41,090 nucleotides of DNA, from the IMG/VR virus record IMGVR_UViG_3300027784_000009, positions 1 through 41,090 of that record. One strand, given 5' to 3'. Under the pieces are notes generated by a model that was given only the letters and a program-made list of their open reading frames with translations, was not told the origin of the DNA and made no database searches. The position numbers and the translations under genes are program-made. The stretch is from a virus. Within the stretch, counting starts at the first letter, position 1; every line of letters begins with the position of its first letter. This document shows positions 1-41,090 of this stretch, one piece after another.

Positions 1-366
1 ACTACCAGAAGTTCCACTACTACCAGAAGTTCCTGATGACCCACTACTTCCAGAAGTTCCTGCAGAACCACTACTACCAGAAGTTCCACTACTACCAGAT
101 GTTCCTGCAGAACCACTACTACCAGAAGTTCCACTACTACCTGATGTTCCTGATGAACCACTGCTTCCAGAAGTTCCACTACTTCCAGAAGTTCCTGATG
201 ACCCACTACTTCCAGAGGTTCCACTACTACCAGAAGTTCCTGCAGAACCACTACTACCAGAAGTTCCACTACTACCAGAAGTTCCTGCAGAACCACTACT
301 ACCAGAAGTTCCACTGCTTCCACTACTACCAGAAGTTCCACTACTACCACTACTTCCAGAAGTTCC
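1..366 (-). repeat. Gly-Ser/Thr triplet repeat, block B
   Basis: This is a second collagen-like block of about 40 visible triplets, with the same unit as block A, continuing past the window edge. The 68-residue non-repetitive module at 367-570 separates the two blocks. Confidence 0.9.
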
Positions 367-2052
367 ATGCTCTCCTAAAAACTGAATAGGTTCAGACCAA
401 TAATCTTCACAATCAAAAGGCTCAAACAATTCAACATCATTCCTAAAATACAAAAGTCCAGTATCTTCTGCTAAAAAAGTAAATCCCTCTTCTTTATCCC
501 CAATTAAAGACTCTTCACATCTATCTGCATCATCACCTCTTTGATCAATTTCAAAAGACACTCCATCTATTCCACTGCTACCAGAAGTTCCTGAACTACC
601 ACTTGTTCCACTACTTCCAGAAGTTCCTGATGAACCACTGCTCCCAGAAGTTCCTGATGAACCACTACTTCCAGAAGTTCCACTACTTCCAGAAGTTCCA
701 CTACTACCAGAAGTTCCTGATGATCCACTACTTCCAGATGTTCCACTACTTCCAGAGGTTCCTGCAGAACCACTGCTTCCAGATGTTCCACTACTTCCAC
801 TACTACCAGAAGTTCCTGAACTACCACTTGTTCCACTACTTCCAGAAGTTCCTGATGAACCACTGCTCCCTGAAGTTCCTGATGAACCACTACTTCCAGA
901 AGTTCCACTACTTCCAGAAGTTCCTGATGATCCACTACTTCCAGATGTTCCACTACTTCCAGAGGTTCCTGCAGACCCACTGCTTCCAGAAGTTCCACTA
1001 CTTCCACTACTACCAGAAGTTCCTGAACTACCACTTGTTCCACTACTTCCAGAGGTTCCTGCAGACCCACTGCTTCCAGATGTTCCACTACTTCCACTAC
1101 TTCCAGAAGTTCCACTACTTCCTGATGTTCCAGACGAACCACTACTTCCAGAAGTTCCACTACTACCAGAAGTTCCATCTGTTCCTAAATCAGTAATATG
1201 TTGATTAATCCACTTATCACCATCCCAAGATAAAATATGATCTTCATAAAGAGAAGATATATCTACATCAGTTAAATCATTTATATTTAACATATTTGTG
1301 GCAGCTTGAAATTTAATCACAGATTGATAATTATACACAACTGAATTATATTCTATATCTTCTTCAACCACCCATATTTCTGATCCTACTTTTAGCCTAG
1401 GAACTGCTTCATCAAGATTATCCCCTCCTACTATATGACAATAAACATTAAAAATAATTGAAGGATTTTCTTCAACATAACATTCTATTATTTTAGAAGA
1501 AGGAGCATCTTCACTACATATAGCCTTGATAAGATTATGTTCATCTGATAAATAATCTATATAATCTTTTACAGTTTTACCTGTATAAACATATAAAGTA
1601 GCTTTAATAGGTTTTGGTTGAGCATTTTGAACCTCTTGAAAAAATATACCACTTTGATAATCATAAAACCAATCTCTATCATCCCCAGGAGGTAATATAG
1701 TATCATCTTCTAAAATAATCTCTATTTCATATTCATTCGAATAAGATGTAGGAATGGCCCCTCTAACCCTTTCTCCTTCCAAAGGATGTCCTTCAGGATA
1801 CTTAACAACAGCCCCATAATTATTAGCATAAGCAGGAAATTCTATAACAGCATCTTCTATTTTTTCAACAACTCCATCACTTATAGCATTATTAGGATTA
1901 GGATCTATATATTCAGCAAAAATTTCTGAAGAATGAGTTTGAATATATGTAGAATCTCTTTCAGAACCTATTGGAGTATTAGGATCTGTATGCGGTCTGC
2001 CATATAATTTCTTAAAAGCAGCTATAGCCTCTGTATTTATATTATTACCCAT
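1..2052 (-). CDS. Collagen-like fibre protein, C-terminus beyond the window
   Basis: The frame is open from an ATG at 2052 to the window edge (684 codons seen, no stop), so the protein is partial. Residues 1-289 form a non-repetitive N-terminal domain that ends in a phage-fibre style stretch (NDLTDVDISS, then ILSWDGDKW). Residues 290-494 and 563-684 are Gly-X-Y repeats in which X and Y are almost only Ser or Thr (GTSGSSG). Between them, residues 495-562 form a non-repetitive module beginning GIDGVSFEIDQ that contains two Cys. Collagen-like triplets are known in phage fibres, where they make trimeric rods. The gene starts 19 bases after the preceding fibre gene, so the two are probably co-transcribed. 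I infer a virion surface fibre; the receptor-binding tip is probably beyond the edge. The lack of proline in the triplets is unusual for a collagen-like rod. Confidence 0.8.
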   Translation of the reverse strand, partial: MGNNINTEAIAAFKKLYGRPHTDPNTPIGSERDSTYIQTHSSEIFAEYIDPNPNNAISDGVVEKIEDAVIEFPAYANNYGAVVKYPEGHPLEGERVRGAIPTSYSNEYEIEIILEDDTILPPGDDRDWFYDYQSGIFFQEVQNAQPKPIKATLYVYTGKTVKDYIDYLSDEHNLIKAICSEDAPSSKIIECYVEENPSIIFNVYCHIVGGDNLDEAVPRLKVGSEIWVVEEDIEYNSVVYNYQSVIKFQAATNMLNINDLTDVDISSLYEDHILSWDGDKWINQHITDLGTDGTSGSSGTSGSSGSSGTSGSSGTSGSSGSSGTSGSSGSAGTSGSSGTSGSSGTSGSSGSSGTSGSSGSAGTSGSSGTSGSSGSSGTSGSSGTSGSSGSSGTSGSSGSSGTSGSSGTSGSSGTSGSSGSSGTSGSSGSAGTSGSSGTSGSSGSSGTSGSSGTSGSSGTSGSSGSSGTSGSSGSSGTSGSSGTSGSSGTSGSSGIDGVSFEIDQRGDDADRCEESLIGDKEEGFTFLAEDTGLLYFRNDVELFEPFDCEDYWSEPIQFLGEHGTSGSSGSSGTSGSSGSSGTSGSSGSAGTSGSSGTSGSSGSAGTSGSSGTSGSSGSSGTSGSSGTSGSSGSSGTSGSSGTSGSSGSAGTSGSSGTSGSSGSAGTSGSSGSSGTSGSSGTSGS
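571..1185 (-). repeat. Gly-Ser/Thr triplet repeat, block A
   Basis: This in-frame 9-base-unit repeat encodes about 68 Gly-X-Y triplets, mainly GTS, GSS and GSA-like units. Neighbouring copies differ only at third positions or by single substitutions, so length changes by slippage or recombination are likely. It creates long spurious open frames on both strands. Confidence 0.9.
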
Positions 2053-2071
2053 TAATTAAATTCCCATTTTA

Positions 2072-4864
2072 TTACTGTGTATCCCATCTCCATTGTATAT
2101 TATTAATATATCCTTCCCAATCTTCTGGAACTGTTATCCTCATATAAACTCTGTGATCAGTTTCACTAGTACGTTTCTCTCCTACATCTAAATTCCACCA
2201 TACATCAAAACCTTGTACATTTCCATCTCTACACCCATCTCCATCTTCCCATTGGTCTGTATAAAATGCTTTTGTACAATCCATCCACCCAGTTTGAGAA
2301 GGAAGTTTAATAGATATTCTTATATCATCCCCACTAAAACTACTAGAATCCTCATTAACAAAATTGCCATTACCATCTATATTCATAGAAAATTGAGAAG
2401 TATAATCCTCCTCATCATCTCTTTTAAACCATCTATAATAATATCTATTTCCAGTACAATTATCTCCTGAATAATCCACATTATCAGAAGGTCCATTATC
2501 AATAGATGCAAAATCACCATCATTAACAACATCAGATGAATTAGGATAATACAATCCACCATTATACACTAATAATCCATCATTATATCCACTATCTCCA
2601 TTATTATCTATGCTCTTTTCGCTATTCCAATTAGGAGTTAATGCTATATAATCAAAATCACTATCTGATTCTAATCTTCTACTTTCATCATTAAAATCCT
2701 CTAGACTATCATCAGTTGAACTACTATTTACATTATCTAATAAAATATTATATATATATTGGAATTCGCCACTAGGATCCCATTGAACAGTTCTAGGAGC
2801 ATAAACCCTACACCTTATATATTCATCTAACAATCTATTCGCATTTATAGTAACATTTTTATCCTCTATTTCATAATCTTTTAACTCATTTCCTTCAGAC
2901 CCAGGAGGATATAAATTTTCAGTACCAGGGGAACTTAAATTAGTAACACTAAATGTAATATCATCCATAGAATAAGTGTTTCTGTATGCATTACTAACAG
3001 TGGAATCAAACTTAGCTGTTCCACCAGTATAATATTCTACCCCTGACAAATATTTATAACCTGTCATATTTAAATCATATAAATCTTCATTAGAATAAGA
3101 AGTAGCATTTTCATTTCCATCTACAACCCAATCTAAATAATTAGTTTCAGTATCATCTCCATTAATACGATGAATTATTCTCACATAATTCCATCCTAAT
3201 CTCATATCTGATGAATGAACCCTAAAATTTCCAGTTCTATATTTAAACTGTTCAAAAACATCTCCTCCTGCAAATTCAACAGGAGTAGCTATTAATAAAT
3301 TATAAAACCCTGTTTCTGCATCATTAACTGATCCTTCTGTTTCTAAATTAATTACTCTTTCTTCATCACCATTTAATTCTAAAATTAATTCCCCTTGATC
3401 TGCATTTCCAAATGCATATTGAGGATAAGAATATTCATGAGCAGAGACAGAATCATTTATTCTACCAGTAATATTAGTTGAACTATTTATAATGCCATAA
3501 CGATAATTTAAATTATGTAAAAACTGTTCATCTACATTAACACCTGATATATCCCCTATACCATTTACAGATTCATATGTATCTTCTCCTATTGGATTAG
3601 AATCATCAAAACTTAATCTACCACTAACACCATTTGTTGATACTTTACCTATATCATTTAAATCAGGAGCAGGAGGAGGAGCTAAATATGATAAAATTTC
3701 ATTTACATCTTCTAAAGCACAAGAAACAATTGTATCATTATCCCACATTAATAATCCGTCATCCCATTCTTCATAACAAGAATCTCCTAAAGTAATTTCA
3801 TCTCCTTTTAACTGCCTACTTACCCATTCTTCCTCTGTCCCATCATATACGAGAACATCATTATCAGAAGGAGATATATTAACATCTTCTAACTCAGACA
3901 AATTCATCGCTGTATCTATACCTGTCAAATTAGAACCATCACCATAAAAATAACCTGCTGTTATATTTCCAGTAGTATTAATGTTTTTATCAGTACTTGT
4001 CCAATCTATATGCTCATTAGGTAAATAATTTTTGAGAAGATTATGATCAATTTGTGAAATATCTAAATGTATTGTATTATTGATCCTCTTTAAAGGATCA
4101 CAAAATATTAAATCAACACCATTTCCTATTTCTGAAATTAAATCTAAAACCCTCTGTTCAGTAAAATATAAATTATTTTCTCCCTCTTCAATGTCATCAG
4201 TATTTAAAACAACTGTCCCTGTTTTTTCATTTATACTATTTACAATACTAATTTCTGATAAGTTTAAAGTTAACTCATTATCGTTATTTAAACTAAAATA
4301 ATCACTATCATATAATAACTTAATAATATTAGAATCATTATACAATGGATATTCATAAGTTACTTTACCTATATCATTACCATTGTTATTATCAGTATAA
4401 TTATCAACAATTTGATTTAAGATATTAGATGTAACATCAGAAGATAAACCATCAAAAACTCTATCTATTCCATCTTTAAAAGTATATATATCCTTTACAA
4501 AAGCATAATTATCTTCTTTTAAATGATAATATTCATTCTCTTTTCCTCCTTGTAAATCCAATAAATCTTGATGACTTGCGATAGAATGAGTATGTAAATC
4601 ATCTGCTATAGAATCAGATCCTCCAGTTAAAACATCTAACCCTTCATGATCATGATAATATTCTTCTGATCGCAAAGACCCTCTTTCTATTAAGTTCCTT
4701 AACATAACAGAAGAGGTAGCAGAAGATAAACTAACGTAATCAAGTATATTAATTCTTTGTTTCGGCTTTAAAGTAGGAAGACTTGGAAGTGATTGAATAC
4801 TTATTGATCTATTTGTTACATTAGTTATATACCAAAATTCTATAGTCTTTTTACTATCAGTCAT
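2072..4864 (-). CDS. Phage tail or head fibre structural protein
   Basis: The product has 930 residues, is acidic, and is rich in Asn, Asp and Ser. It carries signatures typical of phage fibres: a segment resembling LNTDDIEEGENNLYFTEQR near residue 220, GYFYGDGSNLTGI near 310, and a LSELEDVN...VLVYDGTEEEW repeat-type motif near 320-350. The N-terminal 60 residues could be the virion attachment part. The C-terminal half has the composition of a beta-rich domain and ends NIQWRWDTQ. No peptidase S74 chaperone or pectate-lyase motif is visible. The start is an ATG with a GGGGAAA element upstream. The gene follows a terminator and a possible promoter, so it may be expressed separately from the capsid genes. 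The exact place in the virion is unknown. Confidence 0.7.
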   Translation of the reverse strand: MTDSKKTIEFWYITNVTNRSISIQSLPSLPTLKPKQRINILDYVSLSSATSSVMLRNLIERGSLRSEEYYHDHEGLDVLTGGSDSIADDLHTHSIASHQDLLDLQGGKENEYYHLKEDNYAFVKDIYTFKDGIDRVFDGLSSDVTSNILNQIVDNYTDNNNGNDIGKVTYEYPLYNDSNIIKLLYDSDYFSLNNDNELTLNLSEISIVNSINEKTGTVVLNTDDIEEGENNLYFTEQRVLDLISEIGNGVDLIFCDPLKRINNTIHLDISQIDHNLLKNYLPNEHIDWTSTDKNINTTGNITAGYFYGDGSNLTGIDTAMNLSELEDVNISPSDNDVLVYDGTEEEWVSRQLKGDEITLGDSCYEEWDDGLLMWDNDTIVSCALEDVNEILSYLAPPPAPDLNDIGKVSTNGVSGRLSFDDSNPIGEDTYESVNGIGDISGVNVDEQFLHNLNYRYGIINSSTNITGRINDSVSAHEYSYPQYAFGNADQGELILELNGDEERVINLETEGSVNDAETGFYNLLIATPVEFAGGDVFEQFKYRTGNFRVHSSDMRLGWNYVRIIHRINGDDTETNYLDWVVDGNENATSYSNEDLYDLNMTGYKYLSGVEYYTGGTAKFDSTVSNAYRNTYSMDDITFSVTNLSSPGTENLYPPGSEGNELKDYEIEDKNVTINANRLLDEYIRCRVYAPRTVQWDPSGEFQYIYNILLDNVNSSSTDDSLEDFNDESRRLESDSDFDYIALTPNWNSEKSIDNNGDSGYNDGLLVYNGGLYYPNSSDVVNDGDFASIDNGPSDNVDYSGDNCTGNRYYYRWFKRDDEEDYTSQFSMNIDGNGNFVNEDSSSFSGDDIRISIKLPSQTGWMDCTKAFYTDQWEDGDGCRDGNVQGFDVWWNLDVGEKRTSETDHRVYMRITVPEDWEGYINNIQWRWDTQ

Positions 4865-4896
4865 AAAAATATTTCCCCAGTAATCATAATTATATA

Positions 4897-4925
4897 ATTA
4901 TAACTTTTTAATAAAAATCCTTGAA
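4897..4925 (-). promoter_or_regulatory. Possible sigma70-type promoter for the fibre genes
   Basis: On the minus strand there is a TATAAT at 4902-4897, 17 bases after TTCAAG at 4925-4920. It lies between the capsid terminator and the fibre gene, where a new promoter would make sense. The -35 matches consensus at only three positions, and chance matches are common in DNA this AT-rich. Confidence 0.3.
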
Positions 4926-4952
4926 AAATAAACAAAGAAATAATATATATAT

Positions 4953-4985
4953 AAAAAAAAGAGAGCCAATAAAGGCTCTCTTTCT
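4953..4985 (-). terminator. Rho-independent terminator after the major capsid gene
   Basis: An 8-bp stem, AGAGAGCC and GGCTCTCT, surrounds a 6-base loop. On the minus strand it is followed by eight Ts. It lies about 55 bases after the capsid stop codon. A T-rich tract also follows on the plus strand, so it may work in both directions. Confidence 0.85.
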
Positions 4986-5038
4986 TTTTAATTTTTATTA
5001 TTTCATCTTAATCCTCATATATAGAGGATAATATAAGA

Positions 5039-5911
5039 TTAGCTTGTTTCAGTTTCTATCATAGTAATTCTTGAAACAGCATAATCATTGATAATTACGA
5101 TTCCAACTTCTTCATATATGACCCATCCTAAACGAAGTTTCTTAGGATCATCAGCAGGAAGAACTGTAATATCCTGACGAATTGGGAAAGCACCAACAGT
5201 TTCAGGTGAAGCAACAACTAAAACTGTATCTTTATCCATTCTAGAACTAACATGAATATCAGCAGTCCACAAGTGTCCATAAAGACCAGTAGTTATAATT
5301 TCCCTCTGAGTTGCTTCATCAAAGAAGTCTTTACCCAAAGTTCTAATTGATGCATACTGGAACGCATGAGTTACTATTTTAGCAGCAACTAAATCATGCT
5401 GTTCAATTTGTTTAAAAGCTTCATTCAATGCTTGAACTGAAAGTGTGCCAAAGTTATCAACTTGTTGTGCTGCAGGAACAGCAGCAATTAAAGCATTAAA
5501 TATATTTGTATCTTCTTCTTTTTGGATAGCTTCTTTTGCTTTAATCTGTGCCCTGTCAACAATATAAAAACGTCTAGCTTTTATTTCAGATAAACGAACT
5601 GTTGGATTCGCAGCTATTTCAAAAGTAGGAACCAACACTTCTTCGCCATCCTGAATCTGATCAGGTACAGCACCTCTACGAGAAACAACCCATGCTATAG
5701 AAGCAACATCTCTTTCGTATCTTGCAAGAGCACCCTGCGGAAGTTCATCAACCATAAGTAATTTTCTTCCTACAGCTTGATACTCTAATGACCTACGAAT
5801 TGGCTCTACCATAGCCTGGGCTAATGCTGTTCTACCTTCATCAGTTTCTAATGCTTGCGCAATTACCATTTCTTTATCTTGGTCTGTAAGACCATTCTTT
5901 GCAATACTCAT
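5039..5911 (-). CDS. Major capsid protein (HK97-like)
   Basis: The 290-residue product has the length and pattern of a HK97-fold capsid protein without a long scaffold domain. It has an N-terminal helical arm (to about residue 45), an E-loop-like region near 75-105 (VSRRGAVPDQIQDGEE), a long spine-helix region near 115-145 (RAQIKAKEAIQKEED), and a C-terminal A-domain part with TADIHVSSRMDKDT followed by IRQDITVLPADDPK and GIVIINDYAVSRI. The AAGGAG ribosome site is strong. Position supports the call: it follows the protease-scaffold and decoration genes and has its own terminator. The identification rests on pattern and gene order; no single catalytic motif exists for this family. Confidence 0.85.
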   Translation of the reverse strand: MSIAKNGLTDQDKEMVIAQALETDEGRTALAQAMVEPIRRSLEYQAVGRKLLMVDELPQGALARYERDVASIAWVVSRRGAVPDQIQDGEEVLVPTFEIAANPTVRLSEIKARRFYIVDRAQIKAKEAIQKEEDTNIFNALIAAVPAAQQVDNFGTLSVQALNEAFKQIEQHDLVAAKIVTHAFQYASIRTLGKDFFDEATQREIITTGLYGHLWTADIHVSSRMDKDTVLVVASPETVGAFPIRQDITVLPADDPKKLRLGWVIYEEVGIVIINDYAVSRITMIETETS

Positions 5912-5991
5912 AATATTTCTCCTTTTAATTTTCTATTTAAAGGTCTTATTTATTAAATAAGCCTATAATATAGTCTAATTAATAATTTAAA

Positions 5992-6549
5992 TTATATTCT
6001 TAAGACAACTCCAAAGAAGTCACCTAATGTCATACTACCGATAGGAAGATCAGTTCCAGGGACACCACTGTCATACCCTTTAGTAGCACTTACACAAATC
6101 GCAACACTATCTGCATCTATATCGTTATCAAGTCTAGCCCATTTACCACCACTATCAGAAGTGAGAGACTGATTGACACCAAGATCTCCAGATGCATCAC
6201 ATAAGTCATCGCTTATCCAGAATTTTCCACCTCCATGATAAACAGTAACTTTATCAGAAGCTAAAGTTTCATTAAAGAAATCACTTACCCTACTTTGTGT
6301 AAACATAGTGTTGTTACCTGCACCAAGAAGAACCTCATCAGAATAAGCATTATTTCTTGCGTTAGCTTCTCTAGAACTATCACCAGCAACACCAATAATA
6401 GCCTGACCTCTTGCTCCTCCTGCTGCTGGTTTAACAACAGTTTCACCATTTTCTTCATCTAGTTCTAATAACATACCACCATCAATAGTAGCATCGTTAG
6501 CTACTTTATACATATCCGCATTTACATGATACTCAACTATAAGAGCCAT
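5992..6549 (-). CDS. Probable capsid decoration or minor head protein
   Basis: The 185-residue product is acidic and rich in Gly, Ala and Asp. It has a beta-rich pattern and a central segment (TQSRVSDFFNETLASDKVTVYHGGGKFW, described here by its key residues S-D-F-F-N-E-T) seen in small structural proteins encoded beside phage capsid genes. It has a clean start with AAAGGAG upstream and sits between the scaffold and the major capsid gene, the usual place for decoration proteins. I infer an outer-surface head protein; a role inside the head cannot be ruled out. Confidence 0.55.
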   Translation of the reverse strand: MALIVEYHVNADMYKVANDATIDGGMLLELDEENGETVVKPAAGGARGQAIIGVAGDSSREANARNNAYSDEVLLGAGNNTMFTQSRVSDFFNETLASDKVTVYHGGGKFWISDDLCDASGDLGVNQSLTSDSGGKWARLDNDIDADSVAICVSATKGYDSGVPGTDLPIGSMTLGDFFGVVLRI

Positions 6550-6573
6550 AATTACTCTCCTTTACTTTAAATT

Positions 6574-9500
6574 TTAATTTTTTCCATAAGTTTTTCTTAA
6601 TTGAGTTAATCCATCTTCATCAGCTTGTATATTTCTTTTTTCTAAAGAAAATAAACTTGCCAATTTTTTTGATAATTCATCTTGTGAATTTCTAACATTA
6701 CTTGCCTCATTTATTACTATGGCTTGAGACATACCATCTGACTCAGTATCGATTCCTTTTTTCTCTGCAAATATAGATTTTTCAAAATCTCTTATTTGAG
6801 CAGGACGATAAGATTTTAATTCATTAATTTTTGTTTGCAGTTCAGAAGAAGTTATTCTTCCACTTTCTAACATTCTACCTGCAACTCTTATCGCTTCGGA
6901 ATCCGAATCGCCTTCAGCGATTACTGTGCCTTTATCTTTAGTCTGTTTTTCAGGACTTATATCTTCACCCTCTTGCCCCATTAATGCATTATCTGCAGGC
7001 AAAGAAGGATGATTATCTGGCGATGTAGGTCTATCTCCTAATGTTTCTGTTTCAGCTCCAATAGCAGATTCATTACCTGATCCTTCTGTTTTATCAGGTC
7101 CTGTTTCTGTAAACTCTGGTTCTTTCCCTATTGGTCCTGTTTTTTTATTTTGAACAGGTTGAATATCCTTATCATCAGCAACTGGTTCTTTAGGTTCTAA
7201 TTTTTTCTCTCCAGCTTCTAATATCCTATCTGCTAAACGACCTAAACCAGATTTACTAGATTCAAAACCTGCCATATGTCTCATATCAAAATCAGAAGAT
7301 GCTGTTTCGACTTTACCTTGTCCATCTTCTCCACCAGTATAAGTAGCATCACCACCACTTAAACCAACCTCTTCTTCATTACCCATTGTTCCTTTATCAG
7401 AAGGAATTTTCGGTTGAGGTTTATCTTGTGGATTAAGATTAGGATCTTCTTTACCCATTATAGCACCATCTCTCGGAACACCAGGTTTTTGTGCTGACGG
7501 TATTGTCTTATCTTCATGTCCTATTTTACTACCTTCTTCTCCAGCGGTATAATTTCCTATTTCAGGTGTATCCTGAGCTTTCTGTTGTTGAATTTCTGTT
7601 TGTCCTGCTTGTTTTTTCAAAGAATCAATTACAGAACTTAAATCTAAACTTATTTTTCCAGATTTACCAATTTGACTTTTCATATTAGAAGCTTCCTTGT
7701 AACTATATTCACTATCATTATTAGCTATCTTCTCTCCATTATAACTAACTTCTAATTTACTATCAGAAATTCCTTTATTTTTTTCTTCTGCTAAATCTTC
7801 TTTAAATTCAGTACAAGGTTTTTTATCTCCACAAGGCTTAGTTTCATCAATAAATTCTTCCTCTGTTATTTCATCTGAAAGAGGTTCTTCTACAGGTTCT
7901 TCCACTACATCTTCCACATCTTCTACAGGTTCTACAGGTTCTACAGGTTCTTCTGGAACAATATCAGTAACTTCTTCTCCTTCTAAAGCTTCTCCTGTTT
8001 CTTCATTAATTTGTTCTACAACATCTTTAGGCAATTCAATAGTAACAGTTCCTTCATCTACAAAAGGATCTATATCCTCTTCAATATCATCTTCCATATC
8101 ATCAATTGGCATTCCACTATCATCTGGTGGAGTATCATCTGTTTCAAATGATTCTTCCCCAAGTTCATCTGCAAATAGTTGTTCAGGTTCTACAACAGCC
8201 ATCTTCAATATATCGCAAACACTTACTGCTTCTCTTATAGTTAAACCAGATCTTACCTGGTCTTCAATACATTCTTCATCACCTGAAACATCTGACCATG
8301 ACTCTGCTACTTTAATTGCTAATTTATCATTATAAACATCAGCATTTTTTAACTGATTACATACACAATCATATAAAAGCTTTCCTTCACAAGGTCCACT
8401 TAAAGCAACTGCATTTTCTCCAAACCTTCTAGCTAATTTTTCTCTACAACTTTCGATAGGGAAGTTTTCCCCATAACCACCATAAGCAACCTTATATTCA
8501 TCTATAATTGATGAAGTTTTACTAGCAGTTTTTATATTTTTTAAAGCCCCAGATTTAGACAACTTAGTAATAGTAGCAATCTTCTTCTGGAAAGTAAGTT
8601 TATCAAATTGTTCCTTACTCATTTTAATAGAAGATAAAGCTTTTACTAATTTTGCTTTTGCTCTACTACAAGAACTACATGAAACTTTATTTATCACAGG
8701 ATTATATTCCCATTGCCCATAAGCTACTTTACCTTTTTTATCAGTAGCATATGAAACTTTATATTTTACACCAGTATCAAGACAAATTCTTACACCATTA
8801 TCTATTTTAACTGTATTATCTTTACCTGTTACAGGACTAATTGATCCAAGTTCTATATTATTCTCTGCGATTTTCTGCAATGCTTCAGGTTTTAATTTTG
8901 TATAAGCAGCTATTGCAGGACTTTCTTCAGGTAACTCAAAACCTTCTCCCTCAGTAAAATCATCTAATTCTTCTGTTTCTTCTGTTTCTTCTGCTTCTGG
9001 TGTAACACCTTTATATTTTTCATAGACATTTTCTATTTTAACTGTCCATATAGAAGTACAATTATTACATTTACATTTACCATCTAATACATCTACATCC
9101 TGACTTCCACATACTCCACATATAGTACCAGGAGGCATTGGTTCCATAGATTCTTCTTCTAAATCTATATCATCATCTATTGGTTGTTCTTCAAAAGTCT
9201 CCATAGGAGCTCCCATATCACCCATTTCTGTTCCTGGCATTCCAGCTCCAGCACCTGGCATTTGAGCAGCTCCACCTTGTCCTCCCATCTCTCCACCCAT
9301 CAATTGGGCTTTTTTCTTTAATTCTTTTTTAGCTGCTGCTATCTTTTTCTGTTTTTTATCTTTTGTTTTAGACTCTACAACTTCTTCATCACCCTCTTCA
9401 TAATCTCCTTCATCTCCTTCTATTTCTACTTCCTCTTCAAATTCTATTTCTTTAACTGGGCCTTCAAGGATATCCCCAATATCATCTGGGGTTATCATAT

Positions 9501-12500
9501 CTTCTCCACCGTCTTGTATATCAATAATAAGTTCTCCATTTTTACCAACTTCTACTTTAACAATTGCAGCTGCAACTGAATCATCTCCTATTTCAGCCTG
9601 TGCAACTTTTTTAACACCTTTAAATAAAGCTTCTTTATTCTTTTTATCAGAAACATTAATATCTTCTAATGTAGCATAAATCCTATATTTACCATCTTCT
9701 GGTTTTTGAATTTCTTTCAAAGCATAATCAAAAGATGCAAATTTATCTATAAACTCTTCTTGATCATCTACAGATGAAGAAGATAATTTAGTTTGAACTA
9801 ATTCTTCTACTTTTGTCATAGCAGTTTTATTTCTTAAACTATAACCTATATAATCAATCAAATCTTCTGCTTTCATTCCTAGTTTTCCATTTTCTGCCAT
9901 TGATAAAATTAAAGCATCTTTACAAGACACATTAGGTGCCGATGCAGTTTTATGGAAATAAGCAATTTTATTAATAAGACCTTTTCTATTTTCTTCTTTC
10001 TTAGGTAAGGAATTTACGATAGCTAAAGATGCAACTTTATTTTTAATCTTATCATTATCAAGTATATAAGATACTTCTTTTGCCATTTCTTGAGGTGATT
10101 TTTTAAATCTAGCAATAGCGTCTGAAATAGTTTGTGTAGCAACTTTCATCAAAGAAACTGTATAATCTTTACTTGCCCATCTTTTCAAACCCTGAGTCAT
10201 ACTTATATTTTTTAATTGATCTTCAGTAATAGTTTCATAAGCACCTACAAACTGATGATTTTCTAATAATTGTTTAATTTGATCTTCTGTTATAGTATCA
10301 GTATAATCATCAGCGATTTCAGCACTTACAGATTTACTAAAATCTGTCCATTGTTTTTCAGTAATAACATCAGGGACATCATCAAAACGTGTTAATTCAA
10401 TAGAAGATATATTTAACTGATCTTCTGTAATAGTTTCATATGTTCCTTTTCTTTTTTGTGGACTTTCACTAGTGGTAACATTATTAGCATCAGTCTTTCT
10501 CCCAATTTGTTCTTCACTTTCTGTAACACCTTCATACACCTCTTCTTGTCTAGGGTGCAATTTTTCTTCTTTCTTCTCAAGTTGTTTTTCAGTTACGATA
10601 TCTAAATTATCCGCACTAGCTGCTGTCTTTGTATTCTCATTTTTAGTAGCCATTTTTGCTCCTATATTTTTAATTTTATTTTCTAATATTATTTTCCCCG
10701 CTTTTTCGGGATCCTCTTTAATGAGTTGCTGCATATCCTCTGAGAACTCACTTATATTTGATAATTTAAGAATATTATTTTCATTTGCTTCTGTAACAAA
10801 AAGTTCATTATCATCATCTTTACTAATAATAACTTTTATTGGGCTATTTCCATCAGAATAAACTTCTCCTAATATTTCTGACATTATATTTCTCCTATTT
10901 TTTGATAATTTTAATGCAATATTTTTTAAAGAAGATATTTTATTTAATATATTTATATTTTCTTCAGAAAAATCCTTTATTTTTTTATTAGAATCAGCAG
11001 GTTTAGTAACTGAGCCTAGTTGATTTAAATCATCTGTTACTACTTCACCTCCGAATCCTTCTGCTCTAGAAGGTCTATGATCAGGAACAGGTTGGGCAGT
11101 TGGTGCTGTATCAGATAAAGATGGTGTTGCTATATCTCCAGTTATATCTGGAGAAGGAAGTCTCCCATAACCCATTTCTGTTAATTCATCTGTAGTTTCT
11201 TGTAATTTTTGCATAGCTTCTACAAGATCAGAAACAAATTCAATAGAAACATGGTCTTTTTGTTTTAACATACTTTGAACAACACTTTCTACTTTATTCA
11301 TACTTTCTTTTAAATCTTGTATTTCCTGCATACCCCCAATTTTAGAAATAATATCTCTTGCAATAGCTTTTCTATCTACATCCTCAGTATTAGTAGAATC
11401 CTTATAAAGACCATTTACTAGATTTTTAAATGAAGCAACTTTTTTTGTAACCTCTGGAACATTTAGAACACAACTAACACCACAATCATGACATGCAGGA
11501 TTAACAACAAAACTATTTTCAATAAATCTTAAACCATAATTATGTTCATAAACTTCTGTATTGTCATGATCTATAGATTTTGAACTATTCTTAGTAGATC
11601 CACATATCGGACATTTATCATCAGTTTCAACTTTACTTTTATGATATTTACACTTAACAGTCCCAGAAAATTTTCTAGTCTTTTTTTCTTTTATATGAGA
11701 ACAGAATTCTTCTGCTGTATGTGCTTTATTATGACAAATAGAACATATCGAATAATCCACTGAGCAATTATGAGTTACTATATCATTAAGTATATAACTA
11801 TGATCGCTATCTTCATCTCCTATATCACCTACTTGTACATAATAAGTTGTATCTTTATTATCAATTATATCTACAGATTTTACTCTATGAGCTATATACA
11901 AGTCCTTATAAAAAAAAGAATCAAATTTACTTCTTAATGCTTTCTCATTATTATTTGCCTTCCAACTATATTTTTGTATTTTATCTGAAATAGAATTCGT
12001 AATGTATAAAATATGTTCTACATATTTTTTTTCATTATCAACAACAGTAGAAGATCGACATATTCTATTATGAGAACTTAAAGTAGCAGGCACATTTAAA
12101 CGTAAACATATTTTTCTAAAACCTTTTAGTAAATCAATAGATGCAGATGAAACCTGCATTGACCCCTGCCCAGAACTTGTCATATTTTCTAAAATTCTTT
12201 TTTTTACAATACATCCATCTCCGTCTATATAAGCCGCTAAAAATATTTTTTGCTTTTCTTTGCTTATGGTTAAAATATCCGAATGAATAAATTTATCATG
12301 ACTTCCACAACCTATATATTTCTTACAAATACCTGCTAAATCCTTATTCCATGTAACAAGATACAACCCATTCCTTTCAATACATTTGTCTATTCTGATT
12401 TTGTTATCAGGATATTTCTTTTGAAGAACATTTAATAATTTTACAAAATTTTTATTTTCATCATTTTCTTCATCTAGCCCAAAACAAAAACCAACTGAAT

Positions 12501-13407
12501 TAGAAGAAATATATCCTTCAGCTGCATAAACACCTAAAATGAAAGCCATTTCATCATCTATTAATTCTAAATCTTTTTCCTCATTATTAATATATTCTAA
12601 TACATAATCTCCTGGCTTTACTAAACTAGCCTCTCTAAAAATAGGATTCACTGTATCATTAATATCTTTTATATTTTTTCTATATCTTTTTTTATTTTTA
12701 TTAAAAAAATAAACATCTTCATAAGGAATAATTAAAACAGGATGTTCATAACTTAATGCTAAATTATTATTACCATTCCAATTTATATTATATAACTCTT
12801 TATGATCTTGAGTTTTACAAATAACTTTTATTTTCTCTTTTTTCCCACTATGGGTTACAACCTCATCTCCCTCTATTAACTCATCCACCCTTTTATATTT
12901 CCCATTAGACATCAAAGTTAAATCAAAACCCCTTGATGCCCCCATTGATGTCCCTGTAACATAGTTTTGTTCAATTCCTCTTGCTAATTTTGGATAAGCA
13001 ATTTTATCAACTCTCCCAATTATAAATATCCCACCTCTTTCTTCATCATACCATGCGTGTACACACTCTCCCCTAGCTTTTTCTATATCATCATTTTGAT
13101 GATTAGTAAACAAAGGCACACCAACAAAAGTATCAGCTGACTTCTTTAATTCTTCTTCACTAAAAGCATCTCCATTATCATTAGGTTCATCTTTTTTTAT
13201 AGCAAATATTTTTATATATAAATGATCTGGATATTTATCAACAGCCTCTTTTAAATCAAAACCTCCTAAATCTTCTTTATTATCTTTTACAGAAGCTGTT
13301 TTAATTTGATTAGGAAAATTAAAAATATCCCACTCTTTTCCAGTGGGTTTATTAAGTGGTTTTATTGGACATTTATAAGAAAATGTTGCTTTCTTTTTCA
13401 TTGACAT
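6574..13407 (-). CDS. Giant prohead protease-scaffold protein with an intein
   Basis: The precursor has 2277 residues. Residues 1-156 plus 548 to about 650 resemble the T4 gp21/herpes-assemblin-type prohead protease: H103 in FTNHQNDD and S154 in TGTSMG are the likely catalytic residues. An intein (157-547) interrupts right after this Ser. Then come Cys-rich segments (CSICHNKAH, CKYH, CPICG, CHDCGVSC). From about 650 the protein is low-complexity, acidic and helical, as in scaffolds. It has internal starts at M842 and M919, five I/V-T-E-[DK]-Q motifs (938-1064), a Gly-Met segment (1370-1402), a zinc ribbon (C1430, C1433, C1447, C1450) and several D...MG.E motifs towards the C-terminus. After splicing it would still be about 1886 residues. 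I infer that the protease cleaves the scaffold during head maturation. It may be a fusion of two or three genes that are separate elsewhere. Confidence 0.75.
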   Translation of the reverse strand: MSMKKKATFSYKCPIKPLNKPTGKEWDIFNFPNQIKTASVKDNKEDLGGFDLKEAVDKYPDHLYIKIFAIKKDEPNDNGDAFSEEELKKSADTFVGVPLFTNHQNDDIEKARGECVHAWYDEERGGIFIIGRVDKIAYPKLARGIEQNYVTGTSMGASRGFDLTLMSNGKYKRVDELIEGDEVVTHSGKKEKIKVICKTQDHKELYNINWNGNNNLALSYEHPVLIIPYEDVYFFNKNKKRYRKNIKDINDTVNPIFREASLVKPGDYVLEYINNEEKDLELIDDEMAFILGVYAAEGYISSNSVGFCFGLDEENDENKNFVKLLNVLQKKYPDNKIRIDKCIERNGLYLVTWNKDLAGICKKYIGCGSHDKFIHSDILTISKEKQKIFLAAYIDGDGCIVKKRILENMTSSGQGSMQVSSASIDLLKGFRKICLRLNVPATLSSHNRICRSSTVVDNEKKYVEHILYITNSISDKIQKYSWKANNNEKALRSKFDSFFYKDLYIAHRVKSVDIIDNKDTTYYVQVGDIGDEDSDHSYILNDIVTHNCSVDYSICSICHNKAHTAEEFCSHIKEKKTRKFSGTVKCKYHKSKVETDDKCPICGSTKNSSKSIDHDNTEVYEHNYGLRFIENSFVVNPACHDCGVSCVLNVPEVTKKVASFKNLVNGLYKDSTNTEDVDRKAIARDIISKIGGMQEIQDLKESMNKVESVVQSMLKQKDHVSIEFVSDLVEAMQKLQETTDELTEMGYGRLPSPDITGDIATPSLSDTAPTAQPVPDHRPSRAEGFGGEVVTDDLNQLGSVTKPADSNKKIKDFSEENINILNKISSLKNIALKLSKNRRNIMSEILGEVYSDGNSPIKVIISKDDDNELFVTEANENNILKLSNISEFSEDMQQLIKEDPEKAGKIILENKIKNIGAKMATKNENTKTAASADNLDIVTEKQLEKKEEKLHPRQEEVYEGVTESEEQIGRKTDANNVTTSESPQKRKGTYETITEDQLNISSIELTRFDDVPDVITEKQWTDFSKSVSAEIADDYTDTITEDQIKQLLENHQFVGAYETITEDQLKNISMTQGLKRWASKDYTVSLMKVATQTISDAIARFKKSPQEMAKEVSYILDNDKIKNKVASLAIVNSLPKKEENRKGLINKIAYFHKTASAPNVSCKDALILSMAENGKLGMKAEDLIDYIGYSLRNKTAMTKVEELVQTKLSSSSVDDQEEFIDKFASFDYALKEIQKPEDGKYRIYATLEDINVSDKKNKEALFKGVKKVAQAEIGDDSVAAAIVKVEVGKNGELIIDIQDGGEDMITPDDIGDILEGPVKEIEFEEEVEIEGDEGDYEEGDEEVVESKTKDKKQKKIAAAKKELKKKAQLMGGEMGGQGGAAQMPGAGAGMPGTEMGDMGAPMETFEEQPIDDDIDLEEESMEPMPPGTICGVCGSQDVDVLDGKCKCNNCTSIWTVKIENVYEKYKGVTPEAEETEETEELDDFTEGEGFELPEESPAIAAYTKLKPEALQKIAENNIELGSISPVTGKDNTVKIDNGVRICLDTGVKYKVSYATDKKGKVAYGQWEYNPVINKVSCSSCSRAKAKLVKALSSIKMSKEQFDKLTFQKKIATITKLSKSGALKNIKTASKTSSIIDEYKVAYGGYGENFPIESCREKLARRFGENAVALSGPCEGKLLYDCVCNQLKNADVYNDKLAIKVAESWSDVSGDEECIEDQVRSGLTIREAVSVCDILKMAVVEPEQLFADELGEESFETDDTPPDDSGMPIDDMEDDIEEDIDPFVDEGTVTIELPKDVVEQINEETGEALEGEEVTDIVPEEPVEPVEPVEDVEDVVEEPVEEPLSDEITEEEFIDETKPCGDKKPCTEFKEDLAEEKNKGISDSKLEVSYNGEKIANNDSEYSYKEASNMKSQIGKSGKISLDLSSVIDSLKKQAGQTEIQQQKAQDTPEIGNYTAGEEGSKIGHEDKTIPSAQKPGVPRDGAIMGKEDPNLNPQDKPQPKIPSDKGTMGNEEEVGLSGGDATYTGGEDGQGKVETASSDFDMRHMAGFESSKSGLGRLADRILEAGEKKLEPKEPVADDKDIQPVQNKKTGPIGKEPEFTETGPDKTEGSGNESAIGAETETLGDRPTSPDNHPSLPADNALMGQEGEDISPEKQTKDKGTVIAEGDSDSEAIRVAGRMLESGRITSSELQTKINELKSYRPAQIRDFEKSIFAEKKGIDTESDGMSQAIVINEASNVRNSQDELSKKLASLFSLEKRNIQADEDGLTQLRKTYGKN
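10216..10596 (-). repeat. Five I/V-T-E-[DK]-Q motifs in the scaffold
   Basis: VTEKQ at residue 938 and ITEDQ or ITEKQ at 993, 1015, 1039 and 1060 occur at spacings of about 20-55 residues. Another VTEKQ occurs in the 313-residue protein at 29105-30046. I-x-E fits the T4 prohead protease cleavage rule ([LI]-x-E), so these may be processing sites; a binding motif is the alternative. Confidence 0.6.
10651..10663 (-). promoter_or_regulatory. Second internal ribosome-binding site and start (M919)
   Basis: AGGAG lies 5 bases before an in-frame ATG. The product would begin MATKNENTKTAASADN, run 1359 residues, and contain all five I/V-T-E-[DK]-Q motifs. It lies 231 bases after the first internal start. 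Confidence 0.55.
10882..10896 (-). promoter_or_regulatory. Internal ribosome-binding site and start (M842) in the scaffold
   Basis: AGGAGA lies 6 bases before an in-frame ATG inside the protease-scaffold gene. The start would give a 1436-residue scaffold-only product (MSEILGEVYSDG...). Its strength matches the true gene starts in the window. Confidence 0.55.
11767..12939 (-). mobile_element. LAGLIDADG intein in the prohead protease
   Basis: The intein has about 391 residues (157-547 of the host). Its N-terminal block reads ASRGFDLTLMSNG and is followed by ELIEGDEV. The block-B His is in SYEHPV. Two LAGLIDADG-type motifs are seen (FILGVYAAEGYI and FLAAYIDGDGCI), so the homing endonuclease may be active. 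It ends VTHN before Cys+1. Joining G156 to C548 restores the TSMGCSVDYS sequence expected of the protease, so the first intein residue is probably Ala; a Ser1 start one residue later would leave an extra Ala. Confidence 0.9.
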
Positions 13408-13439
13408 ATTATAATCCCTAAATTAATTTAAAAATAAAT

Positions 13440-13691
13440 TTATAGTGTTTCATTCTCTCCCATATATTCTTCTTGCATCGCTTTTTTTCCCTCATCTAAC
13501 ATTTTATTTTTTTCTCTAGCAAAATTTAAAGCTTCTTCTTCTGAACTAAATTCAAAACTTACACCCGTATAAATGTAATTATCAAACCTATCTCCTCTTT
13601 CTACTTTATAAATGGAAACATAAAATGGATCTGTATATATTTGAGATTTTTTATTTAATCTATTATAATTTACTGTTTTTAATATTTCCAT
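13440..13691 (-). CDS. Small unknown protein with a basic-aromatic N-terminal tag
   Basis: The 83-residue product begins MEILKTVNYNRLNKKSQ, a tag shared in style with the next two upstream-encoded proteins. The rest is a short alpha-beta domain (FYVSIYKVERGDRF, then YTGVSFEFSSEEEALNFAREKNKML), which looks like a small globular fold with a C-terminal helix. I do not recognise the family. It lies 32 bases before the protease-scaffold gene. Confidence 0.6.
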   Translation of the reverse strand: MEILKTVNYNRLNKKSQIYTDPFYVSIYKVERGDRFDNYIYTGVSFEFSSEEEALNFAREKNKMLDEGKKAMQEEYMGENETL

Positions 13692-13714
13692 ATAGATATC
13701 TTTATCTATTTATG

Positions 13715-13885
13715 TTATTTATCTAATTTTAAACCACATTTTTTACAAAAAGAAGCATTTAATATATTTTTTACTCCACAAGAAATACAATATATATACT
13801 TTTTAGCATCTTTTATTTCCTTCACATCTCCTTCAGTCCCCCCAAAAGTATATCTTGTATTTCCTTTTTGTCCACACTTTAACAT
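13715..13885 (-). CDS. Small zinc-ribbon protein
   Basis: The 56-residue product starts at an ATG with AAGGGTT upstream. Its second half holds two CxxC pairs (C33/C36 and C47/C50, as CISCG and CKKCG), the pattern of a zinc ribbon. There is one extra Cys at position 4. Many small phage zinc ribbons bind nucleic acid or protein partners; nothing here decides between these. Its small size explains why it is easily missed, but spacing, ribosome site and motif all support it. Confidence 0.65.
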   Translation of the reverse strand: MLKCGQKGNTRYTFGGTEGDVKEIKDAKKYIYCISCGVKNILNASFCKKCGLKLDK

Positions 13886-13903
13886 AATAATAACCCTTAC
13901 AAT

Positions 13904-14071
13904 TTAATTATCTTTTTGTTGTTTTTTTACTTTTTTTACACATCTTTCAAATTTTTCTGGTTCTTCATCTTTATCAATTCTAGAATGACAAACTGCCCAA
14001 GGATTTGGATCCCACTCTTCTTCTTTTTTTGATATTATTTTTTTATATTTTGCAGTTTTTAATATTCTCAT
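13904..14071 (-). CDS. Small conserved phage protein (NPWAVC type)
   Basis: The 55-residue product begins MRILKTAKYKKIISKK and continues EEEWDPNPWAVCHSRID...EKFERCVKKVKKQ. The block D-P-N-P-W-A-V-C followed by E-K-x-E-R-C-V recurs, from memory, in small proteins of many large environmental phages, often near portal and protease genes. The function is unknown. The two Cys (in AVC and RCV) could pair or bind metal. The ribosome site is weak, but the coding signal is good. Confidence 0.65.
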   Translation of the reverse strand: MRILKTAKYKKIISKKEEEWDPNPWAVCHSRIDKDEEPEKFERCVKKVKKQQKDN

Positions 14072-14080
14072 TTTAAAAAT

Positions 14081-14539
14081 TTATTCAAAAGTAATAACTG
14101 ATTGGTTAGGTAATTTTTTTAATTCAGCTAATTCTCTTGCTCTTTCGCTATCAAACTGATTAGCGATTACTTTATCTTCAGGATTTACATCATCTATGTT
14201 AGCAGTATCACTTCTATATACTGACCAAGTTCCTGGATTTTCTTCATCTTCTTTAACAACTAAATAGCCAGCTGGAGAACTAGGTATAACTGCTGATTCT
14301 TTTACGCCCCTCCTATTTAATTCACTTCTATAAACAGATAACTCATCCCAATATTTCCCAGTGGGTAAAGAATGCTCTTGTTCATCAATAGTTTTCTTTA
14401 TATCATATATTGCTCCAAGCAATTCCTCTGTAGACATTTTTTTAGCTTTTTCTTCTACAAAGTTCCAATCAATTTTTTCTTCAGGAAGAGCACTTTTCTT
14501 TTTAAATTTAATATAATTATTAGATTTTATAATTTTCAT
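14081..14539 (-). CDS. Unknown phage protein with an N-terminal tag
   Basis: The 152-residue product begins MKIIKSNNYIKFKKKS, a basic-aromatic tag. Residues 24-75 form a helical segment (STEELLGAIYDIKKTIDEQE, then KYWDELSVYRSELNRRG). The C-terminal part (GYLVVKEDEENPGTWSVYRSD, then FDSERARELAELKK) resembles a small strand-helix domain. Its family is not known to me. It belongs to the group of small genes between the portal and protease genes. Confidence 0.65.
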   Translation of the reverse strand: MKIIKSNNYIKFKKKSALPEEKIDWNFVEEKAKKMSTEELLGAIYDIKKTIDEQEHSLPTGKYWDELSVYRSELNRRGVKESAVIPSSPAGYLVVKEDEENPGTWSVYRSDTANIDDVNPEDKVIANQFDSERARELAELKKLPNQSVITFE

Positions 14540-14613
14540 AATTTAATCTATTTTTAATGATACTTTATAACACATTATTTATTTTAGATTTAATTTCAAA
14601 AAATCCTTTATTT

Positions 14614-15318
14614 TTATTTGTAAAAATATTCCACATCAGTTTCTTCATCATATATCCATGTAATATCATTATCTTCATTATAAAAAAAACTATACCTTTC
14701 AGGATTTTTTTGAACTTCTTTTATAATTTTATCATCAACATGAGTTAAATTTAAAAATATATTTAAATTTATTTCTTTTCCTTTTTCAACTATTTGAGCA
14801 AGTTCCGTAGCATCTTGTGCTATTATATTCTGAAAATAATTATCATTTAAACCATCTATACAATTACCTATAAAATTTTTTTTTTGTGCTTTTTTCTTCA
14901 ATCTATAACTTTCACCTTTTACATGTCTAGGAATTCTAATTCCCTGTAAATTATCCACTGTATAATTAGGAGCATCTTTAGGAAAAGGAACTCCCCATTT
15001 ATCATTTACATGAGTATAAGCACTATGAATAGATGTAAAATATTCTCCATAAGGAGCATATACTTTTGCTTTAGGATCATCAGGATATTTCTTTATACCA
15101 GCAAAAAATCTTTTATGTCCATCTTTAGTTAAAGCGGGCCCAACAACTACAAAATAATCAGAATTAGTTGTATAATCATGTCCTTCCCATCTTCTATATG
15201 CCATTGGCCCAATTAACTTTTCATATCTATCTTTTAACTTTTCAGATCTTTCATGATATTTTTCTTTCCACTGTATCCCCCTATCTTTTATTCTCTTTCT
15301 ACCTGCTATTCTTTTCAT
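14614..15318 (-). CDS. Conserved phage protein encoded directly after the portal
   Basis: The 234-residue product overlaps the portal stop by four bases (ATGA), with TAGGAA upstream, so its translation is probably coupled to that of the portal. It is basic at the N-terminus (MKRIAGRKRIKDRG). A central domain has the pattern YFVVVGPALTKDGHKRFFAG, then KVYAPYGEYFTSIHSAYTHV, then WGVPFP. I recall this pattern as a conserved protein next to portals in environmental phages, with no known function. The C-terminal 80 residues look like a separate acidic helical part. A head-completion or portal-associated role is inferred only from position. Confidence 0.65.
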   Translation of the reverse strand: MKRIAGRKRIKDRGIQWKEKYHERSEKLKDRYEKLIGPMAYRRWEGHDYTTNSDYFVVVGPALTKDGHKRFFAGIKKYPDDPKAKVYAPYGEYFTSIHSAYTHVNDKWGVPFPKDAPNYTVDNLQGIRIPRHVKGESYRLKKKAQKKNFIGNCIDGLNDNYFQNIIAQDATELAQIVEKGKEINLNIFLNLTHVDDKIIKEVQKNPERYSFFYNEDNDITWIYDEETDVEYFYK

Positions 15319-18300
15319 TTGATATTTCCTATTAATATTAATTTTCCTATATTATTTGGTAAATTTTTAACATTAATTCCTATGTTATTTTTATTTTCTT
15401 CAAGATATTCATATACAGATGAATATTTTTCCATTAACTCAGATGATTCATTTTTTTCACTAGTTTTTTTTCTTTTCTTAATATCCCTTGCAGCTTCCAC
15501 TATGTTTTTATAGACAGTATCAGAAACAGCATCAATATGATCCTCTATTGCATCCTCATTAAATCTAAGAATTCTCCATCCAACATTTGCTAATTTCTGA
15601 TCTCTCAATCTATCTCTTTGAACAAAATCTTCCCTTTGATGCCATATACTACCATCACTTTCTATTCCAACACCTATATGAGGATAAGCAAAATCAAGAA
15701 CAAAAGGTCTTTCCTCTCTAGGTAACTGAACTTCATATTGACCATATAATGGATATGGTATATTTAAATCTCTTAATAATTTATACATTTTCTGTTCTAA
15801 TTTTGTTAAATTAAATTTCTTCATCTGAGGTTGCTGAACAGTATCATCCTGCTTACCTTTACCTCTTTTAGTTATTTTAGGCAAACTAGAAGCAGCCGCA
15901 CCTTCCATACCACCCATTCCTCCAGCTCCCATATCTGCTCCTATACCTCCCATCTCACCCATACCTTCCATACCTCCCAATCCACCCATATCGCCTTCCA
16001 TTCCTCCTACATCTCCCATAGGAGCTCCTCCTCCCATCGGAGACATTCCGCCTAATCCTCCCATACCACCCATCATATCGCCACCAGCTCCTGGCATCAT
16101 ACCAGTAGCCGATGCAACGGCATCTTCTTCTCTACGCTTTTCTATTTCTGTATCATAATCTAATCCAAGCTCTTCTAAAATAGTATCTGCAGATACTAAT
16201 CCTTTATCATATAATTGAATCATAGTTTGAATTTTATTTGTGTTATCTCTAAGATTTAAATCATTCCATATAATTTCTGGATATAAATAGACAGCCTCTC
16301 CAATCATTTCAGATTCTTTTTCATCTATAAAACCCTGCATCATAGCAACAGGTAAAAAGATATGCCTTTCTACCCATCTTTTTAATTTATTACGCCAACT
16401 TTCTAATCTTTTAATCAATACTTCGACACCAACTTGAGCAGAAGAATAACTTGACATTTCACCATTTAAGATAGCTTGATTTAACATAAAACCATCTAGA
16501 ACCTCTTTGCCAATCTGCTCTATTTCTTGTGTTACATTATGAATTTTGCCAGAGTTGCCCTGTATTGTTAATTTCCCATTATACCTAGTTACAATAAATC
16601 CAGAATCTACAGTCACACAGTAAACTTTATCATTATATTTCTCACGAGAAATATTTTTATTTCTGATTGTAAATTTTGTTGATTTCCTATTTTTAGCAAA
16701 ACTAATTCTATAAATATCATTGCAATTTTCATTTTTTGCTTTTTCTAAATGAATATTTGAAAAATATCCCATTTTTAATAAAATTTCAGAAAAATCATCA
16801 GATAATTTTTTAGAAACAGTATTATACCTTGAACGTTTGCTGCCCAACTTAGTAAATCTTATTGAACCATCACCATTCATCATAGATTGATAAATTATGC
16901 TTAAATATTCTGACGGCAGATTTTTAATCCAAGTAGGAATATTTTTAGTTGCAGAATTTGCTCCAAATTCATCTGATAGATACCTTGCTATTGAAGAATT
17001 AAACATAAACGTTAAAATTGGGACATTACCTCTGTCGTCAATGTGTGTCCATACATTAGGATTAACCTTCTTGCAGATATTCTCAATATCAGAATAGTGT
17101 TCACTATCGATTTTTTGAGTTATTCCACAAGCCTGTATCTTTTTATCTTCAGGAAAGTTTCTATTGTTCTCTATCTTGCATCCACCCTCTGAAATATAAT
17201 AGCCAACAAATTTTAAATATTCTTCCAAAGTCAAATGAGAAAGTGGTGAATTTTTAAATGGCAATATATCTGGTATAAATCCTTCCCATTTAGCAGTAGA
17301 AATAAATTTATCATTATGAATAACATCTTTTGCCTGAACTTCTATTAATTTGCCATTTCTTTCAACGAGCATTTTATGATTAGGAGTTACAGAAATATCT
17401 AATGATTTATGCTTAAACCTAATTAATTCACCATTAAAATCATACTCATGATATTCAAGTGGTTTTACAAACGTTATAAACCCTGTATTTTTATTATACG
17501 AAGCAACCAAATCATTAGGATTTAATTCGTTAAATAACTTAAATCCGTTATTAGTAAGTATTTCAGTTTCTTTAGCATGACAGGCCCCATACCACTCATA
17601 ATCAAAAGCATGATGTGTAACAACAGTTAGATTAGGGTCATTAGCAACTGCAGATAATTGATTAACAACATCTTGAATATCATCTTGTTGTGCAGGACGA
17701 TCTTTATCTCCTACTTTAACAACTCTAATAGGTAAAATTAAACGTTCAGCTATAATCCAGTTAGCTGTCATAATTTTCGTTTTATAAGCAAGCATAGTAA
17801 ACATTCTTTGAATTATAGGTGTCCCATAGTTCCCATAAGGAGAAGCATTATGTTTAAGATGAGTGGTACATCTAGATGATAATGGGATAGGATTCCCAGA
17901 AGATACTAAAGCTATAAATTCAGTTGGTAATTTTTCATATATTTCTTTAGGTCTTTTCCTTTGAACTATTTGTTTTAATTCTTCATCAGGAACTAGATAA
18001 AAAGACGGAGTGTTTGAAAGGGCATTACTTTCAACTTCTATATAATCAGGATTTAAAATTTTAATATCACTAAATGTCCCATCTTCATGACGACATTTTT
18101 GTCCATCTATAGTTACACCTTTTCCTCCACAACGTTTACACTTTATTTCCAAGAAAGGAAAAACATCCCCTAGTAAAAAATATTCATGACTTATATCATT
18201 TAATCTTTCAGCTAATTCTAGTTTTTCAACTAGATTTTCATAATATTTTAATATTTTCCTATTCCTACATTCTAATTTAAAACCAGATAATGGAAATTCT

Positions 18301-19115
18301 GAGTAAAAATCAACGCCTGCTGCAACCTTTGGTTCGTTACTATTATGAACTACACATCTATTAACACAATAGCTATGCTCTCCTTCTATAGATAAATCAT
18401 AAACTTCCCCTTTGTATGGTTCAATATCTAAATTAACAACAGCTCTATACAGTCCATCATCTTTTGGAGTAAATAATCTATCTCCTATTTCTAAGGATTT
18501 AGCTGTATCCCAAACTTTATCTAAAACAACATCTTCATACTGTTTTAATCTTTCTCTCTTTCTTCTTTTAGACGGAGTTGTTGCATCACTTTTTACCCAT
18601 TTTTCTAAAGGAACTCTTGGTATACTATGATTAAATGTAGTCTTTATTTCTCTATTTATTCCCCAAACTTTTATTTTTACAATATCTTCTTCCGTATGCC
18701 TTATATTAACCTTTTGAACTTTTCTTTTAGTTCCATCTCCAGCTATAATAAAATCACCTTCTTTTACATCCAAAATCTTTTTTTCTGTTCCATCAGCCAT
18801 TAAAACATAATTATCTGGTGTAAAACAATAATAAAACCTACACCATTGGTAGGCTTCTCTTCTCTTACTAGCAATCTGCCAATTTTGTGGAGTGTGAAGT
18901 GGAGAAAAGAACATTGGTTGTGTCCATACGGTACTTGCTCCTGCTCCTGCATATTGTGCATTTTTTGTTATAGGAAATGATGTTGTCCCAGATTTTGGAT
19001 AATCTATACTACTATCACCAGTTTTATTATTTTCAACTACATACCCCCCAGAAGATGCTACTTTTCTTCTTTTATTTTCAGGAGAATCATCTCCAACTTG
19101 TAATTTTATACTCAT
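15315..19115 (-). CDS. Portal protein with two inteins and a C-terminal nuclease-like domain
   Basis: The precursor has 1266 residues. Removing the inteins at 97-258 and 512-854 leaves about 761. The portal parts read NEPKVAAGVDFYSEFPLSGF, YFLLGDVFPFLEIKC (followed by a CKRCGGKG zinc-type Cys pair), IQRMFTMLAYKTKIMTANWIIAERLI and YEWYGA|SGKIHNVTQEIEQIGKEVLDGF, the usual wing, stem and crown order. A Gly-Met-rich linker (about 1005-1072) then leads to a domain at 1100-1210 resembling DUF559/Vsr nucleases: FVLDFAYP, GIESDGSIWHQ and RILRFNEDAI. The portal is the ring through which DNA enters the head. The start is an ATG with AAAGGAA. The nuclease part might act in packaging or DNA entry; this is inference. 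Confidence 0.85.
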   Translation of the reverse strand: MSIKLQVGDDSPENKRRKVASSGGYVVENNKTGDSSIDYPKSGTTSFPITKNAQYAGAGASTVWTQPMFFSPLHTPQNWQIASKRREAYQWCRFYYCFTPDNYVLMADGTEKKILDVKEGDFIIAGDGTKRKVQKVNIRHTEEDIVKIKVWGINREIKTTFNHSIPRVPLEKWVKSDATTPSKRRKRERLKQYEDVVLDKVWDTAKSLEIGDRLFTPKDDGLYRAVVNLDIEPYKGEVYDLSIEGEHSYCVNRCVVHNSNEPKVAAGVDFYSEFPLSGFKLECRNRKILKYYENLVEKLELAERLNDISHEYFLLGDVFPFLEIKCKRCGGKGVTIDGQKCRHEDGTFSDIKILNPDYIEVESNALSNTPSFYLVPDEELKQIVQRKRPKEIYEKLPTEFIALVSSGNPIPLSSRCTTHLKHNASPYGNYGTPIIQRMFTMLAYKTKIMTANWIIAERLILPIRVVKVGDKDRPAQQDDIQDVVNQLSAVANDPNLTVVTHHAFDYEWYGACHAKETEILTNNGFKLFNELNPNDLVASYNKNTGFITFVKPLEYHEYDFNGELIRFKHKSLDISVTPNHKMLVERNGKLIEVQAKDVIHNDKFISTAKWEGFIPDILPFKNSPLSHLTLEEYLKFVGYYISEGGCKIENNRNFPEDKKIQACGITQKIDSEHYSDIENICKKVNPNVWTHIDDRGNVPILTFMFNSSIARYLSDEFGANSATKNIPTWIKNLPSEYLSIIYQSMMNGDGSIRFTKLGSKRSRYNTVSKKLSDDFSEILLKMGYFSNIHLEKAKNENCNDIYRISFAKNRKSTKFTIRNKNISREKYNDKVYCVTVDSGFIVTRYNGKLTIQGNSGKIHNVTQEIEQIGKEVLDGFMLNQAILNGEMSSYSSAQVGVEVLIKRLESWRNKLKRWVERHIFLPVAMMQGFIDEKESEMIGEAVYLYPEIIWNDLNLRDNTNKIQTMIQLYDKGLVSADTILEELGLDYDTEIEKRREEDAVASATGMMPGAGGDMMGGMGGLGGMSPMGGGAPMGDVGGMEGDMGGLGGMEGMGEMGGIGADMGAGGMGGMEGAAASSLPKITKRGKGKQDDTVQQPQMKKFNLTKLEQKMYKLLRDLNIPYPLYGQYEVQLPREERPFVLDFAYPHIGVGIESDGSIWHQREDFVQRDRLRDQKLANVGWRILRFNEDAIEDHIDAVSDTVYKNIVEAARDIKKRKKTSEKNESSELMEKYSSVYEYLEENKNNIGINVKNLPNNIGKLILIGNIK
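15486..15818 (-). other. DUF559/Vsr-like nuclease domain fused to the portal
   Basis: These are portal residues 1100-1210. D1141 (FVLDFAY), E1152 and D1154 (GIESDG) and H1159 fit the PD-(D/E)xK-type core of DUF559 proteins, followed by a Lys/Arg-rich helix and WRILRF. The domain begins with a short tag (MKKFNLTKLEQ) like those at the starts of separate proteins. Confidence 0.7.
16554..17582 (-). mobile_element. LAGLIDADG intein in the portal protein
   Basis: The intein has about 343 residues (512-854). It starts CHAKETEILTNNGFK, has the block-B His in VTPNHKML, and has two LAGLIDADG-like motifs (FVGYYISEGG and YQSMMNGDGSI). It ends TIQGN before Ser+1, so the usual penultimate His is replaced by Gly. 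Joining the flanks gives WYGASGKIHN, a smooth portal sequence. Confidence 0.88.
18342..18827 (-). mobile_element. Mini-intein in the portal protein
   Basis: The intein has about 162 residues (97-258). It starts CFTPDNYVLMADG with VKEGD after it, has the block-B His in TTFNHS, and ends YDLSIEGEHSYCVN...CVVHN before Ser+1. There is no LAGLIDADG or HNH motif, so it should splice but not home. Confidence 0.9.
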
Positions 19116-19131
19116 ATTTTATATTCCTTTT

Positions 19132-19602
19132 CTAACCATCAATTGCTAAATCTTCACAAGATTTTGTAATCTCTAATATATCATCGTCATTAATATGTCT
19201 TTTTCTTTGATATATATATTCATCTTCATTTTCATCTAATAAGGTGATGTTACTTTTTTTATTAAATCCTCTTGACATTTGTTTATCTAAATTATAAGAA
19301 ACGAGTGGCACCTCTTGATTAATACTCATATCTTGATTAGTACTATATGGATTATATTGTTTTCCTTCTTCATCAGGCTTTCTTTCATGTAATCCAATAA
19401 TTTCAGCAGAATTTGATTTGCCGCAATTCGGGCAAGCGGATGGAATTGTTTCGTTATTATTGGGGTTTGGGCTAGCTAGAGTTGAACCACAAAAGTTACA
19501 AACTATATTTTGTTTAGAAGGGTCTGGTTCTCCTGGTAACTTATATGGTCTGATAGGTTTAAGAGGTTGTAATTGAGATTCTTTATTTTCTAACTTTTTT
19601 TT
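19132..19602 (-). CDS. Zinc-ribbon continuation of the upstream gene in the -1 frame
   Basis: This frame opens exactly within the A10 run that ends the upstream gene, and has no ATG, GTG or TTG until an ATG at 19329 that lacks a ribosome site. Before that ATG it encodes a clear zinc ribbon (VCNFCGS, about 17 residues, then ACPNCGKSN) and a proline-rich segment (PLKPIRPYKLPGEPD). The part after the ATG (65 residues) is acidic and charged. It therefore seems to be the C-terminal 156 residues of a single protein of about 500 residues, joined by a -1 frameshift or broken by one missing A. I do not know its function. Confidence 0.6.
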   Translation of the reverse strand, partial: KKKLENKESQLQPLKPIRPYKLPGEPDPSKQNIVCNFCGSTLASPNPNNNETIPSACPNCGKSNSAEIIGLHERKPDEEGKQYNPYSTNQDMSINQEVPLVSYNLDKQMSRGFNKKSNITLLDENEDEYIYQRKRHINDDDILEITKSCEDLAIDG

Positions 19603-20624
19603 TTAGCTTCTTTCCAATTAAAAACCTTACCCTCAACAACAGGTTCTCCTGTAACATCACCAGATTCTCTAGCGTATTCTAATCGAGCTCCTAAGTTCCC
19701 ATATTGAGGAAGAATAGGTTTTCTTCTTTCCCCTGGTTTTAATTGGTAGTTATTCGTATCAGGGACATTACTATCTATTTCAAATCTTTTATTTAAATAA
19801 CCTCCTACCCATTTTCCTTCCTTATTTTTATAAGGTCTAGAATATTTATCCATTATATGATTTCGCCATATAGTTTCATAATCAATATCCCATCTACCAC
19901 CTATATCCTGTCCCCATCCTTTATTTCTTTCTACTATATGCCAATCATTTACAGGCATCCTATAAAAAGGATCTATCCTTAAACCTTCTGGACCGTGTAA
20001 AATAACATTATCTACTGATTGATGTTGAGCAGTCTTTTTTAAATTAAAAGATTTATTATTAGATTTTTTATTTTGTTTTTTTGAAACAGTATCTATTGCT
20101 AGTTTTCTTATAATATCATTAGTTTTCTTAACACTAGATTCTATATCTATATCTTCTATATCAATATCTTCTGGAGGTCCATAAGGAGCTTCAATTGACC
20201 CTAGATCATGAGGATCTGTTGCTTTTAATCGTTGTGGGAGCATATCAAACACTTGTCCTGCTAATAAATGTTTTTGATTTGAATCAAGATCTCCTTCATA
20301 ATAACTATGTAAAGAATCACTTACCATTTGCTGAATATCTCTTTCACTTTCTGGAATATATTGTATTAATGTATTAATAGCATCAATGGAATCTTTTGAA
20401 TCAAGCCAATCTCTGAGATCTCCACCATCTTGGAAAGTTGGACTTTCATCTACCATCCCCCCACCTAAATCACCCTCACCTAAATCATATAATTCCTCTT
20501 CCATCAAAGCATCTTCTTCTCTTAGTTCAGGTTCGTCAATTAACCCCATATCATCCATTGGGGGCATAGCCTCCTGAGCTTTTTTTAAATTAAATACTTT
20601 TTTATTTTCTTTTTTTTGATTCAT
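19590..20624 (-). CDS. Modular unknown phage protein with repeated FNLKK tags
   Basis: The product has 344 residues. A FNLKKAQ tag (11-17) precedes a first module (about 65-170, DLRDWLDSKDSIDAIN...LLAGQVFDMLPQ). A second tag, FNLKKTAQ (193-200), precedes a second module with YRMPVNDWHIVERNKGWG, DIDYETIWRNHIMDKYSRPY and WVGGYLNKRFEID. A third tag-like segment, FNWKEAKKK, stands at the very end, where the frame stops in a run of ten As. The second module recurs, from memory, in environmental phages near the portal, with unknown function. The TAG stop at 19590 probably does not end the full protein (see the overlapping zinc-ribbon frame). Confidence 0.65.
   Translation of the reverse strand: MNQKKENKKVFNLKKAQEAMPPMDDMGLIDEPELREEDALMEEELYDLGEGDLGGGMVDESPTFQDGGDLRDWLDSKDSIDAINTLIQYIPESERDIQQMVSDSLHSYYEGDLDSNQKHLLAGQVFDMLPQRLKATDPHDLGSIEAPYGPPEDIDIEDIDIESSVKKTNDIIRKLAIDTVSKKQNKKSNNKSFNLKKTAQHQSVDNVILHGPEGLRIDPFYRMPVNDWHIVERNKGWGQDIGGRWDIDYETIWRNHIMDKYSRPYKNKEGKWVGGYLNKRFEIDSNVPDTNNYQLKPGERRKPILPQYGNLGARLEYARESGDVTGEPVVEGKVFNWKEAKKKS
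19595..19604 (-). other. A10 run: frameshift or polymerase-slippage site, or sequence error
   Basis: The upstream frame reads GCT AAA AAA AAA AGT TAG. A -1 shift, or one more A, reads on as AAG TTA GAA into the zinc-ribbon frame. In the -1 frame a TAA lies directly before the run, so the two frames overlap only here. Confidence 0.6.
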
Positions 20625-20647
20625 ACCTATATCCCATAATTTTAATT

Positions 20648-21316
20648 TTATTTATTAAATAGATTATCAAACAATTTACTTGTAACATCTTTTGATGAAA
20701 GACATTTTCCATTACTTTTCCATGATTCATCTTTTTGACTTTTTCTTATTTTATTTTCTTCTGAAACTTTTTCTCCAGAAGTTTTTTCTGGAAGTCTTTC
20801 AAATTCTTTTTGGTCAAAAATACTAATATTTGCTGTAGGAGATTTATATTTATTTGTTTCAGAACTTTGTTCTCTAGATGATAAAATAGATGAAGCCTTC
20901 CTATTATCTGTTTCTTTTAAGCTATTAACTATACTATCAATTCTATCCTTTTCTTGTTTTTGTTTAAGTTCAGCAATTTTTTGTTTTTCTTGACGAGTTT
21001 CTTCTTTACTATCTATTGATTTAATGAGATTCTCATTTCTAGATGTGTCCCAGATAGTGTTTGATGTTTCCATTTTAATATGTTTTTTTGGACCTCCCAT
21101 ATCTGTCAGACCACCACTATGACCTGCTAAAATACTATGAGAATTTTTCAAACCATCATCTTTACAACTCAATCGTTTACTCTTTTGTTCTTTTATTGTT
21201 TTAGCAAAATCTTCTTGTTTATTATTTTGAGTATCTTTATTATTTTTAGATGATTGAGATTCTACATTATTAATTAAAAAGTCTATATTGTTTTGACTTT
21301 TAGTTTTACGAAGCAT
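20648..21316 (-). CDS. Unknown charged phage protein
   Basis: The 222-residue product is very hydrophilic (rich in Lys, Glu, Ser, Asn) and has few hydrophobic segments, so it is probably largely disordered. A central part (AGHSGGLTDMGGPKK) is followed by a predicted coiled-coil stretch (about 95-140, KEETRQEKQKIAELKQKQEK). Its start overlaps the end of the upstream gene by 11 bases, with GGAG upstream, so translation is coupled. No known family is apparent. It could be a minor head or scaffold-associated protein, judged only by location. Confidence 0.55.
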   Translation of the reverse strand: MLRKTKSQNNIDFLINNVESQSSKNNKDTQNNKQEDFAKTIKEQKSKRLSCKDDGLKNSHSILAGHSGGLTDMGGPKKHIKMETSNTIWDTSRNENLIKSIDSKEETRQEKQKIAELKQKQEKDRIDSIVNSLKETDNRKASSILSSREQSSETNKYKSPTANISIFDQKEFERLPEKTSGEKVSEENKIRKSQKDESWKSNGKCLSSKDVTSKLFDNLFNK

Positions 21317-22022
21317 AATTATCTCCAGTCATTTTTTTAATTTTATTATATATCAAATCTTTATTTTCTTTTATCATTTCATGGATAGTTTGAGATTTTC
21401 TTTTTGAAGATCTAGATTTATCCTTTTTTTTACCATATATTTCATCTAAATTATCTGTTACCATTTCGGTCTCATCTTCATCAGTTTTTTCAGGACTAGC
21501 AGATGTAAAATCTATTGTCCATTTCCCATCATCTCTTGAAGCACCATTAAAATGCAAACCAAATAATTCCCCCATTTCACTAGATATTTTTGTAATATCT
21601 TTCTTTTCTATAGAAGGAGCTGCACCAGTATTTGGATCTGGATATTTTTTATCAGGAATAACAACTGTTACATTTTCTGTTCCATCAGCAGAAATTTCCT
21701 GACTAATAAAATCTTCTTTAAATTCATATAGTCTTCTAGGAGGGTAACCAAATTCTTCTAATTTATTAAAAATAAAATCAGATAATGTTTTTGAATCTTC
21801 AGAGATATCCTTTTGATCTTCGGTATCCTCTTGTATCATCTTTTCTGCGTCATCATAAGTTAACATTTCAGTATCACCTACTACATTTCCTTGCTCTATA
21901 GAAGATAAAGGATCTGAAGATTGTAAAGATCCTGGTGGTGATTCGATTTCTGAACTATAAAAAGGATCAGAATAAGACTGAGCTTGCATTATACGCATTT
22001 TTCCAGATGGGACTATAGCCAT
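21306..22022 (-). CDS. Unknown phage protein with a conserved central domain
   Basis: The 238-residue product has an acidic N-terminal half and a compact central domain (about 80-170): SDFIFNKLEEFGYPPRRLYEFKEDFI, then VTVVIPDKKYPDP, then DITKISSEMGELFGLHFNGA. The GYPPRRL...VTVVIPD pattern is, from memory, recurrent in environmental phages but has no assigned role. The C-terminal tail is basic (KKKDKSRSSKRKS). A good AAAGGAA ribosome site precedes the ATG. The 148 bases before this gene hold only AT-rich DNA with a weak 6-bp hairpin. Confidence 0.6.
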   Translation of the reverse strand: MAIVPSGKMRIMQAQSYSDPFYSSEIESPPGSLQSSDPLSSIEQGNVVGDTEMLTYDDAEKMIQEDTEDQKDISEDSKTLSDFIFNKLEEFGYPPRRLYEFKEDFISQEISADGTENVTVVIPDKKYPDPNTGAAPSIEKKDITKISSEMGELFGLHFNGASRDDGKWTIDFTSASPEKTDEDETEMVTDNLDEIYGKKKDKSRSSKRKSQTIHEMIKENKDLIYNKIKKMTGDNYAS

Positions 22023-22170
22023 TATATTAATTCCTTTATTATCTTAATATGTTTCTAAATCTGAACATCTATGATTTTAAAAAAATCAAAATCTACATCT
22101 ATATCTTCACTGATTTATAATAATAAATTTTATTAAAATATTTAATCAGTTCGATAGTAAATATTAAATA

Positions 22171-22902
22171 CTATTTATCTTGCAACATAGCATCAACATA
22201 TTCTTTAGGATATAATGTTTCCCAGTATTTACGCAACCATTCTTTACTTTGACTATTTAAATTAGCAATTTTTACAAACTCTTTTGTTTTAGCTTCTTTT
22301 TCTTCTGCATCTTCTTCTTTATTTTCTTCTGTCTCTTCTGTTTCTTCTGCTTCAGCCTTTTTCTCTTCTTTACCTTCTGCTTTAGCTTCTTTTTCTTCTG
22401 TATCTTCTTCTTTATTTTCTTCTGTTTCTTCTGCTTCAGCCTTTTTCTCTTCTCTACCTTCTGCTTTTGCTTCTTTTTCCTCTGTATCTTCTTCTTTATT
22501 TTCTTCTGTTTCTTCTGCTTCAGCCTTTTTATTTACTTTTTCATCTGATTCTGCTTTTATATCTTCTCTTTCTGGCCTATTTACAAGTTTTTCCTCTGCT
22601 TTGGGTTGTCCACTATCTTTACCCTCTACATCAGGATCTTTTCTTTTTTCATCAGAAGATTTTTCTGCACCTTCTTTTTTAGCTGAAGGTCCTTTCTTTG
22701 GCATTTCTTTAGATTCGCCATCTTGGTGTAAAGGTTCAACATTTAACTGCTCACTTGATTCAGCCTCATCAGCCTCTGCTTCCTTCACTGGTTGTGTTTT
22801 TGAAGCTGTTTTTACAGTTGCAGATTTTTTTGATTGTATATCTGAAACGATATCTTCAAAACTTTTTCCTTTTCCAGTAGTAATTTTGTTCGTAATAAAC
22901 AT
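22171..22902 (-). CDS. Acidic repeat protein with a conserved C-terminus
   Basis: The 243-residue product has a disordered Glu/Lys-rich body. Residues 125-206 are three copies of a 28-residue unit (KKAEAEETEENKEEDTEE, then KEAKAEG). The last 35 residues are a conserved-looking helical segment, VKIANLNSQSKEWLRKYWETLYP, then YVDAMLQDK, that I recall at the C-termini of proteins in related phages. The C-terminal segment may dock to a partner while the charged body acts as a spacer or DNA-like decoy; this is inference. AGGAGA lies before the ATG. Confidence 0.6.
   Translation of the reverse strand: MFITNKITTGKGKSFEDIVSDIQSKKSATVKTASKTQPVKEAEADEAESSEQLNVEPLHQDGESKEMPKKGPSAKKEGAEKSSDEKRKDPDVEGKDSGQPKAEEKLVNRPEREDIKAESDEKVNKKAEAEETEENKEEDTEEKEAKAEGREEKKAEAEETEENKEEDTEEKEAKAEGKEEKKAEAEETEETEENKEEDAEEKEAKTKEFVKIANLNSQSKEWLRKYWETLYPKEYVDAMLQDK
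22285..22530 (-). repeat. Tandem 84-base repeat, three copies
   Basis: The repeat encodes 28-residue acidic-lysine units at residues 125-152, 153-180 and 181-206. The first two units are nearly identical and the third is diverged and shortened at its end. Recent duplication is likely. Confidence 0.85.
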
Positions 22903-23005
22903 TTCAATATTCTCCTATATTTTAGATACTATTTAATATTAACTCTTTATTTTTATATATTTATTTTAATAAGCAAAAAATCCTTTATTTAATTTACTTT
23001 TATTT

Positions 23006-24820
23006 TTACCGAAAAGAACGTAATATTTTACCTCCAAGTGATCTAATCATACTTTTTTCCTCATCTGAAAGTTCCCCTTCTTCTATTAAACTTTTTATCC
23101 CATCTATATAATTCTGCAATGTACTTGTAGGTCGGGTTTCAGGAACAGCCTGTTCAACTTCTTGTTGTTGTTCAACTTCTTGTTGTTGTTCAACTTCTAC
23201 ACCTAAAGACTGAGGATCAGTTAATGATATACTTATATAATTTGCCAATTCTTGCAAATTATCTGCAATATGATATATATTCTCTTGACTCATATCTCGC
23301 GTATATCCACTAGTGTTTTGAACAAAGTTAGATATCGATTTTCTAGCAGCAATAATACTATTGCGAATTTGATTATTATTAGAAGTAGCAGCTATTTGTG
23401 ATAATTCCGATGCTTCATTTGAAAGATTATTTATAAATGCTGCAAGATGAGATAACATATATCGAGAAACTCTCTGTCTTTGCCTTTGCATAATTTGCTC
23501 TTGCATTTCAGGAGTAACTTGATCTATTATACCTTGTTGTGTAAGATGCTCAACATTTCTTCGAGCTTCTCTTTCTGTTAGATATTCCATCATATTTATT
23601 TTATTTCTTAACCCTAATGATTGTTGCATAATACCTTTTAATCTTTCTATTATGTTTTGACGAGCTCCTCTTTCTGTTAAACCTCTGGCTCTTTGCCATA
23701 ATTGTTTCAACGCTCCTGCATCAGTATCTCCAAAAGGGCTTTGTTGAGACTCCTTTAATAAATTCAAACTACCATTAGCTACTTTCTCTCCAAGTTTAAC
23801 ATATCCATTTTCAACCAAAGATTCTGCTAATGTTACTAAATCATTAACATTATCAATAATAATTTCCCTTTGTTTATTAAATTCTTCATCTAAAGTTGCA
23901 TATATAGCATTTCCTCTTTTCATCCCTTTTTTTATTTTTTTAGATACTTTATCAGCAAAATACTTATTTAATTTTTTAAATTCTTCTTGATTTTTCATTT
24001 TTTTTGCATCAGATGCATATTTTTCCCATCCACTTTTATCATTATTAATAGATGCTAAATATTCATCCCAACATTCAAACCATACATTTTGGGCAGGCTT
24101 ATTCGGGTCAGCTGTTCTCTTATGTCTGTAACAATTATCCCAACATCTCCTATTTCTAATCCAATAGCCTTGCACTCCTACATATTGAGCTACCTTGATT
24201 TTATTTAGCTCAAAATATGCATCTTTAACCATAGATGCACTTTTATTTAAGCCTTTATCAGATAACTCGGATTCAATATTTTTCAAATATTTAATATTTT
24301 TATCCATAGCTATATTCCTTTTTGGCAAAACTCTCATTCTTTTATTAAAATCTTTTCCTGTGAAAATATAATTTAATATATTATTTATAATATAAGCTCT
24401 TATATCTCTTACACTTCTATCAAAAGTTACTAAAATTTCATTCCCTGTTGTTCTTGCCAAAAAAACATGATGAGGTTCAACTATTCTAGTTAAATCAATT
24501 CCTTTTTTTGTTGTATAATTTATTCTAATAACTTTATCATTATCTATCGCCCATCTTAGTGCCTGATGTGTAGAAGTAAAATCAGGAACTTCTTCTTCTG
24601 TCATCTCAATTGGGACTTCATTTTCCTGCTCTTCAATCATTTGTTGAGACTGCTCTTCTAAACTATCTTCTTCATCTTCTATATCATCTGCAATAAATTC
24701 TCCTATATCTTCTTCATATATAACAGGTATTTCTTCTTCTATCTCTGGCTCTTCATCAACTTCTATATCCTCGATATTAGGATCTTCTATCTGCGATTTT
24801 TTTAAATTAAATTTATTCAT
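23006..24820 (-). CDS. WYL-like domain protein with long helical tail
   Basis: I choose the ATG at 24820 (MNKFNLKKSQ) over a TTG at 24835 because it puts the shared FNLKK tag at the N-terminus. The product has about 604 residues. An acidic linker is followed by a WYL-like domain (about 80-160): ALRWAIDNDKVIRINYTT, RIVEPHHVFLAR, ILVTFDRSVRDIRAY. A Cys/Trp-rich block (YWIRNRRCWDNCYRHKR, then WFECWDEYLA) and a long helical, Gln-rich region follow, with the repeat VEQQQEVEQQQ near the end. WYL domains in bacteria bind ligands and regulate; here one sits in a structural operon, so it may be a virion or internal head protein. No HTH domain is visible. Confidence 0.65.
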   Translation of the reverse strand: MNKFNLKKSQIEDPNIEDIEVDEEPEIEEEIPVIYEEDIGEFIADDIEDEEDSLEEQSQQMIEEQENEVPIEMTEEEVPDFTSTHQALRWAIDNDKVIRINYTTKKGIDLTRIVEPHHVFLARTTGNEILVTFDRSVRDIRAYIINNILNYIFTGKDFNKRMRVLPKRNIAMDKNIKYLKNIESELSDKGLNKSASMVKDAYFELNKIKVAQYVGVQGYWIRNRRCWDNCYRHKRTADPNKPAQNVWFECWDEYLASINNDKSGWEKYASDAKKMKNQEEFKKLNKYFADKVSKKIKKGMKRGNAIYATLDEEFNKQREIIIDNVNDLVTLAESLVENGYVKLGEKVANGSLNLLKESQQSPFGDTDAGALKQLWQRARGLTERGARQNIIERLKGIMQQSLGLRNKINMMEYLTEREARRNVEHLTQQGIIDQVTPEMQEQIMQRQRQRVSRYMLSHLAAFINNLSNEASELSQIAATSNNNQIRNSIIAARKSISNFVQNTSGYTRDMSQENIYHIADNLQELANYISISLTDPQSLGVEVEQQQEVEQQQEVEQAVPETRPTSTLQNYIDGIKSLIEEGELSDEEKSMIRSLGGKILRSFR

Positions 24821-24865
24821 TAATTCTAATTGCAAAAAAAATATAAAATTCCTTGATTTATTTTT

Positions 24866-25258
24866 TTACATATCACCATCTGATATATCATCAATTATAA
24901 TTTCTTCAAGAACTAGCATTAATTCAGTTGTTATACTTATATTTTTAAGTTCAGACATTTTAATAGGTGTAAAAGTTAATTCTATTTTTTCTTGTAAAAA
25001 ATTAGCAAATTCTGCAAAAAAATCTGATTCTTTATCTTTTGCAACCTTTAAAACCTTATCTTCTTCATTACCTTCATTTTCACTATATTTTTTAATTAAA
25101 TTAATTCTTGTTTCTTCTATTGCTTCATTTTCTTCATTAATTTTTTTAAAAATTTTAGATATCTTATATGCTGTAGCAGCAGAAAATTCTTTTTTTATAA
25201 GTTGTTCTAAACCTTTTTTTAACAATATTACCTGTTGTAATGTAAATTCTTTATTCAT
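24866..25258 (-). CDS. Conserved small phage protein, unknown function
   Basis: The 130-residue product is helical, with a heptad-like central stretch (KIFKKINEENEAIEETRINLIKKYSE) and a C-terminal part with FTPIKMSELKNISITTELMLVLEEII. This arrangement, a long helix pair followed by a strand and a helix, recurs in short proteins of many siphophage-like genomes, but I know of no function. It has a good AAAGGGA ribosome site and a 12-base gap from the upstream gene. Confidence 0.6.
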   Translation of the reverse strand: MNKEFTLQQVILLKKGLEQLIKKEFSAATAYKISKIFKKINEENEAIEETRINLIKKYSENEGNEEDKVLKVAKDKESDFFAEFANFLQEKIELTFTPIKMSELKNISITTELMLVLEEIIIDDISDGDM

Positions 25259-25270
25259 ATTTTCCCTTTC

Positions 25271-25651
25271 CTATTTAAAATATATACAAATATCATCATC
25301 TTTATTTTCTATATCTACTGAATCCCCAATATTTATTTTATTTCTTTTAAAAAACCCATCATTAGCTTCTATTGCTATCTTGCATTTCTCATTACTAGAT
25401 ACTGACTTATACGACATAGGAGATATTTTATCAATCTGAAATATCTTACCCTCTTTAACAAAAGCAATATCTAAAGGAATAAAAGTATTAACACCCCAAA
25501 ATTTTAAATAATCATTATTAGAAAAAATAAACAACATACCATTATCAAATGGCATAGATGTTCTGAACATTAAACCTTTTTGATGTTTAGACGGAGAATC
25601 CGCAATCTCCACTTTTAACATTTTTTTTGGAATTAAATCTTTATAATACAT
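25271..25651 (-). CDS. DUF192 family protein
   Basis: The 126-residue product matches the DUF192 pattern along its length: VEIADSPSKHQKGLMFRTSMPFD, GMLFIFSNND, FWGVNTFIPLDIAFV, then IAIEANDGFFKRNKINIGDSV. DUF192 is a small beta domain found in bacteria, archaea and phages, usually secreted in bacteria; its role is unknown. No signal peptide is seen here. It lies in an apparent operon of short genes between terminase and portal, suggesting a part in the virion or in host take-over. Confidence 0.85.
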   Translation of the reverse strand: MYYKDLIPKKMLKVEIADSPSKHQKGLMFRTSMPFDNGMLFIFSNNDYLKFWGVNTFIPLDIAFVKEGKIFQIDKISPMSYKSVSSNEKCKIAIEANDGFFKRNKINIGDSVDIENKDDDICIYFK

Positions 25652-25661
25652 ATTGACAATC

Positions 25662-26066
25662 TCAATCTAATATATTATACTTTATACCAGATCTTTCTAA
25701 ACTGTATATAAAATCTTCTTCAATAATTTCAGGAACATCAAAAATGACATAATCTTCATTTCTACTTACAATTGAAGCATTAACTACGTTATAATTATTA
25801 AAATCTAAAAAAACTTTTTTTACTTCTTCTTCATTTTTTTTAAATTTAATTTCATCCTTAAATACTTTACTCACAGTTGGTAATAATCTATATGGGTTAA
25901 TATACCCATTTTTTGCCATATATTTATCATACTTATATTCAAATTTTAAACAGCCACCCTTAAAACGCATCATCTCTTTTTTCAAAGTATCATACCACTG
26001 TAAATCTTTAACAACCTCAGTTTTAACTTTCTCTTTTTTATTAATATAATCAACACGAACTTGCAT
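25662..26066 (-). CDS. Unknown phage protein
   Basis: The 134-residue product mixes strands and helices. Its N-terminal part (MQVRVDYINKKEKVKTEVV) looks like a small beta-hairpin, and the middle has KNGYINPYRLLPTVSKVFKDEIKF. I recognise no motif. The ATG has no clear ribosome site and follows the upstream stop by three bases, so translation may depend on coupling. Confidence 0.55.
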   Translation of the reverse strand: MQVRVDYINKKEKVKTEVVKDLQWYDTLKKEMMRFKGGCLKFEYKYDKYMAKNGYINPYRLLPTVSKVFKDEIKFKKNEEEVKKVFLDFNNYNVVNASIVSRNEDYVIFDVPEIIEEDFIYSLERSGIKYNILD

Positions 26067-26069
26067 TTT

Positions 26070-26504
26070 TTATTTTAAAAATCTATCCCACCAATTATTT
26101 TCTTTAGACGCTATTTTTTTATGAGAAGTTTTAACTGAATTTATATTAGATAATGCTTCATTATAATCAATAACATATCCATTATCTTCAAAAATAGATT
26201 TTTCATCTCCTAATATCATAACTTTTATAACTTCCTCCCCTTTTGATGTTATTTCAATATCGTCTTCAATATGCTTAATTAAACCCTCATGTTCCATTCT
26301 TTTTATATCAGCATAAGAGCAAGTAATAGGTCGTTTATATATTCTATCACTACTATTTTTAGATTCTCCGTTGCGCCATATTTCAAATAAAGATTGTGCA
26401 GCTTGTGAATCTACCATTTTTTTTGTTCTATTAACACGTTTTTCTATATGTGGCATTAATTGTATAAGAGTATTCCAAAAATTAGGATCACTATTCTTAT
26501 TCAT
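26070..26504 (-). CDS. Winged-helix-like small phage protein
   Basis: The 144-residue product has a pattern typical of a winged helix near residues 55-100: YKRPITCSYADIKRMEHEGLIKHIEDD, then IEITSKGEEVIKVMILGDEKS. The block E-G-L-I...I-E-I-T-x-K-G-x-x-V-I-K is, from memory, common in proteins of environmental phages. A DNA-binding or protein-binding role is inferred. The gene overlaps the upstream one by 8 bases, with AAGGAG before its ATG. Confidence 0.6.
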   Translation of the reverse strand: MNKNSDPNFWNTLIQLMPHIEKRVNRTKKMVDSQAAQSLFEIWRNGESKNSSDRIYKRPITCSYADIKRMEHEGLIKHIEDDIEITSKGEEVIKVMILGDEKSIFEDNGYVIDYNEALSNINSVKTSHKKIASKENNWWDRFLK

Positions 26505-26754
26505 CAGAATTCTCCTTAAAATATTTTTCCATTATCTCATAAGCTTTTTTTGCATATTCTCTATCAGAATCCTTTATTTCTTCAGATAATTCATCATATG
26601 GGACAAAAAATTCTTCCCATCTTTTTTCTCTTTCTTCACTTAAATCTTCTTTTTCCATTAAAGATTCTGCCCATCCCCACCATTGTTCATGCTCTAAATT
26701 AGCAAGATCTTCTATAATCTGTTCTTTTTTTGTTGCAGTAATTATCTTTTTCAT
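26497..26754 (-). CDS. RyR-like domain protein
   Basis: The 85-residue product carries the RyR-domain pattern: DLANLEHEQWWGWAESLM, DLSEEREKRW, FVPYDELSEEIKDSDREYA. Phages and bacteria carry stand-alone copies of this domain; it may bind nucleotide-like ligands, but the role is unclear. It starts MKKIITATKK, a short basic tag. AAGGATA lies upstream of the ATG. Confidence 0.7.
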   Translation of the reverse strand: MKKIITATKKEQIIEDLANLEHEQWWGWAESLMEKEDLSEEREKRWEEFFVPYDELSEEIKDSDREYAKKAYEIMEKYFKENSDE

Positions 26755-26763
26755 AAAATATCC

Positions 26764-27531
26764 TTAATAATTAGTAAGAGTTGAACGACTTGGATATGGA
26801 CTTTCAGTATCTTTCTTATACCAACTATAAGGTTCATTTCTCAACTCTCTCCAATAGTGACCTTCTCCAACTTCTGGAGTGTTATAATGTCTCAAACCTT
26901 TAGTATATCTTCTTTGCCTTTGCTTATCTTTCATTCTATCTGTTAAAGACTCTTCATCAAAAGGCCATCTTCTTTCAAGCATTGGTAAGTCCATATGAGC
27001 CCAAGGACCTTGTATTCCTCTAGCTACTTTATATTCATTGATTTTTTTCTTCCCTAAAGAGGCCCAATATAAAAGCTTACTGACATATAATAATCTAGTT
27101 ATACATCTATGTGTCCAATCTATTCCTATTTTATAATCAATAGTTTTAGAAATTTGTTTATAAGAAAATGAATTAATATTTCTACCTATAGACATGTCTA
27201 TAATTTTTTTATATTCAGAATTGTCTAATTCTGGAAAACAATTAATAAATTTTATAAGATCTTTTAATGAAAATATAAACATCTTTTTTATATTTTCATC
27301 CATTATACACTTTCTATTTATTTTTAATACTAATAAAGAAATTAAATCATCCCATAATTCTCTCATTATATTTTTTTCTTTCTCTATTTCATCTTTTAAT
27401 ACTTCTCTAGATTTATCTATATTAAAAACGCACCACTTCCCATCTGGGTTTTTTATTTGACATTTGCCATCGTCTGTCAATTTAATCCCATAAAAAAGCA
27501 ACTCTTTTTTTAATAATGACCAAGTATTCAT
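26764..27531 (-). CDS. Unknown phage protein with conserved C-terminal tail
   Basis: The 255-residue product has a helical N-terminal two-thirds (several Leu/Ile/Lys-rich helices) and a polar, aromatic C-terminus: EYKVARGIQGPWAHMDLPMLERRW, then QRRYTKGLRHYN, EVGEGHYWRELRNEPYSWY and ESPYPSRS. From memory, this tail pattern recurs in proteins of related phages. No function is known. No clear ribosome site precedes the ATG. Confidence 0.6.
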   Translation of the reverse strand: MNTWSLLKKELLFYGIKLTDDGKCQIKNPDGKWCVFNIDKSREVLKDEIEKEKNIMRELWDDLISLLVLKINRKCIMDENIKKMFIFSLKDLIKFINCFPELDNSEYKKIIDMSIGRNINSFSYKQISKTIDYKIGIDWTHRCITRLLYVSKLLYWASLGKKKINEYKVARGIQGPWAHMDLPMLERRWPFDEESLTDRMKDKQRQRRYTKGLRHYNTPEVGEGHYWRELRNEPYSWYKKDTESPYPSRSTLTNY

Positions 27532-27552
27532 TTTCTATTTTTTTTTATTAAC

Positions 27553-28545
27553 TTAAAAATCAAAAAAGTTATTTCCCAAGTCGTCTGAATCACTTTCAGA
27601 ATCTTTATTAGACTTATTTCGTTTATTTTTTAATTTTTCCTGCTTTTGTTCTTTATCAACAAAATCTATACTATTTTGATCATTATCTTTACCTGCATAA
27701 TCATCAATTATATGTTGAAAAACATCAGAAACCTTAGATCTAGGTTTTCCACGACTATCTAATTCTATATCTGCTTCAAATGAATTCTTTGCTTCCTTTT
27801 TATCCCCAACAGGATTGATTGTTTTTTCTTTAGTTTTATTTTTTTTATTTACAGTTTTATTCACTGTTTTTTTATTTTTAACATTTTTCTCTTCTGTTTT
27901 TTTTACTTTTTCATCTTTAACATCATCTTCTTTCTTATCATTTTTTTCTTTATTATCTTCATCACCATCTATTTTAATACTTTTTGTTTCAGGAGTTGAC
28001 TCAGCCTCTTTTAAAGATTGCTTTTTAAAATCCCAAGAATATGATTTTTTTTCTTTTTCTGTATCTTTATTTTCAATTTTTAAATTATCTTCTTTTATCT
28101 TTTCATCCTGAGACTCTTTTACTTCAGATATTTTTTCATTCTCAGAATCTTTTATTTCTTCTTCTTCATCTTCTTCTATAAAGAAATCCTCTATTAAATC
28201 ATTTTTTATAACATCTATATACCCTAAAGAAGAAGCTTCAATAACATTAGAAACTTCAGAGAATTCCCTACTAACCACAATAGTAGCGTTACTACCGATT
28301 CGCCTATTATTAATTATAATTGGTCTAGGAAGATTATTTTTGATAAGTACCTTATTCTCTTCTATGAGTTGTTTAGGGATATCTTTATCAACTAGTTCTA
28401 TTTTTCCTCGTTGATAAGCTCCTCTAATAGAATCTAAATAAAGACTATTATATGGTATCTCAAAACATTGCCCAGGTAGCTTAGGACTATTTATACCTTT
28501 AATTGTTATGCTCCCCTTTACCTTGTCTGTGACTCTAAATAACAT
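27553..28545 (-). CDS. Unknown protein with N-terminal domain and charged tail
   Basis: The 330-residue product has a folded N-terminal domain (1-115, with VKGSITIKGINSPKLPGQCFEIPYN and LPRPIIINNRRIGSNATIVVSREF) that looks beta-rich. Then follow about 200 residues of Lys/Glu/Asp-rich, repetitive, probably disordered sequence. A segment YSWDFKKQSLKEAE resembles the FNLKK tags seen elsewhere. The strong AAGGAG supports the start. A structural protein with a flexible tail is a reasonable guess, no more. Confidence 0.55.
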   Translation of the reverse strand: MLFRVTDKVKGSITIKGINSPKLPGQCFEIPYNSLYLDSIRGAYQRGKIELVDKDIPKQLIEENKVLIKNNLPRPIIINNRRIGSNATIVVSREFSEVSNVIEASSLGYIDVIKNDLIEDFFIEEDEEEEIKDSENEKISEVKESQDEKIKEDNLKIENKDTEKEKKSYSWDFKKQSLKEAESTPETKSIKIDGDEDNKEKNDKKEDDVKDEKVKKTEEKNVKNKKTVNKTVNKKNKTKEKTINPVGDKKEAKNSFEADIELDSRGKPRSKVSDVFQHIIDDYAGKDNDQNSIDFVDKEQKQEKLKNKRNKSNKDSESDSDDLGNNFFDF

Positions 28546-28646
28546 TCTTTTATCTCCTTTTTAAATTAAACATTAAACTTTTATAATATATTATCGTCAA
28601 AAAAAATAAAAAACATAAAGAAAAAAGAATGGAATATTTAAATAAT

Positions 28647-29090
28647 TTATATTCTTTTTATTTGATTCTTACGTCTTTTATTCAACAAATTCTGATATAC
28701 ATCTTTATTTAACACTCTTCCTTGCATATTATGGGGGCCAATAGGATCTGGTTTATTATAAGGAATGATATCTTCATGAGAAACAAATCTATTATCATTA
28801 GCTCCTTCACCTGTAGGTATTTCTTGGTCCATCAATATAGATTCTGTAGGTAGATCTTTATCAGCAGGTAAAGGTTCATTATATTTATCTTCTATTTGAC
28901 TATAATCTTTAGGAAAAAGTTTTCCCCTAGCTCTTCCTCCCATAAAATGATCCTGAGCAGGTTGAGTTAATTGAAAACTATTTGGATTTTTACCATAGGG
29001 ATTCCTATATCTCTCATCAGGATCTTCCATTTTAGGAATATTTCCCCTATAAGATATTTTTTTTAAATATTTTTTATACCAATTAACCAT
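28647..29090 (-). CDS. Unknown small phage protein
   Basis: The 147-residue product is polar and Pro/Asn-rich and begins MVNWYKKYLKKISYRG, a basic-aromatic segment. It includes LPADKDLPTESILMDQE, which resembles the D...MG.E motifs in the C-terminal part of the scaffold protein (P-S-D-K-G-T-M-G-N-E). That shared motif suggests both act in the same assembly. No known domain is seen. The ribosome site is weak. Confidence 0.55.
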   Translation of the reverse strand: MVNWYKKYLKKISYRGNIPKMEDPDERYRNPYGKNPNSFQLTQPAQDHFMGGRARGKLFPKDYSQIEDKYNEPLPADKDLPTESILMDQEIPTGEGANDNRFVSHEDIIPYNKPDPIGPHNMQGRVLNKDVYQNLLNKRRKNQIKRI

Positions 29091-29104
29091 AATCTTATAT
29101 CAAA

Positions 29105-30046
29105 TTACATAGGGAAATATTTATTAGTTGCATATTGTATATTCTCATTTACATTATCAAATACATTAATATTCTCTATAACTTCTCCTGCTCTATTAAT
29201 AATATCGATACTACCATCTTCTCTAGGTCTTAAATCTAATTCAATATCATCTCTATGTCTTTCTATATCATCTATAGCATCTGTCATAGCATCTTCTCTA
29301 GCTTTTTGATCTATATCTAGACCTTCATCTATTGTACCTATACCCTCACCTACTTCATCTAAACCTACTTCATCTTCAACAGGAGACATAACTGGAACCA
29401 TTTGAGCTAATAATTTAGATTTCACATTATTAATATCATTAATCATTTGAACTTCTTTATTATTTAATTCCCTATTTTCTTTAGAAGCAGAAGCATATAT
29501 ATGAAACAAAAGAGCATCTGCATCTTTTAATGAAGCCATGACCATTTTAACAGGTTCTTTTTCTTTAAATCTATGAGGAGAATTTTGTAGTTGAGAATTA
29601 GAATCAGGAATATTATCATCTACTTTTCTTTTTTCACCTAATAATTGTACTCCAATATATTTATCCCAAAAATCAGTATCATCATCTTTAGTTTGTTCTT
29701 TTTTAAATGCCTCTCTTTTTTCCTGATCATAAGATTCAGATTCCAAATTAATAGGCATTATCGGAGTGTCCCAATCATCTGAACGCTTTTTGTTATAAAC
29801 CTTTTCTGACTCATCCATCTGTTTTTCAGTAACGACATTAGATTCCTTTTCTTTTCTATTTTCTGATATTTGTCCCTCAAGAGTTTTTATATTATCTAAT
29901 TCCTTTTTAGGAATAGATGAATTGATATTTTTATCTGAATCAACAGATATATCAGTCTCTTTAGTTTTATCACTCAACATTAAATTATAATTTCTATATC
30001 CTTTTCCAGCTTTCTTTTTTAATTTATTTTTTTTAAAATTAAACAT
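29105..30046 (-). CDS. Unknown acidic phage protein carrying a VTEKQ motif
   Basis: The 313-residue product begins MFNFKKNKLKKKAGKG (basic tag). It then has a disordered charged region that contains VVTEKQMDESEK, the same motif found five times in the scaffold protein. The C-terminal 100 residues are acidic and helical (DEGLDIDQKAREDAMTDAIDD), with a final strand-like stretch (ENINVFDNVNENIQYATNKYFPM). The AAGGGG site is good. It directly follows the large terminase. It may be a minor head or scaffold-associated protein, by location and the shared motif. Confidence 0.55.
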   Translation of the reverse strand: MFNFKKNKLKKKAGKGYRNYNLMLSDKTKETDISVDSDKNINSSIPKKELDNIKTLEGQISENRKEKESNVVTEKQMDESEKVYNKKRSDDWDTPIMPINLESESYDQEKREAFKKEQTKDDDTDFWDKYIGVQLLGEKRKVDDNIPDSNSQLQNSPHRFKEKEPVKMVMASLKDADALLFHIYASASKENRELNNKEVQMINDINNVKSKLLAQMVPVMSPVEDEVGLDEVGEGIGTIDEGLDIDQKAREDAMTDAIDDIERHRDDIELDLRPREDGSIDIINRAGEVIENINVFDNVNENIQYATNKYFPM

Positions 30047-30127
30047 TATTAACCCCTTAATATATTATTATTTCACTTTAATTTATTTATTTCAAAAAAA
30101 TCAATATAAAACCTTTTATTAAAATAT

Positions 30128-32035
30128 TTATCTCTTTCTATTTGGCCAGCTATTTCTTCTTTCTAATTGAGAAGAAACCTGTTGTCCAGTTCCATATCCA
30201 TAAGGAGTTCCTTGCATAGAACGCCATAAAACCTGATTTGAACTAGGAGCTCCAAGACTTACTCTATGTGATGATGGTAATTTATTAACTGAATGATCAA
30301 CAGCATTATAAGTAGCAGCAGCTAGACAATCTACTATATCATCAGTTTTTTGCCCATCTCCTTCGCTCTTTGGAAAAACCTTAAATCCTTTTTCAGTATA
30401 TTTTCTTTGAAGTTCTATCATTTCTTGTCTTAAAACATGGTGATAAGGAATTTTTATTCTACCTAAATTAATTAAGTCTTCTAACTCTCCATATATTAAA
30501 TACTTATAATGATTATTGAACCTTGTTAATTTATTTGGAATATTATTTTTTCTTAATTTTTTTATACTTTCCCTACTTGTCCATTGATCATAAGTTAATA
30601 ATCCTATATGAAATCTTCTCTTTAATCCAATTATATATTCTAAAACTTTATCTGGATCAATAGGACCTCTAGTAGGTTCCCAAAATTTTATATGATCTAC
30701 AATTATATTATATTCAGATTCCTTAGTTTGCTTATTAAGATAATATTCTTTATGCAAAATAACTAATGCATAATTATGGCTAGATGTTGCAGGATCAATA
30801 TGAGCAAAATAAACTTTACCAGGTTCTCCTTTAGCTTTATCCTGTATATTAGTTACAAAACATTTATTAACTTGTTCTTCAGTAAAGAAATTTTGAGCTC
30901 CAGTTCCACTAAATTCAGCTCCAAACTCCATTAAAAATTCTGCTTCGCTCATATCTTGTCGTTGCTCTCTTAAAGACTCCCTTGTATGAGTAGGATTAAC
31001 ATCCCAAGTAGGAAGTCTACAAGTCAACCTTCTTGGAGACTGTGGAGATGTTATAAATAGATCATAAAACTTCCCCTCTTTCGCTCTTGGGGATGATATA
31101 CTAATAACTTTACCATCATAAAATCTTTGTGAAACTATTTTTTGCCCATGTTCATCTAATTTAAAATTTCCTTTTTCATCTTTAAAATATTCTCTTCTAC
31201 AATAAGTAGTTACAGTTGGAGTTAAAGCAGAATAGATTCTATCTCCTGATGAAGAACCCCCAGTTTTCTTATAAGAAGCAACCTCATCAAGTATTAGAAC
31301 TATACAACCAATACCTAACAAAGTATCTGAATTACTATGTCCAACTATAACACCTACAGAGCCTCTTTTTGGAGGTAATCCTTTTTCCTTAAATTCAATA
31401 TTATCTTTTTTATCTTGTGGGGTTAATAAATATATAGATGATTTTCCAACTCCTTCTTTAATATATTTATCAGCAAAATAATTACTAAATAATAATTTTT
31501 CTCTAATTTCTTTAAAAGCTGTCCCAGCCTGTTCTTTAGAATTAGCTACAGTTAAAATATTAATTGGAGCAGAAGAAGATAATTCATATAACTGATAAGG
31601 ATCTCCACCAGGACATTCTAATATTTTCATTGCTTCATATAAAGCAATAATACTTACTAAAAAATCTTTTCCACTTCGTCTTCCCCATACTAAAACCAAT
31701 TCATTAAATAATTCTCCACTATGATATTTTCCTAATAAATTACCTCTATCATTATTATCTAATCCTAGTTCTTCACAAGCGGTAATTTCTTCTTCTGATA
31801 ATTCTATATTTTCATTACCTATAGTCCCTCTGTAGAATGCCTTTAAAACAGTTTTTTGCATTGGGTAAAGAACAATTGGATTGGTAGGATGATTTGCTAA
31901 ACCTAGCCATTCAGGGCTTTCACAAAATGTTATTATATCAGGGATATACCCAGTAGAGCTAGACTGAGATGAAATACTTGATTTTAACTGAGTTAAAAGA
32001 TCTCCTAGTTTTTTTTTCTTTTTATAATTTGCCAT
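30128..32035 (-). CDS. terL: Terminase large subunit
   Basis: The product has 635 residues from the ATG at 32035, the start I prefer over a TTG at 32050; neither has a strong ribosome site. Residue numbers here count from the TTG. Walker A is VWGRRSGKD (residues 121-129). Walker B is VLILDEVAS (251-259, acidic pair D255-E256). The C-terminal nuclease has D419 (AHIDPATSS), D488 (LLTYDQW) and D570-D571 (GQKTDDIVDCLAAAT), as in RNase-H-like terminases. It translocates genomic DNA into the procapsid through the portal and cuts it. No small terminase subunit is recognisable; the 151-residue protein just upstream is a candidate by position only. Confidence 0.95.
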   Translation of the reverse strand: MANYKKKKKLGDLLTQLKSSISSQSSSTGYIPDIITFCESPEWLGLANHPTNPIVLYPMQKTVLKAFYRGTIGNENIELSEEEITACEELGLDNNDRGNLLGKYHSGELFNELVLVWGRRSGKDFLVSIIALYEAMKILECPGGDPYQLYELSSSAPINILTVANSKEQAGTAFKEIREKLLFSNYFADKYIKEGVGKSSIYLLTPQDKKDNIEFKEKGLPPKRGSVGVIVGHSNSDTLLGIGCIVLILDEVASYKKTGGSSSGDRIYSALTPTVTTYCRREYFKDEKGNFKLDEHGQKIVSQRFYDGKVISISSPRAKEGKFYDLFITSPQSPRRLTCRLPTWDVNPTHTRESLREQRQDMSEAEFLMEFGAEFSGTGAQNFFTEEQVNKCFVTNIQDKAKGEPGKVYFAHIDPATSSHNYALVILHKEYYLNKQTKESEYNIIVDHIKFWEPTRGPIDPDKVLEYIIGLKRRFHIGLLTYDQWTSRESIKKLRKNNIPNKLTRFNNHYKYLIYGELEDLINLGRIKIPYHHVLRQEMIELQRKYTEKGFKVFPKSEGDGQKTDDIVDCLAAATYNAVDHSVNKLPSSHRVSLGAPSSNQVLWRSMQGTPYGYGTGQQVSSQLERRNSWPNRKR

Positions 32036-32050
32036 AAATATACTATACAA

Positions 32051-32500
32051 TTATATTGATGGATTTTCCTCTATATTTTCTTCATTTATAGGAAAACCAG
32101 ATAATTCTGAAAGATAAGCAAAAGATTGTCTTACTATAATATTATTATCATATAAAAAATCATTAACAGAATTATATTTATCAGATATATAATTTTGAAA
32201 ATTTTTCAAAGTTCTAATATATAATCTTACAGATATGTTTAAAGATCTTTCTACTTTATCTTTTGATTCATCTATAGAGTCTAATAATTTTATTTTGTAA
32301 AAATTATCATAAGAAATATTAGAATCTCTTATTAATATTTTTTCATTATTATTATCTAAAATATATTCACCATCATATTTTAAATATTCTCTTCCATCTA
32401 TACTATTATAAGCATCATTAAGTTTTTCTACAGATTTATCATTACATTCAAAGGAATCTGATATCTTATTCATAAAATTTATGTAAATATATTTATCCAT
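32051..32500 (-). CDS. Small unknown protein between TIGR03790-like gene and terminase
   Basis: From the ATG at 32500 (a GTG at 32506 is also possible) the product has 149 residues. It is polar and helical, rich in Asn, Asp, Tyr and Ile, with a segment SLNISVRLYIRTLKNFQNYISDKYN. No HTH or other family pattern is clear. Its place just before terL is where small terminase genes often lie, but I see no motif to support that role. Confidence 0.5.
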   Translation of the reverse strand: MDKYIYINFMNKISDSFECNDKSVEKLNDAYNSIDGREYLKYDGEYILDNNNEKILIRDSNISYDNFYKIKLLDSIDESKDKVERSLNISVRLYIRTLKNFQNYISDKYNSVNDFLYDNNIIVRQSFAYLSELSGFPINEENIEENPSI

Positions 32501-32535
32501 TATCACTCGTTATATCTATTGAATCTATATTAAAA

Positions 32536-34410
32536 TTAAGTATAAATAATATCTTTATACACTTCTTCAGAAAGAAATTCATTAACTACTCCATAGTTAA
32601 CATAATTTTCATCCATTGCATCGAATTGTTTAACTCTAAAATAATATTCTTTTCCTCTTTCTAGATAATCACTTTCTGAACTTTCAAATCTAATTTTTCT
32701 ATTAGCATATTTAGAAGGTACCCCAAACGGAGACATTTTTGTAAATATGCTTTTTTCTACTTCATAAAACCATTCCCCTTCTTGATAACTATAAAATTCT
32801 TTTATAATATTATTAAAAGTATCATCTTTAGATACTTCTATTTTAAAATGATAATTAGTTATACCAAAATAAACATCTTCTATTATATGCTCTATCTCCC
32901 ACCATCCCTCATCATATAAATTTTCCTCATTTATTTTAATATCATCATATACACTATTAGATAATCTACTTACTTTATATCCTTTTTCTATAAGAAAATC
33001 ATTAATATTTGGATTTCTTTTATCTAATCCCCAATATAAATATAATTCTTCAGGATAAGAAAATAAACTATTCAAAACATCTTTAAATAACATTTTACGA
33101 TGTTCAAAATCAAATTCATTATATAAATCATTAACTTCATATATCTTACTTAAAACAAAATCTCTATTATTAGAAGTTAAATCTATTATATCATCTCTTA
33201 AACTTTTTAAAGTTAGATTTTTTTTATACAAATAAGCGATAGACCTTGCTATGTTTTTTTCTGTTTTTTGCCATAAATAGCCATCATCTAATATTTCAAC
33301 ATCATAATTTTCTCTAGGAGGAAAAGAAACCTTTGTTAAAGGATCCCCAAAAAGAGTGACTGTCCAATTAAAATAAGGTAATGAAAATAAATAAGCCTCC
33401 CCTATAGAAGCTCTTCTCCTTAATGCTCTAAAAAAAGAAGAGGGATTTAGGTAACTATCTACTCCACCATTAGAAAGAGAACCAGCAGCATTGGCATACC
33501 CTGCTCTCAACGCAAGCGGAACTAACTTTCTACTATTTTCATCTCGAACACCATTAGCCCCATCATGTCCAGCATTATAAAACATAGTTCTTAAAGAACT
33601 TGAATGTTGAAAAAAAGAATCATTTGAATCAGAGGTTGACCATAACCAAGAAAAAACATCATTTCTAATAAATGGGAAAACTGGATTAGAACTAATATCT
33701 CTAGTAAAAAAACTATCTAGATACAAACCTGGTAAAATATATTCTTTAAAATATGTTAATTCATTCTTATATTCATCAACATGTTCATCATATTCATCAG
33801 AATACATATCTAGATAAAACCTACCATCTAAATATAAAGAACTATTTATTTTCCTTGAATTATTTAGAAATTCTTTTACCCAATATAAACTAGGTCCATC
33901 AATTCTAGATACAATTAAAGCATATTCAGCATCTTTACTTGAAAATCTTCTAAATTCTTGTCTATCGTATAATGGATTTGATATTTTTAAATCTATATCA
34001 CCCTCATTTACAAGCATATATGATAATGCAGAAGTTGTTGATATTATTTTTTCCTCTTCTAAACCATAAATAGAAGGATTTGATATCTTAAAACCACCAG
34101 GTATCTTAAATCCTAAAACTATTCCCCATACCTTCATACCTTCAAAATCATCATCTTGTAAAGCATCTTTAATAGGATTTAATATTTCATTTTTAAAATC
34201 ATCTTCACTATTTAAAATTTCTATTGAAGAACAATTGATACCGATACACTGCCCATTTATTTCCCAATTTTCATTTTCAATTATATAATTTTCATCTTCA
34301 TCATAATCTAGACTATATATATTGGCATAATAAAACGCAAATTCTTTACTATCTTGATCAGAAGCATTATAAATAATAACAATATTTGTTTTATTAAAAT
34401 TAGGTTCCAT
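32536..34410 (-). CDS. TIGR03790-like protein (caspase/hemoglobinase-like fold)
   Basis: The product has 624 residues. The first 360 follow the TIGR03790 family pattern: NIVIIYNASDQDSKEFAFYYA at the start, LIVSRIDGPSLYWV near 166-177, YLDGRFYLD near 193-201, GYANAAGSLSNGG near 304-316, and RASIGEAYLFSLPYF...TLFGDPLT near 333-359. TIGR03790 proteins are bacterial, usually secreted, and resemble a peptidase fold, but their activity is unproven. A possible His/Cys pair cannot be assigned. The C-terminal 260 residues are unlike anything I know, but DTFNNIIKEFY and KEYYFRVKQFD suggest a Fn3-like segment near the end. No signal peptide is visible. It is the first gene after a terminator, just upstream of the terminase cluster. 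Confidence 0.6.
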   Translation of the reverse strand: MEPNFNKTNIVIIYNASDQDSKEFAFYYANIYSLDYDEDENYIIENENWEINGQCIGINCSSIEILNSEDDFKNEILNPIKDALQDDDFEGMKVWGIVLGFKIPGGFKISNPSIYGLEEEKIISTTSALSYMLVNEGDIDLKISNPLYDRQEFRRFSSKDAEYALIVSRIDGPSLYWVKEFLNNSRKINSSLYLDGRFYLDMYSDEYDEHVDEYKNELTYFKEYILPGLYLDSFFTRDISSNPVFPFIRNDVFSWLWSTSDSNDSFFQHSSSLRTMFYNAGHDGANGVRDENSRKLVPLALRAGYANAAGSLSNGGVDSYLNPSSFFRALRRRASIGEAYLFSLPYFNWTVTLFGDPLTKVSFPPRENYDVEILDDGYLWQKTEKNIARSIAYLYKKNLTLKSLRDDIIDLTSNNRDFVLSKIYEVNDLYNEFDFEHRKMLFKDVLNSLFSYPEELYLYWGLDKRNPNINDFLIEKGYKVSRLSNSVYDDIKINEENLYDEGWWEIEHIIEDVYFGITNYHFKIEVSKDDTFNNIIKEFYSYQEGEWFYEVEKSIFTKMSPFGVPSKYANRKIRFESSESDYLERGKEYYFRVKQFDAMDENYVNYGVVNEFLSEEVYKDIIYT

Positions 34411-34457
34411 TAATTATTCTTCTAAAAAAATATATTTTATACTAATTTTTATTCATA

Positions 34458-34560
34458 TTTTTCCCCACAAAACCTTTATAAAAAAACCTACGCGTGTGGG
34501 GAAAAAGCCAATATAAGAAATGATCAATTATTATATATTTATAATTCCACACGCATAGGT
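34458..34560 (-). terminator. Long-stem terminator with an alternative pairing
   Basis: On the minus strand, ACCTATGCGTGTGG (34560-34547) can pair with CCACACGCGTAGGT (34499-34486) across 47 bases, with one G-U pair, directly followed by a run of Ts: a typical intrinsic terminator. The right arm overlaps CCCCACA (34501-34495), which can instead pair with TGTGGGG (34469-34463), extended by five A-T pairs. It separates the nucleotide-metabolism genes from the terminase cluster. The flanking 34411-34607 has no gene. Confidence 0.7.
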
Positions 34561-34607
34561 ATAAATTAAAAATACAGCTTTACACTTTATAATATTACAA
34601 TTTTTAC

Positions 34608-34727
34608 TTATTTATTTTCAACTTTTGTTACTTTTTTATCAATATAAGCCCAAAGAATTTTACCTAATCTAATTATAATTGGGGAAAATATTGCACCTAT
34701 AATCAAACCAACAATAAAACTAAACAT
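34608..34727 (-). CDS. Small single-span membrane protein
   Basis: The 39-residue product starts at an ATG with AAGGAG. Residues 2-19 (FSFIVGLIIGAIFSPIII) are hydrophobic and could span the membrane; a basic tail (KKVTKVENK) should face the cytoplasm. Tiny proteins with GLIIGAIF are frequent in phages and are usually of unknown role. Confidence 0.65.
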   Translation of the reverse strand: MFSFIVGLIIGAIFSPIIIRLGKILWAYIDKKVTKVENK

Positions 34728-34805
34728 AATTTTCTCCTTTTTTTAATAATATTAATTATCATTTAAATTATATTATTTTTTTAAAAAACCTTTTATTTAT
34801 TTTTA

Positions 34806-35270
34806 TTATTTAGCATTACCTGCTATACCACCAGTTTCTCCTCTTTCACTTTTTTTTATATGAATATCATCAACTTCTTCCACTGGAAAACATACAACAG
34901 GAACAACAACTAATTGCGCCACCCCTTGACCTTTTTCTATTTTTAATTTTTCATTAGAAGTATTAAAAACTTTTATAAGGATTTCTCCTTGATAACTACT
35001 ATCTATAACTCCAGCTCCTATTAAAAATTCTGCTCTACTTTTTGGCCATACAAGTATTACAGTATTTGTTGGTATTTCAACTGTAACACCAGTCTTAACA
35101 ATTTGATGAGAATGAGGTTCTATCATATAATTACCTAATGAATAAACATCTATCCCAGCATCAGTAGGGAATTTTCTTTTTGGTATCACAGCATCTTTAT
35201 GTATTTTCTTTGCTTTAATAGTCATAGAATCTGAAATTATATTACAAGTTGTATGAATTTTATCACTCAT
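34806..35270 (-). CDS. dut: dUTPase (trimeric type)
   Basis: The 154-residue product has the five motifs of trimeric dUTPases: DAGIDV (37-42), PKSRAE (76-81, a variant of PRSGLA), GVIDSSYQGEI (87-97), KGQGVAQLV (113-121) and a variant motif 5 RGETGGIAG (143-151). The enzyme converts dUTP to dUMP and pyrophosphate, keeping uracil out of phage DNA and providing dUMP. Motif 5 lacks the usual Phe of RGxxGFGSTG, so substrate closure may differ. A good GGAAAGGAA site precedes the ATG. It follows the ribonucleotide reductase, forming a nucleotide-supply unit. Confidence 0.88.
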   Translation of the reverse strand: MSDKIHTTCNIISDSMTIKAKKIHKDAVIPKRKFPTDAGIDVYSLGNYMIEPHSHQIVKTGVTVEIPTNTVILVWPKSRAEFLIGAGVIDSSYQGEILIKVFNTSNEKLKIEKGQGVAQLVVVPVVCFPVEEVDDIHIKKSERGETGGIAGNAK

Positions 35271-35294
35271 TTCTTTTCCTTTCCATAAATTAAA

Positions 35295-38200
35295 TTAACC
35301 ACATTTACTAAAACCACAACTACACATAACACAGCCTTCTTGTCTTACTAATTTCCCACCACACTCTGGGCAATCTTCTCCATGTATTGCAGTTCCATTA
35401 GATATATATTTTTTTAAAATCCTTGAAAGAGCTTTTGCAAAACTCTGTAAATCCCCTTGTGTTTTTTCTAATTGATGAACAACAAAAGATATATCTGTTC
35501 CATGTCTTAAAGCAGTAGAAACTAATCTAGTAACTGCTTCTTGATCTTCATTTATATACCTTCCTATATTCTCATGTAATATATTATTCTCATCAGATAT
35601 ATCACATAAAGCATATTGACCTCTTTTTATTTTTTTCAATAATCCTTCTTTTAAATTTCTTTGAAATAAATTATCATTATCTTTTCCAGCAAATACTTCA
35701 TATGGCTCTCCTAAATGCAATCCTATAATAACAAAAAACGGATTTTTTCTAACACTACAATGATAAATATCACAAGGTAATATTTTTGGTCTTTTAGGAG
35801 CATCTGTTTTAAATATTTTTTGTTCTTCTTTTTTCTTATCATCTATTAAAACTCCAGACCTAGAATTTTTTCTATAAACAGTAATACCTTTAGCCCCATT
35901 TTTCCAAGCTGTCTCATAGATTTTCGCAACTTCTTCTTTAGGAACATCTTCTGGTAAATTTACTGTACTAGAAATACTATGATCATTATGTTTATTAGCA
36001 ACACATTGAATTTTTACACGACTTTCCCAATCTATATCTTCTGCACATGCACTATACCATGGAGATTTTTCTATGTTTGTTTCTCCTGTTATTTCTGACC
36101 ATACCTTAATTTTAGGATGATATACTTTAAATTCTTGCCATTTATCACCATTTTCATCAACAAAATCTACTCTAATATCTTTATCATTTTCATTTATCTT
36201 TTTTCTTCTTTTATAAGAAATTTGAAAACAAGGCTCTATACCTGATGTTGTCTGAGTAAGTAAGCTTACTGTTCCTGCTGGAGCAACTGTTAATAACCCT
36301 ATATTCCTTCTTCCGTATTTTTGCATATCTTCATATATTTCTTTATCTTCATCTTTTATTCTGAGCAAAAAAGGATTTTCTTTTTCTTTATCTTTATCCC
36401 ATACATTAAAACTTCCTATTTCCCTAGCTATATCAACAGAAGATCTATAACAACCTAATTTTAAAGTTTTAAATATTTTTTCTATTAATGAAATACTTTC
36501 TTTACTTCCATATTTTAAACCACAAGCAGCAATAGTATCTCCGATACCAGTTACTCCCGTCCCTGTTCTCCTACCGTCTTCACAAGCTTTTTTTATACTT
36601 TGCCACAACTCTAATTCATCTTTTTTTATCTTATAAGGTTCAGGATCTTGTTTTACTTTTCCTATTATCCTATCTATATGTTCTATTTCCAGATCTACAA
36701 TATCATCCATAAACCTTTGAGCAATTTGAGCATGTTTATAAAATTTATCATAATCAAAAACAGCATCTTTAGTAAAAGGGCTAGATACATAAGAATATAA
36801 GTTTAACAATAATAAACGACAACTATCATGTTCACTAAGAGGAAGTTCACTGCAATTATGGACAAGTATTCCATTAGCAGAAAATTGGCTTATCTTAGGA
36901 ATAGTGCAATCATAAACATCTTCTTTTCCTAAATATTTTATTTCAGAAACTTTTGATACAAATTCATCTTTATACGGACCTCTTTTATAATTATTTACGA
37001 TTGATTTAAGTTTATTTTGCTTCTCACTATCTGAGAACCCTATTATCTTATAATATTTATTTATATTATCTTTAGAAATATGAAGTTCGTGATTAGCTTT
37101 GCATAAATATTCTTTATATCCGAATTTTCCATCTGGAAGACTTCTTATACCTTTCTTTTTTCTGTTTGTATATATCGTTGACATTATCCCTAGACTAGAT
37201 AAAATCATCTGAGCTATTTTTAAATTCCTAACATTTGTGTTAGATAGACGAATTGCATATCTATTCTTTTTATCTTCTTTTAATACTGTCCCGTCTGCAT
37301 CCATCCATCCCTGAATAAATCCAATACAATATTGACTACTTGAGTTTTTCAATATATCATCTTTTATTTTTTTTGATGAAGATATCCCATGTTTTTTAGC
37401 CATCAAAGAGACTCCTTTACTCTTTAAATCAACTCTATCGCACTTTTCAACAGAATACCTATTAGGTGTTTTAGAAGACCCTATATCAGAACGACACTTG
37501 ATCCCAGATGATAATATTCTATTAAGAGCAATAGATTTCATCTCCTCTTTATTCTTACCCCAATAGCTTAATACCCCTGATTCCCCACTAAAAACGCCGT
37601 CTCCAAACAAACTCCCACATAACCATCCTTCTTCAAAAGTCCCTTCTCCTCTCCATGAAAATTTAGAATTATTAGAAAGAACAATCTCGTCTCCAATTTT
37701 TAAATTTGAAGATTCAATAAAAACATTTATTCTTTTTCTCCCAACTTTTCTGGAAACTTTAATTTTATGATTACCTGTACATTTTAAAAAAAATCCTCTA
37801 TTTGTTGATACCTCATAGATATCTCTATACCCAGTATAATAAAACCCTCTTTCATCAGATGAGTACGAGACCCCATCTACTATTGAATTAAAAGGCTTTC
37901 CTATTAAGTTTTCAATCTGTCTATTACCTTTATCTGTTAATATCCACGTATCTTTCGTTAGGCATGGATTTGTTGACTTTGTTTTAAACTCATCATAGCA
38001 ATCTGCTGGACTTTCTTTTATTATATTATCCCAAAAAAGCAACCCTGGTTCTGCTGAGCTCCAAGCCATTGCTATTATTTCATCCCATACTTCTTTTGCA
38101 TTTACCATTTTTGATATCTTTTTATTTTCATCTTTTGCATCTACAGGGAACCTTTGTTCATAATTTTTATTATTTTTTACAGCTTTTAAAAATTCATCAG

Positions 38201-38858
38201 TTAATCTAACAGAAATATTAGCACCAGTTATCTTATTAGAATCTTTTTTTGATTTAATAAAAGAAATAACTTCTGGATGATGTACAGAAATAGTAATAAT
38301 AAGTGCCCCCCTTCTTCCCGCTTGTCCGACTTCTCTTATAGTATTACTATATCTTTCCATAAAAGGAATTATGCCAGTACTTGTTTTTGAAGCATTTCTT
38401 GTAAAAGAACCTTTAGGTCTTAAATTAGAAATATCAATTCCAATTCCCCCTCTTCTTTTTGAGATATTAACTATTTCTTCATCTGTTTTACAGATTGAAC
38501 TATAACTATCCAAAGGAGAAGAACCTACAAAACAATTACTAAGACTAACATATCTATGTTTATCCCCTATTCCACTCATTCCACTACCTTGTGGAACTAT
38601 ATACTTAAAATCTTTTATATAATTATATATTTCTTCATTTGACAATGGATTTTTAAATTTACCTTTTTCAATTCTAGCAATCTCTTTTGCTATTCTTTTA
38701 TGCATATCATCAGGATTAGATTCTAATAAATTCCCTTCTCTATCTCTCAGGGCGTATTTATCCAAAAAAACTTTTGCTGGCAAATCTTCCCCATTAAAAT
38801 ATTCTTTACTACATTCGAAAGCTTCTTTATAAGTATAAGTTTTTAATTCATTTGACAT
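35295..38858 (-). CDS. nrdJ: Class II (B12-dependent) ribonucleotide reductase with an intein
   Basis: The precursor has 1187 residues; without the intein (299-668) it has about 817. The family patterns are YVSLSNCFV (C109 of the redox pair), RRGGIGIDISNLRPKG, STNP|CSELPLSEHDSCRL (Cys669, the thiyl-radical residue), and ITVYRKNSRSGVL. The C-terminus is CPECGGKLVRQEGCVMC, then CGFSKCG, the Cys-rich tail typical of adenosylcobalamin-dependent NrdJ. The enzyme reduces ribonucleotides to deoxyribonucleotides without oxygen and without a NrdB subunit, and none is present here. There is no ATP-cone domain at the N-terminus. The start has GGGGGA upstream. It implies a host that makes or imports B12. 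Confidence 0.9.
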   Translation of the reverse strand: MSNELKTYTYKEAFECSKEYFNGEDLPAKVFLDKYALRDREGNLLESNPDDMHKRIAKEIARIEKGKFKNPLSNEEIYNYIKDFKYIVPQGSGMSGIGDKHRYVSLSNCFVGSSPLDSYSSICKTDEEIVNISKRRGGIGIDISNLRPKGSFTRNASKTSTGIIPFMERYSNTIREVGQAGRRGALIITISVHHPEVISFIKSKKDSNKITGANISVRLTDEFLKAVKNNKNYEQRFPVDAKDENKKISKMVNAKEVWDEIIAMAWSSAEPGLLFWDNIIKESPADCYDEFKTKSTNPCLTKDTWILTDKGNRQIENLIGKPFNSIVDGVSYSSDERGFYYTGYRDIYEVSTNRGFFLKCTGNHKIKVSRKVGRKRINVFIESSNLKIGDEIVLSNNSKFSWRGEGTFEEGWLCGSLFGDGVFSGESGVLSYWGKNKEEMKSIALNRILSSGIKCRSDIGSSKTPNRYSVEKCDRVDLKSKGVSLMAKKHGISSSKKIKDDILKNSSSQYCIGFIQGWMDADGTVLKEDKKNRYAIRLSNTNVRNLKIAQMILSSLGIMSTIYTNRKKKGIRSLPDGKFGYKEYLCKANHELHISKDNINKYYKIIGFSDSEKQNKLKSIVNNYKRGPYKDEFVSKVSEIKYLGKEDVYDCTIPKISQFSANGILVHNCSELPLSEHDSCRLLLLNLYSYVSSPFTKDAVFDYDKFYKHAQIAQRFMDDIVDLEIEHIDRIIGKVKQDPEPYKIKKDELELWQSIKKACEDGRRTGTGVTGIGDTIAACGLKYGSKESISLIEKIFKTLKLGCYRSSVDIAREIGSFNVWDKDKEKENPFLLRIKDEDKEIYEDMQKYGRRNIGLLTVAPAGTVSLLTQTTSGIEPCFQISYKRRKKINENDKDIRVDFVDENGDKWQEFKVYHPKIKVWSEITGETNIEKSPWYSACAEDIDWESRVKIQCVANKHNDHSISSTVNLPEDVPKEEVAKIYETAWKNGAKGITVYRKNSRSGVLIDDKKKEEQKIFKTDAPKRPKILPCDIYHCSVRKNPFFVIIGLHLGEPYEVFAGKDNDNLFQRNLKEGLLKKIKRGQYALCDISDENNILHENIGRYINEDQEAVTRLVSTALRHGTDISFVVHQLEKTQGDLQSFAKALSRILKKYISNGTAIHGEDCPECGGKLVRQEGCVMCSCGFSKCG
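36855..37964 (-). mobile_element. LAGLIDADG intein in the ribonucleotide reductase
   Basis: The intein has about 370 residues (299-668). It starts CLTKDTWILTDKGNR, has the block-B His in CTGNHKI, and has two LAGLIDADG-type motifs (WLCGSLFGDGVF and FIQGWMDADGTV). It ends GILVHN before Cys+1, which is the catalytic radical Cys of the STNPC loop. Splicing gives STNPCSELPL. Confidence 0.93.
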
Positions 38859-38915
38859 GATTATCCCCCAAAAAATAAAATATATTAACGATATTAATAA
38901 TTATACAATCACTCT

Positions 38916-39608
38916 TTAATCTTTTAATAAAAGATTTTCAAAGTATTGTCTATCTTTTTTTTCTAAATTCGGAATATTTTCAACAGCCTCATTTAGGTTC
39001 ATCTTATTTCCAATAATCTTATTATCGGAACAATTTATAATTTTTCTTTGAGATTTAACTTCCCTCATCCATCTTAAACCGTTTTTACATTGAACTAAAG
39101 TACTAGGACGATGCATTGTATTTTTTCCATAAAAATCAGTGTTACCCTCTTTATCATAACTACAATCCATTCCAACTAAAACAATTGGATCACAACCTAA
39201 AGAATGCGCTAATTGATATGCAAGAACACCACTACTTCCTCTACCATATAAAATTCGTGGAGTATTAGATAATTTTCTTGTTCCCCCTTTCATAAAAAAA
39301 TGATAACAGTGTTTATCTGCTCCTATCTGCGCCCCTTTTCTACAATATTTAATACATTTTAATTTTAAAATATCGTCTTTATGATGTCTCCATAAAACTA
39401 AATCTTGCCATATTAATATCGTTGGATCAAAATTTAGTTTAGGATGAAAAACTCTATTAATTCCTATTGTAAAATAAGGATTTAATATATTTATATCAAT
39501 ATTATTTAAGGAAGGAGCGTTCCCTACTAAAAAACAAGGAATATTTTTTAAACGATTTTTCCATAAATCAGTATTTCCTAATCCTCTTAAGTCAGATTTC
39601 TTTTTCAC
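38916..39608 (-). CDS. DUF115-like protein, possible glycosyltransferase
   Basis: The 230-residue product has a GTG start with AAAAGGAAA upstream. It has VGNAPSLNNIDINIL near 28-42, INRVF, and GRGSSGVLAYQLAHSLGCDPIVLVGMDCSY near 122-152. The G-N-x-P-S-L-N block and the Gly-rich V-G-x-D block match DUF115/MptE-like proteins and some glycosyltransferases of phages. A role in sugar transfer (to phage DNA, a virion protein or the host surface) is possible. It sits between the HNH and NrdJ genes, away from structural genes. The family call is from pattern only. Confidence 0.5.
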   Translation of the reverse strand: MKKKSDLRGLGNTDLWKNRLKNIPCFLVGNAPSLNNIDINILNPYFTIGINRVFHPKLNFDPTILIWQDLVLWRHHKDDILKLKCIKYCRKGAQIGADKHCYHFFMKGGTRKLSNTPRILYGRGSSGVLAYQLAHSLGCDPIVLVGMDCSYDKEGNTDFYGKNTMHRPSTLVQCKNGLRWMREVKSQRKIINCSDNKIIGNKMNLNEAVENIPNLEKKDRQYFENLLLKD

Positions 39609-39626
39609 ATACTTTCCTTTTTAATA

Positions 39627-40190
39627 TTATTTTAAAAAATTCAACCATGAATCAGGAATTTTCATATTAGGGTCTATAAGAACATTTCTAAAATTAGGTT
39701 CTTTTGGTTTTTGTATTAATTCTAAACCAACTTCTTGAATAGTTTTATTTGATTTTAATCTATTAATTTTTTTTGAACAAACAACTAAATTATCCCATGT
39801 TGTTTTTCCTCCTTTAGATTTTGGCACAACATGATCAATATCAGCTGTTTTTTTAGTAACTTTCTCTCCAGAATATTGACATTTATACCCATCTCTAATA
39901 AAAATATTTTTTTTAGTTAATCTAGGTTTAGATTTAGGAAGTTTATTATAAGAAGAAAGAACTAAAACCTCTGGACATTTAATCTTCCCACTAGTAGAAA
40001 CTATATATTTATCATTATCTGAAACATTGAATTTAACCCATTCGTTCCAACTATAAATTGCAAAGCTTTCAGTATCTACAATAAAAGCTCTTTGCCTTGA
40101 TACTAATTTTATAGCATGTTTAACATTTTTTATTCTTATAGCAATCCAACTTTTATTTAAAATCAAAACCTTATCATTCAGAACTCCCAC
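39627..40190 (-). CDS. HNH endonuclease, free-standing
   Basis: The 187-residue product has a GTG start with AGGAG nine bases upstream. The HNH core is IRDGYKCQYSGE (98-109), ADIDHVVPKSKGGKTTWDNL (117-135) and VVCSKKINRLKSNKT (136-150): D119-H120, N134 and N143 fit the ββα-metal site. The structural zinc Cys pairs of relatives (C..C in both halves) are reduced to single Cys residues here (C104 and C138). The N-terminal 90 residues (VLILNKSWIAIRIKNVKHAI) are an extra domain seen in other phage HNH proteins. It may be a homing nuclease, or a packaging- or recombination-linked nuclease. Confidence 0.85.
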   Translation of the reverse strand: MGVLNDKVLILNKSWIAIRIKNVKHAIKLVSRQRAFIVDTESFAIYSWNEWVKFNVSDNDKYIVSTSGKIKCPEVLVLSSYNKLPKSKPRLTKKNIFIRDGYKCQYSGEKVTKKTADIDHVVPKSKGGKTTWDNLVVCSKKINRLKSNKTIQEVGLELIQKPKEPNFRNVLIDPNMKIPDSWLNFLK

Positions 40191-40207
40191 CTGTTCAACT
40201 CCTATTA

Positions 40208-40714
40208 TTAAATCATATCATTTAAAGAATCTATAAAACTTTCATTTTCATCTATAATTTTAATATTTATTTTATTAATATACTTTTCACAATTTAATAA
40301 AAAAATCCTTGAAACACTTATAGGATCTAAATCACCTGGTTCTATACCTATTCCACAAATAGTTACAGTTTCCCAACCATCATTAATAACAGATTTTAAA
40401 GCATTAGGTATCGCTTGTTCTAACATATGTAAACTAGTAAAATCCCCTGGTAATCTTTTTATAACACAATGATAGAGTCTTTTACATTTTCTTCTTTTTA
40501 ATCTTCCAGAATCTGTACTAAAACAATCCCCTAAATCCACTTTATTTTCATTTACATATTTTGATGCAAGTTTTTGGATCTTCTTTCCTGCTGTTTTTAA
40601 AATTCTATTTTGAATACCTTCTGTGAGTAGTCCAGCTGTATTCGATGGTATTATTAAAACCTCAGATTTAGGAAAACAGGGATCTTTACAATAAATTTCT
40701 AAATTTTTTTTCAT
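40208..40714 (-). CDS. Macro-domain protein
   Basis: The 168-residue product has a good GAGGAA site. It has IIPSNTAGLLTEGIQNRILKTAGKK near 21-45, LGDCFSTDSGRL near 61-72, VIKRLPG and TICGIGIEPGDLDPISVSRI near 118-137. These match the phosphate loops of macro domains, which bind ADP-ribose and can remove it from proteins, RNA or metabolites. The usual N-A-A-N start is replaced by P-S-N-T-A. In a phage it may counter host ADP-ribosylation defences or process NAD-derived compounds; this is inference. It is the first gene of the visible transcription unit. Confidence 0.75.
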   Translation of the reverse strand: MKKNLEIYCKDPCFPKSEVLIIPSNTAGLLTEGIQNRILKTAGKKIQKLASKYVNENKVDLGDCFSTDSGRLKRRKCKRLYHCVIKRLPGDFTSLHMLEQAIPNALKSVINDGWETVTICGIGIEPGDLDPISVSRIFLLNCEKYINKINIKIIDENESFIDSLNDMI

Positions 40715-40798
40715 TTTTTTTCCTCATTTTTAATCTAAAAATACACTTTTCTAAACTTTTTTTCATTTTTTTTTATTTTTTCCAATTTTACCCCTTGT

Positions 40799-40824
40799 CA
40801 TGAGCCGAGAAATAACGGATCATG
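40799..40824. promoter_or_regulatory. Inverted repeat, possible operator
   Basis: CATGAGCCG and CGGATCATG are 9-base arms with one mismatch around AGAAATAA. It is the most GC-rich spot of the leader and lies just upstream of the first gene of the operon, as an operator would. Confidence 0.35.
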
Positions 40825-40833
40825 TACTATAGA

Positions 40834-40871
40834 GACTATATATTATATTGGTCTATATAATATAATCAGTC
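40834..40871. other. AT-rich inverted repeat in the leader
   Basis: TATATTATAT and ATATAATATA form a perfect 10-bp stem around a 6-base loop (TGGTCT), with partial outer pairing of GACT and AGTC. It could be a promoter-region cruciform or a replication signal; neither can be decided here. Confidence 0.4.
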
Positions 40872-40960
40872 ATATGAACACTAGTTTCTAATATATTAAC
40901 TATTTTATATTTTATATATTCTAAAAAAAAAAAAAAAGAAAAAAAAATAAACAATCACAA

Positions 40961-40991
40961 AACCCGACAATCGCAGATTGTTGGGTTTTTT
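40961..40991 (+). terminator. Hairpin terminator near the right edge
   Basis: AACCCGACAATC and GATTGTTGGGTT pair over 12 bp (one G-T) around GCA. On the plus strand six Ts follow. On the minus strand only four Ts follow, so it might also end leftward transcription from beyond the window. A second short hairpin, TAAATTGC-GAA-GCAATTTA, follows at 40991-41010. Confidence 0.6.
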
Positions 40992-41090
40992 AAATTGCGA
41001 AGCAATTTAACTTCACTTGAACATAGAAAATATAAATATATTATTAATTTATATCTATAATACCTTAAAAAAAAAAAAAAAAAAAAAAAA

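Follow-up and report, generated by a model that had tools for sequence, protein, structure and literature searches.

The portal gene in this window, by which we mean the whole 41,090-nucleotide stretch of viral DNA analysed, almost certainly encodes a composite protein in which the portal is followed by a flexible Gly/Met-rich arm and then by a C-terminal nuclease domain of the Vsr fold, with an intact, invariant active site and a history of gain in a single clade. Portals are regarded as structural rings, and the enzymes that cut DNA are placed either outside the head (terminase) or in separate proteins. Both portals and DUF559 nucleases are already known; a clade-wide fusion of the two was not found in the open-licence literature that we searched.

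The protein is encoded by a stop-free minus-strand frame of 1266 residues, running from position 19115 to 15315 (Table 1). Searches of this frame against Pfam returned two intein regions, a weak portal match and a DUF559 domain (PF04480) at residues 1102-1205, the last of these scoring well above the family cut-off (E 4.9e-9; 36.5 bits against 20.6). The portal assignment is clearer in an intein-free homologue, L023, which matches the PHROG portal families (E 1.8e-43) and whose full-length model, although of moderate overall confidence (mean pLDDT 65), has a core that resembles many solved portals in Foldseek searches, including those of Pakpunavirus, HFTV1, T4 and lambda. By both sequence similarity and predicted fold, then, the product is a tailed-phage portal protein. 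The region of L023 that corresponds to the Gly/Met-rich linker is predicted to be disordered (pLDDT below 50). It gives way to a short island of the form AAAx..-[IV]-x-K[RK]GK, which is recognisable in nearly all of the approximately 57 homologues listed, while the tail that follows the nuclease contains K-x-A-S and ends in '..LGxxxLIG' in many relatives.

We modelled the nuclease with AlphaFold, using an alignment of 46 homologous domains. Confidence is high across most of the domain (pLDDT 93-98), and helices and strands occur in the expected order. The best match among solved folds is the Vsr-like homing endonuclease I-Bth0305I (3r3p; E 6e-5, TM 0.83 by target length), and other good matches are Vsr itself (E 0.003), the 5hmC-specific enzymes PvuRTs1I and AbaSI, and the DUF559-like Neisseria protein 3hrl; TnsA also appears, but weakly (E 0.2). 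A sequence profile search of the PDB returned the same family, with a match to I-Bth0305I/Vsr at E 0.004, whereas the Vsr mismatch repair family proper (TIGR00632) was not reached (18.5 bits against a cut-off of 97.85). Seven residues (E1107, D1141, E1152, H1159, D1168, R1171 and D1172) are invariant in the 46 sequences and an eighth, D1154, is Asp in 44 and Glu in two, a degree of conservation that excludes a chance match. From sequence and model together, the C-terminal domain is a predicted nuclease of the Vsr fold (DUF559, PD-(D/E)xK-like) with its active site intact. The initial annotation had proposed that the portal frame continues into a DUF559/Vsr-like nuclease, and this is borne out by the unbroken frame and the Pfam match; the positions that it gave for D1141, E1152, D1154 and H1159 are exact, and the structure prediction that it suggested yielded a confident Vsr-like fold rather than an unrelated one, the acidic residues being kept throughout the alignment. 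Its reading of the string FNLTKLEQ as a tag belonging to a once separate protein was mistaken. This string is the first helix of the nuclease, it reads (M/I)IKLTKLEQ in relatives, and it contains the invariant E1107. The wider idea of a free protein joined to the portal nevertheless fits a single gain on a portal backbone. Its further proposal, an action on DNA during packaging or on entry into the cell, is plausible; it did not take into account a position within the head, which portal topology predicts.

Table 1. Positions in the window of the portal gene, its parts and the head and packaging genes discussed in the text.
Feature	Position	Strand	Basis
Portal protein ORF with predicted C-terminal nuclease domain, 1266 aa	15315..19115	-	Unbroken frame; Pfam; homologue matches
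Intein 1, mini-intein without endonuclease, aa 97-258, between RFYY and SNEPK	18342..18827	-	Pfam Intein_splicing; absent from intein-free homologues
Intein 2 with LAGLIDADG-type endonuclease region, aa 512-854, between GA and SGKIHN	16554..17582	-	Pfam; homologue comparison
Gly/Met-rich flexible linker, aa 1005-1071	15903..16103	-	31 Gly and 16 Met of 67 residues
Conserved island GAAASSLPKITKRGKGK..., aa 1072-1097 (26 residues), at linker-nuclease junction	15825..15902	-	Homologue comparison
Predicted DUF559/Vsr-like nuclease domain, aa 1098-1210; E1107, D1141, E1152, D1154, H1159, D1168, D1172	15486..15824	-	Pfam, model, conservation
C-terminal tail past nuclease, aa 1211-1266 (56 residues)	15318..15485	-	Lower model confidence
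Large terminase (TerL), own nuclease acidic residues HIDPA, YDQW, DDIVD	30128..32050	-	PHROG terminase; alignment with LR745208 TerL
Head maturation protease fused to very long head protein, 2277-aa ORF, with intein	6574..13407	-	PHROG head maturation protease and intein models
Major capsid protein	5039..5911	-	PHROG major head protein, E 2.4e-64

The fusion is a property of a clade rather than of one genome. Searching IMG/VR with the nuclease domain recovered 34 loci, and in all 34 portal sequence lies upstream in the same frame, a few of the contigs being truncated. A search with the portal core recovered 80 loci, down to 29% identity, and we built a tree of 80 distinct portals after removing duplicates and adding GenBank relatives. 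The nuclease is present in 61 of these, absent from 15, and four portals are incomplete; a search for the same fusion in other phage portals had also been suggested in the initial annotation. All 61 group together in a single clade that has 65 tips and a support of 0.911, and no complete member of it lacks the domain. The lineages outside the clade have no DUF559, among them Bacillus phage G and phage-G-like contigs, Eggerthella phage LE2-3, mycobacteriophage Myrna and Virus Rctr197k; the fusion was not found among 50,697 GenBank phages, where the only hit was a stand-alone DUF559 in Bordetella phage PHB09. A portal search of GTDB genomes and a TerL search of viral contigs each found no relative. 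Two loci have unusual arrangements. In L121 (6000-9019), one of the 61, the portal gene is broken into several frames with DUF559 in a separate open frame, which may reflect assembly error, introns or decay, and in L111 the phage-G-like portal ORF (5671-8718) has a 485-residue tail of unknown kind where the nuclease would be. The simplest history suggested by these sequences is a single gain of the nuclease on a portal that already bore a flexible P/G-rich tail, apparently in the common ancestor of a single large clade of uncultured and often giant phages, after which it was kept.

Since its acquisition the domain has been constrained. Values of dN/dS for the nuclease lie between 0.01 and 0.11 in pairs for which dS could be estimated, similar to those of the portal and usually below those of the linker, and the nuclease evolves under purifying selection. 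Distances between nucleases track those between portals (r=0.72; none of 2000 permutations gave a value as high), and in eight large records, 170-548 kb in size, no DUF559 was found besides the portal copy.

Portals are normally 12-mers whose crown, the C-terminal end, lies inside the head. In solved structures the crown projects into the head as the innermost portion of the portal, and in T4 gp20 it is built from C-terminal residues 451-524 (PMC4493910). Because the crown is both internal and C-terminal, the nuclease is expected, from portal topology, to lie within the capsid, tethered by arms some tens of residues long. About twelve such domains would then hang round the inner mouth of the channel, most probably as components of the machinery that assembles and fills the head. 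There they might finish the head by cutting or trimming DNA at the vertex that holds the portal (possible targets being free ends, the end packaged last, and DNA that is wrong or unmodified), working in addition to the nuclease of the terminase. A head-completion or packaging nuclease that works like T4 gp4 is the reading that we favour, with rather less than even confidence. We rank a head function first because the domain is retained almost universally and its active site does not vary, which fits such a role better than that of a sporadically distributed weapon. A precedent is provided by T4 gp4 itself, whose non-specific DNase activity is required for packaging according to a report cited in PMC7824862. 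Against this reading, a full head that contained a nuclease would put its genome at risk, unless the enzyme were latent or specific or the DNA were protected; moreover, TerL already has a nuclease, and neither solved portals nor most related ones need such a domain to work. The TerL of this phage, aligned with one relative (that of the uncultured phage LR745208), retains the three acidic positions of its nuclease, so the portal domain is not its replacement, and the idea of a substitute for a lost TerL nuclease is unsupported. As for protection of phage DNA, N6/N4 methylase genes occur in seven of the eight large records; they are compatible with self-protection but are common in large phages, and no cytosine-5 methylases that could serve this purpose were found in the eight.

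A second reading, the main rival to the first and possible but doubtful, is that the nuclease is an effector delivered by the virion: the head maturation protease would cut the arm, and the loosened domains would stay in the head until they were ejected with the DNA to attack the DNA of the host, of plasmids or of rival phages, the phage's own modified DNA being spared. The architecture lends itself to this: the arm is long and predicted to be disordered, and a conserved island stands immediately before the nuclease. The methylase genes just described could supply the modification. The gene for the head maturation protease also adjoins that of the portal, and this enzyme could be a candidate for processing the arm (the long head protein to which it is fused contains repeated 'ITE(D/K)Q' elements). 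Furthermore, a short motif is enriched in head proteins. Written K-x-A-[S/Q] or, more narrowly, K-[KTIVYF]-A-[SQ], it occurs 17 times in the head module of the window against 2.0 expected, and 35 times in the head regions of L023, L055 and L059 (4.3 expected) as against 10 times in the non-head regions of the same three genomes (6.6 expected). In portals it is found near the N-terminus, just past the nuclease in many relatives and, in L061-L068, between linker and nuclease. The motif could on this pattern be a candidate protease or capsid-targeting site, but cleavage there is only putative. It is also less typical of effectors engaged in an arms race to be kept almost everywhere with an active site that never varies, and domains bound to the portal remain behind unless they are cut loose.

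T4 endonuclease VII associates with the portal protein gp20 and is thought to resolve DNA there. By analogy, the domain might debranch or repair DNA during packaging, resolving junctions, mismatches or nicks in replicating DNA, and the Vsr-like fold does include enzymes that act on mismatches. We consider this unlikely, given that branched DNA needs to be resolved before it enters the channel and the domain is predicted to lie on the inner side. Less likely again is a catalytically inactive domain that holds DNA and organises the DNA end or its spooling in the head. Its expected location near DNA and the basic KRGKGK island would suit such a role, but across 46 diverse sequences the His and the catalytic acidic residues do not change, apart from one position that is Asp or Glu, while the rest of the domain varies.

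The portal genes also carry inteins, which typically occupy conserved sites in important proteins. Inteins are absent from many portals that carry the nuclease, which is therefore independent of them; this rules out the idea that it is part of an intein system. In relatives the portal gene is a hot spot for inteins: a single gene can hold as many as four, and at least four further sites are occupied (L023-equivalent positions of approximately 89, 106, 346 and 382). In L039, L040, L086 and L107 an intein with an endonuclease region lies inside DUF559 itself, directly after the catalytic Glu of ExDG, and to judge from these sequences the active site of the nuclease would be whole only once the intein had been spliced out. 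Elsewhere in the window, the large chain of ribonucleotide reductase (35295-38858, minus strand) contains a LAGLIDADG intein, and a long low-complexity repeat of VVELLEVVEHLE type is open on both strands (567-1178, minus; 603-1196, plus). That the nuclease is a selfish homing endonuclease which has lodged at the portal gene and spreads itself or the portal inteins is most improbable: although its closest solved fold is a homing endonuclease and its gene an intein hot spot, it is neither sporadic with empty alleles nor resident in an intron or intein, but is fixed and co-inherited in one clade as a single copy per record, lacks a separate DNA-recognition domain, lies outside the inteins in portals that often have none, and no nuclease-free alleles were found within the clade.

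Returning to a role within the head, we raise tentatively the possibility that a giant-phage clade carries within its heads a ring of nucleases, set at the DNA channel, that checks or trims passing DNA, or that is clipped off by the head protease and injected with the genome. If this were true, the portal would also be an enzyme acting on its own cargo, for example by destroying unmodified, non-phage DNA during packaging. A conserved and apparently active nuclease that is predicted to face the head interior, fixed in a clade whose genomes reach at least 548 kb, raises the question of how DNA is cut beside, yet not within, the stored genome. The nuclease also supplies a domain by which this phage clade can be recognised, and the portal C-terminus a virion site of fixed position where foreign domains can be carried.

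Several known systems resemble parts of this protein. The portals of Bacillus phage G (gp14) and phage-G-like contigs share a homologous core (approximately 32% identity over 90%), a P/G-rich C-terminal tail and, for phage G, a giant-phage context, but no nuclease follows their tail. The DUF559 (PF04480) and MTES_1575 restriction endonuclease families share the DF..E.DG..H..D..R core, and the domain scores above the DUF559 cut-off, but the related matches found stand alone or lie in defence and homing proteins whereas the domain here is fused to a portal. I-Bth0305I and Vsr provide the best fold matches, from which the portal nuclease differs in having neither a homing context nor a recognition domain and in being part of a structural protein. 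The large terminase nuclease acts at the portal vertex, where the portal domain is expected to act, but it has an RNase H fold, works outside the head, and is separately encoded and intact in this phage. Finally, T4 gp4 is, as predicted for the domain described here, a virion-associated nuclease of the restriction endonuclease fold, reported in work cited by PMC7824862 to be required for packaging and morphogenesis; it is, however, a separate, unfused, TnsA-like protein, and its proposed analogy with the portal nuclease is one of fold class and presumed function.
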